From contig JAQUVX010000023.1 of the NCBI GenBank assembly GCA_028693165.1, positions 1 to 64,000 of the forward strand: DNA of 64,000 nucleotides, in the 5' to 3' direction. This DNA comes from Lachnospiraceae bacterium (GTDB taxonomy: Bacteria; Bacillota; Clostridia; Lachnospirales; Lachnospiraceae). Position 1 is the first letter of the stretch. The number at the start of each line of letters is the position of its first letter. The notes below the pieces were generated by a model that saw only the letters and a program-made list of their open reading frames with translations, made no database searches and had not been told where the DNA came from. Below are positions 1-64,000 of this stretch, piece after piece. The translations under genes were made by a program, and so were the position numbers.

Positions 1-40
1 TATTCTATCCGATTCTGCCTCATGTTACAACCTGTTTTTT
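1..40 (+). ncRNA. 3' end of a small structured RNA (truncated by window edge)
   Basis: Bases 19-39 match the 3' end of the small RNA at 42053-42167 with a single difference: the shared stretch reads CCTCATGTTA-Y-AACCTGTTTTT. In the complete copy the GTTAYAACCT part is the 3' strand of a closing helix, followed by a U tract. Here GTTACAACCT (24-33) is followed by six T. The 5' half would lie before the window. Function unknown; the call rests on similarity between the two copies. Confidence 0.45.
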
Positions 41-46
41 AGCAGC

Positions 47-76
47 GAAAGAGCCAGCGGGGTAGCTGGCTCTTTC
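47..76. repeat. Perfect 12-bp inverted repeat (hairpin)
   Basis: GAAAGAGCCAGC (47-58) and its exact complement (65-76) flank a 6-nt loop. Neither side has an adjoining U tract in the direction of transcription, so it is not a standard intrinsic terminator, although it lies between the U tract of the small RNA and the end of ftsH and may act as a 3' stabiliser. Bases 77-282 show nothing else that I can support. Confidence 0.5.
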
Positions 77-282
77 AGGAGAAGGTATTTCGTTTCTTAA
101 TGGGGTGTAGCAAAAAACTATATAATGTATTGGGGGGTTTACGTTAATTATAGTATCACATCCCATAAAATAAGTGTGCACAAACTTGATTGAATTTCCA
201 TATCTTTTTTATGCATTTTAACGAAACATTATTTCACATGGGTGTTTTTCATGAAATTCCTATATCCCCGCTAAGTCCGGAC

Positions 283-2085
283 CTATGCCGGAAACAGTTT
301 CTCGAACTCTTCCTGGCCGATCTTTTCCCGCTCTACCAGCAGCGCACTGCAGCTGTCCAGTACCGCACGGTATTCCAGGATAATGGAACGCGCCTTCTGA
401 TAGCACTCGTCGATGATGCGCTTCACCTCGCTGTCAATCTCGGAGGCCACACCTTCGCCGTAGCTGCGGGTATGCGCCAGATCACGTCCGATGAAGACCT
501 CATCATCATCGTTGCCGTAATCGATCATGCCGATCTTGTCGGACATGCCATATTTCGTCACCATCGCGCGGGCAATCTTGGAGGCATGCTTGATGTCCTG
601 GGAAGCCCCGGTCGTCACATCCTCAAAAATAATCTCCTCCGCGATGCGTCCGCCCAAGGATACCATGATATCCTGCATCATCCGTCCCTTGGTGTTGAAC
701 ATTTCGTCCTCACCCGGCAGCGGCATGGTGTATCCGGCCGCTCCCACTCCGGTTGGAATGATGGAAACCGTGTGAACCGGTCCCACATCCGGCAGCACAT
801 GGAACAAAATCGCATGGCCGGACTCATGATATGCGGTGATTCGCTTCTCTTTGTCTGAAATCACGCGGCTCTTTTTCTCCGCACCGATACCGACCTTCAC
901 AAAGGACTGATCGATATCCGCCTGGCGGATAAAGCTGTGATTCTCTCTTGCGGCCAGAATCGCCGCCTCATTCATCAGATTCTCAAGATCCGCTCCGGTA
1001 AATCCGGAGGTGGTTCTCGCCACACGCATCAGATCGACATCCTCGCCGAGCGGTTTCTCCTTGGAATGAACCCGCAGAATCTCCTCGCGCCCCTTCACAT
1101 CCGGGCGGCCAACCGCTACCTTGCGGTCAAAACGCCCCGGACGCAGGATTGCCGGATCCAGAATATCCACACGGTTCGTCGCCGCCATCACGATGATCCC
1201 TTCGTTGATGCCGAAGCCGTCCATCTCAACCAGAAGCTGGTTCAGGGTCTGCTCACGCTCATCGTGACCACCGCCCATACCGGTACCACGGCGGCGTGCC
1301 ACGGCATCGATCTCATCAATGAACACGATACACGGTGCGTTCTTCTTCGCATCCTCAAACAGGTCGCGGACACGGGAAGCGCCCACGCCGACAAACATCT
1401 CCACAAAATCCGAACCGGAAATACTGAAAAACGGCACTCCCGCCTCACCGGCTACTGCCTTGGCAAGCAAGGTCTTACCGGTTCCAGGAGGTCCGACAAG
1501 GATAACACCCTTCGGGATACGCGCTCCAAGGCTGGTGTATTTCTGTGGACTGCGCAGGAAATCTACCATCTCCTCCAGATCTTCCTTTTCTTCCTGCAAA
1601 CCCGCGACGCTTTTGAACGTCACCTTGCTGTCATGGGTCATGCGGGCACGGCTCTTGCCGAAATTCATCATCTTGGCATTGGTTCCGCCGCCGCTTCCGG
1701 CACGCAGATTCATCATAACGATGATCAGCACAACCGCTCCGACCGACAGTACGACCGGAAGAAGCATCGTCAGCCAGTAATTGCTCTGCGGTACATTCCG
1801 AAGCACATAATCAATCCCCTTGGCCTCCAGAAATGCCTGTGTCTCTTTCACGTCGGAAACATAGACGACATAGCCCTCTCCACTGTTCAGCACAATCTGC
1901 ACCTCACCGGTCGGGGTCTGTTCATTCTGTTGAATGGTCAGGCTCTGGATTCCACCCTGGTCCAAAACCTGTAAAAACTGTTGATTGCTCATCGTCTCAT
2001 CGCCGCCGCGCGGGATGAGATAGAGCAGAGCTGTCACAATCAGCAGAATCAGCAAAATTCCGCTGCCACGATATTGTTGTTTCAC
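283..2085 (-). CDS. ftsH: ATP-dependent zinc metalloprotease FtsH
   Basis: Membrane-bound AAA+ protease that degrades misfolded membrane proteins and short-lived regulators as a hexamer. The 600-residue protein shows two membrane segments (about 10-26 and 104-126) around an extracytoplasmic loop, Walker A GPPGTGKT at 198-205, Walker B IVFIDEID at 253-260, the second region of homology with RPGRFDR at 315-321, and the zinc-protease motif HESGH at 420-424. Length is normal. Translation starts at GTG 2085, directly after the hpt TAA; its AGGAGG lies inside the last hpt codons, so the two are probably translationally coupled. Last gene of the tilS-hpt-ftsH unit, an order known from Bacillus and Clostridia. 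Confidence 0.97.
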
Positions 2086-2622
2086 TTAGTTGCCTCCTTG
2101 CTGTTCTACGACTCCGATAAATGGCAGATTGCGGTATTTCTGGGCGTAATCCAGCCCGTAGCCTACCACGAATTCATCCGGGATACTAAAGCAGGTGTAA
2201 TCGACTGTCACCTGTTTTTTTACACGGCGCTCCGGCTTGTCAAGCAGGGTGCACAGGCGGATATCTGCCGGACCGCGCTGCCTTAACACTTCGATCAGGT
2301 AAGACAGCGTGCGGCCTGAGTCGATGATGTCCTCCACGATCAGCACATGCTTGCCCGTCAGCGACTCATCCAGATCCTTGACAATACGCACCACACCGCT
2401 TGATTTGGTGTCATCCCCGTAGCTGGACACCGACATGAAATCCAGGGTTACCGGCACGCTCAGACGTTTCGCCAGCTCACAGGTAAAGAACACCCCGCCC
2501 TTTAAGACACAGATCATATGCACGGTCTTGCCCTCATAATCACGGCTGACCTGCGCCGCAACCTCGCTGATTTTTTGATTTACTTCTTCTTCTGTCAACA
2601 GGACACGAATCTTATCTTCCAT
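2086..2622 (-). CDS. hpt: Hypoxanthine phosphoribosyltransferase
   Basis: Purine salvage enzyme that joins hypoxanthine or guanine to PRPP. The 178-residue product has the family's PRPP-binding stretch VLIVEDIIDSGRTL and the usual C-terminal DFVVGYGLDYAQKYRNLP-like segment. I chose the ATG at 2622, with GGAGGAG five to seven bases upstream, over a TTG six codons earlier that lacks a ribosome site. It overlaps the end of tilS by 11 bases and abuts ftsH. Confidence 0.95.
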   Translation of the reverse strand: MEDKIRVLLTEEEVNQKISEVAAQVSRDYEGKTVHMICVLKGGVFFTCELAKRLSVPVTLDFMSVSSYGDDTKSSGVVRIVKDLDESLTGKHVLIVEDIIDSGRTLSYLIEVLRQRGPADIRLCTLLDKPERRVKKQVTVDYTCFSIPDEFVVGYGLDYAQKYRNLPFIGVVEQQGGN

Positions 2623-4012
2623 GATTTTCTCCTCCGTCAAACGTTACCTGTAAGATTGCCTTTGTATCGTTCGTAATTTTATAGTATTCACTGATCCGAT
2701 ATCCGACCACCCAGAGCACATGATGTCCCTCCGCCAGAAGCAGAATTCGCTCCCGTTCTTCCCGCGGAATCTTTTCGTCGATCATATATCGGGCAATCAT
2801 CTTGCGCTGTCCGTCCGGAAGCATCAGATAATCTCCCTCCTGACGGCTCCTTACAGACAAACTAACCTTAATTTTATCATAATCAAACCATTTCGTATAC
2901 TGGTTTTTTGGGATTTCCGCCTCTTTTTCCCTTGGAAATACCTGCATATGAAAATTTTTCTCATCCGCACAGCCTGTTTCCTGCGCCAGCTCCTGCACTG
3001 CCCGGCCTTGCTCCAGACGCAGCGCCGTGTAACCAACCACCGCACGCACGCCCCCCGGCAAGTTCATCTGGCCTCCGACCGGGCCGGCGGACAACGCTGT
3101 CAGCTGTGCATAATGGCGCGCCGTGACATCCTTCTGATGGGGTGCGGCAAGATCCAGCATGCGGCGCAGAAGATAGGTCTGAATGATCTCCTCCTGCTGC
3201 AAAAACGCCTCCAGCGCGATCTCTGCCGCCACACCCTCCTGTCCGCTTCCCGCTTTCTCCCACACGCGCCCGGCCTGCGCTTCCAGATAGGCATCCGCCT
3301 GCGCAAAGATCCGGCCCGCACGAAGAATATTTTCCTCTGCCCGTGTATTGACCTGCTCCTTCAATACAGGCAGAATCTGGGTGCGAATCCGGTTGCGGGT
3401 GTAATCCTCCGACTGATTGGTAGAATCCTCACACCAGCTTATGTTCTGTTCCTTAAGATATGCAAGGATTTCCTCCCTGCTCACATCGAGCAGGGGCCGA
3501 ATGCGCCTGCCCTGCACCGCGCGTATACCGGAAAGTCCCCGCAGGCCGCTGCCCCGCAGCAGATGATGCAGAATCGTCTCCGCATTATCCTCCTGATGGT
3601 GTGCGACCGCGATCCAGACCGGACGGGGCTGCTGCCCGCCTGCCACTTCCTCCGCCTCCCAGCGCTCCGCCTCCGCCTCCAGCGCCTCATAGCGCAGGAT
3701 CCGCCCGGCTTCCTCCGTGGAAAGATTATGCGCCTTCGCATACCCGCTCACATCCCGGTGAATTCCTGTAAACGGCACGGCAAGCCTTTCGCAGAGCTCC
3801 TTCACATACGCTTCGTCCCGGTCCGCCTCCGCACCGCGCAGCCCGTGATGGACGTGCACCACGCGCAAAGAGACCGACAGCTCCGGCGCAAGCGCATGCA
3901 GTACCGACAAAAGGCAGACTGAGTCTGCCCCTCCCGATACCGCTGCGATCACCCGGTCTCCCAGTCTCAGCATGTCATATTGATTGATCTCTCTTCGCAC
4001 CTGCTCCAGCAT
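2612..4012 (-). CDS. tilS: tRNA(Ile)-lysidine synthase
   Basis: Adds lysine to C34 of the AUA-decoding isoleucine tRNA. The 466-residue protein carries the N-type ATP pyrophosphatase P-loop SGGADS near residue 26, followed by the VHVHHGLRG and AVAHHQEDNAETIL segments typical of TilS, and a C-terminal domain with the family's SRQEGDYL and MIDEKIPREERE-like stretches. Start is ATG 4012 with GGCGGAG upstream. First gene of tilS-hpt-ftsH, with its own strong promoter (4058-4086). Confidence 0.95.
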   Translation of the reverse strand: MLEQVRREINQYDMLRLGDRVIAAVSGGADSVCLLSVLHALAPELSVSLRVVHVHHGLRGAEADRDEAYVKELCERLAVPFTGIHRDVSGYAKAHNLSTEEAGRILRYEALEAEAERWEAEEVAGGQQPRPVWIAVAHHQEDNAETILHHLLRGSGLRGLSGIRAVQGRRIRPLLDVSREEILAYLKEQNISWCEDSTNQSEDYTRNRIRTQILPVLKEQVNTRAEENILRAGRIFAQADAYLEAQAGRVWEKAGSGQEGVAAEIALEAFLQQEEIIQTYLLRRMLDLAAPHQKDVTARHYAQLTALSAGPVGGQMNLPGGVRAVVGYTALRLEQGRAVQELAQETGCADEKNFHMQVFPREKEAEIPKNQYTKWFDYDKIKVSLSVRSRQEGDYLMLPDGQRKMIARYMIDEKIPREERERILLLAEGHHVLWVVGYRISEYYKITNDTKAILQVTFDGGENHGR

Positions 4013-4057
4013 GTAATTCTCCGCCTTTTCCTTTGCGCTTTTGCGGCATATGCTACT

Positions 4058-4086
4058 ACTATACCTAAAATCCGCCTTAAATTCAA
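4058..4086 (-). promoter_or_regulatory. Sigma-A promoter of tilS-hpt-ftsH
   Basis: On the minus strand TTGAAT (4081-4086), a 17-bp spacer and TATAGT (4058-4063) precede tilS by about 45 bases, in the gap after the spoIIE-like gene. Confidence 0.7.
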
Positions 4087-4106
4087 GTATGCTTCCGTAC
4101 GCTTCC

Positions 4107-5519
4107 TCAATCCCGCTTCCAGATCCCAGCCGTCAGCACCGTCATGTCATCCCGGACGACTCCCTGTCCCTGGCAGGCAAACCGCAGAATGCGCTCCGCC
4201 ATATCCTGCGGGCTCTTCACCGGCATGGCCTCTATGTACTCTTTCAGCGCCAGCTCCTGGTTCTCCCCCGGACAGGCATCCAACACCCCGTCCGTGACCA
4301 TGATGATCCGGTCTCCGTCCCACAGCTTCCGCGACAAGAGTGCCGGTTCCACCGGACTTAACACCCCGGCCGGCACCTCCCCGGCCTCCAGAATTTCCAC
4401 TACGCCTGCGCTGAGCACAAAGGTCGGCACCGCTCCCAGCTTCATGGCCTCCAGCACGCCCGTGTGCAGATCCACGCAGCACAGATCCAGGGTCGCCGGG
4501 TGCTGCTCCTGCCCGGTCAGCATCAGGATCGTATTGACCATCTTCAGCGTCGCTCGCGCAGAAAACCCGGTTTCCAGAAGCTGCTGCGTCAGCTCCACCA
4601 CGCGCCGGCTCTCCTCAAAGGCCAGTTCCCCGCTTCCCATCCCGTCAGACAGGTTCATGACCACCTGACCGGGAATCTCTCCCGAATACGTGTAATTATC
4701 CCCGGAAACGCCTTCTCCGGATTTCGACAGGCGCGCCACGCCATACATCATGCGGTAGCTGCCCACCTCGCTGAAGCGGATGGAGGCGGTCTGTCTGGTG
4801 ATCAGCGTCCGCGTATCCGGCGGGGCATACCAGCTTCCCCGTCTCACAGCCTGTCCAAACAATTCCGCGGCATCCCGCGTCGTGATGCATTTGCCGCCTG
4901 TCGTCCGCACGGTAAGATACGCCTCCCGCTGGCGGTTCTCATACTCTAACAACAGCATATTCTCCACCACCATGTGATGCAGGCGGAAGAAATGCCGCAC
5001 CGCCTCCTCCTTCTGCGCCGTGATGTCAGTCGCCTGTTCCATCTGATGCGCAAATTCTTCCAGAATCAGCGCCAGCTCCCGAAACTGAACCATAACCGTG
5101 TCCCGGCTTTCCAGAAAACGGTTTTTCCATTCCAGATTCATGGTTGCCCGCCCCAGGCTGCGGTTTAAATAATTCAAATACTCTTCTTTCCGTCTGCACG
5201 TCTCCTGAAAAAGCCGCGGCATGTCCTCATGATCCACATGCCCCTTCTGCTCAAACGCGCGCAGCAGATAATACAGATAATAGCTGTCCTCGCTTTCACT
5301 GCTGCCGTACAAATTGCACCGGCTGCAGTCCCCGCACACCATCGCGGCCGACATCTGCATCGCCGCCTGTGCGTCCTCCCGGGTCAATCCCCGCTCATCT
5401 GCCATATTGTCTTCACAGGATTTTGCCAGAAGCCCCAGGGACTGAGCCATTTCACTTAGTCTTCCTGCTGTATAAACATTTACATCCGCCATGTCCCGTC
5501 GCTTACTTTTTCTCAACAC
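4107..5519 (-). CDS. SpoIIE-like PP2C phosphatase lacking the membrane domain
   Basis: The C-terminal half matches the PP2C-type phosphatase domain of SpoIIE, which dephosphorylates SpoIIAA to activate sigma-F in the forespore: VSGDNYTYSGEIPGQVVMNLSDGMGSG near 275-300 and VTDGVLDACP plus VRDDMTVL near the end supply the metal-binding aspartates. The N-terminal region has a Cys pair CGDCSRC near residue 62 and helical stretches. At 470 residues it lacks the roughly ten membrane segments of Bacillus SpoIIE (about 820 residues). The position, between divIC and tilS, is that of spoIIE. Start is GTG 5519 behind AGGAGG. A perfect TATAAT (5541-5546, minus) with a poor -35 lies upstream, consistent with an activator-dependent promoter. 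Confidence 0.8.
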   Translation of the reverse strand: MLRKSKRRDMADVNVYTAGRLSEMAQSLGLLAKSCEDNMADERGLTREDAQAAMQMSAAMVCGDCSRCNLYGSSESEDSYYLYYLLRAFEQKGHVDHEDMPRLFQETCRRKEEYLNYLNRSLGRATMNLEWKNRFLESRDTVMVQFRELALILEEFAHQMEQATDITAQKEEAVRHFFRLHHMVVENMLLLEYENRQREAYLTVRTTGGKCITTRDAAELFGQAVRRGSWYAPPDTRTLITRQTASIRFSEVGSYRMMYGVARLSKSGEGVSGDNYTYSGEIPGQVVMNLSDGMGSGELAFEESRRVVELTQQLLETGFSARATLKMVNTILMLTGQEQHPATLDLCCVDLHTGVLEAMKLGAVPTFVLSAGVVEILEAGEVPAGVLSPVEPALLSRKLWDGDRIIMVTDGVLDACPGENQELALKEYIEAMPVKSPQDMAERILRFACQGQGVVRDDMTVLTAGIWKRD

Positions 5520-5578
5520 AAAAATCCCCTCCTAAGCCACATTATATGCGGCCGGAAGGGATTCTATGCCTTTTTCTC

Positions 5579-5911
5579 TCACTTCTTCGGCGCCGGCTTT
5601 AACAAAATCTCGTCCGGTTTCACCAGACCCAGCTTCTGCTTGGCCACCTCTTCGATATACTGTTTTGTCTGCACATAAATGCGGTATTCCTCCAGTTCGC
5701 TGGAACGGCTCTCCTCTTTCTCAACCTGAGCATACAATGCCTCTTCCTTCGCCTGGTACTCCAGATCCCGTTTCCGCATCGAGACACTCTTTAAGTTGAC
5801 CACGACTGCCAGACTTCCAACAACAAGCGTAATACCAATAATCGCCAGGCGGTTTCCCCAGCGATCCTTCTTTTTTCTTCGCGTTTTTCCGCGTTCCTTC
5901 ATACCATTCAC
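5579..5911 (-). CDS. divIC: Septum formation initiator DivIC/FtsB
   Basis: Small single-pass divisome protein. The 110-residue product has a Lys/Arg-rich cytoplasmic start (KTRRKKKDR), one membrane segment around 22-40 and an external coiled coil ending in a conserved IEEVAKQKLGLVKPDEI-type motif. An ATG three codons in (5902) is an alternative start. Lies between yabQ and the spoIIE-like gene, the order seen in Bacillus. Confidence 0.88.
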   Translation of the reverse strand: MNGMKERGKTRRKKKDRWGNRLAIIGITLVVGSLAVVVNLKSVSMRKRDLEYQAKEEALYAQVEKEESRSSELEEYRIYVQTKQYIEEVAKQKLGLVKPDEILLKPAPKK

Positions 5912-5951
5912 CAGCTTTATGATCCACGTCCACCGTTACATGCTTATACTC

Positions 5952-6275
5952 TTATTTCATTCTAAAGCATCTCCGGGCTTTTTTCAATACCTTTCGCAAA
6001 AATGCCCGCAGGATCCGGTCGCAGACCAGCATGGACAGCAGCACCGCCCCGATCACATACAGGCGAAGGGCGCCGTCATTTTCCAGATACAGCAGATAAA
6101 ATGTCACAAACCCGGAGAAAATCCAGTACAGCAGATCCTCCAGCCCGATCCAGAACCAGTTATGAGGCATCACCAGACGAAACAGGCGCAGCAGATCATA
6201 AAGTGCCATCAGGCCGGCCCCCGTCAGCACACTGAAGATGAGCAGTCTCGCCTCCGCCAGAATGTCAGAACTCAT
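5952..6275 (-). CDS. yabQ: Spore cortex biosynthesis protein YabQ
   Basis: 107-residue membrane protein with about three hydrophobic segments (10-28, 42-64, 70-88) and an Arg/Lys-rich tail, fitting YabQ, a mother-cell membrane protein needed for cortex formation. Identification rests on size, topology and position between yabP and divIC; the sequence MALYDLLRLFR is typical. It follows yabP by 21 bases. Confidence 0.85.
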   Translation of the reverse strand: MSSDILAEARLLIFSVLTGAGLMALYDLLRLFRLVMPHNWFWIGLEDLLYWIFSGFVTFYLLYLENDGALRLYVIGAVLLSMLVCDRILRAFLRKVLKKARRCFRMK

Positions 6276-6296
6276 AATGGCCTGCGTCCCGGCTGC

Positions 6297-6581
6297 TCAT
6301 TGGAACATCCTTGCAAACAGAGATTTTCCAGACCGCCGGTAGACCCCGTTGGAGGAATAGGTCAGACTGTCCAGTTCTCCCTCCACATCCACTTCTCCTT
6401 TTTCCACCGTCAGACGGCTGACATGCAATTCTTTTCCGCGAATGGTGAGGAGCCCCATGTCCGTGTCCATGATCACCTGCTTGTCATCGAAGGACACCAC
6501 CTCCCGCACCCCCGTCAGCGCTGCCGATGTGCGGTTCTGCATCAGACACGAATGTGGTCTGATTCCTGTTTTTTCTTCCAT
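6297..6581 (-). CDS. yabP: Sporulation protein YabP
   Basis: 94-residue protein of the YabP/YqfC family, which have a short beta-rich fold and are made in the mother cell. The segments VVSFDDKQVIMDTDMGLLTI and LHVSRLTVEKGEVDVEG match the family pattern. ATG 6581 is preceded by AGGAGG at nine bases. A sigma-E-like promoter lies just upstream (6617-6645). Confidence 0.88.
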   Translation of the reverse strand: MEEKTGIRPHSCLMQNRTSAALTGVREVVSFDDKQVIMDTDMGLLTIRGKELHVSRLTVEKGEVDVEGELDSLTYSSNGVYRRSGKSLFARMFQ

Positions 6582-6616
6582 GCAAAAAGACCTCCTGCCA
6601 TATGAACACCTGGTTC

Positions 6617-6645
6617 AATATATGAGGAGATCTCTCTTTTTATGC
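6617..6645 (-). promoter_or_regulatory. Possible sigma-E promoter of yabP-yabQ
   Basis: On the minus strand GCATAAA, a 14-bp spacer and CATATATT resemble the sigma-E consensus (KMATATT-N14-15-CATACAMT as known from Bacillus subtilis), with two mismatches in each box. yabP is a sigma-E gene in Bacillus, which supports the reading. Confidence 0.45.
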
Positions 6646-6657
6646 AGTTACCCGTTA

Positions 6658-6897
6658 TTACAGATAGCGGTACAGCTCCTTCGCGTCATCCTTGCGAACA
6701 GTCTCCTGAACGTCCAGAACCTCGACCTTTACAGAACTTGTGCCGAACTGTATTTCAATGATATCGCCGGCCTTTACGTTGACCGAAGCTTTCGCCGGTC
6801 GGTCATTCACCAGAACCCGGCCTGCATCACAGGCTTCGTTTGCCACGATCCGTCTCTTGATCAGGCGGGATACCTTCAAATATTTGTCTAATCTCAT
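6658..6897 (-). CDS. rqcP: S4-domain RNA-binding protein RqcP (YabO/Hsp15 family)
   Basis: 79-residue protein that is essentially one S4 domain: MRLDKYLKVSRLIKRR, ACDAGRVLVN and VKAGDIIEI. RqcP works with RqcH in alanine tailing of stalled nascent chains on the 50S subunit. I use the ATG at 6897; a longer reading would run 63 bases back into the HU gene. Only five bases separate the HU stop from this ATG and no good ribosome site is visible, so translation is probably coupled to HU. Confidence 0.9.
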   Translation of the reverse strand: MRLDKYLKVSRLIKRRIVANEACDAGRVLVNDRPAKASVNVKAGDIIEIQFGTSSVKVEVLDVQETVRKDDAKELYRYL

Positions 6898-6902
6898 AAA
6901 AC

Positions 6903-7178
6903 TCAGCCGTTTACCAGATCCTTCAGTGCTTTGCCTGCTTTGAACTTCGGAGTCTTGCATGCTTCGATCTTCATGCTTGCGCCGGTCTTCGGATTTCTGC
7001 CTTCTCTTGCTGCTCTCTCGGATACTTCGAAGGTACCAAAGCCAACCAGCTGAACTTTGTCACTTTTCTTCAGTGCATCAGAAACAACCTCGGTAAATGC
7101 TTTTACTGCTGCTTCTGCGTCTTTCTTGGATAATCCTGCCTGCTCAGCTACTGCTGCAACTAATTCTGTCTTGTTCAT
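6903..7178 (-). CDS. hup: DNA-binding protein HU
   Basis: Nucleoid-associated dimeric DNA-bending protein. The 91-residue product begins MNKTELVAAVAEQAG, has the GFGTFEVSERAAREGRNPKTG arm region and ends in FKAGKALKDLVNG. ATG 7178 sits eight bases from AGGAGG; an ATG two codons earlier is too close to it. A consensus promoter stands upstream (7255-7283). Cotranscribed with rqcP. Confidence 0.97.
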   Translation of the reverse strand: MNKTELVAAVAEQAGLSKKDAEAAVKAFTEVVSDALKKSDKVQLVGFGTFEVSERAAREGRNPKTGASMKIEACKTPKFKAGKALKDLVNG

Positions 7179-7254
7179 TATCATTTCCTCCTAGAATGGC
7201 TGATAGCACCGTTTAGGTAACTATTGCATATTTAATAATTCATGTACTCTTCCA

Positions 7255-7283
7255 TTTATATCCGTTTTAACACGGTTTGTCAA
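7255..7283 (-). promoter_or_regulatory. Sigma-A promoter of hup-rqcP
   Basis: Minus strand: TTGACA (7278-7283), 17-bp spacer, TATAAA (7255-7260). One of the best matches to consensus in the window, fitting a highly expressed nucleoid protein. Predicted start near 7248. Confidence 0.85.
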
Positions 7284-7308
7284 GGTTTTTTGACTTTTTC
7301 ACACGTTT

Positions 7309-9195
<1,887 letters not shown>

Positions 9196-9249
9196 CCTTG
9201 CCCACCTTTCCAAATTCCCCGTCATTCCCTGTCGTGTTCCCCTCTATAC

Positions 9250-10005
9250 TTATGTCAACTGCAATTCTACCGGGCAATGATCCGATCCCATAATCTCTGT
9301 ATGAATCTCCACATCCTTCAGCCTGTCCTTCAGACATTCCGACACACAGAAATAATCGATTCTCCACCCCGCGTTCTTCTCTCTGGCGCGGAACCGATAG
9401 GACCACCAGGAATATATCCCTTCCTGGTTCGGGTAAAAGTAACGGTAGGTGTCAACGAAACCTGACTGCAAAAGCTCGGTGAATTTCCCGCGCTCCTCGT
9501 CCGTAAAGCCTGCATTGTGCCGGTTTGTCCGCGGGTTTTTCAGGTCAATCTCCTGGTGCGCCACATTGAAATCGCCGCAGAAAATGACCGGTTTCCGGGC
9601 CTCAAGCCCCTTCAGATAAGTGCGCCACGCATCCTCCCACTCCATCCGGTAGTCCAGACGGGCCAATGCATCCTTCGAGTTGGGCGTATAGCACGTAATT
9701 ACATAATATTCCGGGAATTCCGCGGTTATGACTCTTCCTTCCTGATCATGCTCTGCAATCCCCAGACCATACGTGACCGCAATCGGCTCCTCTTTGGTAA
9801 AAAGAGCCGTTCCGGAATACCCTTTCTTTTCTGCATAATTCCAATACTGGTGATAACCCGGCAGCTCCAGATCGATCTGCCCCTCCTGGAGCTTCGTCTC
9901 CTGAAGGCAGAAAACATCCGCGTCCGCCTCCTGAAAGAAGTCCAGAAATCCCTTGCCCACACAGGCGCGCAGCCCGTTGACATTCCAGGAAATCATTTTA
10001 GTCAT
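9250..10005 (-). CDS. xth: Exodeoxyribonuclease III (AP endonuclease)
   Basis: 251-residue EEP-family nuclease for base-excision repair: [11 protein letters not shown] at the start, LQETK (metal-binding Glu), [12 protein letters not shown] near 150, and the terminal GSDHCPVEL with the catalytic Asp-His. The ATG at 10005 has AAGGAG upstream and overlaps the stop of the nucleotidyltransferase gene by eight bases. Confidence 0.95.
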
Positions 10006-10921
10006 ATAATCTCTCCTTATAGACTCCATCCGCAATCAGCTTGCGGATCGATGCCACTACCGCTTCTTTGTCCTCCTTATACGTCACTCCGAACCACTTA
10101 TCCCGCGTCTCCAGAACCTGAACTGTGGCCTGTCCGCTCTTGATCAGCTTGTCGATGATCTTCGGCAGAAGATATTCCGCCTTCACATCGCCCTCCCGGA
10201 TCTGATCCAGAAATTCCGGGAAACCGCGCTCCAATTCGTCGAGGAACTTCGGCGGAAGCCCCCACATATTCATAGAAACATGCTGCTTCGCATCCACCAG
10301 CACCGGATCGCCCTGTTCGTTGTTCGCATACAGGCCATTGCCCTTCCACTCGATATCATAGGTCTCCGTCACGTCACGCAGGGTTCCGTCCTCATTGACC
10401 TGGCAGACACCGCGTGTCACGACCCCGTTCTCACTCAGGGTGTTTTCCAGAATAAAACCGCCCATGCACATGTCATAAACCGGTGACTCCGTATCCATCT
10501 GCTCCACCATGTAGTCGTGAATCTTCCGAAAGCCTTCCTTGCCGTAGTAATCGTCTGCATTGATCACAAGAAACGGCTCCTGCACCATGCCCTTGATCGT
10601 CAGAACCGCCTGACCGGTGCCCCATGGCTTTTTGCGTCCCTCCGGCACACCGTAGCCGGCCGGAAGTGCATCCAGCTCCTGAAACGCGTATTCCACATGT
10701 GCCACCTTCTCGATCCGGTTGCCGATGATCTCGCGGAAATCCTTCTCCAAGTCTCTGCGGATGATAAAAATGATCTTGTTAAACCCGGCCTCCAGCGCAT
10801 CGTGAATGGAATAATCCATGATAATCTCGCCGCCAGGCCCCACCGGCTCCAGCTGTTTAATACCGCCTCCGAATCTGCTGCCGATGCCCGCTGCCATAAT
10901 AACCAATGTTGTATTTTTCAT
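9998..10921 (-). CDS. Sugar nucleotidyltransferase (NDP-sugar pyrophosphorylase family)
   Basis: 307-residue protein that begins [20 protein letters not shown], the nucleotide-binding signature of sugar-1-phosphate nucleotidyltransferases, followed by [17 protein letters not shown] and the metal/sugar site VINADDYYG near 120. The sugar and nucleotide are not evident from sequence. Length is near that of GalU/RfbA enzymes. ATG 10921 is preferred over an upstream start nine codons earlier. It has its own promoter and is translationally coupled to xth. Confidence 0.85.
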
Positions 10922-10960
10922 GTCTCCGATATCCTTTCTCTTATGCATTATCTACTTTTC

Positions 10961-10989
10961 AATATAACATACTCTAATAGAAAAGGCAA
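10961..10989 (-). promoter_or_regulatory. Sigma-A promoter of the nucleotidyltransferase-xth unit
   Basis: Minus strand: TTGCCT (10984-10989), 17-bp spacer, TATATT (10961-10966), about 40 bases before the gene. Confidence 0.65.
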
Positions 10990-11003
10990 TTTTCTTTCAT
11001 GGC

Positions 11004-11037
11004 AAAAAACCCCTGTCCATCTCTGGGCAGAGGCTTT
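11004..11037 (-). terminator. Intrinsic terminator after lepB
   Basis: Minus strand: AGCCTCTG pairs with CAGGGGTT (one or two G-U pairs), followed by six T. It ends the prs-lepB transcript just after the lepB stop. Confidence 0.7.
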
Positions 11038-11043
11038 CGCGCA

Positions 11044-11823
11044 CTACTTTATCTTACCCGGCTTCGGGTAGTAGCGAAACATCACTTTCGCGATGATCTT
11101 TTCTTTTTTTACATAGGTATTCTGCCAGCGTCTGGCATCCAGGGAATAGTTCCGGTTGTCGCCCATCATGAAGTAGCAGCCCTCCGGCACCTCATAGTGC
11201 ATCGCTTCCTCCGGGATCATCGGTTCACGGATGTAAGGCTCCTCCAGCGGCTCTTTGGAACCGTTCAAGTACACCCCGCCGTCCACGATATCAACCGTAT
11301 CGCCCGGAAGTCCGATGATGCGCTTGACGTAATAAATCTTCTCGTTGTCCGGGAAATGAAAGATCGCGATATCCCCGCGCTGCGGCTCCTCAAACAAATA
11401 CGAGAGCCTCGAACCGATGACCCGGTCCCCGGTCATGATGGTATCCTCCATCGAACCGCTCGGCACCTCACTGTTAGCAATAATGAAGGTGTTCAGCACA
11501 AAGGCGATCACCGCTGCGGACAGGATGATCTTGACCCACTCCCAGACTTCCTGCTTCCAGCCGCCCTGGTTCTCTTTTCTGGATTTGCCGCGGGACACCG
11601 TGCCGGCTTCCGAATCCTCTGTCTCAGCACGCTCGCCCTCGCAGGGCTCTGGCTGCACTTCCGACCCGGGCCGCGTATCTGCCGCCTTCTGTGCAGTATC
11701 GTCACCGGTCTGGCCGGTCTCATCATCGCCGGACACCCAGTTCATCGACCGGTTCAGTGTCTCGTCGACGTAGAGCTTCCGCACGGTCTCTACTTCCTGT
11801 TCCCGATTCTTGTCTTCTTTCAT
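11044..11823 (-). CDS. lepB: Signal peptidase I
   Basis: Membrane serine protease that cleaves secretory signal peptides. The 259-residue protein has an acidic cytoplasmic N-terminal region of about 90 residues, one membrane segment (about 98-117), the catalytic-serine box PSGSMEDT (Ser124), the lysine box YYVKRIIGLPGD (Lys167) and the GDNRNYSLDAR box near the end. The acidic N-terminal extension is longer than in Bacillus SipS. Follows prs by 14 bases. Confidence 0.95.
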   Translation of the reverse strand: MKEDKNREQEVETVRKLYVDETLNRSMNWVSGDDETGQTGDDTAQKAADTRPGSEVQPEPCEGERAETEDSEAGTVSRGKSRKENQGGWKQEVWEWVKIILSAAVIAFVLNTFIIANSEVPSGSMEDTIMTGDRVIGSRLSYLFEEPQRGDIAIFHFPDNEKIYYVKRIIGLPGDTVDIVDGGVYLNGSKEPLEEPYIREPMIPEEAMHYEVPEGCYFMMGDNRNYSLDARRWQNTYVKKEKIIAKVMFRYYPKPGKIK

Positions 11824-11837
11824 CTAATCATCCGCCT

Positions 11838-13010
11838 CTACTTGCTGCGATATTTGTCCAGTAATTTGTTGATGCGCTTCGTCGGATTGAGCAGCTCACT
11901 TAAGGAATCATCGTGATTCAGATTGTCGATGATCAGCGCGATGTATTTGCTCATATCCACATTGATGTAATACGGTCTGGACAACAGCTCCGGGGTCTGA
12001 TACACCAGATTGGTGGTCAGAATCCGGTCAATAAATCCGTTCTCATAATATTCATCAAACTTCGCCAGTCCGTTGGTAAACAGACCGAAGGTCGAGCAGA
12101 TGAATACTTTTCTTGCTTTTCTGCGTTTTAACTCCTTGGCAACATCCTGCATGCTCTCACCAGAGGAAATCATATCATCGATGATCAGCACGTCCTTGCC
12201 CTCCACGCTGGCGCCCAGAAACTCATGTGCCACGATCGGGTTGCGGCCGTCCACTACACAGGTATAATCTCTGCGCTTGTAGAACATCCCCATATCCAGA
12301 CCAAGTACATTGGCAAAGTAAACAGCGCGGCTCATCCCGCCCTCATCCGGGCTGATGACCATCATGTGATCGCTGTCGATCTGGAGGTCCGTCTCATTCT
12401 TCAGCAGATATTTGATGAACTGGTAGATCGGCTGAACGGTCTCGAAGCCTTTCAGCGGAATCGCATTCTGTACCCGCGGATCATGCGCATCGAACGTAAT
12501 GATGTTCTCCACGCCCATGTTGGTCAGCTCCTGGAGCGCCAGCGCGCAGTCCAGAGACTCACGGCGGGAGCGCTTGTGCTGACGGCTCTCATACAAAAAC
12601 GGCATAATCACATTGATCCGGCGCGCCTTGCCTGCTGCTGCCGCGATCACGCGCTTCAAATCCTGAAAATGATCGTCCGGTGACATATGGTTCGTCATCC
12701 CGCAAAGAGAATAAGTGAGGCTGTAGTTGCATACATCCACCATAATATACAGATCATCACCCCTGACAGATGCCTCGATGGTTCCCTTGCCTTCTCCGGA
12801 ACCAAAACGCGGTGTCTTGGCCTCCACAATGTAAGAAGGTCTCTGATATCCGGCAAATGCGATGGTAGACTTGTGTTCGCTCTCGCGCGCATTTCTCCAC
12901 TCTACCAGCCAGTCATTGACCTTGTTGCCCAGTTCAGAACAGCTTTTAAGCGGAATCAGACCTAACGGCCCCACAGGAATGGTCTCAATGGTTTTTTCTT
13001 CGTATATCAT
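11838..13010 (-). CDS. prs: Ribose-phosphate pyrophosphokinase
   Basis: Makes PRPP from ribose 5-phosphate and ATP. The 390-residue product has the flexible-loop region YESRQHKRSRRESL, FDAHDPRVQN and the PRPP-binding loop VLIIDDMISSGESM near 300. It is longer than the roughly 315-residue classical enzymes, a variant common in Clostridia. ATG 13010 sits five bases from GGAGG; the in-frame region upstream contains the promoter and is not coding. Confidence 0.93.
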   Translation of the reverse strand: MIYEEKTIETIPVGPLGLIPLKSCSELGNKVNDWLVEWRNARESEHKSTIAFAGYQRPSYIVEAKTPRFGSGEGKGTIEASVRGDDLYIMVDVCNYSLTYSLCGMTNHMSPDDHFQDLKRVIAAAAGKARRINVIMPFLYESRQHKRSRRESLDCALALQELTNMGVENIITFDAHDPRVQNAIPLKGFETVQPIYQFIKYLLKNETDLQIDSDHMMVISPDEGGMSRAVYFANVLGLDMGMFYKRRDYTCVVDGRNPIVAHEFLGASVEGKDVLIIDDMISSGESMQDVAKELKRRKARKVFICSTFGLFTNGLAKFDEYYENGFIDRILTTNLVYQTPELLSRPYYINVDMSKYIALIIDNLNHDDSLSELLNPTKRINKLLDKYRSK

Positions 13011-13065
13011 CTTATCCTCCAATGTGCTTCTATGTGATATGTAATTTGTTTGTTTTAACGTATCT

Positions 13066-13094
13066 TTTATAACATTATGCCTTTGTGAAGTCAA
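13066..13094 (-). promoter_or_regulatory. Sigma-A promoter of prs-lepB
   Basis: Minus strand: TTGACT (13089-13094), 17-bp spacer, TATAAA (13066-13071). It lies immediately after the dnaC stop. Confidence 0.8.
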
Positions 13095-13095
13095 G

Positions 13096-14091
13096 TTAAT
13101 CCCTTGAAGTTTGCTTTTTTTTCATACGGATGTCCCCGCCATAGAGTGGAATCGTCACATAATGGCTCATGATCCGGGAGGTAACCCGGTCGGAATAGGT
13201 ATCGCGCAGCATATCCATGGTAAGATTCGTGGAAATGATCGTTCCCTTCTTCCGGTTGATCCGTTCATTGACGCAGTAAAAGAGCTGCGAGGAGACGAAG
13301 GTGTTGTTCACTTCCGTCCCCAGATCATCGATGATCAGAAGCTCGCAGTCCAGAATATGCCGGTAGGTCTCCTCGACATCCTCGCCCGCCTCCCGGCTGA
13401 ACTTATACCGGGAAAAGATCTCAAACAGATCGTGGGAGGACAGATAGATCACAGACACATAGCGGTCGATCAGCTCCTTCGCGATGCAGTTGGTCAAAAA
13501 GGTCTTGCCCACGCCGGTCGTACCGGTAAAGAGAATGTTGGCCCCCTTCTCCGGGAAGGACTTCGCAAACTCCTGGCAGCGCCTGAACACGAGCTTCATG
13601 TAGGCCAGCTCCGTCATGCCAAGCCCCGGCACCACCTGGGTGTCATCGAAATAAGCAAAGGAAAAGGTGGAAAAATTCTCCCGTTTCAGCACATCCTGAA
13701 TATTCGACTGGGCATACAGAATCTGAATCCGTGCCCGCTCAAAACAGTGACAGCGCCTGCCGTCTATGTATCCCGTATCTTTACAGTCTTTGCAGTGATA
13801 GCGCATCTCCAGATAATCCGCCGGAAATCCTGCCGCCGCAAGCAGTGTCTCCTTCTGCTCACGCAGATCCGCCAGGTCTTCCTTCAGACGCCTGTGTGCA
13901 TCGGGATCTCCGCCCAAAACCCGCCGTGCACAGGCCGCCGCCCGCGTGCTGATATCCCGGTCAAGCTGTTCGATCTGCGGAATCCTGCGGTAAACCTCCG
14001 CCAGACGGCGGTCCCGGTCATGCCGGTCCTTGATCTGCTGCTGTTCATATTCCCGCATCACTGCATTGTACTGAGAATTACTCAATGCCAT
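13096..14091 (-). CDS. dnaC: Primosomal ATPase DnaC/DnaI-like helicase loader
   Basis: 331-residue AAA+ ATP-binding protein. An N-terminal helical part is followed by a four-Cys cluster CKDCKDTGYIDGRRCHC near 117-133, as in DnaI-type loaders, then Walker A GTTGVGKT near 180, Walker B LLIIDDLG and a sensor region TSRIMSHYVTIPLYGGDIR. It probably loads the replicative helicase. ATG 14091 has AAGGAG upstream. It lies 21 bases after the DnaD gene, and together they form a primosome operon. Confidence 0.9.
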   Translation of the reverse strand: MALSNSQYNAVMREYEQQQIKDRHDRDRRLAEVYRRIPQIEQLDRDISTRAAACARRVLGGDPDAHRRLKEDLADLREQKETLLAAAGFPADYLEMRYHCKDCKDTGYIDGRRCHCFERARIQILYAQSNIQDVLKRENFSTFSFAYFDDTQVVPGLGMTELAYMKLVFRRCQEFAKSFPEKGANILFTGTTGVGKTFLTNCIAKELIDRYVSVIYLSSHDLFEIFSRYKFSREAGEDVEETYRHILDCELLIIDDLGTEVNNTFVSSQLFYCVNERINRKKGTIISTNLTMDMLRDTYSDRVTSRIMSHYVTIPLYGGDIRMKKKQTSRD

Positions 14092-14112
14092 GGTGTCTTC
14101 TCCTTCTCATCG

Positions 14113-15291
14113 TCACTGCTCTCCCTGCTGTTCTCCGATCCAGCCCTTGACCTGATCCAGCACCAGGGAATCATAGTCGGTGCTGCGCTGTTCAAAGTTG
14201 TGGAACTGGTTTGTCTGCTTGCGCCCCGATTTGGCCGACTGCTTCCCCTGGCCGCGCCGCTTCTCGTCCAGCACCGCCACATCGCCCAGGCTCTTGACTC
14301 CCGCCTTCTTCCAGTCTGACAAGATCTTGTCCGCGTAGCGGAAGCTGGGATTGTGGGTGAATTCCATCGTGCGGTTGCAGGCCTCCAGCACCAGTTCCCT
14401 GGCAAAGCCGTAATTGCCGAACCACCGCTCAATCATCTCCTTCTCCGCATCCCCCGGCTTGCGGTCCGTCAGACCGAAGGCACGCATCACGGAAAACGAA
14501 TCCTTCGTAAATCCGCTGGAATAGGACTTGGCCTCATCCACGGTCTTAAGTCCCTTCTCATGCCAGTTCAATGCCACAGTCTCGATGTAGCGCAGGCTCG
14601 TGTGCCCGCTCTGAACGCAGTGCTCCACCAGATACTCAAGCAGCTCCACCGACATGTGAAGCCCGTCATACAGATAGGCAAATACCTCCAGCTCCCGCTG
14701 GGTAAAAATCTTGTTTAAGTAGCGCTGCGCAATGTAGAGCAGCTGAGAAAAATCGCCGTCCCCCTGGAGCTTGTTCACCTGCTCCTGACTGTAAGCCGGA
14801 CGGGTCTGTGGGGTCAGCGCAGCCGGTGGTGCCTGCGCTGCCGATGCGGTCTGTGCTGCTGATGCATTCTGTGATGCCGATGCGTTCTGTGATGCCGATG
14901 CGTTCCATGCCGCCGATGCGGTCTGCGCTGCCGAGGCATTCTGTGATGCCGATGCGTTCCATGCCGCCGACGCCGTCTGCGCTGCCGACACATTCTGTGC
15001 CGCAGATGCCGTATCCTGCTGTGCACCTGCCCTCGTCCGGGACGCGGGTTTGGACTCCCCGCCCAGCCTCAGTGCACCGAGCTTCTCCCAGTACAGCAGC
15101 GCCCGCTTCACGTCCGCCTCCGTGTGGTTCAGCGCATCCGCAATCCCCTCCACGTCCGGCGCTTCCAGCCGATGGCGCAGAAGGTACAGATACACCTTCA
15201 CATATTCCCCGTTGGCCTCCGCCATATACCGATCAATAAATTCATTGGCAACCAGCGTTGCTTCCACCTGAAAACTGTACGTCAACTCCAT
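14113..15291 (-). CDS. dnaD: DnaD-domain replication initiation protein
   Basis: 392-residue protein. An N-terminal winged-helix-like domain (about 1-90, FIDRYMAEANGEYVKVYLYLLRH, IADALNHTEADVKRALLYWEKLG) is followed by an Ala/Ser/Gln/Asn repeat linker (about 95-155) and two DnaD (DnaB_2) helical domains (about 175-255 and 265-345), the second with NYGFARELVLEACNRTM. The C-terminal tail is basic. In Bacillus DnaD acts after DnaA in primosome assembly with DnaB and DnaI, which fits the dnaC gene directly downstream. The linker repeat is unusual (see the repeat entry). Five DnaA boxes lie in the upstream region. Confidence 0.88.
   Translation of the reverse strand: MELTYSFQVEATLVANEFIDRYMAEANGEYVKVYLYLLRHRLEAPDVEGIADALNHTEADVKRALLYWEKLGALRLGGESKPASRTRAGAQQDTASAAQNVSAAQTASAAWNASASQNASAAQTASAAWNASASQNASASQNASAAQTASAAQAPPAALTPQTRPAYSQEQVNKLQGDGDFSQLLYIAQRYLNKIFTQRELEVFAYLYDGLHMSVELLEYLVEHCVQSGHTSLRYIETVALNWHEKGLKTVDEAKSYSSGFTKDSFSVMRAFGLTDRKPGDAEKEMIERWFGNYGFARELVLEACNRTMEFTHNPSFRYADKILSDWKKAGVKSLGDVAVLDEKRRGQGKQSAKSGRKQTNQFHNFEQRSTDYDSLVLDQVKGWIGEQQGEQ
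14830..15012 (-). repeat. 18-bp tandem repeat in the DnaD linker
   Basis: About ten imperfect 18-bp units encode the six-residue pattern (N/T)ASA(A/S)(Q/W). Units differ at one to three positions. The linker joins the winged-helix and DnaD domains, so copy number should change only linker length. Confidence 0.85.
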
Positions 15292-15320
15292 AAATTCTCA
15301 CCCTCTCCTGTCTGTTTTCT

Positions 15321-15329
15321 ATTCTAACA
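15321..15329 (-). promoter_or_regulatory. Extended -10 promoter candidate for dnaD-dnaC
   Basis: Minus strand TGTTAGAAT, an extended -10 (TGn-TAGAAT) about 30 bases before dnaD, without a good -35 box. The same 13 bases GATGTGTTAGAAT recur ahead of the second EIICB gene (59055-59067). Confidence 0.45.
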
Positions 15330-15358
15330 CATCCGGTTTCAAAAGAAAATAGGCTGGT

Positions 15359-15557
15359 TTATCCACAGGAATCATTGTGGATTCTGTGGATAATGTGGAT
15401 AATCGGTCAACATAATCGTATTATTTTTGACGAACCCTGTCGAATTGTTGATAAAACCGTTGTTTCTTAAATTTTTAGACATTATCTTATGTAAATCAAA
15501 AATCCACATAGTTCCCTTTACATAAAAAGTGGAAAACTATGTGGATAATGTGGATAA
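15359..15557. promoter_or_regulatory. DnaA-box cluster between dnaD and murC
   Basis: Five exact TTATCCACA boxes: one on the plus strand at 15359-15367 and four as TGTGGATAA at 15385-15393, 15394-15402, 15540-15548 and 15549-15557. The last four form two head-to-tail pairs. Near matches occur at 15376-15384 and around 15500-15508. The region between is AT-rich. The last pair touches the murC stop. dnaA is not in the window, so an origin is less likely than a DnaA-titrating or DnaA-regulated site controlling the dnaD-dnaC operon. Confidence 0.8.
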
Positions 15558-16937
15558 CTACTTTCCAAGCAGTCTTTCTCCAACCTTTACAATGTCTCCG
15601 GCGCCCATAGTTATCAACAAATCGCCAGTGGAACAATTTTCTAAAATAAATGTTTCAATGTCGTCAAATGTTGAGAAATAGTGTGCTTTGGTGCCGGCCT
15701 GCTCAATCAGATCCGCAATATCGCGGGAACTGATGCCCAGATTGTCGGTTTCACGGGCTGCATAAATATCGGCCAGAATCACTTCGTCCGCCGCCGAAAG
15801 CGCCTCGGCAAACTCGTTCAAAAAGGCTTTGGTTCTGGTGTAGGTGTGCGGCTGGAATACACACCACAGCTTCTTGTGGGGATAATTTCTGGCCGCTGCC
15901 AGCGTCACCGCGATCTCCTGCGGATGATGTGCGTAGTCGTCGATGATCGTCACGCCGCCGATCTCACCCTTCTTTTCAAAGCGGCGGTCCGTACCGGTAA
16001 ACTGGTGCAGTCCGTCCACGATCGCCTGCTTCGAAAGTCCCAGCGTCCGCGCAACCGCGATAGCCGCCAGCGCATTGTATACATTGTGTTCGCCCGGCAC
16101 GCTCAGTTTAATGGTCTCCGCCAGATTTCCCTTCTCCAGAAGTGTGAAGGTCGGTCTTGCAAATGCATCGTATGTAATGTCTGCGGCGCTGTAATCACTG
16201 TCCGCCGAATGTCCCACCGTCACCACGCGGCAGGCAAGCCCCCCGCTGATCTCCTCATAATTCTCGATATCACGGTTGATGATCAGCATTCCGTCTGCCG
16301 GAAGCTTCTCCGCAAACAGGCGGAATGAGTGCCGGATATCCGCCAGATCCTTGAAGAAATCCAGGTGATCCGCCTCCACATTCAAAATAACTTCCATCGT
16401 CGGGAAGAACGAAAGGAAGCTGTTGGTATACTCGCAGGCCTCGGTCACGAACAGCCCAGAGCCGCCCACGCGGATGTTGCCGCCGATCGAATTCAGGATT
16501 CCGCCGACTGAGATCGTCGGATCTGTGTCCGCCGCAAGCAGAATCTCCGTCACCATAGAAGTCGTCGTCGTCTTGCCGTGCGTTCCGGCAACCGCAACCG
16601 CCTCCTTATAATTCTTCATGATCTGCCCCAGCAGATCCGCACGGCTCATCATCGGAATGCCGCGCCGCACTACCTCCGCATACTCCGGATTGTCCGGATG
16701 TACCGCGGCCGTATATACAACCAGGTCCATATCGTCTGTAATATTCTCCGCGCGCTGACCGTAGGTTACCTTCGCTCCGCACTGCGCCAGATGCTCCGTC
16801 AGCGGTGATTCGTGTGCATCGGAGCCGCTGATGCGAAATCCTTCTCTCAGCAAAATCTCTGCCAGTCCGCTCATACTGATCCCGCCGATGCCGATAAAAT
16901 GAATTGCCAGCGGTTTTTTGAAATCTATCTGATACAT
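15558..16937 (-). CDS. murC: UDP-N-acetylmuramate--L-alanine ligase
   Basis: Cytoplasmic Mur ligase adding L-Ala to UDP-MurNAc. The 459-residue protein has the N-terminal IHFIGIGGISMSGLAEIL nucleotide-binding motif, the ATP loop AGTHGKTTTTSMV near 110, EACEYTNSFL, and DDYAHHPQEI near 330. ATG 16937 gives the usual length and has GGATGG upstream; an ATG seven codons earlier is possible but nearly coincides with the predicted transcription start. Divergent from the penicillin-binding protein gene. Confidence 0.95.
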   Translation of the reverse strand: MYQIDFKKPLAIHFIGIGGISMSGLAEILLREGFRISGSDAHESPLTEHLAQCGAKVTYGQRAENITDDMDLVVYTAAVHPDNPEYAEVVRRGIPMMSRADLLGQIMKNYKEAVAVAGTHGKTTTTSMVTEILLAADTDPTISVGGILNSIGGNIRVGGSGLFVTEACEYTNSFLSFFPTMEVILNVEADHLDFFKDLADIRHSFRLFAEKLPADGMLIINRDIENYEEISGGLACRVVTVGHSADSDYSAADITYDAFARPTFTLLEKGNLAETIKLSVPGEHNVYNALAAIAVARTLGLSKQAIVDGLHQFTGTDRRFEKKGEIGGVTIIDDYAHHPQEIAVTLAAARNYPHKKLWCVFQPHTYTRTKAFLNEFAEALSAADEVILADIYAARETDNLGISSRDIADLIEQAGTKAHYFSTFDDIETFILENCSTGDLLITMGAGDIVKVGERLLGK

Positions 16938-16971
16938 AATAAGTCCATCCTTTATCATTTCGTTCCTTACC

Positions 16972-17000
16972 TTTTTACTTCTTTTTACCCGGAAAGTCAA
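16972..17000 (-). promoter_or_regulatory. Sigma-A promoter candidate of murC
   Basis: Minus strand: TTGACT (16995-17000), 17-bp spacer, TAAAAA (16972-16977). The -35 is good and the -10 weak. Confidence 0.5.
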
Positions 17001-17050
17001 TGTTTTTCCCTGTTTTTGTAGTTTTTCTACCGTTTTCGCGGAATTTGTAT

Positions 17051-17056
17051 TATAAT
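17051..17056 (+). promoter_or_regulatory. -10 box of the penicillin-binding protein operon
   Basis: Perfect TATAAT 45 bases before the start codon. The -35 position (17028-17033, TACCGT) is weak. Confidence 0.55.
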
Positions 17057-17100
17057 GGCTTTGTATTGCGCATGATTATTTACTAAAGAGGTAGAAATAA

Positions 17101-19947
17101 ATGAAAACAAATATTCGCATTTTGGCGATTCTCAAGGGATTTGCCAGCTTCTTTGTCAGTCTGTTCGGCATTCTGGGATGGTTTTTGCAGGGCGTCCTGC
17201 AGCTTCTTACAGGCGGTCTGATTCTCGCAGCCTTAGTCGGACTGTTAGTTTACGCGCGGGTAAAACCGGATCTGGATCATTGCCGGGAAGTCGCATATGA
17301 CAAGCTGGCACAGATGCAGCGGCAGGATTTCCGCATGCTGTCAGACACGGAAGTCTATGACAAGAACGACCAGCTGATCGGTCTGATCAACGCCGGTCAC
17401 TACGAGTACGTTCCCATCAACCAGATCAGCCTTAACATCCAGAATGCCTACATCGCGCAGGAAGACCGCCGTTTTAAGAGTCACACCGGTGTGGACTGGA
17501 TCGCTACCTTCCGGGCCGGGCTTGCTCTGGTCAAAAACCGCGGCGCAATCACGCAGGGCGGAAGCACGATCACCCAGCAGGTCGTCAAAAACACCTATCT
17601 GACGCAGGAACAGAGCTTCACGCGAAAGATCGTGGAAATTCTGCTCGCCCCAGAGGTGGAAAAGACCTATTCCAAGGCCGACATCATGGAATTTTACTGC
17701 AACACCAATTTTTACGGCAATCACTGCTACGGCGTGCAGGCCGCCAGCCGCTACTATTTCGGCAAGGATGCCAGCGAGCTGCTTCCCTACGAGGCCGCCG
17801 TGCTGGTTGGCTTAAGCAACAGTCCCTCCGCCTATGATCCGATCCGGAATCCCGAGGATGCCTTAAAGAAGCGGAACGATGTTCTCCACAGCATGTTTGA
17901 GGTGGGATGTCTGACGCAGGAAGAATATGATGCGGATATCGCCCAGTCCTTAAGCATTGTGCAGGAGGAGAGCGAGGGTACCGATGAGAATTACCAGAGC
18001 AGCTACGCCATTCACTGCGCGGCGCTGGATCTGATGGCGCTGGACAATTTCCAGTTCGAGTACACCTTCGCCGACAAAGCCGCCTACGATGATTATACCG
18101 AGCGCTACAAATTACATTATAATGAAAAGAACGATGAGATCCGGGCAGGCGGTTACCGCATCTACACCTCTCTGGACAACGATCTGCAACAGGTATTACA
18201 GGCACAGATCGATGATGGGCTGTCCTCCTACTCCGAGCTCCAGGAGAACGGCAAATTTGCCCTTCAGGGCGCCGGTGTCATCGTGGACAACCAAACCAAT
18301 TATGTGACCGCGATCGTGGGTGGCCGCGGCACGGAGGATCCCTTTAACCGGGGCTATTTAAGTGCACGTCAGCCAGGCAGCACCATCAAGCCACTGCTCG
18401 ATTACGGCCCCGCCTTTGACACGGGAGAATATTATCCGTCCCGCATGGTCAACGACCACAAGTGGGAGGACGGTCCGTCCAACAGCGGCGGACACTACTA
18501 TGGCAACGTGAGCGTGCGTGAGGCATTGAACCGCAGCTTAAACACCGTAGCCTGGCAGATTCTCTCGGATATCGGTGTGAATTTCGGACTGGATTATCTG
18601 GGCGAGATGGATTTCCAGCGCATTACCTATATCGACAATGATGTGCCGTCTCTGAGCATCGGCGGCTTTACCAACGGTGTCCGCGTCGTGGATATGGCAA
18701 AGGGCTACAGCACCCTGGCCAACAACGGCGTCTACAACGACCGCACCTGCATCCGCCGCATTGAGCACGAGCAGGACGGGGATCTGACCAAGGATCTCAA
18801 GCCCCATGCCAAGCAGGTCTATCAGGAGGATTCCGCATTCATTCTGACCGATATCTTAAAGGGGACTCTGAATGAAAGCTACGGCACCGGATACGGGCTG
18901 GCCCTTGACGGCGAGATGCCGGCGGCCGGCAAGACCGGTACCACCAACAGCAGCAAGGACACCTGGTTCTGCGGCTACACCCGCTACTACACCACCGCAG
19001 TCTGGGTCGGCTACGACACCCCGCGTTCCATGCCCGGCATTTACGGAAGCACCTATGCCGGCAAGATCTGGAAACGGGTCATGGATCAGATTCATACCGG
19101 AAAAGAGCCGTTGGATTGGGAACAGCCCGCCACCGTTGAGGAACGGGAGGATACAAAGACCGGCATCACCGACCTGGTAAGCACCACGGCGCAGCTTCGC
19201 GCAGAGCAGAGCCTGCACGACAAAGAGCAGGCGCGTCTGGAAGAAGAACTGGAAGCCTCCGTCGCCGCATTTGAAGCCAAGACCATCGAGACTGTAGAGG
19301 ACACTTACTGGGTGAAAGAACAGTACCGCAGCATGGTTTCCAAGCTGAACCTGATGGACGAGGGAGAGAAACGAGGGGAGCTACTGGAGCGCGTAGCCAC
19401 CCGCTATGAGACCTTTTCCGCAACCATCAAGGAAATGCAGCAGACCATCACCCTCTACGAAGAGCAAAGGGCCAGAGAACGTGTCGCAGCGCAGAAACGC
19501 GCCGAGGAGGATGCGGTAAAGCGAAGAGCCGATCTGGAAGTCCAGACCCGGAAAAACGAATTCTTAACGGCCTTACAGGAGATCGAGAAGCTGGAATATC
19601 AGGCCCCAAACGCCCAGCAGCTGATCCAGACCGCCATCAGCAAGCTTTCCCTGGTTAACACCTACGAGGAAGCTGCTTCCTACAGTCAGCGGCTGAACAC
19701 GGCGATCAGCCGCGTCTCCACGCTTCCCACGGAAACCGAGTGGCAGATGGTTCAGGCGCAGAAAGCCGCTGCCGAAGCTGCCTCACAGGCATCCGAGCAG
19801 CAGCAGATCAGCCAGGAGCAGCAGAAGCTGCAAAACTCCTTAACACAGGAGCAGAAAAAATGGTCCGGCAATCACACGCCCCCGCAGGAAGTCGGCCCCG
19901 GCGTATCGCCCAGCCCGGTTGTCACGTCCGGACCGGAAGGAGAGTGA
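17101..19947 (+). CDS. Bifunctional class A penicillin-binding protein (PBP1A type)
   Basis: Peptidoglycan glycosyltransferase and transpeptidase of 948 residues. A membrane segment (about 24-52) is followed by the GT51 domain with EDRRFKSHTGVDW (catalytic Glu121) and GGSTITQQVVKNTYL, then the transpeptidase domain with PGSTIKP (Ser427, Lys430), an SLN motif near 480 and KTGT (Lys611). From about 690 to 900 the protein is a charged, Glu/Gln/Lys-rich coiled coil, not PASTA repeats, ending in a Pro/Ser-rich tail. AGAGG precedes ATG 17101. It is followed at five bases by a small membrane protein gene. Confidence 0.93.
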   Translation: MKTNIRILAILKGFASFFVSLFGILGWFLQGVLQLLTGGLILAALVGLLVYARVKPDLDHCREVAYDKLAQMQRQDFRMLSDTEVYDKNDQLIGLINAGHYEYVPINQISLNIQNAYIAQEDRRFKSHTGVDWIATFRAGLALVKNRGAITQGGSTITQQVVKNTYLTQEQSFTRKIVEILLAPEVEKTYSKADIMEFYCNTNFYGNHCYGVQAASRYYFGKDASELLPYEAAVLVGLSNSPSAYDPIRNPEDALKKRNDVLHSMFEVGCLTQEEYDADIAQSLSIVQEESEGTDENYQSSYAIHCAALDLMALDNFQFEYTFADKAAYDDYTERYKLHYNEKNDEIRAGGYRIYTSLDNDLQQVLQAQIDDGLSSYSELQENGKFALQGAGVIVDNQTNYVTAIVGGRGTEDPFNRGYLSARQPGSTIKPLLDYGPAFDTGEYYPSRMVNDHKWEDGPSNSGGHYYGNVSVREALNRSLNTVAWQILSDIGVNFGLDYLGEMDFQRITYIDNDVPSLSIGGFTNGVRVVDMAKGYSTLANNGVYNDRTCIRRIEHEQDGDLTKDLKPHAKQVYQEDSAFILTDILKGTLNESYGTGYGLALDGEMPAAGKTGTTNSSKDTWFCGYTRYYTTAVWVGYDTPRSMPGIYGSTYAGKIWKRVMDQIHTGKEPLDWEQPATVEEREDTKTGITDLVSTTAQLRAEQSLHDKEQARLEEELEASVAAFEAKTIETVEDTYWVKEQYRSMVSKLNLMDEGEKRGELLERVATRYETFSATIKEMQQTITLYEEQRARERVAAQKRAEEDAVKRRADLEVQTRKNEFLTALQEIEKLEYQAPNAQQLIQTAISKLSLVNTYEEAASYSQRLNTAISRVSTLPTETEWQMVQAQKAAAEAASQASEQQQISQEQQKLQNSLTQEQKKWSGNHTPPQEVGPGVSPSPVVTSGPEGE

Positions 19948-19952
19948 GCACG

Positions 19953-20306
19953 ATGAATACAGAGGAAACCCAAAAAATCCAACAAGCCATTGAGCAGGTA
20001 ATTGACGATGAGACTGCTTCCATCCCGCCGCTCCCCACGGATCGGGTGGCGGAGACCGTGCTCCAAAAGGCGACCCCCCGCGCATGGTTTTTTACCTTCA
20101 TGTGTATGAATATCCCCATCGCCGGCTGGATCTACCTGTTCTACCTGGCATTCAATAAGAAGCAGACCGACCGCAGGGAATTCGCAAAGGCATATCTGTT
20201 CTATAAGCTGATATTCCTGATCGTCTCTGCCATCGTCCTCGGCATCCTGATCTACATCGGCATGGGACTGTTGGATCAGTTGCTGGCTTATATGGAGATG
20301 CTGTAA
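19953..20306 (+). CDS. Small two-segment membrane protein, function unknown
   Basis: 117 residues: an acidic, probably cytoplasmic N-terminal 45 residues, a membrane segment around 52-66 (FMCMNIPIAGWIYLFYLAF), a charged loop KKQTDRREFAKA, and a second segment around 84-105. I do not recognise a family. ATG 19953 follows AAGGAG, five bases after the penicillin-binding protein stop, so the two are surely cotranscribed; a role in cell-wall synthesis is inferred from this only. Confidence 0.75.
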   Translation: MNTEETQKIQQAIEQVIDDETASIPPLPTDRVAETVLQKATPRAWFFTFMCMNIPIAGWIYLFYLAFNKKQTDRREFAKAYLFYKLIFLIVSAIVLGILIYIGMGLLDQLLAYMEML

Positions 20307-20343
20307 TACAGCCGGTTAGAGCGCGCCTATGGCGCACAAAAAT

Positions 20344-20402
20344 AAAGGACACCCTCTGACAAAACACAGACATTTTTCTGTGCCGTTCATAGGGTGTCCT
20401 TT
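20344..20402. terminator. Bidirectional terminator between convergent genes
   Basis: AAAGGACACCCT (20344-20355) pairs exactly with 20391-20402, with an inner hairpin CACAGA/TCTGTG in the loop. T-rich tracts flank both sides (TTTTATG on plus, TTTATTTTTG on minus), as needed for the convergent penicillin-binding protein and glycyl radical enzyme transcripts. Confidence 0.8.
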
Positions 20403-20429
20403 TATGAATCTACCCTTTACTCATTCTTC

Positions 20430-22514
20430 CTACATTCCCAGCTCCATTCTCTCAATAATATGGTCCTGGTATACCTCGTCAAGCTCTACAAAATATCCGC
20501 TCCAGCCCCACACTCTCACAATCAGATTCCGGTAATTTTCCGGGTGTGCCTTGGCATCCTTCATTTTATCACGGTTTACTGCATTGATCTGCATCTGGTG
20601 GCCTCCCATATCCATGAAGCTCTTTACAAACATGGCCACCTTACGGATGCTGTCTTCGTTGCGGAACAGCGTATCATGCAGCTCAATGGTCAGAGGACCG
20701 CCGTTTGCCACCCGCATCAGATGGGGCTTGGAAAATGACTTAATAATCGAAATTGGTCCGTTTAAACGGGTAAATAAACTGGGGGAATAGTTGCAGGCTA
20801 AGGCCTCGCCTCTTCTTCGCCCGTCTGCTGTCGGCACTTCCGCCCTGGCATGCCAGATATAATACATAGCCGATCCTGTGCCTGCACGGAAAATCCCGCC
20901 TCTGTCATTATGTACGCCCTCCAAAGAGTCAGCAAACCAGTCCAGAAGCTTCACAGCGATACCATCCACGGCATCGTCATCATTTCCCATCTTCGGTGCT
21001 TCAAACCGCAGCATATTCTGAACTTCTTCCTTCCCCGCAAAGTCATGATCCAGCATAGTCAGAAGCTCCTCTGCCGTAAATGCCCTCTCCTTAAACACAT
21101 ATTTCTCAATCGCAGCCAGAGAATCCACCGCTGTGGAAAGTCCAGTTCCGTGAATACCGTAGTTATTATATTTATTCCCCTTAGATACGTCCTGGGCTCT
21201 CCCGATACTGCCCTCCATCATAAGGCTCATCAGAGGCGCCGGTTCCATATAGACGTTCTTTGCGGATTCCATCAGTTCCACTGCCTGCTCTGACACTGCT
21301 GCCTTTACAATCTCTAAAAACTCCTCGAAGGCAGTGCACTGCGGAAGTTTTTCCATGCTGGAAATAACGGCATGGGCAAAGGAGAGACCGTTGACGTTTG
21401 GAATGTCCATTCCACGGCCGGGAATGATGAACTCCCAGCAGGCTGCCACTACATAATTATAGGCGTCCTGTTCCTCGTAACCCCAGCGTTTTAACGCCGG
21501 AATAATCACATCGTCATTGGCATACTGCGGAAACCCCAGTCCCTGCTTCGTCAGCATAGTTCCTTTTTCATACATCTCGACAGGTGTATTCTTATTGACT
21601 CTTAAGTTGATTTTGGGATCAATCAGTTTCAGTTCCAAGCTGGCCTGCAGGCAAAGGTCTGATAAATCATTATAAGACTCTGTACCATCGATATTTAAAC
21701 CGCCAAGCACCATACTCTGGCCATTATCCCCCTGCTGCATTCCTGTGTACAGATCACTGTCCTTATTACAGGAAATAAAGAACTCCTCAATCAGTTCCAG
21801 TGCCGTCTCTTTATCGAGTATTCCATTTTCAATATCGTTAATATAGTAGGAATACATATACTGATCGAAACGCCCAAAGGTATTGTGATAGTTAAAGCTG
21901 CTCCACAGGCAGTAATGCACCAGACGGAGAAACTGAAGTGCCTCCCGGAAATTCTCAGCGCCCTTTGCAGGAATACGGCTTAGCACTTCTGCTGCCTCTG
22001 TATTGCCAACCCGCTCCGCCTCTTTGCGGTAGCGGTCTGCAAACTCCGTAATCAGATCCAGCACTTCTAAAAGAGCATTTAGATACTCCCGCTTCTCACT
22101 TGATTCCACATCTTCCGCATCATCAGTAAGAACTTGCAGCACCCCCTTAATTTCCTCACGCTTCTTATCAAAACCTGCTGCGATCAGCATATCATAAGCC
22201 GGGTTAATGTTGCAGACCTTCCCCTGTTCGTGAATATAATGTTCTTTCTTAATTCCCTCAAACTCACGCTCCGTAAAGATCTCCGGAACTGTCGTCACTG
22301 TCCTTAGAAGCACAATTTTTTCATCCGGATAAACCACCGGCTTCTCATGCTTAAGCATATAGGCCAAGCGTCTGACCGTCCGCTGTAAATCCGTCAAAGC
22401 TTCTTTTTCATACCGCACCGCTTCTCTGTATTTATCTGCGGGAGCTTCTCTATACTGCTTCTGCTCTTTCTCTACAATAAAACGATCCAGTAATTTTTCT
22501 ATATAGGTTGTCAT
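20430..22514 (-). CDS. Glycyl radical enzyme of unknown substrate (PFL-like family)
   Basis: 694 residues. The thiyl-radical site is VVAACWEF, with Cys359 and the C-x-E glutamate (Glu361) that dehydratase/lyase members use as base; pyruvate formate-lyase has Cys-Cys instead. The glycyl-radical loop is RVWGWSGYF near the end, with Gly670 as the likely radical site. NTFGRFDQYMY (211-221) and GLGFPQYANDD (325-335) are family motifs. It is shorter than pyruvate formate-lyase or choline and diol lyases (about 760-850). The activase gene lies 33 bases upstream, with an AllA-like cupin and a ribose-type ABC importer in the same operon, so the substrate is probably an imported sugar, polyol or derivative. 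No microcompartment or aldehyde dehydrogenase gene is nearby. ATG 22514 has GGAGG seven bases upstream. Confidence 0.88.
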   Translation of the reverse strand: MTTYIEKLLDRFIVEKEQKQYREAPADKYREAVRYEKEALTDLQRTVRRLAYMLKHEKPVVYPDEKIVLLRTVTTVPEIFTEREFEGIKKEHYIHEQGKVCNINPAYDMLIAAGFDKKREEIKGVLQVLTDDAEDVESSEKREYLNALLEVLDLITEFADRYRKEAERVGNTEAAEVLSRIPAKGAENFREALQFLRLVHYCLWSSFNYHNTFGRFDQYMYSYYINDIENGILDKETALELIEEFFISCNKDSDLYTGMQQGDNGQSMVLGGLNIDGTESYNDLSDLCLQASLELKLIDPKINLRVNKNTPVEMYEKGTMLTKQGLGFPQYANDDVIIPALKRWGYEEQDAYNYVVAACWEFIIPGRGMDIPNVNGLSFAHAVISSMEKLPQCTAFEEFLEIVKAAVSEQAVELMESAKNVYMEPAPLMSLMMEGSIGRAQDVSKGNKYNNYGIHGTGLSTAVDSLAAIEKYVFKERAFTAEELLTMLDHDFAGKEEVQNMLRFEAPKMGNDDDAVDGIAVKLLDWFADSLEGVHNDRGGIFRAGTGSAMYYIWHARAEVPTADGRRRGEALACNYSPSLFTRLNGPISIIKSFSKPHLMRVANGGPLTIELHDTLFRNEDSIRKVAMFVKSFMDMGGHQMQINAVNRDKMKDAKAHPENYRNLIVRVWGWSGYFVELDEVYQDHIIERMELGM

Positions 22515-22547
22515 TATTTCCTCCGTTCCCAATTTCTTTTGATAACC

Positions 22548-23399
22548 TCACATTGTACGGCACTCGATCCCCACCTGTGAAAATGCCTCTGTATCCAGAT
22601 TGGGGACCTGATTAATGTCAAATTCCGGCCGGTAGGTCCGTCCTACCATCTCATATTTTGCCCCGGCTGTTTTATGATAAGGAAGCAGCTCCACCATTTC
22701 CAGATTCCCGGCCCCTGATAAAAGTGCCGCTGTCTGCCGGTAATTCTCCTCCGAATCATTTACCCCCGGAATAACGGGAATTCTGATTCGAAATGGTTTC
22801 CCACTCCGTTTCACCTGTTCCAGATTATCAAGAATCAGGCTGTTATCCACCCCCGTGTAAAGCTTATGTTGTTCCCTGTCAGCCAGTTTTATATCCATAA
22901 TGACATAATCCAGTTCTTCTAAAATCCTCGCAAATACGTCTGTCTGACAATAACCGCAGGTTTCAATTGTGCGGTGCATACTCTTTAAACGTTTCAGACA
23001 CTCAAGCAAAAACTCCGACTGCATGGTCGGCTCTCCACCGGAAAAAGTAACACCGCCGCCCTGTCGGTTCAAATAATCGGCGTCCCTTAGGAGTCGCTCC
23101 GCCAAAATCTCTGCTGTCATTCTGTCACCGCAGAGTTTAATCAGACGGTTGGGACAGGCCTTAACGCAGTCTCCGCAGAGCACGCAATTTCCCAGATGAG
23201 TACAGACCTCCCGGCATCTGCCACAGCCGACGCAGCCGTTTTTAGAAATCATAAGCTGCGGGTTCACAGATAAACCTTCCGGATTGTGGCACCACTTACA
23301 CCTCAAAGGGCAGCCCTTTAGAAAAACCGTGGTTCTGATTCCCGGCCCATCGAAAACGGCAAACTCCTTAATGTCAAAAATGATCCCCTCTTTACTCAT
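22548..23399 (-). CDS. Glycyl-radical enzyme activase (radical SAM)
   Basis: 283 residues. The radical SAM cluster motif is CPLRCKWC (Cys30, 34, 37). An inserted double ferredoxin-type domain has eight cysteines (56, 59, 62, 66 and 72, 75, 78, 82), which places it with activases of dehydratase-type glycyl radical enzymes rather than with the short PflA. GGVTFSGGEPTMQ is the SAM-binding GGE region. It installs the radical on the enzyme encoded next. The ATG overlaps the cupin stop (ATGA). Confidence 0.93.
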   Translation of the reverse strand: MSKEGIIFDIKEFAVFDGPGIRTTVFLKGCPLRCKWCHNPEGLSVNPQLMISKNGCVGCGRCREVCTHLGNCVLCGDCVKACPNRLIKLCGDRMTAEILAERLLRDADYLNRQGGGVTFSGGEPTMQSEFLLECLKRLKSMHRTIETCGYCQTDVFARILEELDYVIMDIKLADREQHKLYTGVDNSLILDNLEQVKRSGKPFRIRIPVIPGVNDSEENYRQTAALLSGAGNLEMVELLPYHKTAGAKYEMVGRTYRPEFDINQVPNLDTEAFSQVGIECRTM

Positions 23400-23887
23400 A
23401 CCTCCAGTTCCAGCTTTTCATCATCCCCCAGCGTTTTTTTGACACAGTCATTGGCATAGGTTCTCTCTGGCAGCATCACAAGCGAATGAATCTTACTGTC
23501 ACCGGCAGGATAAGGCGCATAATGCCAAACGCCTGGATGGATGTAAACCGCCGTTCCTGACGGCACGAAAAATGCTTCCATCTGATCCGGCTGAAGAACT
23601 GCATCCGCCGTAGCCGGTCCCACGCAAATATACGTATCTCCATCGAGAGATAAGAAACATTCACCCGTTTTTGTATGAAATTCCATGGTGTCCACGATCT
23701 TTGCCATCGGCTCCACCGCTGTTACGGACAGAGAAAGTGTCTCGTGACCGCTAAGAGGCAGCATGTCCCGGTAAAACAGAATCGGATTTTCTCCAATACT
23801 CGGAGACTGGGGATTCAGCAGATTCGCACATCGCCCATAAACCGAAAAATCGCTGTCTAATATGTTTTTTACTTCCAATTTTTTCAT
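23396..23887 (-). CDS. AllA/DUF4867-like cupin-fold protein
   Basis: 163 residues resembling ureidoglycolate lyase (AllA) and DUF4867 proteins: an N-terminal DFSVYGRCANLL, the beta-strand MEFHTKTGECFLSLDGD, and HPGVWHYAPYP near 125-135, which supply the His and Glu residues typical of the metal or substrate pocket. The true substrate is unknown; in this operon it may isomerise, cleave or deaminate an intermediate of the glycyl-radical pathway. AAGGAG precedes ATG 23887; it lies 27 bases after the ABC ATPase gene. Confidence 0.65.
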   Translation of the reverse strand: MKKLEVKNILDSDFSVYGRCANLLNPQSPSIGENPILFYRDMLPLSGHETLSLSVTAVEPMAKIVDTMEFHTKTGECFLSLDGDTYICVGPATADAVLQPDQMEAFFVPSGTAVYIHPGVWHYAPYPAGDSKIHSLVMLPERTYANDCVKKTLGDDEKLELEV

Positions 23888-23914
23888 TGTTTTAATCTCC
23901 TTTTATAATAGAAC

Positions 23915-25432
23915 TTATATTGTATGGGAGAGAATGGTCTCCTGTTTAAACTCTTCGCGGTCCGTAAGTTCCGCAGAAATCGTGCCACGGCGCATTACAT
24001 AAATCCTGTCACTCATTCCGATCAACTCCGGAAGCTCTGAAGAGATCATGAGAATTGCCACCCCCTGTTTTGCCAGATCATCGATAATCTGATAAATCTC
24101 CGATTTAGCATTAACGTCAATACCTCTTGTAGGTTCGTCGAGGATCAAAAGCATCGGTTTACTGTTCAGCCATTTGGCCAGAGCCACCTTCTGCTGGTTT
24201 CCGCCGCTCAGAGTATTGGCAAGCTGCTCCCCGGAGGTGCAGACAATATTTAAGTTCTTTATCATCTCATCAGAGGCTTTTTCTTCTTCGTTTCTTCTGA
24301 TATATCCATTTTTAAACATCTCAGACAAAGAAGCCAGCGTAATATTCTGCTCGATATTCATCCGCAGCACGAGACCTTCGATTTTACGATCCTCCGTCAG
24401 GTACATAAGACCTTTTTGGATCATAGATTTCGGTGTCGGTTTTGTGATCTCTTCACCTTTATAAATGATTTTTCCGCCATAAAACTTTCTGGCTCCGAAA
24501 ACGCTCTTTGCAACCTCCGTACGCCCCGCCCCCACCAGGCCGCCAATTCCTACCACCTCTCCTTTATTTACATGGAGATTCAATGGCTCTGTATGAGGTC
24601 CGATCTTAAGTCCTTCCACTCGAAGAACCTCTTCTTTCTGTGGTGTATGCGTGCAGGTATACATCTGTCCCAATGTACGTCCTACCATCATGCTGATGAC
24701 TTTATCATGGCTGAAATCCGCCATATCAATGGTTCCCACATAGCAGCCGTCACGAAGAACGGTCAGACGGTCACCAATTTCCTTTAATTCCTCAAAGCGG
24801 TGGGAAATATAGATAATACTGATTCCCTGTTTTTTCATGCTGCGGATAATATCAAACAGGTGGTCAATCTCTGTTTGGGTCAAACTGGCTGTCGGCTCAT
24901 CCATAATGATAATTTTAGAGTCGCAGGAAATTGCTTTTACGATCTCCACGATCTGCTGCTGTGCAGTAGATAAATTTCTGACCAGAACATTTGGATCGAT
25001 ATCGAATCCCAATCTCATAAGCATCTGGCGGCTCTCGTCACACATCTGCTTTTTCTTACTGAATACATTGCCTTTTCCGGTGATTTCTCTTCCGAGGAAC
25101 AGGTTTTCCGCCACACTTAAGTTGGGGCACAGGTTAAGCTCCTGATGGATAAATCCGACTCCCATTTCCTCTGCCTGCTTCGGATTGGTAAAATGTACTT
25201 CCTTCCCGAACAGCTCCACAGTGCCCTCATCCTGAGGAATAATACCGCCGAGAATTTTCATCAGCGTGGATTTTCCTGCGCCGTTTTCCCCAATCAAGAT
25301 ATGCACCTCTGACTCGCATACGTCAAAGTGAACATCCTCTAAGATCTTGACATCCGTACCGCGGATTGGCTTTCCGTAGGCGTCAAAGATAAATTTAGTT
25401 ATATGATCCATTTTCAAAATGGTTTTGCTCAT
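23915..25432 (-). CDS. Ribose-type ABC transporter, double ATPase (RbsA family)
   Basis: 505 residues with two ATPase domains. The first has a complete Walker A GENGAGKST, signature LSTAQQQ and Walker B IIIMDEPTA. The second has the degenerate Walker A GGLVGAGRTEV usual in this family, signature LSGGNQQK and ILDEPTRGID. It powers import of the ligand bound by the lipoprotein at 27500-28522. ATG 25432 has AAGGAGG upstream. Confidence 0.93.
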   Translation of the reverse strand: MSKTILKMDHITKFIFDAYGKPIRGTDVKILEDVHFDVCESEVHILIGENGAGKSTLMKILGGIIPQDEGTVELFGKEVHFTNPKQAEEMGVGFIHQELNLCPNLSVAENLFLGREITGKGNVFSKKKQMCDESRQMLMRLGFDIDPNVLVRNLSTAQQQIVEIVKAISCDSKIIIMDEPTASLTQTEIDHLFDIIRSMKKQGISIIYISHRFEELKEIGDRLTVLRDGCYVGTIDMADFSHDKVISMMVGRTLGQMYTCTHTPQKEEVLRVEGLKIGPHTEPLNLHVNKGEVVGIGGLVGAGRTEVAKSVFGARKFYGGKIIYKGEEITKPTPKSMIQKGLMYLTEDRKIEGLVLRMNIEQNITLASLSEMFKNGYIRRNEEEKASDEMIKNLNIVCTSGEQLANTLSGGNQQKVALAKWLNSKPMLLILDEPTRGIDVNAKSEIYQIIDDLAKQGVAILMISSELPELIGMSDRIYVMRRGTISAELTDREEFKQETILSHTI

Positions 25433-25445
25433 CTGGAACGCCTCC

Positions 25446-26423
25446 TTACAGCTTTCTGTTTTTAACATTTTCAAAGATGATAGCAGCTAAAATGATGATT
25501 CCCATAATAGCATCGTAGAGATAGTAAGCTGCGTTCATCAGGTTGATACAGTTTCCAATTACCTTGATCGTCATAACACCGAACATAGCACCTATAACCG
25601 AACCGATACCGCCAAACAGGCTGACACCGCCAAGAACCGCCCCCGTTATGATTTCAAAGGTATAACCGCCGCCACCCATGGTCGGCTGTGCACAGTTTAC
25701 ATCGATGGAAAGCAGAATTCCAACAAGGGCTGCCAGCACGGAGCTGACCACATAAACCGTCACATTGATTCTGGCTGTTGCCACACCGCTCAGCCGGCTG
25801 GCCGGTTCGCTTAAACCAAAGGCCGACAGGTTTCTTCCGAAGGTGGATTTATGCAGAATATAGTAAAATACAATACAGATGATCGCACTGATCAAAACTG
25901 TCGTATTCAGCCCTAAAAGCTCTGTCTTTCCGATTGCCAGAAATCCCTTGGGAAGCCGGTTAACCGACTCGCCGTGGCTGACGATCTCCGCAATACCATA
26001 AATAATATATCCTGTTCCCAGCGTTGTAATAAAGGCCGGAACCTTAATGGACTGAACACAGAATCCATTGATTAATCCGATGACCGAACCCACACCCAGG
26101 GTGATCAGAATGGCCGGTATGTAAGCCATCTCGTGTGTTTTTACAAGCATACCTACAATCGTGGAACAAAGTCCTATGGTATATCCCAAGGACAGATCAA
26201 TACCGCCGGTCATGAGAACCATCGTCATGCCGATACAGGCAATGATCGGGATCGCCGACTGCTTCACGATCAGGAGCAGATTGTTCGCAGATGCAAATCT
26301 GGGAACAAAGAGAGCGGCAATGATACATATGATGATAAAAATCACGACGCTGCCATTTCTCTTAATATACGTCTTCAGCGCCTGCTTTTTCTTATTGTCC
26401 GAATTATTTTGCTCTTTACCCAT
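25446..26423 (-). CDS. Ribose-type ABC transporter permease (RbsC family), first copy
   Basis: 325 residues with about eight to ten membrane segments and the family motifs GMTMVLMTGGIDLSLG and GAVLGGVSLFGGIGSVIGAMFG, which form the ATPase-coupling region. ATG 26423 has GAAGG upstream; a GTG five codons earlier has its ribosome site too close. Paired with a second permease, so the pore is likely a heterodimer. Confidence 0.92.
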   Translation of the reverse strand: MGKEQNNSDNKKKQALKTYIKRNGSVVIFIIICIIAALFVPRFASANNLLLIVKQSAIPIIACIGMTMVLMTGGIDLSLGYTIGLCSTIVGMLVKTHEMAYIPAILITLGVGSVIGLINGFCVQSIKVPAFITTLGTGYIIYGIAEIVSHGESVNRLPKGFLAIGKTELLGLNTTVLISAIICIVFYYILHKSTFGRNLSAFGLSEPASRLSGVATARINVTVYVVSSVLAALVGILLSIDVNCAQPTMGGGGYTFEIITGAVLGGVSLFGGIGSVIGAMFGVMTIKVIGNCINLMNAAYYLYDAIMGIIILAAIIFENVKNRKL

Positions 26424-26449
26424 TGTTTTTCCCTTCACTATCCTTATGC

Positions 26450-27418
26450 TTAGAATACTTTGGCTGCTTCAATCTTCTTATTGCGGTTGTAAATGGACAC
26501 TGCCACAATTACGATGATGATAACACCGATTACCAGGTTCTGATAGAACGGATGCAGACCGTACAAATTCAAGCCGTTACGCAGAAATCCGATTAACAGT
26601 GCACCCACTAATGAAAGGTAGACCTTTCCTTCTCCGCCGGCCATATTCACGCCGCCAATTACACAGGCCGCTACCGCATCCAACTGATAGTTGCCGCCCT
26701 GGGTCGGATGAACCGTATTCATTTGTGCGCTCAGCAGAATCCCTGCTACCGCTGCGCAAAATCCAGAAAAGGCAAAAACAAAGTAATTGATTTTTGCCGT
26801 ACTGATACCCTGCTGCTTTACAACCATGTCATTTCCGCCCAATGCATAAATATAAGTGCCGAGACGGGTACGCCCCATAATAAGCGCTGATACGATACAG
26901 AAAATAAAGGTGATGTAGTTAGAAATCGGCATTCCAAGGATTGTTCCGTTACCGATGAATACATATTCCTTTGGAAAACCGCCGAGCGATCCGCCGCCAT
27001 TTAACATAAGGGCGATACCGCTGGCCACCTGACCTACCACGAGAGTCGTGATAAATGCCGGAACCTCCAGTTTTTCGACCATAATACCGTTAAAGAGACC
27101 CATGAGGGCACCGGCCAGAAGTCCTGTACCGATCGCAAGCCAGATGGAAACTCCGCTCTTCATCATAAGACCGCTGATCATTGCACAGCTGGCAATAATT
27201 CCGCCTACAGATAAATCGATTCCCTTTACAATGATAACCATGGTCATACCATAGGCCACCAGGGAGACAATAGAGCTCTGTCTGATTACGTTAAAAATAT
27301 TTTTTACTGTGAGATAATTCGGGATGCGGGATCCTACAATTAAGAAAAGTATGACAGCCCCCGCAATCAGTATTGTTTTTTTAGATATCTTCAAATTTTT
27401 GTCCTTCACAACTCCCAT
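26450..27418 (-). CDS. Ribose-type ABC transporter permease (RbsC family), second copy
   Basis: 322 residues, topology as in its neighbour, with GMTMVIIVKGIDLSVGG and CVIGGVNMAGGEGKV as coupling motifs. The start is uncertain: ATG 27418 has AAAGG very close, and a GTG three codons on is equally possible. It follows the binding-protein gene across an 81-base gap that contains a hairpin. Confidence 0.92.
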   Translation of the reverse strand: MGVVKDKNLKISKKTILIAGAVILFLIVGSRIPNYLTVKNIFNVIRQSSIVSLVAYGMTMVIIVKGIDLSVGGIIASCAMISGLMMKSGVSIWLAIGTGLLAGALMGLFNGIMVEKLEVPAFITTLVVGQVASGIALMLNGGGSLGGFPKEYVFIGNGTILGMPISNYITFIFCIVSALIMGRTRLGTYIYALGGNDMVVKQQGISTAKINYFVFAFSGFCAAVAGILLSAQMNTVHPTQGGNYQLDAVAACVIGGVNMAGGEGKVYLSLVGALLIGFLRNGLNLYGLHPFYQNLVIGVIIIVIVAVSIYNRNKKIEAAKVF

Positions 27419-27456
27419 ACCTTTCTGTGAATAATAAAAAATATGCCTTTAAGGGA

Positions 27457-27489
27457 AATGGAGCGGCCACTTCATCCAGCCGCTCCATT
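27457..27489 (-). repeat. Intra-operon hairpin between binding protein and permease
   Basis: An 11-bp perfect inverted repeat (AATGGAGCGGC, 27457-27467; complement 27479-27489). No U tract follows directly, so it probably stabilises the upstream binding-protein mRNA or attenuates partly, as is common after binding-protein genes. Confidence 0.6.
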
Positions 27490-27499
27490 GTGTTACATC

Positions 27500-28522
27500 T
27501 TACTTCATATCTTCAATGGTAACACATTCTGTACCGGAGTCGATGTATTTCTCAACACTTGCCGGATCTGTTTTTCCATCTAATACGCCAACTAAAGTAT
27601 CAACTGCAATTTTTCCCATGTGGTCCGGGAACTGAGCCATAGTACCAAGCACAAGGCCCTCTTTGATCAGGGCTTTTCCATCATCGGAACCATCAAAGCT
27701 CATGATCTCAATCCCCTCACGTTTTGCATCTTCCATGGCCTGAAGAATACCGTCAAGCATTACGTCAGATGCTGTAAAAAGTCCGTTTACATCAGGATTA
27801 GCCTGAAGCATGTTCTCTGTAACCTGTTTTGCAATATCGTTGCTCCAGTCGCCTGGCTGCTCGCCTACAATCTTAATTCCGTCGCCAAGTCCGGCTTTAA
27901 ATCCCTCTACGCGTGCGTCACCTACAGAGTTTCCGTTGGCGCCTCTGACAATCACTACGTTTCCTGTATTGCCCAATTTCTCGGTCAGTTTCTCTGCACC
28001 GATCTTAGCTGCGCTGTAGTTGTCTGTGCCAACATATGTAATGTATAAATCTTCGTTACCTTCTGCGATCGTACTGTCTACCAGTACCACCGGAATTCCG
28101 GCGTCTTTCGCTTTCTGCAGAGCAGGAACAACTGCGTTGGCGTCCATCGGATTTACGATGATCGCGCTTACACCCTTAGCAATTAAGTCCTCGATCTGTG
28201 TAACCTGTGTGGATACTGCTGTCTCATCGCCTGCTGTAACAAGTGTAAACTTGTGGCCTGCACCCTCCACATTAGTCTGGATGGCATCTGCGATTCCGCT
28301 CTGGAATGCATCGTTTGTAACCGTCTTTAAGCTGAAAGCGATCTCATACTGCTTTCCTGCCTCCGGTGCTTCGGTCGCTGCTGCATCTGCCGCTGCTGCT
28401 TCTGTAGCTGCCGGTGCTTCCGTCTTAGGTGCTTCTGTAGCCGGTGCTGCTGACTGGCTGGAACATCCCGCCAGACCCATTACCATGCCGGAAACAAGTA
28501 ACGTTGCAAGTAATTTCTTCAT
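27500..28522 (-). CDS. Ribose-type ABC transporter substrate-binding lipoprotein (RbsB family)
   Basis: 340 residues. The signal peptide ends in the lipobox LAGC (Cys near 20), followed by an Ala/Glu/Pro/Thr-rich spacer and a periplasmic-binding fold of the RbsB type (AFSLKTVTNDAFQSGIADAI, IVNPMDANAVVPALQKAKDAGIPVVLVDS, FTASDVMLDGILQAM). The ligand is not readable from sequence. First gene of the seven-gene island operon. ATG 28522 is behind GGAGG. Confidence 0.93.
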   Translation of the reverse strand: MKKLLATLLVSGMVMGLAGCSSQSAAPATEAPKTEAPAATEAAAADAAATEAPEAGKQYEIAFSLKTVTNDAFQSGIADAIQTNVEGAGHKFTLVTAGDETAVSTQVTQIEDLIAKGVSAIIVNPMDANAVVPALQKAKDAGIPVVLVDSTIAEGNEDLYITYVGTDNYSAAKIGAEKLTEKLGNTGNVVIVRGANGNSVGDARVEGFKAGLGDGIKIVGEQPGDWSNDIAKQVTENMLQANPDVNGLFTASDVMLDGILQAMEDAKREGIEIMSFDGSDDGKALIKEGLVLGTMAQFPDHMGKIAVDTLVGVLDGKTDPASVEKYIDSGTECVTIEDMK

Positions 28523-28562
28523 TTGATTTCCTCCCATACATTTGTTTTATAGTTTTCTCCTA

Positions 28563-28588
28563 CATTAACGTTCACATTAACGTTAATG
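28563..28588. promoter_or_regulatory. LacI-type operator of the glycyl-radical island
   Basis: Perfect palindrome CATTAACGTTAATG at 28575-28588, preceded by a partial repeat CATTAACGTT at 28563-28572 (12-bp offset). It lies just downstream of the -10 box, where a repressor would block transcription. The same palindrome precedes the repressor gene (29832-29845). Confidence 0.85.
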
Positions 28589-28595
28589 TATTTTC

Positions 28596-28624
28596 ATAGT
28601 ATACGTTTTAACCACAAATGTCAA
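28596..28624 (-). promoter_or_regulatory. Promoter of the glycyl-radical island operon
   Basis: Minus strand: TTGACA (28619-28624), 17-bp spacer, TACTAT (28596-28601). An overlapping TATACT would give a 15-bp spacer. Adjacent to the operator. Confidence 0.75.
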
Positions 28625-28697
28625 GATCTATTTTTATTTTTTGGTAATTTTTATTTAAATCTGGAAAGAATCCTGCATACGGGATTTTTGCAGAGCA

Positions 28698-28747
28698 AAA
28701 AAATACCATATTTCGTCTTCGCAATATCTGCTTTAACAAAATATGGT
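28698..28747 (-). terminator. Terminator of the LacI-family regulator gene
   Basis: Minus strand: ACCATATTT and AAATATGGT (28739-28747 and 28705-28713), then ATTTTTTT. The stem starts inside the end of the gene's downstream region, before the island promoter. Confidence 0.7.
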
Positions 28748-28755
28748 ACGGCTCA

Positions 28756-29811
28756 TTATGATTGTTCGCTAATGTTTCGGACTGTTTCTCCCTTTACCAA
28801 TGCGGTTTTAATCACATGGCGACAAATATCTTCACAGGATGCCCCCTGCTCCTCCATGTTTTTATGATCAGGATTAATTTTGCAATGAAGGCAGTCGACT
28901 GCAGTGATTGACATCTTCGCTTTATAGGAGCTTATGGTCGTCAACTGAAAGGGAATTGCCATTCTGGACTGAATATGGTCAAACCCGATAATGGAAATAT
29001 CCTGTGGCACGCTATAGCCATGGTTGTGGAGCCAGGCCCACGCTTCCCACGCCAGACTGTCACTAAATGCAAAAATGCCTGTATACTCGATTTTATCCTT
29101 TTTAAGCTGTTCTAAAATATCCGGAATATTACTTTGAGAGACAGAAACGGTCTTAATGAGTTTAGGGTCCACCGGCACACCTGCCTCTTCATGTGCTTTC
29201 AAGTAACCTTTATAGCGTTCCTTGGATGAAGAAATATAAGAGGGTCCATTCAAAAACAAAATTCTCCTATGTCCGTTTTCGAGCAGATGTTTTGCCGCAA
29301 GGTATCCGCCCTGAATATCATCACAAACCACATAGTTTGCATCCAGTCCTTCTGTATACCGTCCAATCTGGATAAAGGGCACCTTCGACTGCATCAGAAA
29401 ACGAATGTTGGAATCATCCTCCTGGGTTGGACAGATGATAATGCCATCCACATTTTTATTGATGGCCGTTTTAATTGCCGATCGTTCCAATTCACTGTTT
29501 TCATTTGTATTTAACAAAAATGTACTATAGCCATATTTTCTGCCGTGATTTTCGATTTCCTTTGTCATAATGGAGAAATGAGGATTGGAAATGTCTCCCA
29601 GAATTACGGCTATGGTATTTGTATAGCCAAGACGCAGAGAAGAGGCAATCGTGTTGTTAATATACCCCATCTCTCTGGCCGTTTGTTTGATCTTATCAAT
29701 CGTTTCTTCCGCAATATCATCCTTGCTTCTTAATGCCCTTGATACTGTATTGATGCTATAGCCGGTCTTTTCAGCCAGGTCTTTTAATGTTATTGTTCTC
29801 TTTTGCCTTTT
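28756..29811 (-). CDS. LacI-family transcriptional regulator of the island
   Basis: 351 residues from GTG 29811: the helix-turn-helix ITLKDLAEKTGYSINTVSRALR is directly at the N-terminus, followed by a periplasmic-binding-type effector domain (IAVILGDISNPHFS, ISIIGFDH, ending ISEQS). A longer reading to 29865 would include the operator in coding sequence, so I prefer the GTG. The promoter's -10 lies in the operator, implying autoregulation. The effector is presumably the island's substrate or a product of it. Confidence 0.9.
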   Translation of the reverse strand, partial: KRQKRTITLKDLAEKTGYSINTVSRALRSKDDIAEETIDKIKQTAREMGYINNTIASSLRLGYTNTIAVILGDISNPHFSIMTKEIENHGRKYGYSTFLLNTNENSELERSAIKTAINKNVDGIIICPTQEDDSNIRFLMQSKVPFIQIGRYTEGLDANYVVCDDIQGGYLAAKHLLENGHRRILFLNGPSYISSSKERYKGYLKAHEEAGVPVDPKLIKTVSVSQSNIPDILEQLKKDKIEYTGIFAFSDSLAWEAWAWLHNHGYSVPQDISIIGFDHIQSRMAIPFQLTTISSYKAKMSITAVDCLHCKINPDHKNMEEQGASCEDICRHVIKTALVKGETVRNISEQS

Positions 29812-29831
29812 CACCCACTCACCCGCCTTTG

Positions 29832-29845
29832 CATTAACGTTAATG
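29832..29845. promoter_or_regulatory. LacI-type operator at the regulator's own promoter
   Basis: CATTAACGTTAATG, identical to the operator at 28575-28588; the identity extends to TA on one side. Confidence 0.85.
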
Positions 29846-29865
29846 TAAAAATACATTTTTGTCAA
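29837..29865 (-). promoter_or_regulatory. Promoter of the LacI-family regulator
   Basis: Minus strand: TTGACA (29860-29865), 17-bp spacer, TAACGT (29837-29842). The -10 box lies within the operator. Predicted start near 29830 fits the GTG at 29811. Confidence 0.6.
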
Positions 29866-29880
29866 TCCTTTTATTGCTAT

Positions 29881-30125
29881 TTCTTAAATTTCTAATCCGT
29901 TCCATCAGGGCTGGAATCTCCGTTAAACTCCCCAGCTCATTGGACATGTAAAGGTAAGTCTCAGGATCTGGCTTACTCCCGGATTCCGCTATACTGCGTT
30001 CTCAGTTCCTCCCAGCCCTTACCTGTGCACACCGCTTCTGCCACCACTTCCCAGCAATTCTTTTTCGTCGTACCACTGCCAGCAATTACTCCATTCATAT
30101 CAACAATCACACCTTTAATCGTTCC
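29881..30125 (-). pseudogene. Decayed HAD-family phosphatase
   Basis: Minus-strand translation gives TIKGVIVDMNGVIAG, the beta-phosphoglucomutase-like motif I with Asp then Asn for the second Asp, and about 30 residues later a stop. In another frame directly after comes SKPDPETYLYMSNELG, the HAD motif III region. The segment between motifs that should be over 100 residues is missing. This is a remnant with a large internal deletion and frameshift. The rest of 30126-30372 holds no gene I can support. Confidence 0.7.
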
Positions 30126-30372
30126 ATTTGCACTTAACTCTGCTTTTAGTATACAGGAATAAATTACTATTTGACAAGTAAATTAAAACTATTCCCTCTT
30201 ACAACTTTTTACTTTCTGGTATCCTAAGCATGATTCCTTGTAATTATCAGGCTTTGACTTGTTGCGCAGTCTTCCCCTCACGAATGGCCTGATGTGATTT
30301 CTACTCGTCACACCAGCGATTTGCCATCCGGCTTCTTTCAGATTTGTCATCATCGCCCGCCGAACACACAGC

Positions 30373-30420
30373 AAAAAGCCGGAAGAGAATATCCCACACG
30401 GACATCCTCTCCCGGCCTTT
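30373..30420 (-). terminator. Terminator of queT
   Basis: Minus strand: a stem of about 17 pairs (AAGGCCGGGAGAGGATGTCC against GGATATTCTCTTCCGGCTT, with G-U pairs) followed by TTTTT. Confidence 0.75.
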
Positions 30421-30443
30421 CATTTCTTACTGCCAGATAGTTC

Positions 30444-30944
30444 TTATACCAGATTCTTTCTAAAAATCACACCGCTGTAACGCTCCAGCATCGCTCTGAG
30501 CAGATTCCCCAGCACACCAATCGCCAGAATCTCACCGATTCCAACCGTCAGCATCATGAATGGAATCAAATCCGCAGAACCGTATGCGATCCGCAGTACC
30601 CACGGAATGATGATCGTGTTAGACACGATCGGCGGAACACAGACCAGCCATTTGTTCCCGCGCAGCGCGTAAGAACCAATCGCTCCAATCAGCGTCGCAA
30701 TACTTCCGAACACCACGTCCAGCGTCGCCGCTCCTGCAAGCAGGTTGGACAGCAGACAGCCGAGGAATACACCCGGAATCGCTGCCGGTGTAAAGAACGG
30801 CAGGATGCACAGGGCCTCAGACACACGGAACTGGATCGGTCCGAAGCTGATGGGTGCCAGCGCCAAAGTCAGAACCACATAGATCGCCGCAATCGCTGCC
30901 GCATAGGTCAAAAAATACGCGGACTTTCTGTTGTTTTGTTTCAT
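30444..30944 (-). CDS. queT: Queuosine precursor transporter QueT
   Basis: 166-residue ECF S-component-like membrane protein: five to six hydrophobic segments and the family segments APISFGPIQFRVSEALCILPFF and GVFLGCLLSNLLAG. It takes up preQ1 or a related queuine precursor with a general ECF module. ATG 30944 has AAAGGAGA upstream, which is the site controlled by the preQ1-type riboswitch. Confidence 0.93.
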   Translation of the reverse strand: MKQNNRKSAYFLTYAAAIAAIYVVLTLALAPISFGPIQFRVSEALCILPFFTPAAIPGVFLGCLLSNLLAGAATLDVVFGSIATLIGAIGSYALRGNKWLVCVPPIVSNTIIIPWVLRIAYGSADLIPFMMLTVGIGEILAIGVLGNLLRAMLERYSGVIFRKNLV

Positions 30945-30955
30945 GATTTTATTGT

Positions 30956-30999
30956 CTCCTTTAGTTTTGTTTTAGGTGTGGAAGGTCTCGAACACACCG
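30956..30999 (-). promoter_or_regulatory. preQ1-I-type riboswitch of queT
   Basis: Minus strand: hairpin GGTGTG / CACACC with a 12-nt loop beginning TTC, followed by an A-rich tail ending AAAACTAAAGGAG. This is the layout of class I preQ1 aptamers (hairpin, A-rich tail, ACTAA). Loop bases CCTT can pair with AAGG of the ribosome site, so ligand-stabilised pseudoknot formation would block translation. queT is a known target of preQ1 riboswitches. Confidence 0.75.
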
Positions 31000-31023
31000 C
31001 TCTGCAAGTTAATTGCAGGGGAT

Positions 31024-31052
31024 ACTATAGCATACACCGATGAAAAATGCAA
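31024..31052 (-). promoter_or_regulatory. Promoter of queT
   Basis: Minus strand: TTGCAT (31047-31052), 17-bp spacer, TATAGT (31024-31029) with an extended TGC. The transcript would begin near 31017 with a small hairpin CTGCAA/TTGCAG ahead of the riboswitch. Confidence 0.75.
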
Positions 31053-31065
31053 GCGCTGGCTTCGC

Positions 31066-31393
31066 TTTTGGACAATTTCACCGTCTGGATACGCGCAGCT
31101 ACCCAATACAAGCCCTCACAATCCCATGAAATCCAGGTTTTTGGTAGCCGGATGCCATTATAGCGCTCAGCTACCAAAAATATGATGAAATTTTGGTAGC
31201 TGGGCCTAAATCGGAAGAAAAATTACCAAAATGGCCGATAAAAGGCGGTTATTTGAGCGAAAAACCGAGTGATTTTTGTAATTGAAGGTGTGATATTGCG
31301 GAAATTACCAAAAGAGTGAGCCTATCACCCTGTCACAGGTAAAGCACCGACGTTTGGACAATTTTTAAGTTGCGGACCGGCAATTATCCAAAC
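31066..31393. repeat. Intergenic region with alternating inverted repeats
   Basis: TTTTTGGTAGC (31138-31148), GCTACCAAAAA (31170-31180), TTTTGGTAGC (31191-31200), ATTACCAAAA (31222-31231) and ATTACCAAAA (31304-31313) alternate in orientation, so neighbouring copies can form mutually exclusive hairpins. A second motif TTTGGACAATTT occurs at 31067-31078 and 31353-31364, with AATTATCCAAA inverted at 31382-31392. The stretch between queT's promoter and MATE (31053-31504) has no gene I can support. Confidence 0.65.
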
Positions 31394-31504
31394 GCATGGA
31401 ACAAAATGCTGCAAATGCTTCCCAAATTCCACACGACCGCTCCCGGCCCTCAGCCCGCCAGCACTCCCGAAACATAACCAGCAACCAGCAACCCCTCGCC
31501 CCCA

Positions 31505-32863
31505 CTAATCCACCTCCGGCTCCCGGTGCTGCACCCGCTTAAACACCATCGCACAGATCAGCACCGCAATCACGATCGAGATGTAGTCTGCGGTACACTG
31601 TGCGAAAATGACGCCTTCCAGGCCAAACAGTGCGTTCAGAAGGAATACCAGCGGCACAAACACAAGGCCCTGTCTGCAAATCGTCAGGATCAGAGACGGC
31701 AGGGCTTTTCCCATGCCCTGCAGCGTGTTGATGCAGAGAAATAAGATTCCGATGACCGGGCCGGAAATCTGCAGCGCAATCATCATCTGAATGCCCGCAT
31801 CCACGACGCCCGCATCATTGATAAATGCACGGATGATGCCCTCTCTTGCAACGATCATCAGCAGCGTCAGAACGGTTCCCATGATGACGGCACAGATGCC
31901 GGTGAAGCGGAACACGGACTTTAAACGCTTTGCATTGCCCGAACCGTAGTTGTAGCCGATCAGCGGCTGAATGCCGACACAGAGTCCGATCTGCAAGAGC
32001 ACCACCAGCATATTGGCCTTCATGGCCACGCCCATGGCCGCCACCGGGGTGTCGCCGTAGCTGGCAAGCACATTGTTCAAAATAATGTTGGCAAAGCTCA
32101 TCAGAATATTGTTGAGCGATGCCGGAACGCCAATGGACATGACGCTGGCGGCAATCCTCTCCCCCACCTTAAAGTAGCGCGGATGGATGGAAAGAGAGGA
32201 TTTCTTACGCAGGAAATAGGACACGTAAAAAAGGCTGGCCGCGATGTTGCCGATCACAGTGGCAATCGCCGCACCGGCCACGCCCCAGCCCAGCATCAGG
32301 ATCAGAATCGGATCCAGGATAATGTTCGTGATGGTTCCGATCATATTGCCGATCATGGATTCCTTGGCCGCGCCCTCGCCGCGCAGAATATTGCCGAATG
32401 CGGTGGCAAACATGATGAACGGGCCGCCGTAAGCGATAAACGTCAGATATTCGCGCGCGTATCCGATCGTGTTGGCGCTGGCGCCGATCATGCGCAGAAT
32501 CCCGTCCATGAAGATCAAAAACGGGACCAGCATGACAATGCCGAGTCCCAGGGAACCATAGCAGCAAAATGCGGTGATATTGCGCGCGCGTTCCGGCTTT
32601 TTCTCTCCCAGCGCCCGCGAGATCGCCGAGCTTCCGCCGATGCCGAACAGGTTGCCCATCGCCATGAAGACCATGAATACCGGTGTCGCCAGCGACACAG
32701 CCGCCACCTTCATCGCATCATTCGTCTGGCCGATGAAAAAGGTATCCGCCATATTGTAAATAACCACCACCAGCATGGTAATGATCGTCGGAATCGCCAT
32801 AACCGCCACGGCCTGCGGCACGGGTGCCTGTTCAAAGAGTTCCTGATTCTTATTTTTCTGCAT
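31505..32863 (-). CDS. MATE-family efflux transporter
   Basis: 452 residues with about twelve membrane segments in two homologous halves (PTIITMLVVVIYNMADTFFIGQ at the start, PLIGYNYGSGNAKRLKSVFR in the second half). Sodium- or proton-driven export of cationic compounds is the family role; the substrate is unknown. ATG 32863 has GGAGG upstream. It stands alone behind its own promoter. Confidence 0.92.
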   Translation of the reverse strand: MQKNKNQELFEQAPVPQAVAVMAIPTIITMLVVVIYNMADTFFIGQTNDAMKVAAVSLATPVFMVFMAMGNLFGIGGSSAISRALGEKKPERARNITAFCCYGSLGLGIVMLVPFLIFMDGILRMIGASANTIGYAREYLTFIAYGGPFIMFATAFGNILRGEGAAKESMIGNMIGTITNIILDPILILMLGWGVAGAAIATVIGNIAASLFYVSYFLRKKSSLSIHPRYFKVGERIAASVMSIGVPASLNNILMSFANIILNNVLASYGDTPVAAMGVAMKANMLVVLLQIGLCVGIQPLIGYNYGSGNAKRLKSVFRFTGICAVIMGTVLTLLMIVAREGIIRAFINDAGVVDAGIQMMIALQISGPVIGILFLCINTLQGMGKALPSLILTICRQGLVFVPLVFLLNALFGLEGVIFAQCTADYISIVIAVLICAMVFKRVQHREPEVD

Positions 32864-32916
32864 TCAAACTATCCTCCTGTACTTCTCAATTCCCTTATCT
32901 TTTGATACGTTCTGCT

Positions 32917-32945
32917 ATCATAGCACAATTTGGAAGTCAATTCAA
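32917..32945 (-). promoter_or_regulatory. Promoter of the MATE transporter gene
   Basis: Minus strand: TTGAAT (32940-32945), 17-bp spacer, TATGAT (32917-32922) with an extended TGC. Confidence 0.7.
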
Positions 32946-33305
32946 ATAGTTTTATGTAAATTGAAATGCCACAGCCAAAGCTGCGCTCTTTTCCCCGCGG
33001 ACAGGCAGACCGAGATCTTGTCAGCCTGTCCATGTCGGTTCCCATTCTTTGCTGCTTCACAGGCAATCCGGCAGGCAGTGATCTTCTGGGCCGCACTCAG
33101 CGTTTCTGCTGATGGTTTCAGCGGCGCGGCAATGTCCGCTCGGCTAAGGCGCCCGATCTCCTCCATACTCTGTTTCAGCATTGCTGCAAATGTCCGGGGC
33201 TTATCGTCAAATTGCTTCCCGTAGATGATTTTTTGCCGCGCACAAAAGGCATCAGACCATCTCCGTCTTTTTCTGCGCTACCTTTATTTTATGCACATTT
33301 GCACG
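32946..33305. other. Intergenic stretch with a possible gene remnant
   Basis: An open frame on the minus strand (32942-33181, extendable upstream to about 33255 without a stop) encodes a plausible-looking segment with QKIIYGKQFDDKPRTFAAML and AETLSAAQKITACRIACEAA, but it runs into the MATE promoter and has no convincing start or ribosome site. I do not recognise it. It may be the remnant of a lost gene. Confidence 0.3.
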
Positions 33306-33347
33306 CAAAAATGACCCCGCAGAGATCTTTTCTCTTACAGAGTCATT
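33306..33347 (-). terminator. Terminator of the chromate transporter pair
   Basis: Minus strand: AATGAC and GTCATT with an inner AGAGA/TCTCT helix, then TTTTTG. Confidence 0.65.
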
Positions 33348-33381
33348 CTTATGTTCGATTCAATTTGATTTACACGCCGCT

Positions 33382-33909
33382 CTATCCGAACAGCAACCCC
33401 AGCACCGCCGCCACCAGAATGGTCTTGGGGATCGACAATTTCAGACGAAACATCAAAAATCCGGCCACGCACGCGATCATGATCAGATTCCACTGCACGG
33501 TCGTCCCGATCACAAAGGTGGAAATTCCAAGCGTCAGGGCGGCCGCCACCAGCATGCCAAGGCTGGCCGGACGCACGCCGCGCAGGGCACTTTCCAGCCA
33601 CTTATTGCCCTTTAGGCGAAGCAGGAAATGCACCGCCGCCATGCTGAGTGTCAGGGAAGGCATCATCACGCCCAGGCTGGCCGTACATGCCCCCAGGGCA
33701 CCGGCCACCCGCAGGCCCACGAAGGTCGCACAGTTGATTCCCAGTGATCCCGGCGTCATCTCCGCCACCGCCACGATATCCATGACCTCCGCCGCCGTCA
33801 TCCAGCCATAGCGCAGCACCTCATCGTTGATGACCGGAATCATCGTCATGCCGCCGAAGCTGCAAAATCCGATCTTCATAAAGGAAAGGAACAGTCTAAG
33901 ATAAATCAT
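33382..33909 (-). CDS. Chromate transporter family protein, second half
   Basis: 175 residues, single CHR domain: FMKIGFCSFGGMTMIPVI and VAVAEMTPGSLGINCATFVG are the family motifs, with about five membrane segments. Short CHR proteins work as pairs encoded side by side, and this gene overlaps its partner by 14 bases. The family exports chromate in proteobacteria; the natural substrate in gut Clostridia is unknown. Confidence 0.9.
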   Translation of the reverse strand: MIYLRLFLSFMKIGFCSFGGMTMIPVINDEVLRYGWMTAAEVMDIVAVAEMTPGSLGINCATFVGLRVAGALGACTASLGVMMPSLTLSMAAVHFLLRLKGNKWLESALRGVRPASLGMLVAAALTLGISTFVIGTTVQWNLIMIACVAGFLMFRLKLSIPKTILVAAVLGLLFG

Positions 33910-34453
33910 CCTCGATCCCTCCTCTCCAGATCAGCAGCCCGGCCACCAGGGCAATCAGGACGATGACCGCTTTATTAAAGGACGACAGGGCACACACGAC
34001 AAACGTAATCGCCGCAATCACATACGCGGGAACCTCTTTCAGCGCAGTCTTTTTTAACTTCACGGCCGCACTTAAGATAATCGGAATCACCACGCTGCGC
34101 ACACCGTTTAGGATCTTCGCCACAAAGACATTGGTCTTCAACGAATTGTAAAAATAAGTGACCAGCGCAATCGCTCCCAACGCCGGCAGGGAAAGTCCGA
34201 TCGCCGCCGCGAAGGCACCGGTGATTCCGCACATGGTATAACCGCAGAATACCGACATATTGATGATCATGATTCCCGGAAATGATTTCGCCAGAGACAT
34301 ATAGTCCACAATCTGCTCCTCCGTCATCCAGCCGCGCTTCTCCACAAATTCATTTTGAATCTGAACGATGATGCTCCAGCCGCCGCCGAAGGTAAACAGA
34401 CCGATCTTGGCCATCACAATAAAAATTACCCACAAGCGCTTCCATCTCTCCAT
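33896..34453 (-). CDS. Chromate transporter family protein, first half
   Basis: 185 residues, single CHR domain: VMAKIGLFTFGGGWSIIVQIQ and MSLAKSFPGIMIINMSVFCG. ATG 34453 has AAGGA upstream; a longer reading to 34528 would run through the Tct terminator. It pairs with the overlapping gene downstream. Confidence 0.9.
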   Translation of the reverse strand: MERWKRLWVIFIVMAKIGLFTFGGGWSIIVQIQNEFVEKRGWMTEEQIVDYMSLAKSFPGIMIINMSVFCGYTMCGITGAFAAAIGLSLPALGAIALVTYFYNSLKTNVFVAKILNGVRSVVIPIILSAAVKLKKTALKEVPAYVIAAITFVVCALSSFNKAVIVLIALVAGLLIWRGGIEDDLS

Positions 34454-34493
34454 ATCCGGTATTCCTTCCGTACAAATCATTCTAAAATCCCAA

Positions 34494-34523
34494 AATGAGC
34501 CCCCCATATACCGGGGGCTCATT
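34494..34523 (-). terminator. Terminator of the tct operon
   Basis: AATGAGCCCCC (34494-34504) pairs exactly with 34513-34523 around an eight-base loop; TTTTGG follows on the minus strand. It separates tctA from the chromate transporter genes. Confidence 0.8.
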
Positions 34524-34548
34524 CTCATACTCAGCCTGAGAATCTCGA

Positions 34549-36051
34549 CTAAGCTGTTTTCTTTCCTTTGATCAGCGGTTTGATGAATGGATATACCAGC
34601 ATGATGATGCAGGCAACCATGATCACTGCGGTGATCGGTTTTGTGAAGATCTGATACAGGCTGCCGTTGGTCAGCGTATAGGCACGGCGGAAGTTGGACT
34701 CACACATGGAGCCAAGTACCAGGCCAAGTACCAGTGCCGCTGAGTTGTAGCCCAGCTTTACAAACAGATAACCAATGATACCTGCGCCGGCCATCAGCAT
34801 AACATCGCCGGTGTTGTTGTTCAGCGCATAAGCACCGATGGTAGCGAAGATACAGATCACCGGTCCCAGAATGCTGTACGGAACTGCCAGAATCTGTGCG
34901 AATACTTTTGCTACGCCGAGTGCGACAATAACCATGATGATATTGGTCACGATCATGGAACCGAATACGGAAGCCAGATACTCAGGCTGTGTCTTAACCA
35001 GCATCGGTCCGATCTGAACACCCTGGATGACCAGAGCGGTCATCATGATCGCTGCCGCATTACCGCCAGGAATACCAAGAGACAGCAGCGGAACCATGGA
35101 ACCGCCGGTTGCTGCGTTGTTGGCTGCCTCAGATGCTACGATACCGTCCGCGATACCGGTACCAAGCTTCTCCGGATGTTTGGATACCTTCTTCTCGATC
35201 GCGTAGGATAAGAAGGAAGCGATGGTTGCGCCTGCGCCAGGAAGAATACCTACAACGGTACCAATGATGGAAGCACGGATCATGGTAAACTTGGTTGCCC
35301 AGATCTCGGAAAATTTCGGTACGACGGAACCCATCTGACCGTTGCCGGAGCTGGAATCCTTCTCCGCGTCGATCTTTTTCGGTTTCACGGTCTGTTTCAG
35401 TACCTCGGTGATTGCGAAGAGACCGATCATAACCGGAATCATCTCAATACCAGACAGCAGTGTGGAGTTGCCCCAGGTAAAACGGGCAATACCAAGCATC
35501 GGGTCCATGCCGACACAGGCCAGCAGCAGACCCAGAAGACCGGAAATCAAGGTCTTTACAATATGGTCACTGTCCAGACAGGACAGGACGGAAAGTCCTA
35601 AAAAGGATACTGCGAACAGCTCGGACGGTCCGAATTTCAGAGCAACCGTTGCCAACTGCGGGGAAATCAGAGCCATTGCAAATGCTGCAACCATACCACC
35701 GAATGCAGAAGCGATCAGGGAGAATCCCAGTGCCTTACCTGCTTCGCCACGCTGTGCCATCGGATAGCCATCGAAGGTGGTCGGTGCAGAAGACGGAGTA
35801 CCCGGAATCTTGAACAGGATTGCTGTGATACCGCCGCCGGTAATGGACGCACAATATACCGATACCAGGAATGCGATCGAGATGACCGGCTTCATGGAAT
35901 ACGCAAAAGGCAGAGCCAGAGCAACTGCCATGGAGGCACTTACTCCCGGCATTGCGCCAAAGATAACACCCAGGATCGTACCGCCTGCCAACATTAAGAA
36001 TGTCATCGGGTTGAGCACGATCGAAAGGCCTGTAGCTAATAAGTCAAACAT
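34549..36051 (-). CDS. tctA: Tripartite tricarboxylate transporter, large permease TctA
   Basis: 500 residues, about twelve membrane segments, with the family motifs GVIFGAMPGVSASMAVALALPF near the N-terminus and GILPGAGATIASFLSYAIEKK in the middle (duplicated GxxPGxGA motif). Imports tricarboxylates or other carboxylates with TctB and the binding protein. AGGAGG upstream of ATG 36051; 18 bases after tctB. Confidence 0.95.
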   Translation of the reverse strand: MFDLLATGLSIVLNPMTFLMLAGGTILGVIFGAMPGVSASMAVALALPFAYSMKPVISIAFLVSVYCASITGGGITAILFKIPGTPSSAPTTFDGYPMAQRGEAGKALGFSLIASAFGGMVAAFAMALISPQLATVALKFGPSELFAVSFLGLSVLSCLDSDHIVKTLISGLLGLLLACVGMDPMLGIARFTWGNSTLLSGIEMIPVMIGLFAITEVLKQTVKPKKIDAEKDSSSGNGQMGSVVPKFSEIWATKFTMIRASIIGTVVGILPGAGATIASFLSYAIEKKVSKHPEKLGTGIADGIVASEAANNAATGGSMVPLLSLGIPGGNAAAIMMTALVIQGVQIGPMLVKTQPEYLASVFGSMIVTNIIMVIVALGVAKVFAQILAVPYSILGPVICIFATIGAYALNNNTGDVMLMAGAGIIGYLFVKLGYNSAALVLGLVLGSMCESNFRRAYTLTNGSLYQIFTKPITAVIMVACIIMLVYPFIKPLIKGKKTA

Positions 36052-36069
36052 AAGCGATCCCTCCTCCTG

Positions 36070-36570
36070 TTAAAATGGCAGTATGCCCTCAAAGAACAAT
36101 GCAAAATCCCGGAATACGCCGGTACCACGCGCAAGCATGATATCCAGAGCGCCCTGAAAGATTGCATAAATAATCAGTGTCAAAATGATGGAACGAATGA
36201 CTGCCAGCGGGATCTTGTGATCGCCAAGCAGCATACCGTAAGCCATCAGGAACAGGAAGCAGGACGGGATAAAGCCGATGTACGGCAGTAACAGCGCCAT
36301 CGCAAATACGATGATGATACCGATGAACAGCTTGCTCTTAAAGAAGCCGATCATATCAACGCCTTCAACCAGAGAATTTCCCTCCGCCTTTGCCGTTTTA
36401 ATATAGTTTATAATGTTGACAACAACCAGAATCATCAGAAGTACCAGTATGATCCGTGGCCAGAATGACGCACCCAGCTCAGTCGCACTGGCAGCCGGTG
36501 ACTCCGCTCCAACCAGGAAGAACAAATAGATGCTTCCGAGCAACAGTCCGATGGAAAAAATCAAATCCAT
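36070..36570 (-). CDS. tctB: Tripartite tricarboxylate transporter, small permease TctB
   Basis: 166 residues with four hydrophobic segments, as usual for TctB, a weakly conserved family. Identity rests on topology, size and position between tctC and tctA. AAAAAGGAGG precedes ATG 36570. Confidence 0.88.
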   Translation of the reverse strand: MDLIFSIGLLLGSIYLFFLVGAESPAASATELGASFWPRIILVLLMILVVVNIINYIKTAKAEGNSLVEGVDMIGFFKSKLFIGIIIVFAMALLLPYIGFIPSCFLFLMAYGMLLGDHKIPLAVIRSIILTLIIYAIFQGALDIMLARGTGVFRDFALFFEGILPF

Positions 36571-36598
36571 ACGCTTTTCCTCCTTTTTCTAAGAAATA

Positions 36599-36615
36599 GG
36601 GAGCCCGGAGCTCCC
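36599..36615 (-). repeat. Hairpin between tctC and tctB
   Basis: GGGAGC and GCTCCC around a five-base loop in the 79-base gap. As in the ribose-type operon, it follows the binding-protein gene and may stabilise its mRNA. Confidence 0.45.
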
Positions 36616-36649
36616 CATCTCACCTCATCAAAATCACTTCAGAACTTAA

Positions 36650-37651
36650 TTATTTTGCAGCGCCGAACAGCTCGGTCAGATCCTTGTAATCGTTGTCCCA
36701 TGCTGTGGTGAAGTCTGCGGTGTTCATCCAGCCCTGTCTCTGATCCAGACCCTCGCCCTTAGCCCAGTTCTGGAAGTCCTCAGATGCAACTGCCTTCTCT
36801 GCTGCTGCCTCGAATGCCTTCAGTGCCGCCTCCGGAGTTCCTTCGGTGTAGAAGATTCCTCTTGCCGGTCCAAAGAAGCAGTCCAGACCAAGCTTACCTG
36901 CACTCTCAACGTTCTCATAACCAGCCATGGTCAGTGGCTCTTCGGTACAGGACATGATTACTTTCATATCGCCAGATGCTACCATTGCAGAAACCTCAGC
37001 AGGTCCTACGCAAGCCAGATCTACGTGGCCTCCGATCACGTCTGCGTTCAGCTGAGAACCCTCGGTGTAAGCAACTGCCTCAACCGATCCCTCAAAACCA
37101 GCCTCTACACATGCTGCATCCAGACCGGTGATGGTCATAACGCCGCATTTTACTTTGCCAGGATTTGCATCAACATACGCTTTCAGCTCTTCGTAGTTGT
37201 TGTACGGAGAATTCTTGCCGGTTACGAATACGTTGCAGTCATGCACCAGCTGTACCAGCGGATGAATGGTTCCGTATACATCGTAGTCGGTTGCTCCGGA
37301 AATCTGTGCTAACAGTGGGGACGGAGTACACAGCAAATAGGTATAACCATCTGCCGGCTGCTGTGCTGCGAACTGTACGCCGGTAACACCGCCTGCACCT
37401 GCTTTATTGTTAACGACTACCTTTACACCGATCTCTTTTTCCAGTGCGGTAGCAAACTGTCTCAGGGTTGTATCAGCGCCGCCGCCGGTACCCCACGGAC
37501 AGATGATCTCAATGTTGCGCTCCCATTTCCACTCGCCGTCTGCTGCCGCTGCTTTGTCTCCGCCGCCGGTGCTTCCGCTTCCGCTGCTGCATGCGGTCAT
37601 ACTCAGTGCAAGTGCTGCTGCCAATACCATGCTCAGTAATTTCTTTTTCAT
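36650..37651 (-). CDS. tctC: Tripartite tricarboxylate transporter binding lipoprotein TctC
   Basis: 333 residues from ATG 37651 (AAAGGAGAG upstream). The signal peptide ends in the lipobox MTAC; the mature part follows the Bug/TctC pattern (IEIICPWGTGGGADTTLRQFA, KAGAGGVTGVQFAAQQPADGYTYLL). The ligand, a carboxylate in known members, cannot be read from sequence. First gene of tctCBA. A reading 30 codons longer is the untranslated leader. Confidence 0.93.
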   Translation of the reverse strand: MKKKLLSMVLAAALALSMTACSSGSGSTGGGDKAAAADGEWKWERNIEIICPWGTGGGADTTLRQFATALEKEIGVKVVVNNKAGAGGVTGVQFAAQQPADGYTYLLCTPSPLLAQISGATDYDVYGTIHPLVQLVHDCNVFVTGKNSPYNNYEELKAYVDANPGKVKCGVMTITGLDAACVEAGFEGSVEAVAYTEGSQLNADVIGGHVDLACVGPAEVSAMVASGDMKVIMSCTEEPLTMAGYENVESAGKLGLDCFFGPARGIFYTEGTPEAALKAFEAAAEKAVASEDFQNWAKGEGLDQRQGWMNTADFTTAWDNDYKDLTELFGAAK

Positions 37652-37746
37652 ATTACGCTCTCCTTTTATATATAAAAATTTTATGGAAGAATTCGTCTGC
37701 TTCGCATCATCTGCGTCACAAGGAATCTCCTCCCCCTTCAATGCTC

Positions 37747-37775
37747 ATTTTAGCAGTTTCAGCAGAAATATTCAA
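37747..37775 (-). promoter_or_regulatory. Promoter of tctCBA
   Basis: Minus strand: TTGAAT (37770-37775), 17-bp spacer, TAAAAT (37747-37752) with extended TGC. About 90 bases of leader follow, with a strong ribosome site near 37730 ahead of a 12-codon frame (GTG to TAA). Confidence 0.7.
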
Positions 37776-37841
37776 GTAGTTTCTATGCAGTTTGCACAAC
37801 TTTGGTAGAAATCAACAAGCTCATAATTGTGCAGTTATGCC

Positions 37842-37870
37842 AAATATAGCATTTTCCTTATGCTATATTT
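37842..37870. promoter_or_regulatory. Dyad upstream of the tct promoter
   Basis: AAATATAGCAT (37842-37852) and its exact complement (37860-37870) around seven bases, 67-95 bases upstream of the -35. A possible regulator site; no regulator gene is adjacent. Confidence 0.45.
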
Positions 37871-37884
37871 TTCCAATACAACGC

Positions 37885-37916
37885 AAAAACGAACCTTTCC
37901 GTTCCATAGGTTCGTT
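37885..37916 (-). terminator. Terminator after the phosphoglycerate mutase operon
   Basis: AACGAACCT (37888-37896) pairs with AGGTTCGTT (37908-37916); TTTTTG follows on the minus strand. Confidence 0.8.
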
Positions 37917-37960
37917 CTTATGCTATTCATAGTTTGGGATTTATTGTAAATTATGTCAAA

Positions 37961-39160
37961 TCAGCTCAACAGCTTTTTCATCAGTTTATAGCCCTGATCC
38001 ACGTATTTTCCAGTGCTTTTCCCTGTTTCTTCGGTATAAGTATCGATACCGGACGCCACAGGCGCATCGCTGCGATACAGCAGATACGGGATCGGATCGG
38101 AAATATGTGTCTTGATTGCAATCGGGGTCGGATGATCCGGCATGACGAGAATCGCATACTCCTCCCCAGCCGCCTTCAGCCCTTCCAGCAGCGGTCCGAC
38201 GATCTCCTCGTCGATCAGCTCGATCGCGCGGATCTTGCCCTCCAGGTCTCCGTGATGTCCGCATTCGTCCGGTGCTTCCACATGTATGTAGACCAGATCC
38301 TGGCCGTCCAGCAGCGTCTTAAGTGCCGCCTCGCCCTTGCCCTTAAAATTCGTATCGATATTGCCGGTTGCACCCTCGACCTCGATGACCTTCATCCCGG
38401 CGCAGAGACCGATTCCCTTGATCAGATCCACAGCAGAGATCACAGACCCCTTCACGCCGTAGGCCGCCTCAAATTTTGAGACACCCGGACGGGTTCCCTC
38501 GCCCCACAGCCAGATCGAATTGGCCGGGTTAAGGCCCCGTGCCTGACGATCCCGGTTGACCGGGTGATCCTTTAAGACCTCGTAGCTGCGCTTCATCAGA
38601 TCCAGAATGACCGGATTGTGCGGCAGATACTCCGTGATCGCTCTGTCTGAAATGTCGTGAGGTGGAGTCAGATTCAAGCCGACCGGGCCGTGATGCCAGA
38701 TCATGCAGTGACGGTAGCTGATACCCGGATAGAATAAACGCTCGTCGGTGCGGAAGGCCTGATCCACCGCACGGATCAGCTCTGCTGCCTCCGCCGTGGT
38801 GATCTCTCCGGAACTGTAATCCATCATCGTCTTGTCCGCGTACTCCGGCTCGTCCGACAGTGTGACCAGATTGCAGCGAAATGCCACATCCGTATCCTTC
38901 ATCTCGATTCCGATGCTGACCGCCTCAAGGGGAGACCGCCCGGTATAGCAGGTCAGCGGATCATATCCCATAGCGGACAGATTTGCCACATCGCTTCCCG
39001 GCTTCATCCCGTCCGGCACAGTCTTTACCATGCCAAGCTCGCCGCCGCGGGCCAGCCGGTCGATATTTGGCTTCTTTGCCGCCGCAAGCGGCGTCCGGCC
39101 GCCCAGCTCCTCCATGGGATAATCCGCCATTCCATCTCCAAGCATCACAATATATTTCAT
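37961..39160 (-). CDS. apgM: Cofactor-independent phosphoglycerate mutase, archaeal type
   Basis: 399 residues of the alkaline-phosphatase superfamily: MLGDGMADYPM with the first metal ligand, the phospho-acceptor region PGSDVANLSAMGYDP (Ser in DVANLS), HVEAPDECGHHGD and VMPDHPTPIAIKTH for the remaining ligands. It interconverts 3- and 2-phosphoglycerate in glycolysis. Shorter than bacterial GpmI (about 510). The start overlaps the aroK stop (ATGA). Confidence 0.92.
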   Translation of the reverse strand: MKYIVMLGDGMADYPMEELGGRTPLAAAKKPNIDRLARGGELGMVKTVPDGMKPGSDVANLSAMGYDPLTCYTGRSPLEAVSIGIEMKDTDVAFRCNLVTLSDEPEYADKTMMDYSSGEITTAEAAELIRAVDQAFRTDERLFYPGISYRHCMIWHHGPVGLNLTPPHDISDRAITEYLPHNPVILDLMKRSYEVLKDHPVNRDRQARGLNPANSIWLWGEGTRPGVSKFEAAYGVKGSVISAVDLIKGIGLCAGMKVIEVEGATGNIDTNFKGKGEAALKTLLDGQDLVYIHVEAPDECGHHGDLEGKIRAIELIDEEIVGPLLEGLKAAGEEYAILVMPDHPTPIAIKTHISDPIPYLLYRSDAPVASGIDTYTEETGKSTGKYVDQGYKLMKKLLS

Positions 39161-39663
39161 GATTTTCCCTCCATCATCGCCCGCAGCTCGTCCACGGTCT
39201 GTCCCGGAGTCCTGCCGGATTCATCCACCGTGATATCTGCATAGCGTTCATAATACGGAATCCGTTCCTCATACAGATCGCGAAGGGTCATGCCGTCCTT
39301 CAGTGCCACACCGCGATCCTTTAAGTCTCCCAGACGTTCCTCCACATCCTCATAACTCAGCTTCAGATAGATGACCGTGCTGATCTCCTTCAAATGTGCC
39401 ATTGCCTTCTCGCCGTAGATCACGCTGCCGCCCGGTGCGATAACCGAGTGACACACCTCCAGCTCGCTGTTGATCTGGTCCTCCACCTCAAGAAATCCCT
39501 CCGTGCCGACCTCGTCGATGATCTCCTTTAACAGCTTTCCGGTCTTATCCTGAATCACGATATCCACATCCACAAAGGAAAAGCCGAGGCGCTTCGCCAG
39601 AAGCACGCCGACCGTGCTCTTGCCCGAAGCCGGCATCCCAATCAAGGTTATGTTGCTCTTCAT
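39157..39663 (-). CDS. aroK: Shikimate kinase
   Basis: 168 residues: P-loop GMPASGKST near the N-terminus, the FVDVDIVIQDKTGK shikimate-binding Asp region, GGSVIY and the lid segment. Phosphorylates shikimate in aromatic amino-acid synthesis. It overlaps both neighbours by four bases, so it is cotranscribed with the pyrophosphatase and mutase genes although no other aro gene is near. Confidence 0.92.
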   Translation of the reverse strand: MKSNITLIGMPASGKSTVGVLLAKRLGFSFVDVDIVIQDKTGKLLKEIIDEVGTEGFLEVEDQINSELEVCHSVIAPGGSVIYGEKAMAHLKEISTVIYLKLSYEDVEERLGDLKDRGVALKDGMTLRDLYEERIPYYERYADITVDESGRTPGQTVDELRAMMEGKS

Positions 39664-40238
39664 TTCTTTGTTCTCCTGTCCTTTTTCACGGAATATCCGA
39701 AGGTTCCAAGCCGTTTCCCCAGTTCAAAGTAAGTCCCGTGGGAATAGGCAACCAGCCTGCTGTCATTCAGATGAAAGGTTCCGTTTTTATCCATATATTT
39801 TTCGTCCACCGTGACGCCGACCACCTCGGCCAGGAACAGATCGTGACTTCCCAGCTCCAGAATCTGCGTCACCCTGCATTCCAGGTTCAGCGGACTCTCT
39901 GCAATCCCCGGTGCCGAAATATGCTGCGATTCCTGCGCCGTCAGATGCATTTCCCGAAACTTGTCCACCGTCCGCCCCGACTTGACACCGCAGTAATCCG
40001 TCGCAAAGGCCAGATCAGAGGTCACCAGATTCACGACAAAATTCCCGGTCTCGGAGATGATAGCATGGGAATGCCGCTCCTTGCGGACAGAGATCGAAAG
40101 CATCGCCGGATCGGAACAGACCGTCCCCGCCCAGGCCACCGTGATAATATTGGGACGTTCTCCCGGCCTCTGACAGCTTACCATCACGGCCGGAACCGGG
40201 TACAGCATATTTCCGCCTTTCCAGTGTTGTTTCCCCAT
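39660..40238 (-). CDS. Flavin reductase-like FMN-binding protein
   Basis: 192 residues with the split-barrel flavin reductase fold: MLYPVPAVMVSCQRPGERPNIITVAWAGTVCSDPAMLSISV and the GNFVVNLV strand, with FDxC-like region DLAFATDYCGVKSG. Likely binds FMN and a nicotinamide or other reductant; substrate unknown. It follows the pyrophosphatase gene by three bases. Confidence 0.85.
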   Translation of the reverse strand: MGKQHWKGGNMLYPVPAVMVSCQRPGERPNIITVAWAGTVCSDPAMLSISVRKERHSHAIISETGNFVVNLVTSDLAFATDYCGVKSGRTVDKFREMHLTAQESQHISAPGIAESPLNLECRVTQILELGSHDLFLAEVVGVTVDEKYMDKNGTFHLNDSRLVAYSHGTYFELGKRLGTFGYSVKKDRRTKK

Positions 40239-40241
40239 CGG

Positions 40242-41915
40242 CTATACCTCGCAGGCAATCATGATTGCCGGAATCAACTGCTTCTTTCTCGATACCACGC
40301 CCGGAAGCTTCACGATGCAGTCCTTCATCTCCGCGTTGGTCTCCTCCACGTCCACGTGGAATGCATTTTGAACGAGACTCTCCGCCCCTGCGCCTTCGCA
40401 CAGAAGCTCTGTGGACTCCGTCAGAATATTGGTCAGCATGAAGAACATCATGTCCACGCCATGCTCCTTGTGCGCCTTCTTAAGATAGGGAAGCAGCCGC
40501 TCCTTTAAGCTGACCAGCTCGCCGGCATTTAGGGAACTGATCTGTCCCACACCGAAGGAAACCTTGCCCGCGCTAAAGCGTTTGAAGTCCTGATAGAAGA
40601 TCTCCTCATCGCTCTTTGCCTTTAAGTTGCTTCCTGCCGCGAACATATCCGCAGCATACTGGTCGATATCGATCCCGGCCACACCGGCGAGTGCCAGCGC
40701 TGCCACGCGGTCGATCTCCGTACAGGTCGGCGAGCGGAACAGCAGGGTATCCGAGATGATCGCGCTGCACAGCAGTCCGGCGGTCTTCTTGTCAATCTTA
40801 ACATTGCTTTCATTATACATCTGATAGACGATGGTGGCCGTACAGCCCAGCGGCTGATTGCGGAAGAATACCGGCGCGATCGTCTCCACCGTTCCCAGCT
40901 TATGATGATCGATGATCTCCATGATCTCCGCATTCTCAATGCCGTCCACGGCCTGATTCTTCTCATTATGATCCACCAGAATGATCTGCTTGCCGTGCGC
41001 ACCCAGCAGGTTCCGGCGTGAAATCATGCCCTTGTACTTGCCGTCTTTGTCCAGAATCGGGAAATCGCGGTGACGCTTGCTCGCCATGACGTCCTTGATC
41101 TCGTCAATAAAGTCTGTGTCCTCGAAGGTGATCAGGTTCTCGGTCTTCATAAAATAGCTGATCGGCATACTCTGATTGATCAGACGTGCTGCCGTGTAGG
41201 TGTCATAAGGGGTGGTAATGATGGTGCAGCCGCGCTCCTGCGCCAGCTTGCGGATGGTCATGGACACCGCCGCGCCCTCGCAGACGACGATGCAGTCCGC
41301 CTCCATCTCGATCGCACACAGCTGGGATTCATAGCGGTTTCCCAGAATAACCAGGTCATGCGGCGCGATATAATACTCCATCATGTCCGGATTGGCCGCT
41401 GCAATCAGCACCTTTCCTTCCTCAAAATAGGCTTCCTCACTGCCGATCGCCATCGCGCCCTCCAGCGTCTCCACGATGTTGCTGTACTGGGTACGCGCCT
41501 TGGACAAAATGCTGCTGTCATACACGTTCATGTAGGATTTGGTGATATCGCCGACTGTGATCAGACCCTCCAGCACATCCCCGGAGCTGACAGCCGGGAT
41601 GGTCACCACGTTGGCATCCTGCATCAGATTCCAGGCCTTTTTCAGGGAAATATTGCGGTCCACACCTTTCGTCTCACGAATCTCGATATCCCGCACCTGC
41701 GTCTTGACGTTCTCCACCAGCTTCGGTGCCTCCACACCGAAATGATGCAGCACAAACTGGGTCTCCTCATTCACATGACCGGCCCGGCCCGGAATATAGT
41801 CCTTGCCTGTCACCGCGGACTTTAAGTTCGCATAGCAGATCGCAGAACAGATCGAATCCGTATCCGGGTTCTTATGGCCGATTACAATCGTTTTTCTTCT
41901 TCGCTCTTCTGACAT
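40242..41915 (-). CDS. ppaC: CBS-domain manganese-dependent inorganic pyrophosphatase (family II)
   Basis: 557 residues. DHH domain motif GHKNPDTDSICSA at the N-terminus, then an inserted regulatory region with two CBS domains (KKAWNLMQDANVVTIPAV and EIKDVMASKRHRDFPILD) around a DRTGG domain, then IIDHHKLG and the DHHA2 domain ending RKKQLIPAIM. Enzymes of this layout are inhibited by AMP or ADP and activated by diadenosine polyphosphates, so pyrophosphate breakdown responds to energy charge. ATG 41915 has AAAGGAGG upstream. Confidence 0.93.
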   Translation of the reverse strand: MSEERRRKTIVIGHKNPDTDSICSAICYANLKSAVTGKDYIPGRAGHVNEETQFVLHHFGVEAPKLVENVKTQVRDIEIRETKGVDRNISLKKAWNLMQDANVVTIPAVSSGDVLEGLITVGDITKSYMNVYDSSILSKARTQYSNIVETLEGAMAIGSEEAYFEEGKVLIAAANPDMMEYYIAPHDLVILGNRYESQLCAIEMEADCIVVCEGAAVSMTIRKLAQERGCTIITTPYDTYTAARLINQSMPISYFMKTENLITFEDTDFIDEIKDVMASKRHRDFPILDKDGKYKGMISRRNLLGAHGKQIILVDHNEKNQAVDGIENAEIMEIIDHHKLGTVETIAPVFFRNQPLGCTATIVYQMYNESNVKIDKKTAGLLCSAIISDTLLFRSPTCTEIDRVAALALAGVAGIDIDQYAADMFAAGSNLKAKSDEEIFYQDFKRFSAGKVSFGVGQISSLNAGELVSLKERLLPYLKKAHKEHGVDMMFFMLTNILTESTELLCEGAGAESLVQNAFHVDVEETNAEMKDCIVKLPGVVSRKKQLIPAIMIACEV

Positions 41916-41941
41916 AGATCCTCCTTTGTTTGTAATCATTT

Positions 41942-42032
41942 TTCACAATTTGAAAATCATTTTTTTGATTCTGTTGTTCACTTTAACTACATTTCACAAT
42001 CTATTTACAATATGTTCATATTTTATTCACAA
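41942..42032. promoter_or_regulatory. Three TTCACAA repeats upstream of ppaC
   Basis: Exact TTCACAA at 41942-41948, 41993-41999 and 42026-42032, all in one orientation, in an AT-rich region with no convincing minus-strand promoter. Possibly binding half-sites; weak evidence. Confidence 0.3.
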
Positions 42033-42052
42033 CTATTTCCTATACTAAAGCT

Positions 42053-42167
42053 ATAAAAAATCAAGGTTGTAACTTGATTGAACAGTCAAATTGCACATAG
42101 ATTTTTCATAATTGCCCCGGTTGGATGCGAGTCCACCGGGGTCTCCTCATGTTATAACCTGTTTTTC
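42053..42167 (+). ncRNA. Small structured RNA, unidentified family
   Basis: A -10 box TATACT (42041-42046) gives a start near 42053. The RNA folds into a closing helix AGGTTGTAAC (42064-42073) with GTTATAACCT (42151-42160), ten pairs with one G-U, enclosing TTGA/TCAA (42074-42089) and a strong hairpin CCCCGG-T-TGGA / TCCA-CCGGGG (42115-42141) with loop TGCGAG. GTTTTTC follows the closing helix, as in a terminator, which fixes the strand. The 3' end matches bases 19-39 of the window. It does not fit 6S, SRP RNA, tmRNA or RNase P by layout. Confidence 0.6.
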
Positions 42168-42171
42168 TTTC

Positions 42172-43116
42172 TCAATCCAGAACCAGGCGCGCCGCGCCAT
42201 AAATTCCCGCATCATTGCCGAGCTTTGCCAGACCGATCACACCCTTGTTCTGGGAGATCGGGGTGTACTTCTGATAGCTCCTGTCGATGATATCAATCAG
42301 GAACTGTCCTGCTCTGGACACACCGCCGCCGATGACGAACATCTGCGGGTCCACGGTCATGGCAATCTGTGCCAGCGCCAATCCCAGATAATGTCCCACC
42401 AGCTCCACGACCTCCAATGCCAGCGCATCACCGGCCTTGGCTGCGTCCAAAACGTCCTTCGCCGTAACCTGATCGCCAAACGCGCGCAGAGCGGAAGGTG
42501 CATCGCCAGCCGCCATCTTACGGCGCGCCTCACGTGCGATGCCGGTCGCACTTGCGATCTGCTCCACACAGCCTACGCCGCCACAGTTGCAGTGCTCTGT
42601 CTCTCCCTCGCGGATATGGATATGTCCGATCTCACCGGCCAGACCATGTCTGCCTGCGACAATCTTCTCGTCGATGATCACACCGCCGCCCACGCCGGTG
42701 CCCAATGTCACCATGACGATATCGGTAAATCCCATACCGCCGCCCTGCCACATCTCACCGAGTGCAGCCACATTGGCATCATTGCCGCTGCGGACCAGCA
42801 TTCCGCCCAAAAGCTTACTTAACTCCTGCTGCGGGTTTAAATCGCGCCAGCCAAGATTTACACAGACCTCCACGTAACCGTCCGGCATCACCGGTCCCGG
42901 TACGCCCATCCCGACTCCGATCACATCCTCCGCGCGAATCTCCCTCTCATGAAGCAGCGACAAAATCGATGCAGAAACATCCTCAAGAATGTATCTTCCG
43001 CCATCCTCCTTGCGGGTCGGCACTTCCCACTTCAGCAGCAGCTTTCCATCCTCCCGGAACAATCCAAGCTTTACCGACGTCCCGCCAATATCAACACCAA
43101 TGCATTTTTTCTCCAT
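42172..43116 (-). CDS. glk: Glucokinase (ROK family)
   Basis: 314 residues: GVDIGGTSVKLGLF ATP-binding motif, GVPGPVMPDG, catalytic region RSGNDANVAALGE, and the ROK zinc site with CNCGGVGCVEQ near 170-180. Phosphorylates glucose to feed glycolysis. ATG 43116 has AAAGGGG upstream. Together with pgi at 60809 and apgM it makes the window rich in glycolysis genes. Confidence 0.93.
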   Translation of the reverse strand: MEKKCIGVDIGGTSVKLGLFREDGKLLLKWEVPTRKEDGGRYILEDVSASILSLLHEREIRAEDVIGVGMGVPGPVMPDGYVEVCVNLGWRDLNPQQELSKLLGGMLVRSGNDANVAALGEMWQGGGMGFTDIVMVTLGTGVGGGVIIDEKIVAGRHGLAGEIGHIHIREGETEHCNCGGVGCVEQIASATGIAREARRKMAAGDAPSALRAFGDQVTAKDVLDAAKAGDALALEVVELVGHYLGLALAQIAMTVDPQMFVIGGGVSRAGQFLIDIIDRSYQKYTPISQNKGVIGLAKLGNDAGIYGAARLVLD

Positions 43117-43176
43117 AATAATTCCCCTTTCTGTCCTTTTTCCTGCCCTTCTCCGGCCGTTTATTTCTTATCATCG

Positions 43177-43214
43177 AAAGCCGCCCTCCGGCATCATCAC
43201 CGGAAAGCGGCTTT
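43177..43214 (-). terminator. Terminator of transketolase
   Basis: AAAGCCGC (43177-43184) pairs with GCGGCTTT (43207-43214) around an inner CCGG stem, just after the tkt stop. Confidence 0.7.
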
Positions 43215-43222
43215 TCTCCACA

Positions 43223-45211
43223 CTACAGGGACCGTGCAGTCTCCACCACATGGTCTACCGTAAACCCAAAATGCTCAAACAACTGAGCCGCCGGGCCACT
43301 GGCACCAAAGCCGGTCATAGTCACGGTCGCGCCGTCCAGTCCCACATAACGTCCCCAGCCAAAATCGCTCAAGGCCTCAATCGCAACACGTCTGCGCACA
43401 GACTTCGGCAGTACCGATTCCTGATACTCCCTGCTCTGCTCGGCGAACACATCCATACACGGCATGGAAACCACGCGCACACGTCTGCCCTCTGCCTCCA
43501 ATACGGCTTTTGCCTTCACCGCCAGCTCCACCTCGGAGCCGGAAGCCATCAGGATCAGATCCGGAGTGCCCTCGCAGTCTTCCAGCACATAGCCGCCCTT
43601 TAAGGCTTCTTTGCTGCTGCCGGCCATCGGAGCCAGATTCTGTCTTGTCAGCACCAGAGCCGTCGGTGTCTTCTCCGATGCAAGTGCACTGTACCACGCG
43701 GCGGCCGTCTCGGTCGTGTCGCACGGACGGAACACATGGAAGTTCGGCATTGCACGGAACATCGCAAGCTGCTCGATCGGCTCATGGGTCGGGCCGTCCT
43801 CGCCCACACCGATGCTGTCATGGGTGAACACAAAGGTCAGCGGCAGACCCATCAGTGCGGACAACCGTGCCATCGGCTTGGTGTAATCACTGAACACGAA
43901 GAATGTCGCCACGTAAGCCTGCAGGCCGCCGTGCAGCATCATGCCGTTTCCGATCGCGGTCATCGCCAGCTCGCGGACACCGAAATGCATATTTCTCCCC
44001 GCATAGTTCTCTCTGGAGAAATCTCCTTCACCGCCCATATTGGTCTTGTTGGACGGAGCCAGATCTGCGGAACCGCCGATCAGGTTCGGCATCATATCCT
44101 TCAGCCGGTTGATGATCTTGCCGGAAATGCCGCGGGTCGCATCCGCTTTCTCCGGGTTTGCCCAGAAGCTCTCATCCTCCATCAGACTCTGCAGCACTTC
44201 GCTCCTGCCGTCGTAATACTGGTTCCAGAGTGTCTCCATCTCCGGGTATTCCTCGCAGTAGGCAGCAAACATAACCTTCCAGGCTGCTTCCACATCGGCT
44301 TTCTCCTCCGCGGCTCTGCTGAAATGCTCATACACCTCATCCGGCACATAGAACGGCTCTTTGGACGGCCAGTTTAAATTCTCCTTCAGCGCTTCCACGT
44401 TCTCCACTCCCAGAGGCTCGCCGTGCGCGCTTGCCTTGCCCTGCTTCGCCGGACAGCCGTAACCGATCTGCGTCCTGATCGTGATAAAGGACGGGTGCTG
44501 TGTATCTGCCTTCGCCTCCTCAATCGCCCTGCCGATGGCCTCCAGATCATTGCCATCCTCCACAAGAAGCGTCTGGAACCCGAATGCTTCCATGCGCTTT
44601 GTGACATCCTCCGTAAACGCGATGTCGGTGTCTCCCTCGATCGAGATCTTGTTGGAGTCATATAAAACAATCAGCTTGCTCAGTCCCAGCGTACCTGCCA
44701 GAGAAAATGCCTCGGAGGAAATCCCCTCCATCATGCAGCCGTCTCCGCCCAGCGCGAAGGTGTAGTGATCGACAACCGGATACTCTTCTTTATTGAATAC
44801 TTCGGCCAGATGTGCCTCGGCAATCGCCATACCGACTGCCATTCCCATGCCTGCTCCCAGCGGACCCGTGGTCGCCTCCACGCCTACGGTGTGGCGGTAC
44901 TCCGGATGTCCCGGTGTCAGAGAGCCCATCTGACGAAACTGCATCAGGTCTTCCCTGGACAGATCTCCATAGCCAAACAGATGAAGCAGAGAATACAGCA
45001 GCATGGAGCCATGGCCGCCGGACAATACAAAGCGGTCGCGGTTCGCCCATTCCGGATCGGCCGGGTTGTGGTTCATGTGGTTCATCCATAATTCATATGC
45101 CATGGGCGCGCTGCCCAGCGGCAGGCCCGGATGGCCGGAATTTGCTTTCTGGATTGCATCTGCGGATAACACGCGGATGGCGTTAACGGACTGAGTGTCA
45201 ATCATGTTCAT
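43223..45211 (-). CDS. tkt: Transketolase
   Basis: 662 residues: the N-terminal thiamine-diphosphate domain with GHPGLPLG and GDGCMMEG-S motifs, central pyrimidine-binding domain with DSIGVGEDGPTHEPIEQLA, and the C-terminal domain. Non-oxidative pentose phosphate enzyme. AGGAGG precedes ATG 45211. It probably reads from the promoter ahead of the DUF5711 gene, with 38 bases and no terminator between them. Confidence 0.96.
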   Translation of the reverse strand: MNMIDTQSVNAIRVLSADAIQKANSGHPGLPLGSAPMAYELWMNHMNHNPADPEWANRDRFVLSGGHGSMLLYSLLHLFGYGDLSREDLMQFRQMGSLTPGHPEYRHTVGVEATTGPLGAGMGMAVGMAIAEAHLAEVFNKEEYPVVDHYTFALGGDGCMMEGISSEAFSLAGTLGLSKLIVLYDSNKISIEGDTDIAFTEDVTKRMEAFGFQTLLVEDGNDLEAIGRAIEEAKADTQHPSFITIRTQIGYGCPAKQGKASAHGEPLGVENVEALKENLNWPSKEPFYVPDEVYEHFSRAAEEKADVEAAWKVMFAAYCEEYPEMETLWNQYYDGRSEVLQSLMEDESFWANPEKADATRGISGKIINRLKDMMPNLIGGSADLAPSNKTNMGGEGDFSRENYAGRNMHFGVRELAMTAIGNGMMLHGGLQAYVATFFVFSDYTKPMARLSALMGLPLTFVFTHDSIGVGEDGPTHEPIEQLAMFRAMPNFHVFRPCDTTETAAAWYSALASEKTPTALVLTRQNLAPMAGSSKEALKGGYVLEDCEGTPDLILMASGSEVELAVKAKAVLEAEGRRVRVVSMPCMDVFAEQSREYQESVLPKSVRRRVAIEALSDFGWGRYVGLDGATVTMTGFGASGPAAQLFEHFGFTVDHVVETARSL

Positions 45212-45249
45212 TGGTAGAGCCTCCTGTTTGTGGTTTGTGCTTGTTGTTT

Positions 45250-46500
45250 TTAGTGAAGTTTTATTTCTCTCATCTGCTGTGGTCCGGTCACGACAAGCGT
45301 GTTTGGAAACCGTCCCTGCCGAATCCTTGAAATCGGATAATCAAATGCCGCGTACAGCTTCTGCACGCCCGCCGTATTAAATATCTCACACGAATCCTCA
45401 TTATACAGAATAATTAAATCGCCGTCAATATCCGCACCGGTATATTCGTATGTAAATTCTTTGCTCAGCACGTGCGTCCCGTCCTTTTTGTAGACTTCAA
45501 GACGGTTCGGATGCTCTCCCGACACGGTCTTGACAATGACCGCGGCATAATCCTGGGAATAAAATACCGTCTCGATATTCTCCTCGATGGGCACCTGCGC
45601 CAAAAGCTCCGGGGATGCCAGATTCTTCGAGGAGAAGAAGGTCAGACCGTTGCCGGAAAATGCACAGGAATACGGACTTCCCATGTAAGTCACCCGCGGC
45701 ACCACCGTCTCCTGAAACGGATCATCAAACCCGCCCACCAGACGGTTCGGCACATTCTTGCCGATCTCCGAAAAATCATAGAATACAACGCGGTTCTTCA
45801 TCTCGCCGTTCAGCAGATAGACGTAAGAACACATCAGCTGCGTTGCGTCCTCGGACAGTGAAATATCCAGCGGATAGCCGTCTCCGGATATTCGGGACTT
45901 CACGGTAATGTCCAGCGCACTCCCGTCCTTTCGGAAAAAGGTAATGTAGCTGGATGCGGAATCCTCAAGCACCGCCGCGACAATCCCGGTTCCAGATATC
46001 GCAATCTTGCTGATCGGCAGCACCGTGGTGGCCTGTCCCTGCTTGCCATCCACATTACAGATATAAATACTGTTGCCCTGCTTGTCCGCAATGGCCGCAT
46101 AGTCGCCCTGAACCGCCGTGATCGGTGTCTTCATCTCATAGCTCTCGGTCCAGATGCTCTTCCCGCGGTTGTCCATGTAGGACGCACCGTCTTTTGTATA
46201 CTTCAGTACATTCGAGCCAAAGGATTCATAGCCGACCAGGCTTCCTTCGTTGATATCAATCTGCCATGCGGTCTCAAAGCTGGTGTACTGGTAGTTGCGC
46301 ATATAGTAGAAAAATCCGCCCGCTCCGGCTCCTGCAAGAATCAGCAAAACCAGAAAGATAATCATTCTGCGTCGGCGTACTCTGTTATGGGCATTGCGCA
46401 CAACCTCTTCACTGTCCTCTTCTCTTGTGTTTGAGGATATGATCTGACGGCGCAGCTGTCTTTTTTTTATTTCCCGGTTCATGGAGCTTAAATCACTCAT
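45250..46500 (-). CDS. DUF5711 family membrane-anchored protein
   Basis: 416 residues: a basic N-terminal tail (RRQIISS, RVRRRRM), one membrane segment (about 46-66), and an extracytoplasmic part of repeated beta segments that suggests a propeller (SNVLKYTKDGASYMDNRGK, YAAIADKQGNSIYICNVDG, and so on). The family is uncharacterised. AGGAG precedes ATG 46500 and a consensus promoter lies upstream. Confidence 0.75.
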   Translation of the reverse strand: MSDLSSMNREIKKRQLRRQIISSNTREEDSEEVVRNAHNRVRRRRMIIFLVLLILAGAGAGGFFYYMRNYQYTSFETAWQIDINEGSLVGYESFGSNVLKYTKDGASYMDNRGKSIWTESYEMKTPITAVQGDYAAIADKQGNSIYICNVDGKQGQATTVLPISKIAISGTGIVAAVLEDSASSYITFFRKDGSALDITVKSRISGDGYPLDISLSEDATQLMCSYVYLLNGEMKNRVVFYDFSEIGKNVPNRLVGGFDDPFQETVVPRVTYMGSPYSCAFSGNGLTFFSSKNLASPELLAQVPIEENIETVFYSQDYAAVIVKTVSGEHPNRLEVYKKDGTHVLSKEFTYEYTGADIDGDLIILYNEDSCEIFNTAGVQKLYAAFDYPISRIRQGRFPNTLVVTGPQQMREIKLH

Positions 46501-46567
46501 GGTTATCTCCTGCAGTTAAACGTACGTAACCGTTTACGTTTCACGGCTTCGGACGTATTTTGGTTAA

Positions 46568-46596
46568 AGTATACCGCATTTCCAGATGAGGGTCAA
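46568..46596 (-). promoter_or_regulatory. Sigma-A promoter of DUF5711-tkt
   Basis: Minus strand: TTGACC (46591-46596), 17-bp spacer, TATACT (46568-46573). A near-palindrome ACGTAACCGTTTACGT lies at 46524-46539, between promoter and gene, and may be an operator. Confidence 0.8.
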
Positions 46597-46623
46597 GCAC
46601 GGCAAACGGCTTTCATTCTCTCT

Positions 46624-47868
46624 TCAATTCTGTCCCACTGTCGCCTCCGGTACCCAAAGCTCCTGCCCCACGGACAGATGACTTCCATCCCCCAGTCCGT
46701 TCCATTGACAGATCGTATCGATATCGGCCATGCTGTGATATCGCTCCATGCAGATTCCGTACAAGGTTTCTCCGCTCTGCACAATGTAAACGACAGCATT
46801 CGACGGAATCTGAACCGGAGCGGCTGCCTCCGTTTCCTGCGCCCCGGTGGTTTCGGCGGGTGCCGGGCTTACCGCCGCACTCTGACCGGCGCCTGGTTCT
46901 GCACCCGCCGGGGCCGCTCCCGTCTCCCCTTCGGTCGGATCAATCACGATCTGGGCCAGGGTCGGATAGACCTCGCCCGGAACCTGCTCCACCTCAACCT
47001 CATCCTCTCCCGATGAATCCGCCGCGTCCTTATCGTCCCCTCTGGTGAGAAGCCGGCTCAGTCCGCCGCTGTTTCCGGTGCCGGTGCCCTCCGGAATCGC
47101 CGAGGCGATCACCGACTCCATCGCCTTCATTTTCTGATAATTCCCGAACAGCACCACGCCGCCCGCCAGAACCAGAACCGACAGCGCCCCGCACACGGTT
47201 CCCAGTGTACCAACCACGGATCTCTGCCGAACCACCTCCTGATGCTTGTCCTCCATCCGCTGCCTGAAATCCTGCGTGACTACATCCCGCGCGCCGCTCT
47301 CGACCCGCCTTGCATCCTTTCTCGACACCATGTAATCCTGCATCATCTGGTTGCGCTCATAGTAAATACAGTGTCCGCGCAGCTTGTAAAAGCCGTCCTC
47401 CGATGCCACATAGATGGCTTCCTCTCCCTCCAGACCGCTGTTTAAATACATGAGCTGATTCTTCCCCGCAAAATACTGGGTGTGCTGTTTCCAGTAATTA
47501 AGCGGACTTAAGGCACAGCCCGACGCACCGCAGAGGAACCAGCCGAGAACCTTGCGCCTCGGAAACATCTGCTCGATGGTCTGATATGCTTTTTTCCACG
47601 CCTCCTCGGTAAATTCCACCTTCTCCCGGTCGTGGGTCACCTCCTCCAGCTCCATCGCCCCGTCGGCGAACAGATAAGGCACCCCTTCCTCCGTTCGGAT
47701 TTCTCCCAACAAAAGTCCGACCCGCAGGTCCTGTCCGCCGGTCGGATATAAGCGCTTCAGATATGTATTGACATAATCCTCCACATACAATTTTACGATT
47801 TGATCCCGTTCTCCTATCTGCCGGATATTTTTCGGCAGCTTTGGATAGGGATTGTACAGTTCTCCCAT
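46624..47868 (-). CDS. Membrane-anchored LysM protein with an N-terminal MPN-like domain
   Basis: 414 residues. The cytoplasmic N-terminal domain (about 20-185) has the strand pattern LRVGLLLGEI, VLGWFLCGASGCALSPLNYWKQHTQYFAG, which resembles inactive MPN/JAB folds (GWYxTxPGxG-xLSxxDxxxQ) without His metal ligands; this is inference. A membrane segment lies near 226-245, then an acidic Pro/Ala/Glu-rich linker, and a C-terminal LysM domain (about 360-410, VYIVQSGETLYGICMERYHSMADIDTICQWN), which binds peptidoglycan. Family not known. The gene follows yyaC by 65 bases. Confidence 0.75.
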   Translation of the reverse strand: MGELYNPYPKLPKNIRQIGERDQIVKLYVEDYVNTYLKRLYPTGGQDLRVGLLLGEIRTEEGVPYLFADGAMELEEVTHDREKVEFTEEAWKKAYQTIEQMFPRRKVLGWFLCGASGCALSPLNYWKQHTQYFAGKNQLMYLNSGLEGEEAIYVASEDGFYKLRGHCIYYERNQMMQDYMVSRKDARRVESGARDVVTQDFRQRMEDKHQEVVRQRSVVGTLGTVCGALSVLVLAGGVVLFGNYQKMKAMESVIASAIPEGTGTGNSGGLSRLLTRGDDKDAADSSGEDEVEVEQVPGEVYPTLAQIVIDPTEGETGAAPAGAEPGAGQSAAVSPAPAETTGAQETEAAAPVQIPSNAVVYIVQSGETLYGICMERYHSMADIDTICQWNGLGDGSHLSVGQELWVPEATVGQN

Positions 47869-47933
47869 ATTTTCACCCCGCTGCTAGATTTTGTTATCTG
47901 AAAAATCATAGCACGGGGTGCCCGCCAATTTTG

Positions 47934-48533
47934 TCAAACCGGTGCAGCCCGTTCCAAAAACTGTTCGACAAGAAATATGCTTTCACAAATATAATCTGCC
48001 ATCCGCATGACCACAGAAAGCCGCACGCTTTGCAGCATCAGCGGATCAAAGTTGCCGTAGCCGCCCACGATTCCTGTGATGAAGATATCGCCCACCGCCT
48101 GCAGCTCCTTACATACCCCAAGCCCCGGGCGCAGGGAACCGCGTCCCAGCGTAATGCAGCCCACATGATCCAGGCTTCCCACCGATGCATCGACCGCCAC
48201 GATGATGTGGCCGGGATAACGCCTGCGGATCATCGCCATGGACTGTTCCAGATTCATCGCATGAACCGGACGCTCCAGCGTTCCCACGATCTCGATCTGC
48301 CGAACCCGCTGTTCCTTTAATTTGTAACCAATCAAGGGGCCCAGACTGTCTCCCGTGGAGCGATCCGTGCCGATGCACAAAAAGAGTACGCCGTCCCGCT
48401 TCTCCTCCTGCATGATCTCGCCGATCATGTCCTGCAGCATCCCTGCACAAAGCTCGGCTTCCGCCTGCCTCGCTGAATCAAAATAATAGATTTCCCTGCT
48501 CTGTCTTCGTGCTTTTCTCCATCCCGTTTTCAT
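47934..48533 (-). CDS. yyaC: YyaC-type spore protein
   Basis: 199 residues of the YyaC family (putative spore protease-like, related to the GPR fold): VLFLCIGTDRSTGDSLGPLIG, VVGTLERPVHAMNL-like segment, IIVAVDASVGSLDHVG and VGDIFITGIVGGYGNFD. Bacillus YyaC is made in the forespore. ATG 48533 has GGCGGGATGGG upstream, with TATAAT nearby but no clear -35. Confidence 0.85.
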   Translation of the reverse strand: MKTGWRKARRQSREIYYFDSARQAEAELCAGMLQDMIGEIMQEEKRDGVLFLCIGTDRSTGDSLGPLIGYKLKEQRVRQIEIVGTLERPVHAMNLEQSMAMIRRRYPGHIIVAVDASVGSLDHVGCITLGRGSLRPGLGVCKELQAVGDIFITGIVGGYGNFDPLMLQSVRLSVVMRMADYICESIFLVEQFLERAAPV

Positions 48534-48589
48534 CCCATCCCGCCTGTATCTGTTTTTGTTACTCCTATTATAAGCGGACGGGAAATGGA

Positions 48590-49681
48590 TTATACGTGCT
48601 GTTTCTGATACTGCTCAATGGCTTCGGTGATATTCGCCGCCTGGCCGCCTCGAATCAGGCGAATCAGATCCTGAATCTTGAACGCGTCCAGAAATTCCGT
48701 GCCCAGATGGGTCTCATACTGATCCGTAAGATGCAGCCGTTTTTCCTTCAGCTCGGAGGACGTGGACTTTAACTGTTCCCGCACCCCGTCATATTCATTC
48801 TGAAGCTGATCCAGCTTCTCCTTGTGGTTGTGTTCAATCTCATCCTGAAGAATGGTTTTCGTCACCGACTCAAAGGTGCTCAGCGCATCCTTTTTCTTCG
48901 CCGCCACATCACTCAGCTCCTGCTGCATCCGGGCAATCTCGTCATCGTACTTCTCCAGATTGTAAAGGGATTCGTTGCGGTCCTTGCGGATGGTCGAGGT
49001 GATGACCTGAATCTTCTTGCGGTTGGCATGCATCTGATCCAGAATCTGCCGTCCCTCCCGCAGCGCTTCCATATACTGAACCTTCGTGTGATTTCCGACG
49101 GACATATAAATACCCCCGAACACCAGGATATCTGCCAGGTAAATCCCCGCCAAAAACAGCGGTCTGCGCTCCGGGATCAGAAGATAAAGTCCATAAGGCA
49201 GCGCCAGAAACACCAGAAGCACATACAGAAGAAGCACGAGAAGCTCCTTCGCCCAGCGCGGAAAATACAGGCTGTAATACAGCCGCGTCCGACAGAATGC
49301 CGGCACATGGCTCTTCCGGAAGGTGGTCTTCATCCGGGCTTCCAGCTCCTGATTGTGCGCATGAAGCTCCGAGGTCTCCTCGGCAATCCGCTCCTTCACG
49401 CCCTGACTCTTGGCCTTCTCCCGCTGCGTCCGGGTCTTCTTCATCTGCTCCTGTGCCCTGGTAATTTCACGGTCATAGCTGGTGTTGATCTCTTCCCTGC
49501 GCTTTTTGATCGTCTGCTGAATCGCGTCCGCCACCAGCTTCTTCTCTGCCTCCAGCGCCTTTTCCAAACGATTCTCATCCTGCTCCAACTGCTTCTCACG
49601 ATCAATAACGATCGACAGATCTTCCACCGTCGCTCTGGCATTCTCAAGAAATTGCAGGCATTCTTCCGCCGTCTGTGTCAT
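48590..49681 (-). CDS. Membrane protein with long coiled coils, function unknown
   Basis: 363 residues: an N-terminal coiled coil (about 30-120), two membrane segments (about 145-166 and 173-195, LLVLLLYVLLVFLALPYGLYLL), and a second coiled coil (about 205-320) with Leu/Lys/Glu heptads. Both coiled coils face the same side if both segments cross. No family recognised. GAGGAGG precedes ATG 49681. Confidence 0.65.
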   Translation of the reverse strand: MTQTAEECLQFLENARATVEDLSIVIDREKQLEQDENRLEKALEAEKKLVADAIQQTIKKRREEINTSYDREITRAQEQMKKTRTQREKAKSQGVKERIAEETSELHAHNQELEARMKTTFRKSHVPAFCRTRLYYSLYFPRWAKELLVLLLYVLLVFLALPYGLYLLIPERRPLFLAGIYLADILVFGGIYMSVGNHTKVQYMEALREGRQILDQMHANRKKIQVITSTIRKDRNESLYNLEKYDDEIARMQQELSDVAAKKKDALSTFESVTKTILQDEIEHNHKEKLDQLQNEYDGVREQLKSTSSELKEKRLHLTDQYETHLGTEFLDAFKIQDLIRLIRGGQAANITEAIEQYQKQHV

Positions 49682-49734
49682 AGCTTTCGCCCTCCTCTGT
49701 AAATTCTTCTGTTCTCACGCGTTATTCTTTCCTT

Positions 49735-49763
49735 AGTCTACTACAGAATTGCGCGGACTACAA
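49735..49763 (-). promoter_or_regulatory. Promoter of the coiled-coil membrane protein gene
   Basis: Minus strand: TTGTAG (49758-49763), 17-bp spacer, TAGACT (49735-49740). Confidence 0.45.
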
Positions 49764-49796
49764 GGGTTACTGTTTCCTCTACAGGCAGTTTTTACC

Positions 49797-49825
49797 TTTA
49801 CTTTCCCATTGAAATCAGATATACT
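49797..49825 (+). promoter_or_regulatory. Promoter of the 88-residue protein gene
   Basis: TTTACT (49797-49802), 17-bp spacer, TATACT (49820-49825), about 65 bases before the start codon. Confidence 0.6.
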
Positions 49826-49890
49826 TAGAGCTGCTTTTAAGCACAAACATCTGGCGAAGCCGCCAGTCACCATAAAGGAGGGATCCGCTT

Positions 49891-50157
49891 ATGTTCCGTA
49901 TGTGGGGCAAAATTTTCGACGACAATCATATGCTCAAAGACACCGTGATCTGCCTGACCGATTACCGCATGACCCGTACTGAGATGGTATTTCAGGCACT
50001 CGATGAGATCTGCTATGCATTTGACCTTGGCAAACCCATCTGGCTGGATTCCAATATTGCCGATTTCAAGCGGCACGACAAGACCCGGTTTGGTCAGGAC
50101 TGCTTTATCGAACAGATTCCGTTTGACTATCTGGAAATTCATGTACTTGAAGAATAA
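49891..50157 (+). CDS. Small conserved-looking protein, function unknown
   Basis: 88 residues, acidic and basic mixed, with no membrane segment: VICLTDYRMTRTEMVFQALDEICYAFDLGKPIWLDSN and FIEQIPFDYLEIHVLEE. Good ribosome site (AAGGAGG) and promoter support a real gene. It overlaps the convergent LysR gene by 19 bases at the 3' ends. I do not recognise a family. Confidence 0.75.
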   Translation: MFRMWGKIFDDNHMLKDTVICLTDYRMTRTEMVFQALDEICYAFDLGKPIWLDSNIADFKRHDKTRFGQDCFIEQIPFDYLEIHVLEE

Positions 50158-51041
50158 TTCTGCCAGGCGGTTCGTAAAAGCTGGATAAACAAATCCATTG
50201 CCGGTGTAACCCACTTATTTTTGTGGTAGGTGCATACAGCGGTAATCTCTGCATTTTCCATAGACATTTTAATCTCCTGTAAAATTCCCTGCTCCAATTC
50301 CCCGGCAACCGCAAAACGGGGAAGGCAGGCAACTCCAAGATTACTCTGTATACATCGTTTGATGGCCTCTAAACTCCCAATTTCCATTTCACCGTTCATC
50401 ACAATATCCCGATCCGAAAGGTACCCGGCGAACCGTTTATGATAAAGGCTGTTTCTATCCACGGTCAGCAGGCTGCTGCTTTTTCGCTGATGGCTGTCTG
50501 TAAAATTCAGCTCATCTTCATCCAGTTTTGTGCTTGCGGCCAAGACCAGAGGATAAGAAGATAACCGTTCTGTCACGACAGAAGAACCATATCCGCCAAC
50601 ATCGTAATGAACCCCCATATCAACTCCGCCGCCAAGCACCTGTTCGCGAATCAAATAACAATTCGATAGCTGCAGCGAAAGTCTGACATTGGGGGCCTGC
50701 TGGCGAAATTGTTCGATCACGGGCTGCATTTGATAATTGAGTAAGGTTTCTGGAAGTGCAATATTAAGGGTTCCAGTCAGCTCATAATTCTTCTTTCCGT
50801 AGTTCTCCATTTGCGCAACCGCTTCCAGCGCAGCATCCATATAGGGAAGAAGCTCCTTCCCCGCCTGTGTTAAAACCATCTTTCGTCCAATTTTATCAAA
50901 CAGCTTGACCGATAGCTCCTGCTCCAAAAGCTGCATTTGCAGGGTAATGGTCGATTGGGCATAGTTTAGCTGCCGGGCCGCCTTTTGAAAGCTGCCGGCC
51001 TCCAGAATAGTGCGGAATGTTTGCAGATACTTCAGTTCCAA
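50139..51041 (-). CDS. LysR-family transcriptional regulator
   Basis: 300 residues: N-terminal winged helix (LKYLQTFRTILEAGSFQKAARQLNYAQSTITLQMQLLEQEL) and C-terminal effector domain. I use the TTG at 51041, seven bases after AGGAGG; an ATG six codons earlier has no ribosome site, because the AGGAGG lies within its reading. It is divergent from yczE-like 51165 and probably controls it. The inducer is unknown. Confidence 0.92.
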   Translation of the reverse strand: MELKYLQTFRTILEAGSFQKAARQLNYAQSTITLQMQLLEQELSVKLFDKIGRKMVLTQAGKELLPYMDAALEAVAQMENYGKKNYELTGTLNIALPETLLNYQMQPVIEQFRQQAPNVRLSLQLSNCYLIREQVLGGGVDMGVHYDVGGYGSSVVTERLSSYPLVLAASTKLDEDELNFTDSHQRKSSSLLTVDRNSLYHKRFAGYLSDRDIVMNGEMEIGSLEAIKRCIQSNLGVACLPRFAVAGELEQGILQEIKMSMENAEITAVCTYHKNKWVTPAMDLFIQLLRTAWQNYSSST

Positions 51042-51070
51042 GCAGCACCCTCCTTTCAATCATTCAGTAA

Positions 51071-51110
51071 TATCGAATTTTCATTTTTATTATTTCCATT
51101 ATACCGAATT
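51071..51110. promoter_or_regulatory. Possible LysR binding repeats in the divergent region
   Basis: TATCGAATT (51071-51079) and TACCGAATT (51102-51110) are direct repeats 31 bp apart, three helical turns, between the regulator and the divergent membrane protein gene. Confidence 0.4.
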
Positions 51111-51164
51111 GTTATTATGTGATATTATAAAGCAGAAAGCCAGAAGGGTCAAGGAGGAGAACTA

Positions 51165-51779
51165 TTGAGTCTAAGCATAAAAAAACTTGCGCTGTATTTC
51201 GGCGGAATATACTGTACCTGTCTTGGCGTCTGCCTGGTTTTACAGGCGGGCTATGGGCTTGATTCGTGGAACGGTGTATTTGCCGGATTGGCACAAAAGA
51301 CAGCCGTCTCCATTGGAGGCTGGTCAATCATCATTCAAAGCGCATTTCTTTTGACTGCGTATCTGCTGACAAAAAGGTTGGAAATCAAGTGTGTGTTTCC
51401 CATTGCCATCAAAGGAGTGCTCCTGGATTTTACGAAAACCTTTTTATTCGTGATGCCAAATACAAACACGCTTTATGGCAGCATTCTTTTCTTTGCAGCG
51501 GGATATCTGCTTGTCGGGATCGGTACAGGCGTGTATGTCGCCACCGGATACCCCAAGATGCCGATTGACGGTCTCATGTGGGCCATATCCTCAGCCTTCG
51601 GCTGGAGTATCGGCAAGGCAAGGCTGCTCATTGAGATCGTGGGCTTTACCACGGTGCTGCTGGTTGGCGGCCCATTCGGCGTGGGAAGTATTGTGATTAC
51701 ATTCACCATCGGACATATGATTGCCTTGTTTCAAAAGGCTGCGTCAACCCTTTTGCTGAAAGTGCAGAAAGAAAATTAA
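51165..51779 (+). CDS. YczE/YyaS/YitT-type membrane protein
   Basis: 204 residues with five to six membrane segments, beginning YFGGIYCTCLGVCLVLQAGYGLDSWNGVFAGLAQKT, typical of the YczE group. Function in Clostridia unknown; YczE affects surfactin production in Bacillus. Start is TTG 51165 behind GGAGGAG. It is followed after 24 bases by the acetyltransferase gene. Confidence 0.85.
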   Translation: MSLSIKKLALYFGGIYCTCLGVCLVLQAGYGLDSWNGVFAGLAQKTAVSIGGWSIIIQSAFLLTAYLLTKRLEIKCVFPIAIKGVLLDFTKTFLFVMPNTNTLYGSILFFAAGYLLVGIGTGVYVATGYPKMPIDGLMWAISSAFGWSIGKARLLIEIVGFTTVLLVGGPFGVGSIVITFTIGHMIALFQKAASTLLLKVQKEN

Positions 51780-51803
51780 TTTTTTGAAGGAGAAGCAACG
51801 AAC

Positions 51804-52289
51804 ATGCAAATCAGACAATTTATACAATCGGATACGGAAGAAATTATTGCGCTGGTGCTTCATTGTCAGAATGACGGCAGCCGCCCTGTTGTCACGGTAG
51901 AGAATCAAACAGATCTTTTACAGATTCAGGAAAAGTACATTTCCGGTGGTGGAAATTTTTGGGTTGCAGCAGATAGCGGAAAAATTGTCGCAAGCATTGG
52001 CCTTATGAATTATGGGAAGGGTGTTGGAATCCTCAAGAAGTTTTTTGTATACGAAGCCTATCGCGGTGCGCCTCATCATTTAGGCAGGCAGCTCTACGAT
52101 ACGCTTTTGCAGTTCGCCAAAGCAAATGGATTCAAAACCCTTATTCTGGATACACCCAAAAATACAAATCGCGCTCACAAATTTTATGCAAAAGCCGGAT
52201 TTGAGCAAATAACAAAAGAACAACTGGAGATTGTTTACGATTATCCATATGATGACAGCGACTTTTTTCGATTACAGCTAAACAAATAA
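51804..52289 (+). CDS. GNAT-family N-acetyltransferase
   Basis: 161 residues with the GNAT fold: FWVAADSGKIVASIGLM, then VYEAYRGAPHHLGRQLYDTLL (acetyl-CoA loop, an R-G-x-x-x-x-L/G-like motif) and LDTPKNTNRAHKFYAKAGF. The acceptor is unknown. GAAGGAG precedes ATG 51804; cotranscribed with the membrane protein. Confidence 0.85.
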   Translation: MQIRQFIQSDTEEIIALVLHCQNDGSRPVVTVENQTDLLQIQEKYISGGGNFWVAADSGKIVASIGLMNYGKGVGILKKFFVYEAYRGAPHHLGRQLYDTLLQFAKANGFKTLILDTPKNTNRAHKFYAKAGFEQITKEQLEIVYDYPYDDSDFFRLQLNK

Positions 52290-52341
52290 GGCCGCGATAA
52301 ATTCAGTCCGCAAAGCTCAATAGAACCCGCATAAAACAGCA

Positions 52342-52375
52342 ATCGGCAGATAGCGAATACTCACTGTCTGCCGAT
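52342..52375. terminator. Terminator between convergent acetyltransferase and HPr genes
   Basis: ATCGGCAGA (52342-52350) pairs exactly with TCTGCCGAT (52367-52375) around a 16-base loop; short T-rich runs on both sides. Confidence 0.6.
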
Positions 52376-52410
52376 ATATACTCTTCACTTCCCTTTTTGT
52401 ATGTCAACAT

Positions 52411-52659
52411 CTATAAAAACAATTTCCCCAGTTTTTCCAGATCTTCCTGCTCGTTCTCACCGCTGCATTGGAGGATCAGTTCGTCTCCCTGCTTGATGGA
52501 TGCCGCCATGAGGCTGAATATTTCTTTGGGATTCACACGCCGCTCCCCGACGGTGATCATCAGCTCTGACCGGCACTGCATTGCAAACTGCACAATCTCA
52601 GATGCATTCCGTGCGTGAATTCCATTTGGGCAGGTCACGATTACATTCTTGGATACCAT
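52411..52659 (-). CDS. HPr-like phosphocarrier with Glu at position 46
   Basis: 82 residues of the HPr family: NGIHARNAS holds the PTS-phosphorylatable His15. The regulatory segment reads RVNPKEIFSL, with Glu46 where HPr has Ser46, the target of HPr kinase. It can carry phosphate to EIIA but should not be controlled by Ser46 phosphorylation; the Glu may mimic phosphoserine. Last gene of the EIIA-fruK-like-dehydrogenase operon. AAGGAG precedes ATG 52659. Confidence 0.9.
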   Translation of the reverse strand: MVSKNVIVTCPNGIHARNASEIVQFAMQCRSELMITVGERRVNPKEIFSLMAASIKQGDELILQCSGENEQEDLEKLGKLFL

Positions 52660-52673
52660 AACGGCGTCACTCC

Positions 52674-53939
52674 TTAGATTTCGACTCCGAAATGATCGAA
52701 CAGGATCTTCTCTGCTTCCGCATTCCAGAGACCTCTGTGGTTCTTGCAGGATACGGCAAGCTTTGCGAACAACGGGTCGGTTTCTCCCAGTTTAGCAAAA
52801 TCATCGATAGCTGTCAATGGCATATCAAACTGCGTATAGGTCAGCTTCTTTCCGCCTGGGATGTTCGGCAGATTCAGGGTTGCATCTGCAACGCTGTTGA
52901 GTCCGCCCACATGGGTTACCATAACTGCCGGCTCGATGGCGCCTTCCGATGCCAGCTTGATCGCCTCGATCAGATCATCGTTGTTGCCGCCGGTCGTTCC
53001 CAGGATATGGGTGCTGGTGTAATGTGTGTTGTACAGGTTGATTTCTGCCTTGAACTGGTTGTCGGTCGGGCCTGCGAAGAAGTTCATGCAGCCGTCGAAT
53101 GCCAGCAGCTTATCTCCCATCTCTGCAACCGGGCGAACCGGAACATAAACGAATACGTCATCATAGCCGTGACCTTCGGAGATCTCCATCAGCTCTGCAA
53201 TCGGATCAGCCATCTTAGCTGTGTTTACATAAATCAGCTCAACGCCTTTCTCTTTTGCGCTCTCCTCGGAAATCACTTCTTTTGCACGTGCGATCTTCTC
53301 ATCGCTGACTTCGGTTACCACAATTCTCTTTGGCTTGTTCTCAAACTGGATACCATAGCTTACTGCGCCAAGTCCCATCGGTCCGCAGCCGCCCATGATC
53401 AGGATGTTGCCGCCCTCTTTGGTTCCCATCGCGTGATTGTAGTTTCTCTTGTTGGTATGATAGTTTGCATGATAGCCGCCAATGATACAGCTCATCGGCT
53501 CGCCGAGAGATGCCTCGAAGAAGCTCTCGCCGTTGTAGTCAAGCAGGCAGCCCAGCTCCATTACCTCCTGAGGAATGATGCAGTAGGTACACGCTCCGCC
53601 GAAGAACTCATAAGAATATCCCGGTGATGCCAGGCTTCCTTTGTAGTTCAGGGCCGGCTGCTGTGCGAATTTCTGGCCTGGCTTAAACTGGTCTTTCCAC
53701 TTGTCGCCGACTTCTACGATGACTCCGGCAAACTCATGTCCCACGATGATCGGGTTGGTGTCGATGTTCTGCGGTGCACGTTTGTGCTTCTTGCCCTGCT
53801 CCACCAGCTTGTAGGTAGACATACAAATGCTGTCGCTGATTACCTTTACCAGAATCTCATCCTCTTTGATCTGCGGAAGCTCAAACTCCTCTAATCTCAA
53901 ATCACGTGCTCCATACATTCTGACTGCTCTTGTTTTCAT
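52674..53939 (-). CDS. Zinc-type dehydrogenase like L-sorbose-1-phosphate reductase (SorE)
   Basis: 421 residues of the medium-chain dehydrogenase family. It follows the SorE layout: RAVRMYGARDLRLEEFELP, the GHEF-A-GVIVEVG zinc/GroES region, SLGEPMSCIIGGYHANYH, the nucleotide loop GGCGPMGLGAV near 185 and DGCMNFFAGPTDNQF. SorE reduces sorbose 1-phosphate to sorbitol 6-phosphate. No sorbitol-6-phosphate dehydrogenase is nearby, so the actual sugar phosphate is uncertain. It is in one operon with EIIA, a PfkB kinase and HPr. AAGGAG precedes ATG 53939. Confidence 0.8.
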   Translation of the reverse strand: MKTRAVRMYGARDLRLEEFELPQIKEDEILVKVISDSICMSTYKLVEQGKKHKRAPQNIDTNPIIVGHEFAGVIVEVGDKWKDQFKPGQKFAQQPALNYKGSLASPGYSYEFFGGACTYCIIPQEVMELGCLLDYNGESFFEASLGEPMSCIIGGYHANYHTNKRNYNHAMGTKEGGNILIMGGCGPMGLGAVSYGIQFENKPKRIVVTEVSDEKIARAKEVISEESAKEKGVELIYVNTAKMADPIAELMEISEGHGYDDVFVYVPVRPVAEMGDKLLAFDGCMNFFAGPTDNQFKAEINLYNTHYTSTHILGTTGGNNDDLIEAIKLASEGAIEPAVMVTHVGGLNSVADATLNLPNIPGGKKLTYTQFDMPLTAIDDFAKLGETDPLFAKLAVSCKNHRGLWNAEAEKILFDHFGVEI

Positions 53940-53972
53940 TTTTTATTCTCCTTCTCTATTTGATTTTCTGGG

Positions 53973-54902
53973 TTAAATTGCTTCAATAACAACCTGCTTT
54001 TTGAGTTCCTCAACAACATCCTTCGTCGGAGGCTTGGTTCCGATCGTCGTAACTGCGCCTGCGGAAACGGCCATACATAAGGTCATGGTCTGTTCCTTGG
54101 TGTAGCCTGCATCCCAGCTATACGCCAGAGCTGCCACCATCGCATCTCCTGCACCAACTGTGGAATGGGCCTTTACGCTGAGTCCCGGACAGCGGAAGCA
54201 GCCTTCTGTGGATAAGAACAGGGCTCCCTGTCTTCCCATGGAGATGGCGATCTGCTTCGTCCCGTTATTCAGGAAATCCTGACCGATGTGCAGCAGCTCT
54301 TTTTCGTTGGCACGATAATCCATCTTGTAATACTCTTCCAGCTCCTCTCGATTCGGTTTCATCATGTCCGGTTTGGACGGCAGAGACTTTACAAATAATT
54401 CTCCGTCTGCGTCCAGTAAAACGGTGCTGCCTTTCTGATGAACCATCTCTGTGATTTTGCCGTAAATCCCTTTATCTACACCTGCCGGAACACTTCCTGA
54501 CAGGACAAACAGGGTTTCTGGTCCGGCATAGCCTTCCAGCTTTGACAAAAGCTCCTGCATTTTGTCATCTGGAACGCTCAGACCCGCTTCATTCAGCTCG
54601 GTTACCTCACCGGCGCTCTCCACCACCTTGGTGTTGGTTCGGGTCTCGCCCTGAAGCATTACGAAGTCATGCTGAATGCCCTGGCCGATCAAAACCTCCT
54701 GGATCAGCTTTCCGCTGTTGCCGCCCAGAAAGCCGGTTGCGATGCTCGTTCCGCCAAGTGCCTGAATCGTCTTTGATACGTTGATTCCTTTTCCGCCTGC
54801 ATCCACCTCGATGCGTTTGATGCGGTTCAAACCACCGCGCTCCATGCGGTCAATGTCTACTGTTTTGTCAATCGCCGGATTCATCGTTACCGTTACAATC
54901 AT
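53973..54902 (-). CDS. PfkB-family hexose-phosphate kinase (FruK/LacC type)
   Basis: 309 residues: MNPAIDKTVDI start, GGKGINVSKTIQALGG substrate-binding motif, GSVPAGVD, and the catalytic TVGAGDAMVAALAY near 250 (Asp in GAGD). This subfamily includes 1-phosphofructokinase and tagatose-6-phosphate kinase. Its start overlaps the EIIA stop (ATGA), so both are made together; a fructose 1-phosphate or related substrate is inferred. Confidence 0.88.
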   Translation of the reverse strand: MIVTVTMNPAIDKTVDIDRMERGGLNRIKRIEVDAGGKGINVSKTIQALGGTSIATGFLGGNSGKLIQEVLIGQGIQHDFVMLQGETRTNTKVVESAGEVTELNEAGLSVPDDKMQELLSKLEGYAGPETLFVLSGSVPAGVDKGIYGKITEMVHQKGSTVLLDADGELFVKSLPSKPDMMKPNREELEEYYKMDYRANEKELLHIGQDFLNNGTKQIAISMGRQGALFLSTEGCFRCPGLSVKAHSTVGAGDAMVAALAYSWDAGYTKEQTMTLCMAVSAGAVTTIGTKPPTKDVVEELKKQVVIEAI

Positions 54903-55363
54903 GCCTTTTCACCTCCAAGGATTTCATAAATTTCTTCTGCGCTGCTTCCTGTGATCTTCTCCACTGCATCCGGGTCCATAAAATGCTCTGCAATTCTGGA
55001 AATGATTTCCAGATGCTCTTCGCCGACGCCTGCAATGCCGATCACCAGCTTAACCATTTCGCTTCCCCACTGCACTCCATCCGGGAATACCATGACGCAG
55101 ATTCCGGAGGAATAAATGTCTTTTTTCGCTTCCTCGACACCGTGCGGAAGTGCGATTCCGTTGCCGATGCAGGTTGCGAAGGTTTCCTCACGCTTTAACA
55201 TCGCCTCCGTGTAATCCTGGTTGACATAGCCGCTTTCGCAGAGCATTGCGCCCGCCTGCCGAATCACATCGTCTTTGTCCATGCTCGGACAGCCGATGCG
55301 GATGTTGCACATTTCGAGCAGCTTCTTTTTCTCCACTGCTTTTTCTTTCTTTTTAAAAAACAT
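54899..55363 (-). CDS. PTS EIIA protein, fructose/mannitol type
   Basis: 154 residues from ATG 55363 (AAAAGGAG upstream). A basic N-terminal extension (MFFKKKEKA-VEKKK) is followed by the fructose/mannitol EIIA domain with GNGIALPHG, His74 being phosphorylated by HPr, and MVKLVIGIAGVGEEHLEIIS. It must serve the separate EIICB proteins upstream, which lack an EIIA domain. Confidence 0.93.
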   Translation of the reverse strand: MFFKKKEKAVEKKKLLEMCNIRIGCPSMDKDDVIRQAGAMLCESGYVNQDYTEAMLKREETFATCIGNGIALPHGVEEAKKDIYSSGICVMVFPDGVQWGSEMVKLVIGIAGVGEEHLEIISRIAEHFMDPDAVEKITGSSAEEIYEILGGEKA

Positions 55364-55415
55364 GGCCTTCTCCTTTTCTTGAAATGAATGGTCTCTCTCG
55401 TTCTTCTGTGACCCC

Positions 55416-55445
55416 ATTATAACCTCGTGCAACCCCTTATTTCAA
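55416..55445 (-). promoter_or_regulatory. Promoter of the EIIA operon
   Basis: Minus strand: TTGAAA (55440-55445), 18-bp spacer, TATAAT (55416-55421). Ten bases upstream of the -35 begins the palindrome at 55455-55493. Confidence 0.75.
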
Positions 55446-55454
55446 CGCAAAGAA

Positions 55455-55493
55455 ATAGGGATTTGGCACCATTCGATAGTGCCAAATCCCTAT
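55455..55493. promoter_or_regulatory. Probable activator site of the PTS regulator, copy 1
   Basis: 15-bp perfect inverted repeat ATAGGGATTTGGCAC / GTGCCAAATCCCTAT around CATTCGATA. On the minus strand it shares TGGCACTATC ... TGCCAAATCCC with the site upstream of the EIICB gene at 60702-60731. It also lies after the regulator gene stop, so it may double as a terminator (TATTTCTTTG follows). Confidence 0.6.
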
Positions 55494-55514
55494 GCTTTTT
55501 CCATTGGATTTTTG

Positions 55515-57608
55515 CTATAGTTTATTCAGATACTGGTTGAAATACTGCTTGAGATTTCTGGACATGGCGTCCTGCATCTTCTCCTTGTCCCCTTCCATGA
55601 TGGTGACAAGAAAATCCGGATCCTCAATCAGAGAACTGCTGATATATCCCAGGATATCGCTGTTTTCCTCAAGGTGATCCTCCCGCGGGAGCAGCATCAC
55701 GATCACCACCCCGATCTGCTTCCAGTAGGGATCTTCAAACAGGTTCAGACTCTTTGTCATGCAGATACTGATACACGGCTTTGTCACGCCTCCCGTCCGG
55801 CTGTGCAACAGCGCAAAGCCGAATTCTGCAAACACCTGAGAGGCAAGCTTCTCGCGCGCCATGATATCCTCCTGGATCATCGCTCTGCGGTCCGCATAGG
55901 GCGACAGCTTCTCACTGACCGCCACCAGAAGTTCCTCAAACCCGATCTTTTCATCCACCTTCTGAAACACCAGATTCTCAATCAGACTTTTGATCTGCAC
56001 CGCCACGTAATTGACCTGTTCCAGCTGTCTGGTAAACGGATCCTCCTGCTTCTCCCGCGCCGGAGTCAGCTCATAGCGGGCAATCTTTTCTTCGATCTGC
56101 TTCATATCCGTCTCCGGCAGAAGCGGATTGACATACAGAATATCCGCATCCACCTGCTCTAACGGCAGACTGGAAATCAGGAAATCCAGCTTGTCCAGAA
56201 CATAGGGCGACAAGTCATTTTTTCCATAGGCCTTCAGCTCCACACGGTCCCGGAAGCAGTTGGAAATCTTCGTCATCATCAGACGGGAAATCCCGATTCC
56301 GCTGGCGCAGACAACTCCGGCATCCACCTTTCGCTGCACCAGCTTCCGTCCCTCCAGCCGCACCATCGCCGCACCAAAATGAATCGCGAGAAATCCGATT
56401 TCCGCATCCGGCACCGGACAGTGCGTCCGCTCCGCGATCACGTTCGCCACATTCTGACATTTCTGGTAAATATCCTGATAATCCGTCTGAATCTGCTCCA
56501 GAATCGGATTCTGAATCTTCATCCCGTGCAAAAGGCGCACCAGCGTCGGCTGAAGATGGGCCAGAAGTCCGTGGATAAATTCTTCATCCTGCAAAAGCGC
56601 AAAGGTCAGGGAATGGTCAAAGGCATCCAGCATATCCTTCAGAAGCGTCATCTGTTCTTCCTGCTCCATCGCGTCCGCAGGCAGATCCCCGTCGGTACTC
56701 TGCTTTTTGGCCCCTTTTAAATGCAGGCAGATATATGCGGTCTCAATCTCCGGGATCGGCACGGCAAAACGGCTTTGCAGGCGCTCGGACACCCGCAGCG
56801 CAAGGGCATACTCCGGCTCCTTTTTCAGATCCTCCAAAAACGCATAATTTCCCTCAATGATCTCTCCCTTGAGAATCCGGTTGACGGCAATCGTGACATG
56901 CAGCACCAGACCCACATAAGAATTTTCTGTCATGTTTGTGATCTGTGCATTCTGCATTTCCTGAATGCAGGACACCACCTGCTTTAAGATCTCATCATCC
57001 AGAAGGTTGGTAAACTCACGCCCCTGCTTCCGGCGGATCTTCTGGAGCATGGCCGCACCCTCATCCTCATAAGCGGTCTTAATGAGACTCGTATCGATGT
57101 GTTCATTGATGAAATCCCGAATCGCCTGGCGGTAGGCTTTCTCGCTTCCCTCCAGATGGATTCCGCTGCCCGGCCGCCGGACGACCTTCATCCCGTGGGC
57201 CGCAAACCACGGCTCGATCTGCTCCAAATCCGCACTGATCGTCGCCTCGCTGACCCCAAATAATTCTCCGTAATAATAGAGCTTTTGCAGCGTCTTGTCC
57301 TTGAGAATTTCGAGAATCAGACGTTCCCGGCGCACCGAGGGGTTCGTGAGATCCAGCTGTGTATCCTCCTCAAGCTCCCGCAAAAGCTGCGTTTTGTCTT
57401 CCTCCTGACCCTCCAGCCACACGCCGATACCGGTCTTCGACTGAAAGGTAAGATGATACGGCTTCAGCGAGCTTCCGATATATTCCAGCTCTCGCTGTAC
57501 CGTGCGCTTGCTGACCCCAATCTGCTCCGCCAGACTCTTGACCGGAAGGACCTGATCAGACCGCAGCATGGCAAGCAGAATCTGTTTTAATCTTGGTGTA
57601 AAGTCCAT
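55515..57608 (-). CDS. PRD-domain PTS transcriptional regulator (MtlR/BglG type)
   Basis: 697 residues: N-terminal helix-turn-helix (QIGVSKRTVQRELEYIG) and a second Mga-like HTH (FGVSEATISADLEQIEPW), two PRD domains (about 180-390) with phosphorylatable His such as VLHVTIAVNR and FLAIHFGAAM, an EIIB-like domain with VCASGIGISRL, and a C-terminal EIIA-like domain with ALLHSRTGG. HPr and EII phosphorylation of these domains sets activity in MtlR/ManR proteins, which are activators of PTS operons. ATG 57608 has AAAGGTGGG 11 bases upstream, overlapping the stop region of the EIICB gene; a GTG at 57623 is possible. Confidence 0.9.
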   Translation of the reverse strand: MDFTPRLKQILLAMLRSDQVLPVKSLAEQIGVSKRTVQRELEYIGSSLKPYHLTFQSKTGIGVWLEGQEEDKTQLLRELEEDTQLDLTNPSVRRERLILEILKDKTLQKLYYYGELFGVSEATISADLEQIEPWFAAHGMKVVRRPGSGIHLEGSEKAYRQAIRDFINEHIDTSLIKTAYEDEGAAMLQKIRRKQGREFTNLLDDEILKQVVSCIQEMQNAQITNMTENSYVGLVLHVTIAVNRILKGEIIEGNYAFLEDLKKEPEYALALRVSERLQSRFAVPIPEIETAYICLHLKGAKKQSTDGDLPADAMEQEEQMTLLKDMLDAFDHSLTFALLQDEEFIHGLLAHLQPTLVRLLHGMKIQNPILEQIQTDYQDIYQKCQNVANVIAERTHCPVPDAEIGFLAIHFGAAMVRLEGRKLVQRKVDAGVVCASGIGISRLMMTKISNCFRDRVELKAYGKNDLSPYVLDKLDFLISSLPLEQVDADILYVNPLLPETDMKQIEEKIARYELTPAREKQEDPFTRQLEQVNYVAVQIKSLIENLVFQKVDEKIGFEELLVAVSEKLSPYADRRAMIQEDIMAREKLASQVFAEFGFALLHSRTGGVTKPCISICMTKSLNLFEDPYWKQIGVVIVMLLPREDHLEENSDILGYISSSLIEDPDFLVTIMEGDKEKMQDAMSRNLKQYFNQYLNKL

Positions 57609-57615
57609 CGTTTCG

Positions 57616-59010
57616 TTACCCACCTTTCAGTCTCTGGATCAAACGCTCATACCCGGTGCTGTCCATAAAATTTTCCACCGGATACAGCCCCGTTGTTCTT
57701 CCATGCTCACGCAGCCTGTCCGCGATCGCATGCTGGCACACGCACAGATCCACATCCTCCGGAATCTGATCCCACGCCTTCGCCTCCACGCGGATCCCCT
57801 GTATGCCTTCTCTCGTCAGGCATCTTCGGATCAGCGCCGCACCCATGGCGCTGGAACCGACCCCCGCATCACAGACGACACAGATGTAGCGGATGGGGGG
57901 TGTCTGTTCCTCTGGGGTTGAGGGCGAGGTTGGGGCTAAGACTGGTGCTGAGGTCGGTGCTGTAGGCGGTGCTGAGGCTGGCACTAAGGTCGGGGTTGGC
58001 AACGCTTTCCGCTCCTCCATCCCCAGCACGATCAGCGCCGTCCCCGCCGCCACCAGCGCGGACACCACAATTCCGCAGGCATTTCCCAAAAGCTCTCCTC
58101 TGCCGCTCATCAGCAGGATCAGCAAAATGCTTCCCGGAGACACCGGGCCCGCTGTCCCGGCATTCAGCTGTAAAAAGCACAGATTCCCACAGACCCCGCC
58201 CAGAATCAGCGGAATCAGCAGCCAGAGATTCGACAGTACATACGGAAAATATACCTCGTGAATGCCGCCCAGCGACTGCACGATCATGCCCGCCGCATAG
58301 CTTCTGCGCTTTTCCTTCTTTTTCAGATACAGGGCAAACAAAATCCCAAGCCCCGGCCCCGGATTGCTCTCCAACAAAAAAAATACGGATTTCCCCATCG
58401 TCGTCATCTGATCCATCCCGACAGGGATCATGATGCCATGGTTGATGCCATTGTTAAGGAAAAACACCTTCGACGGCTCAATCAGCAGCGCCAGAAGCGG
58501 AATTCCTCCATTCTTCAGCAGCAGCCCGATGACCTCGATCATGCCGCGATTGACAAACAAAAGGATCGGGCCAAACACCTTATATGTAAATACAGCAAAC
58601 AGACACCCCAGACCTGCAACCGTCAGATTCTTTGCCAGCATCTCAAAACCGGTTGGAATCCGCTGTGACAACCGCTTCCATATACCGCCCGCAAGATACC
58701 CCGCTGCCGGCCCAACCAGCATCGCGCCGAGAATTCCGATCGCCTGAGAGGAAACCAGAAGCCCGGAAACTGCCAGCAGACCGGTGATCCCGCCGATGTC
58801 TCCCCCGGTCTTTTTCCCACCGCAATAGCCAAGCAGCAGCGGTACTGCGGTGTGATATACCACCTGCCCGATCTCAAAAAGAACCGTGTTCGGATGCCAG
58901 CCGGATTCCGAAAAAAAGGCTGTCATCAGCCCCACAAACAAAAACAGTCCCATCCCCTGCAGGATAATGTCGCTAAAAAAACGTCCTGCGCTTTTTCGTC
59001 TTTTTCCCAT
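57616..59010 (-). CDS. PTS EIICB, mannitol-type, second copy
   Basis: 464 residues: EIIC domain with about eight membrane segments and the GGIHEVYFPYVL motif near 285-300 (Glu for substrate), a Pro/Ala/Ser/Thr-rich linker (about 355-390), and EIIB with VVCDAGVGSSAMGA (phospho-Cys). No EIIA domain. ATG 59010 has AGGTGG upstream; a longer reading would run through its promoter. It differs from the neighbouring copy by the long Pro-rich linker and lower similarity. Confidence 0.88.
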   Translation of the reverse strand: MGKRRKSAGRFFSDIILQGMGLFLFVGLMTAFFSESGWHPNTVLFEIGQVVYHTAVPLLLGYCGGKKTGGDIGGITGLLAVSGLLVSSQAIGILGAMLVGPAAGYLAGGIWKRLSQRIPTGFEMLAKNLTVAGLGCLFAVFTYKVFGPILLFVNRGMIEVIGLLLKNGGIPLLALLIEPSKVFFLNNGINHGIMIPVGMDQMTTMGKSVFFLLESNPGPGLGILFALYLKKKEKRRSYAAGMIVQSLGGIHEVYFPYVLSNLWLLIPLILGGVCGNLCFLQLNAGTAGPVSPGSILLILLMSGRGELLGNACGIVVSALVAAGTALIVLGMEERKALPTPTLVPASAPPTAPTSAPVLAPTSPSTPEEQTPPIRYICVVCDAGVGSSAMGAALIRRCLTREGIQGIRVEAKAWDQIPEDVDLCVCQHAIADRLREHGRTTGLYPVENFMDSTGYERLIQRLKGG

Positions 59011-59054
59011 ACTTCCCACCTGTGATCCACGTTCCTGTAAACTACGATAATCAC

Positions 59055-59067
59055 ATTCTAACACATC
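59055..59067 (-). promoter_or_regulatory. Extended -10 promoter candidate of the second EIICB gene
   Basis: Minus strand GATGTGTTAGAAT, with TAGAAT at 59055-59060 and an extended TGT. It implies separate transcription of this gene and the regulator from the first EIICB gene, which ends in a terminator. Confidence 0.45.
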
Positions 59068-59146
59068 TGTGCCTTGTTTTCTATAGGAAAAAGGAATCCC
59101 GCAGGCCGGATTTCTGCGCCTGCTGGGCTCAATTTCCTCTCGTTGC

Positions 59147-59173
59147 AAAAAGAGCCCGGCATCCCGGACTCTC
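59147..59173 (-). terminator. Terminator of the first EIICB gene
   Basis: Minus strand: GAGAGTCCGG and CCGGGCTCTT pair around GATG (one G-U), followed by TTTTTG. Confidence 0.7.
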
Positions 59174-59196
59174 CCTGCAATATACGCATTGTCATT

Positions 59197-60582
59197 CTAT
59201 TTATTTTCCACAAGCTGTTTTACCAGCACATCATATTCCGGTGCCGCCAGGAAATTGCGGATCAGAACCAGCTGCGCATTCGGATTGCTGTGCGCCGCAC
59301 GCTCTCCCAGTTCCTCATGGGTCACGACGATCTGAATATCTGCCGGGATGGAAGATACCGGAGTATGGATTACTTCGATTCCTTCAAGCCCTGCCTCTTT
59401 CAGTTTCTTCTTCAAAACGGTTGCGCCCATTGCACTGGAGCCCATTCCGGCATCACATGCAAATGCAATCTTCTTGACGTTCTGGCCTGCTGCCGGGTTC
59501 TGCTTCACCGCAGCTTCCCCTTTGGAAGCACTCTTCATGGCGTCCTTCTTCTCCTGTGCCTCCTCCAAGGAGGTGTCTTTCCCTGCAAATTTCAGGATCG
59601 GAACTGAAACCAGGAAGGAAACAACCGCTGCCACAACTACACCTGCGATCACGGCCAGATACGAATGCTTTTCTGTCATCGCCAGGATTGCAAGGATGCT
59701 TCCCGGTGATGCCGGTGATGTCAAACCTGCTCCCATAAGCTGGAACATGAAAACACCAGATGCGCCGCCTGCGATTGCAGAGAGCAGAAGCAGCGGGTTC
59801 ATCAATATGTATGGGAAATAGATCTCATGGATTCCACCGAGGAAATGGATGATCACCGCACCCGGTGCGGAACTCTTCGCGCTTCCTTTTCCTGCAATAC
59901 AGTAAGCAAGCAGAATGCCAAGTCCCGGTCCCGGATTTGCTTCCAGCAGGAAGAATACGGATTTGCCCATTTCCTCAACCTGATGGATGCCCATCGGCGA
60001 CAAAATACCATGATTGATTGCATTGTTTAAGAACAGTACCTTCGCCGGCTCAATGAAAAGGCTGGTCAGCGGAAGCAGTCCATGTTTTACGAAAAAGCCT
60101 ACCCCGGCTTCCATCATCGCGTTCATCGCTGTCACAAACGGAGCGATTGCAAACATCGCAACGCTTGCAAACAATGCGCCGAGAATACCAACGGAGAAGT
60201 TGTTTACCAGCATCTCGAACCCTGCCGGAATCTTTCCCTCGATCACCTGATCGAATTTCTTCAAAAGCCATGCTGACAGCGGGCCCACAAGCATTGCGCC
60301 GATAAACATCGGGATATCACTTCCGACGATCACGCCCATAGCCGTAACTGCACCGATGACTCCGCCGCGATGTCCGTGAATCACATTACCGCCGGTAAAT
60401 GCGATCAGCAGTGGGAGAAGCACCTGTGACATCGGCCCTACCAGTGCTGACAGACGCTCATTTGGACACCAGCCCGTGCTGATAAAAAGTGCCGTTATCA
60501 GTCCCCATGCAATGAATGCACCAATATTCGGCATTACCATTCCACTTAAAAACCTACCAAAAACCTGTACCTTCTCTTTCAT
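59197..60582 (-). CDS. PTS EIICB, mannitol-type
   Basis: 461 residues: EIIC with about eight segments, GGIHEIYFPYILMNPLL near 275-290, ANPGPGLGILLA, a charged linker and EIIB with FACDAGMGSSAMGAT (phospho-Cys). It resembles MtlA but lacks the EIIA domain, supplied by the gene at 54899. The sugar is probably mannitol or a related hexitol/ketose; no mannitol-1-phosphate dehydrogenase is here. GGAGG precedes ATG 60582. Confidence 0.92.
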   Translation of the reverse strand: MKEKVQVFGRFLSGMVMPNIGAFIAWGLITALFISTGWCPNERLSALVGPMSQVLLPLLIAFTGGNVIHGHRGGVIGAVTAMGVIVGSDIPMFIGAMLVGPLSAWLLKKFDQVIEGKIPAGFEMLVNNFSVGILGALFASVAMFAIAPFVTAMNAMMEAGVGFFVKHGLLPLTSLFIEPAKVLFLNNAINHGILSPMGIHQVEEMGKSVFFLLEANPGPGLGILLAYCIAGKGSAKSSAPGAVIIHFLGGIHEIYFPYILMNPLLLLSAIAGGASGVFMFQLMGAGLTSPASPGSILAILAMTEKHSYLAVIAGVVVAAVVSFLVSVPILKFAGKDTSLEEAQEKKDAMKSASKGEAAVKQNPAAGQNVKKIAFACDAGMGSSAMGATVLKKKLKEAGLEGIEVIHTPVSSIPADIQIVVTHEELGERAAHSNPNAQLVLIRNFLAAPEYDVLVKQLVENK

Positions 60583-60659
60583 TAATTCCTACCTCCATCC
60601 ACTATACCGTTTACGTTGTTTGAAGATATGATTGGCCAATCACTTCCCTCGATAGTTGT

Positions 60660-60689
60660 AGTATAAAGGATAGGCGTATTGATTATCAA
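60660..60689 (-). promoter_or_regulatory. Promoter of the first EIICB gene
   Basis: Minus strand: TTGATA (60684-60689), 18-bp spacer, TATACT (60660-60665). The spacer length equals that of the EIIA promoter. Confidence 0.7.
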
Positions 60690-60701
60690 GTGAAACGAAT
60701 T

Positions 60702-60731
60702 GGGATTTGGCATTAGGGGATAGTGCCAGAC
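60702..60731. promoter_or_regulatory. Probable activator site of the PTS regulator, copy 2
   Basis: GGGATTTGGCA-TTAGGGGATA-GTGCCA, imperfect palindrome. On the minus strand it shares TGGCACTATC and TGCCAAATCCC with the site at 55455-55493, and sits 12 bases upstream of the -35. Confidence 0.6.
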
Positions 60732-60734
60732 GTC

Positions 60735-60777
60735 AAAAGCCGCCGCAACCCTCTCCCAGAAGGTCACAGCGGCTTTT
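60735..60777 (-). terminator. Terminator of pgi
   Basis: AAAAGCCGC (60735-60743) pairs with GCGGCTTTT (60769-60777), with an inner ACC/GGT stem; it ends the pgi transcript just before the EIICB activator site. Confidence 0.75.
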
Positions 60778-60808
60778 GCCTGTATCTGATTTTCTTTTCT
60801 GATTTCTT

Positions 60809-62158
60809 TTACAATCTCTTCAACAATTTCTCGCGCTCAGCCTCATAACCCGGCTTGCCAAGCAGTGCAAACATGTTCTTCTTATAGCTTTCCACTCCTG
60901 GCTGATTGAACGGATTAACCCCTAAGATATAGCCGCTCACGCCGCAGGCAAACTCGAAGAAATAGAACAGCTCGCCAAGATAGAACTCATTCTGCTCCGG
61001 AATATGAACCATCAGGTTCGGCACATTGCCATCGGTGTGGGCCAAAATGGTGCCGTTCATAGCACTCTTGTTGACAAAGTCCACGCTCTTGCCCGCCAGG
61101 TAATTCATGCCGTCGGTGTCCACTTCTTCTTTATTGAGCAGAATCTCAGCCGGAGATTCTTCCACATTCAAAACAGTCTCAAACATGATCCGGGAACCAT
61201 CCTGGATAAACTGGCCCATGGAGTGCAGGTCGGTGGTCAGATCAACCGCTGCCGGAAGAATACCTCTCTGATCCTTGCCCTCACTCTCGCCGTAAAGCTG
61301 CTTCCACCACTCAGATACATAGTGCAGACTCGGCTCATAGTTCGCTACGATCTCTACGGATTTGCCTTTTCTGTGAAGGATGTTCCGGATTGCCGCATAC
61401 AGCATGGAGTCGTTGGACTCATATGGAGTCTCAAGCGCTTTCTTACGCCCGGAAGCAGCACCTTCCATCAGTTTGTCAATATCCAGTCCTGCTGCTGCGA
61501 TCGGCAGTAAGCCAACTGCAGTCAGGACAGAGAAACGTCCGCCAACATCATCCGGCACCACGAAGGTCTCATAGCCTTCTTCCGTTGCCAGATTCTTCAG
61601 CGCACCTCTCGCCCTGTCTGTGGTGGCGTAGATACGCTTGTTCGCCTCGTCTTTTCCATATTTCTCGATCAGCATCTCCTTGAATACACGGAATGCGATC
61701 GCCGGCTCTGTGGTCGTGCCTGACTTGGAAATGATGTTGATAGAGAAATCCTTGCCCTCCAGAACATCCTTCAAATCATGGATATATTTGCTGCTGATGC
61801 TGTTGCCCAGGAAATAAATCTCCGGCGCATTGCGTTTGCTCTTATCCAGCACATTGTGGAAGCTGTGGCTCAAAAACTCGATCGCCGCGCGTGCTCCCAA
61901 ATAGGAACCGCCGATGCCGACAACCAAAAGCACGTCAGAATCGTTCTGAATCTTCTTCGCTGCTTCTTTGATCCTTGCAAATTCTTCTTTATCATAATCT
62001 ACAGGAAGGTCGATCCAGCCCAGAAAATCATTGCCCGCTCCCTCTTTGCCAAGCAGCGTCTCCTTCGCACCCATAGCAATACTCTTAAAATTAGCCAGTT
62101 CTTCTTCGGACACGAAACCAGTTACCTTAGAATAATCAAATGTCACTGTCTTACTCAT
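60809..62158 (-). CDS. pgi: Glucose-6-phosphate isomerase
   Basis: 449 residues: [49 protein letters not shown] and the C-terminal Lys/His region ([12 protein letters not shown]). Interconverts glucose 6- and fructose 6-phosphate. The length is that of the shorter Firmicutes enzymes. AAGGAG precedes ATG 62158. An extended -10 TATACT lies upstream. Confidence 0.96.
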
Positions 62159-62230
62159 GGTTCTCTCTCCTTTTCTTATGTTCCACCCATGGCGTACCTT
62201 GCCCGCCTTTTTGTGAAAATTGTTATTTTC

Positions 62231-62236
62231 AGTATA
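62231..62236 (-). promoter_or_regulatory. Extended -10 promoter of pgi
   Basis: Minus strand TATACT with extended TGC, about 70 bases before pgi; no good -35 box. Confidence 0.5.
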
Positions 62237-62266
62237 GCATATTCGTCAGAAAATTGCGATAAGAAA

Positions 62267-63373
62267 TCATGCCAGATATTGCTTCAAAATATCTCCGATC
62301 AGCTCCACCTCTTCCGGGCGCAGATCCTTCAGCCAGTTCTCGTCGTCAACCCGCGATTTTTCCCGGCTGGCGGCAATCTGTTCCAGACTGCGCTTCAGAT
62401 AATCAATATCACGCTCATTCCCCTGTCCTTCTCCGCTCCCGGCAACAGCCGCAGTTTCCCGCTGCGCCTGCCGCCGATTTGATCGCGTCTGCGTCTTTCG
62501 GCCTCCTCCGGTATTGACCGCCGTGACATTGCCTGGAGCAAGGTTTCCAGATGCGAGATTCCCTGTGGCAAGATTCCCCGCTGCGCCCGGATTCTCACTT
62601 CCATCCGCCTCATAGATGCCGCCGTCCATCGCCCCCATGCGGCCTCCACGATTCAGACGGCTTGTGCCTGTCCGATCCGCTGCCATGCGATCCGCTCCGA
62701 TCCGCCCGCTTCCGATTTGATCTGCGTCAGCAAGGTCGGACCCGGTGCGGTCCGGTCCTCCCAGATCCGCGCGTTCTCCGCGGATTCCCCCGCGCCCGAT
62801 GCTGCGCAGACCCGGACGTTCCACGGCCGCCGCATCCGTCCGTTTCCCCTCCAGCGGCTGATTTCGCGCCAAACGCGGACACATGACGTTTTCCAGATAA
62901 TCCTGCAGGGAGGCAGAGAGCTGATCCCGCCAGCTTCCATTCATCCCATTATCAAACAGCATGGTCAGCATCGCCATCAGCACCGCTCCGCCGCCATACA
63001 TTACAATATAGTAGGTATCCAGGCGATACCAATACGAGAAAAATGCGCCGACTCCGCCGGCCAGCAGGCACAGCCAGGTCCACTGTGTTGCCAGATTGCT
63101 CCAGCCAGAAAGACTGATTCCGAACACTCTCAATTCATAAAGCTGATGCTCCAGCCACGCGCCGCTGTCGCGCAGCCCCTGATTCATCCGATATGTATTC
63201 TCCGCGCGCTGCCGGAGTTCTTTCAGGCTTTTGTTTTTGGTCATTGCCAGGTTTCCACTTTCCTTCAATAATCTTTTGTAGAGATGTTTGGCAATCGCTC
63301 TCGTGACTATCCCGAGCAGACAAATCGCCGCCAGCACATACAGTGCCCGCCCTGTTTCCAGTAATTGCAGCAT
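62267..63373 (-). CDS. Membrane protein with a Gly/Arg/Asp/Ala-rich linker, function unknown
   Basis: 368 residues: one membrane segment near 8-27, a basic helical stretch (30-80), two more segments (about 100-140), then from about 180 to 320 a low-complexity region rich in Gly, Arg, Asp and Ala with repeats such as ADQIGSGRIGADRMAADRTG and GNLATGNLASGNLAPGN, and a charged C-terminal helix (DIDYLKRSLEQIAASREK, LRPEEVELIGDILKQYL). No family recognised. GGGGAG precedes ATG 63373. Confidence 0.6.
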   Translation of the reverse strand: MLQLLETGRALYVLAAICLLGIVTRAIAKHLYKRLLKESGNLAMTKNKSLKELRQRAENTYRMNQGLRDSGAWLEHQLYELRVFGISLSGWSNLATQWTWLCLLAGGVGAFFSYWYRLDTYYIVMYGGGAVLMAMLTMLFDNGMNGSWRDQLSASLQDYLENVMCPRLARNQPLEGKRTDAAAVERPGLRSIGRGGIRGERADLGGPDRTGSDLADADQIGSGRIGADRMAADRTGTSRLNRGGRMGAMDGGIYEADGSENPGAAGNLATGNLASGNLAPGNVTAVNTGGGRKTQTRSNRRQAQRETAAVAGSGEGQGNERDIDYLKRSLEQIAASREKSRVDDENWLKDLRPEEVELIGDILKQYLA

Positions 63374-63416
63374 AAAAACAGCTCCCCTTTCTTTCCTGAT
63401 TCTTCAGACAGCTCCT

Positions 63417-63445
63417 ATTATAGCTGTAAGAATCGTATTTGGAAA
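63417..63445 (-). promoter_or_regulatory. Promoter of the low-complexity membrane protein gene
   Basis: Minus strand: TTTCCA (63440-63445), 17-bp spacer, TATAAT (63417-63422); a perfect -10 and a weak -35. Confidence 0.5.
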
Positions 63446-63522
63446 GTTCAGGGAGCCTAGAATCGTTCATCAAGTTTCGCTAAAAATCGATTCTCACCTA
63501 TCAAAAATGATGCAAATCAAAT

Positions 63523-63905
63523 CTAAACATCCGCTTTTTTATACAATACACTGTTTGTATTTCCTTCCATTTCAACATATCCGGTCTCTACAAGCAGCCT
63601 CATATAGCGCCTTGTGGTCGCCGCTGATTTCCCAACTAATTTCTCGGCTTCTTTTGGTGTTATGCTTCCATTGTCCTGTAGATAATCAACAATTTTTGTT
63701 ACTTTATTAAAATCTCCACTTTTCAAAACTCCGCTCAAGACTTCGCTCAAACTTCGCTCGTTTTTTTGAGCGGAGTCTGGTATTGCCTGAAATCCATCTC
63801 GAATTTTTATCGTCGTCTCTAAATAGTTTCTGTCGATGTCTGTTTCAAATTTCGGTAAAGGAGAGCTATTCAAGTTCTTTTAAAAACTCACCAATCCGGC
63901 CTGAT
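63523..63905 (-). pseudogene. Frameshifted remnant of a winged-helix DNA-binding protein (AlbA_2/AAA-type tail)
   Basis: The main frame (63523-63873, opening at a TTG with no ribosome site) ends in a winged helix: VDYLQDNGSITPKEAEKLVGKSAATTRRYMRLLVETGYVEME. Just upstream, the neighbouring frame reads RIGEFLKELE before a stop, and the join RIGEFLKELE / NSSPLPKFETDIDRNY looks like one continuous protein broken by a shift. The architecture fits the C-terminal end of divergent AAA/AlbA_2 proteins, but the N-terminal part is absent. Bases 63906-64000 show no gene I can support. Confidence 0.5.
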
Positions 63906-64000
63906 GATCGATCTTAGCCATCCGGCTTACTCTGTCATCAAATTCAAATGCCATCACACCAATTCAATAATCGCTCTGGTCAGCTTCACACTGTGGATGA

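Follow-up and report, generated by a model that had tools for sequence, protein, structure and literature searches.

Few chemistries of glycyl radical enzymes (GREs) have been assigned, and a literature search, incomplete in coverage, found no study of the GRE subfamily represented at the present locus. What does such an enzyme do in an operon shared with a sugar importer, a cupin and a LacI-type repressor? The window (the whole stretch of DNA analysed, 64,000 nt) contains a repressor gene with putative operators at its own and at the operon promoter, a CUT2 importer, a GRE with its activase, and a cupin with a metal-ligand pattern; from these we infer substrate and reaction. Our leading reading, put forward with slightly less than even confidence, is that the operon is inducible, LacI-repressed and catabolic, and that its substrate is a small sugar or sugar alcohol derived from plant cell walls, most likely an arabinose-type pentose or pentitol. 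Its purpose is probably the fermentation of such a compound in a gut-type anaerobe; the radical enzyme that would attack it is of an oxygen-sensitive kind. With one substrate assigned, annotation would probably follow for the whole GRE branch, and the fermentation of plant sugars or sugar alcohols could gain a radical route; direct handles for finding that substrate are the binding proteins and the LacI-operator pair.

Operon layout and predicted LacI control

Eight genes (importer, cupin, activase, GRE and lacI) lie on the minus strand (Table 1). Their families are PF02901 and PF01228 (GRE), radical SAM activase, PF04115/PF16161 (cupin), double ABC ATPase, two PF02653 permeases, PF13407 binding protein and LacI regulator. 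The preliminary description had reported importer, cupin, activase and a 694-residue GRE on one strand with short gaps, and all were found as described: 81 bp between the binding protein (SBP) and permease genes, 11 bp between the permease genes, 27 bp between ATPase and cupin, a 4 bp overlap of cupin and activase, and 33 bp from the activase to the GRE ATG (15 to the TTG). The GRE has 694 aa from ATG 22514, or 700 aa from the listed TTG 22532. ATG 28522, with a Shine-Dalgarno sequence before it, is the most likely SBP start; the ATPase probably begins at ATG 25432, so that an apparent 29-nt overlap disappears. For lacI the start is most likely GTG 29814 (352 aa, MKRQKRTITLKDLAEK...); TTG 29865 is disfavoured because its extension passes through the operator.

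Table 1. Features of the locus, in window positions.
Feature	Position	Strand	Remarks
Glycyl radical enzyme (GRE), 694 aa	20430..22514	-	Cys359, Glu361, Gly670; 'AACWE / VRVWGWSGYF' subfamily
Radical SAM glycyl-radical activase, ferredoxin-like cluster insert, 283 aa	22548..23399	-	TIGR02494 cut-off exceeded
AllA/DUF4867-like cupin, 163 aa	23396..23887	-	metal-ligand pattern E69, H71, E76, H122
CUT2-type double ATPase, sugar ABC importer	23915..25432	-	listed ORF extends to TTG 25474
CUT2 permease	25446..26438	-	best NCBIfam score AraH, under cut-off
CUT2 permease	26450..27418	-	best NCBIfam score ribose permease, under cut-off
Ribose-type sugar-binding lipoprotein (SBP)	27500..28522	-	listed ORF extends to 28537
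Predicted primary LacI operator ACATTAACGTTAATGT	28574..28589	.	perfect palindrome
Degenerate second putative operator, overlaps primary one	28562..28577	.	3 mismatches
Operon promoter-like site TTGACA-17-TACTAT	28596..28624	-	promoter scan
LacI-family repressor, 352 aa, GTG start	28756..29814	-	orthologues beside this GRE in set of relatives
Putative operator in lacI leader	29831..29846	.	one mismatch; autoregulation inferred

A good promoter-like site lies upstream of the SBP gene, directly followed by the palindrome. Promoter-like sites number 25 over the whole scan and 17.9 in shuffles, so this site rests on its place and score. The regulator matches PF00356 (41.7 bits), with a CG-centred palindrome at the regulated promoters as its predicted cognate operator; its best NCBIfam model, RbsR, scores 203.1 bits against a cut-off of 382. 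With up to three mismatches, operator matches in the window number 3 against 0.08 expected, and with at most one mismatch the 3.6 Mb genome assembly has the palindrome just twice, both times at this locus. The earlier claims of a single promoter, a LacI protein with a matching operator and dedicated LacI control thus agree with what the sequence predicts, the more so since the LacI-operator pair recurs at GRE loci of relatives in Bacillota and Spirochaetota. Among 397 genomes of the family, a LacI orthologue is present in 7, the GRE in 15 and both in 6 (p = 6.6e-9; at most five LacI candidates scored per genome).

In related regulons an operator with one mismatch lies 56 bp upstream of a GH127 gene (L118); in L178 a copy carrying two mismatches sits at the 5' end of a GalM gene, and lacI comes next. 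The operator at one mismatch or fewer is missing from 11 of the 22 GRE genomes searched, and three of the 17 sites found in GRE genomes serve another LacI. Sites at four loci (L009, L078, L124, L178) fall inside a gene or away from its called start, probably owing to starts called too early; at L018 one two-mismatch site has no gene start nearby. A second locus in genome G362 (L176) was considered as a regulon member, since its operator matches. The LacI encoded there shows just 37% identity, however, and a different LacI accompanies the GRE of G362, so the locus was left out of the substrate inference.

The glycyl radical enzyme subfamily

The GRE has a PFL-like barrel and a C-terminal glycyl radical domain, as in the GRE superfamily, and the active-site cysteine, the glycyl loop and an adjacent radical SAM activase are all present. 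The activase exceeds the TIGR02494 cut-off (292.9 vs 174.35 bits), and an activase label occurs within 10 kb of the GRE in 71 of 86 loci. Profile, alignment and structure matches agree with the earlier assignment to a predicted Cys-x-Glu eliminase type and not to pyruvate formate-lyase. Of its 78 relatives, 77 are 46-81% identical to it and one 38%; the four other GREs from the same searches reach 26-29%, solved GREs at most 28% among the 50 structure matches listed (VIA-align second look), and glycerol dehydratase 33% by sequence alignment. No NCBIfam cut-off was reached among the subgroups with a model (PFL, HypD, HpsG/HpfG, CutC, IAD, HPAD), the best scores being 350 vs 678.2 bits for the subfamily model TIGR01774 and 301.4 vs 1100 bits for the best equivalog; no model named for YbiW/PflD ring opening was among its matches. 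The enzyme falls outside the characterised subgroups that could be compared: judged by sequence, it is a member of a sharply bounded, distinct subfamily.

Members of this subfamily were found in eight bacterial phyla with nearly constant active-site motifs, which suggests that they share one chemistry. The motifs are nearly the same in seven groups covering 68 of 79 rows, with 11 long-branched or lone rows left out of the consensus and sequences under 630 aa (seven of the 86) dropped from alignment and tree. In an alignment of 37 sequences, the window included, Cys359, Glu361, Asp370 and Gly670 are invariant and His210 nearly so. Going by record titles, many members come from gut or rumen.

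Gene neighbourhoods and a candidate pathway

Neighbours were counted in 86 loci, the window among them, as labelled families within 10 kb of the GRE. The table omits L120 (same genome as L008), four loci with other GREs (L081, L082, L133, L135) and six where a GRE ORF was either not kept or below threshold (L027, L040, L046, L059, L075, L130). Since many contigs are cut, the counts are lower bounds, and the labels extend only to the families that had been annotated. Because unrelated ABC ATPases also receive the ATPase label, the permease label was relied on instead. Genes in these loci were called mechanically, with some errors, among them both the cupin and the activase call in L123 and the activase call in L012.

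Many relatives lie in sugar-catabolic loci with sugar importers, arabinofuranosidases, rhamnosidases, kinases and aldolases. A XylE-like porter is found in 21 of the 86 loci, a CUT2 permease in 16, a GH127/GH51-type glycosidase in 15 (any labelled glycosidase in 24), a kinase in 10 and an aldolase in 11, with L010 a twelfth from further annotation; most loci, many on cut contigs, carry no labelled kinase or aldolase. The preliminary description had left the substrate as a sugar, a polyol or a ureido-type compound. Importer families and binding-protein relatives speak for sugar- or polyol-type import, and the ureido-type option is disfavoured by the cupin (28 vs 160 bits) and by these mainly sugar-related neighbours. 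Reading the substrate from the binding protein was ruled out, because among solved structures its best relatives score 125 bits or less and bind ribose or monosaccharides generically, so that no specificity can be drawn from them. Plain L-arabinose, in place of the AraA route, is not favoured either: AraA_N is present in 16 of 24 chosen GRE genomes, which argues against it, though the window's own genome has no match.

How, then, might the operon work? The sugar would relieve LacI repression and enter unphosphorylated, and the cupin may be mutarotase-like or a ring-opener that supplies the right sugar form, as GalM could in related regulons. The activase would install a radical on Gly670 that passes to Cys359; this residue would abstract a hydrogen atom beside a hydroxyl with the assistance of Glu361 and Asp370, and a neighbouring C-O bond would be lost as in diol dehydratases, to give a deoxy-sugar. 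We favour C1/C2 dehydration to a 2-deoxyaldose. The product would then be phosphorylated and cut by an aldolase into a triose phosphate and a small aldehyde. Several relatives encode this last step in the cluster. The operon had been called self-contained, which is not supported: it has no kinase, aldolase or dehydrogenase gene, and its host would have to draw on genes elsewhere in the genome. Unlinked homologues exist there (FGGY kinases, 33% and 28%; AKRs, 56%, 30% and 31%; one DeoC) and do not prove a pathway.

The deoxyribose-phosphate aldolases (DeoCs) of five GRE clusters group in one clade (100/100) with a single outsider, a clade distinct from the remaining DeoCs that these genomes encode, and several of the clusters have AKR, FGGY-kinase and Zn-ADH genes nearby; both observations favour our reading. 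Against it, one DeoC of the clade belongs to an operon that has no GRE. An SGL (lactonase-like) gene near several of them has no explanation in the favoured reading. The DeoC loci carry a LacI unrelated to that of the window (about 25% identity), and their substrate may therefore differ. Four loci (L004, L012, L014, L127) have an SftI/FucI-like isomerase and a class II ketose-phosphate aldolase, a misfit, since a 2-deoxyaldose is not isomerisable to a 2-ketose. A fuller version of the scheme, which we consider tentative and rather doubtful, is a cross-phylum isofunctional subfamily in which a plant pentose, or the pentitol that an aldo/keto reductase (AKR) makes from it, would undergo radical C1/C2 dehydration to a 2-deoxypentose. 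After phosphorylation, a dedicated DeoC paralogue would split this product into acetaldehyde and triose phosphate in what amounts to a fermentation, and part of the family would be under the LacI-operator pair, conserved from Lachnospiraceae to Spirochaetota.

The cupin passes the cut-offs of PF16161 (36.1 vs 28.7 bits) and PF04115 (37.1 vs 23), and stays under those of ureidoglycolate lyase in NCBIfam (subfamily model 28.2 vs 160, best equivalog 26.7 vs 212 bits). Its best-matching solved structure is the DUF4867 protein 9gyy (E = 1.8e-11), with AllA-type structures next (3.1e-10). The residues E69/H71/E76/H122 are invariant in 24 cupins and align with E97/H99/E103/H150 of SqvB, the ligands of the DUF4867 structure being taken from PMC11968277, which gives DUF4867 function as unproven. 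At three loci (L124, L148, L151) the cupin gene adjoins an SftI-like isomerase gene. A cupin relative is present anywhere in the genome in 9 of 15 GRE genomes against 30 of 397 overall, the other 21 cupin genomes being without this GRE; some link between cupin and GRE is thus likely. The cupin had been proposed to process the GRE product. As a fixed next step this role is not borne out by the neighbourhoods: no more than 5 of 86 loci have the cupin label within 10 kb, four of them (window, L056, L121, L123) with the gene right next to that of the activase, and an obligatory partnership was rejected.

Rival reactions and comparison with known systems

Among other reactions, a ring-opening C-O lyase would convert an anhydro-sugar or related cyclic polyol to a 1-deoxyketose, as an unphosphorylated counterpart of YbiW/PflD. 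An aldolase follows YbiW/PflD in the known pathway. These anhydrohexitol-6-phosphate ring-opening GREs (8id7, 8id0, 8yjo) also act in sugar catabolism and are a tied-best structural match, at 25-27% identity. Their substrates are PTS-imported and phosphorylated, according to PMC12441222, whereas the window has a CUT2 importer; we consider ring opening unlikely.

Alternatively, the cyclic aldose itself could be dehydrated at C1/C2 to a 2-deoxyaldonolactone, whose ring a lactonase then opens. This would fit an SGL (gluconolactonase-like) gene that adjoins the GRE in L008, is close to it in both L121 and L123, and lies at a greater distance in L010; a gene of the metallo-beta-lactamase fold, found in the GRE neighbourhood of L041 and L044, would fit as well. 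The SGL match is partial, however, the window operon has no lactonase gene, and the dedicated DeoC would go unexplained; the lactone route seems to us quite improbable.

Dehydration of a short diol or triol (ethylene glycol, glycerol, 1,2-propanediol or a tetritol), formed or set free in the course of sugar breakdown, has in its favour the best profile and sequence match and the catalytic residues of glycerol dehydratase, of which Cys433, Glu435, His281 and Asp447 have counterparts in the alignment; such polyols could be products of the aldolases and aldehyde reductases encoded close to the genes of some relatives. Against it, His164 and Tyr339, which we take to be residues at the substrate, are replaced by Asn102 and Gly265, both invariant in the 37 aligned members, and the enzyme may thus treat the leaving group in another way. 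The matching NCBIfam dehydratase models remain far under their cut-offs, and the operon's importer has a sugar-type binding protein; a short-polyol substrate seems to us a poor prospect. A ureido/allantoin-type pathway with the cupin as ureidoglycolate lyase is very improbable: the PF04115 match favours it, and the low ureidoglycolate lyase scores, the DUF4867 protein of a sulfosugar gene cluster as best solved match (AllA-type close behind), the relatives' sugar genes and the 81 of 86 loci with no cupin label all disfavour it.

Our preferred reading, a radical dehydration within sugar catabolism, shares features with several known systems. The B12-independent glycerol/1,2-propanediol dehydratases (1r8w/1r9d, 5i2g) have the same fold, glycyl loop and radical SAM activase in common with the window GRE, at 28% identity by structure and 33% by sequence alignment; the window enzyme is 93 residues shorter than 1r8w, and its operon has a sugar importer and neither microcompartment nor aldehyde dehydrogenase genes. 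With the DUF4867 cupin SftX/SqvB of sulfoglycolysis the window cupin has the same four metal ligands, but sequence similarity is local only. Ribose operons are laid out as RbsR, RbsABC and RbsD/RbsK. They likewise combine a LacI repressor, a CUT2 importer and a small protein that putatively changes the form of the sugar, although the ribose-specific NCBIfam cut-offs were not reached by the window proteins (RbsA 514.1 vs 745, RbsB 136 vs 337 bits). Where ribose operons have ribokinase, the window operon has a GRE and its activase in its place.

The window operon and its operator

The eight genes assigned by the preliminary description to a self-contained, repressor-controlled glycyl radical enzyme (GRE) pathway were all borne out in order, strand and family. 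We consider it highly probable that they form a real, regulated operon built around an uncharacterised GRE subfamily and serving a sugar-catabolic role. The candidate promoter-operator unit is conspicuous: the palindrome ACATTAACGTTAATGT, a perfect one, comes directly after the promoter TTGACA-17-TACTAT, and another copy of it, differing by one mismatch, precedes lacI. With up to 3 mismatches allowed, the operator matched 3 places in the window against 0.08 expected; with at most one mismatch, it occurs in the 3.6 Mb assembly only at the two places named first, behind the promoter and before lacI. Judged by frame, by the placement of the Shine-Dalgarno sequence and by the operator, three gene starts call for correction: those of lacI and the binding-protein gene should be moved to the positions listed in the table, and so, probably, should that of the ATPase gene.

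Upstream of lacI there is an Rfam match to a group II intron D1-D4 segment (45.2 bits, gathering 32); no long ORF is listed next to it. The segment is perhaps a remnant at the border of a transferred block. The genome of the window also carries a second, distant GRE in two pieces (25% and 33% identity; open reading frames 724 and 101 aa long).

Coordinates of features in the window and at related loci
Feature	Location	Coordinates	Strand
Perfect operator palindrome	window	28574-28589	
Second palindrome copy	window	29831-29846	
lacI start, proposed (GTG)	window	29814	-
Binding-protein start, proposed (ATG)	window	28522	-
ATPase start, probable (ATG)	window	25432	-
Group II intron segment	window	30197-30359	-
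Second, distant GRE	G000 (window's genome), contig C31 (L002, L003)	2101-3937	
Paralogous LacI and adjoining genes	L176	8075-16686	
Cupin family near 791-aa GRE	L133	9525-11900	
Cupin family near 791-aa GRE	L135	4557-6932	
GRE-less operon with DeoC	L200	9578-13920	

LacI and the operator among relatives

A LacI orthologue goes with the GRE in a number of relatives from Lachnospiraceae, other Clostridia and Spirochaetota, with identities of 54-78%, and lower ones (42-43%) at loci L047, L127 and L130; at five loci (L008, L010, L011, L121 and L123), an unrelated LacI takes the place of the orthologue. Of 397 family genomes, the window's included, 7 have the LacI (E up to 1e-60), 15 have the GRE and 6 have both (hypergeometric p = 6.6e-9, shared ancestry ignored). 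The operator, with up to one mismatch, was present at 17 places in 11 of 22 chosen GRE genomes beyond that of the window, and the reversed pattern, used as a control, in 2 genomes of the same set. Three of the 17 places are in one genome (G362) and serve an operon that has a different LacI (37%) together with genes for an SftI-like isomerase and a CUT2 importer; most of the others immediately precede genes for the binding protein, the activase, the GRE or LacI, some of them only if an early-called gene start is shifted. In the closest relative (L056), lacI is 15 kb off and has its own operator copy. At L118, 56 bp separate a copy from the GH127 gene downstream of it, whose product reads as starting with a signal peptide. 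At L178, a two-mismatch copy lies inside the 5' end, as called, of a gene for aldose 1-epimerase, behind which lacI lies, and at L177 a one-mismatch copy lies inside an ORF that precedes lacI.

The seventh LacI genome (G272) gave no GRE match. Its regulator (38%) is accompanied by a looser related palindrome, a GH51-like arabinofuranosidase gene, named by similarity to an annotated seed, and genes that appear importer-like from their unlabelled homologues. The G362 operon with the SftI-like isomerase and the CUT2 importer (L176) has a paralogous LacI with nearly identical recognition-helix letters and the same operator. This could mean either crosstalk or a motif common to LacI paralogues.

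Gene neighbours and the nature of the substrate

Neighbours within 10 kb were counted at 86 loci, the window included, and labelled by similarity to annotated seeds; labels are restricted to annotated families and contigs are often cut, so further neighbours may be missed. The most frequent label was the activase (71/86), followed by any labelled glycosidase (24), XylE-like porter (21), CUT2 permease (16), GH127/GH51 type (15), aldolase (11, with the DeoC of L010 as a twelfth from further annotation), kinase (10), AKR/ADH (10), SftI/FucI-like isomerase (6), cupin (5) and GalM, an aldose 1-epimerase (3: L012, L119 and L122). Unrelated neighbours also occur, among them histidine kinases, a tRNA synthetase, a class III ribonucleotide reductase and a MurJ flippase.

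Taken together, the regulon evidence favours an arabinose-type plant sugar. Plain L-arabinose is less likely to be the substrate, because 16 of 24 chosen GRE genomes have AraA, and an unusual sugar or sugar alcohol is more likely; AraA had no match in the genome of the window (94% complete). Our account as a whole, in which we infer the exact chemistry and favour radical dehydration to a deoxy-sugar, is tentative.

The DeoC link and the cupin

Five genomes (L008, L010, L011, L121 and L123) carry a deoxyribose-phosphate aldolase (DeoC) gene within the GRE cluster or at its margin. All five clusters have aldo/keto reductase (AKR) and GH88 genes, four (L008, L010, L121 and L123) have SGL and Zn-alcohol dehydrogenase genes, and three (L010, L121 and L123) an FGGY kinase gene, the stretch analysed at L011 stopping within DeoC; at L008, the DeoC and Zn-alcohol dehydrogenase genes are on the opposite strand. 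The five DeoCs form one clade (100/100), separate from the further DeoCs that these genomes encode. DeoC would need a 2-deoxyaldose 5-phosphate, which could arise by C1/C2 dehydration of a pentitol, possibly made by the AKR, and subsequent phosphorylation. However, the DeoC-type clusters carry a different LacI, and L004, L012, L014 and L127 have an SftI/FucI-like isomerase and a class II ketose-phosphate aldolase, which do not fit a 2-deoxyaldose. We regard this specific 2-deoxypentose route as possible but less likely than our account as a whole. The clade also includes one DeoC from elsewhere, which belongs to a GRE-less operon (L200) with Zn-alcohol dehydrogenase, GFO/IDH/MocA-like and FGGY-kinase-like genes, a candidate for another 2-deoxy-sugar pathway.

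The cupin scores over the gathering thresholds of both PF04115 and PF16161, and four residues invariant in 24 relatives align to the residues that bind metal in the DUF4867 structure, for whose family the source paper proposes, without proof, sugar ring-opening or mutarotation (PMC11968277). Of the 397 family genomes, 30 have a cupin relative, among them 9 of the 15 GRE genomes (p = 8.6e-8, with ancestry and genome size left out of account). The cupin gene is a direct neighbour of the gene for the GRE's activase at four loci only (the window, L056, L121 and L123); other relatives are in different operons, some with ADH, CUT2 and FGGY genes. At L133 and L135, the family lies near a different, 791-aa GRE and two activase-like genes, together with proteins of 89-99 aa which, we would guess, may be microcompartment shell proteins. 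At L148 and L151, the cupin adjoins SftI-like isomerase, PfkB kinase, AKR and class II aldolase-like genes, a layout that, compared with sulfoglycolysis, is possibly a non-sulfonated counterpart.
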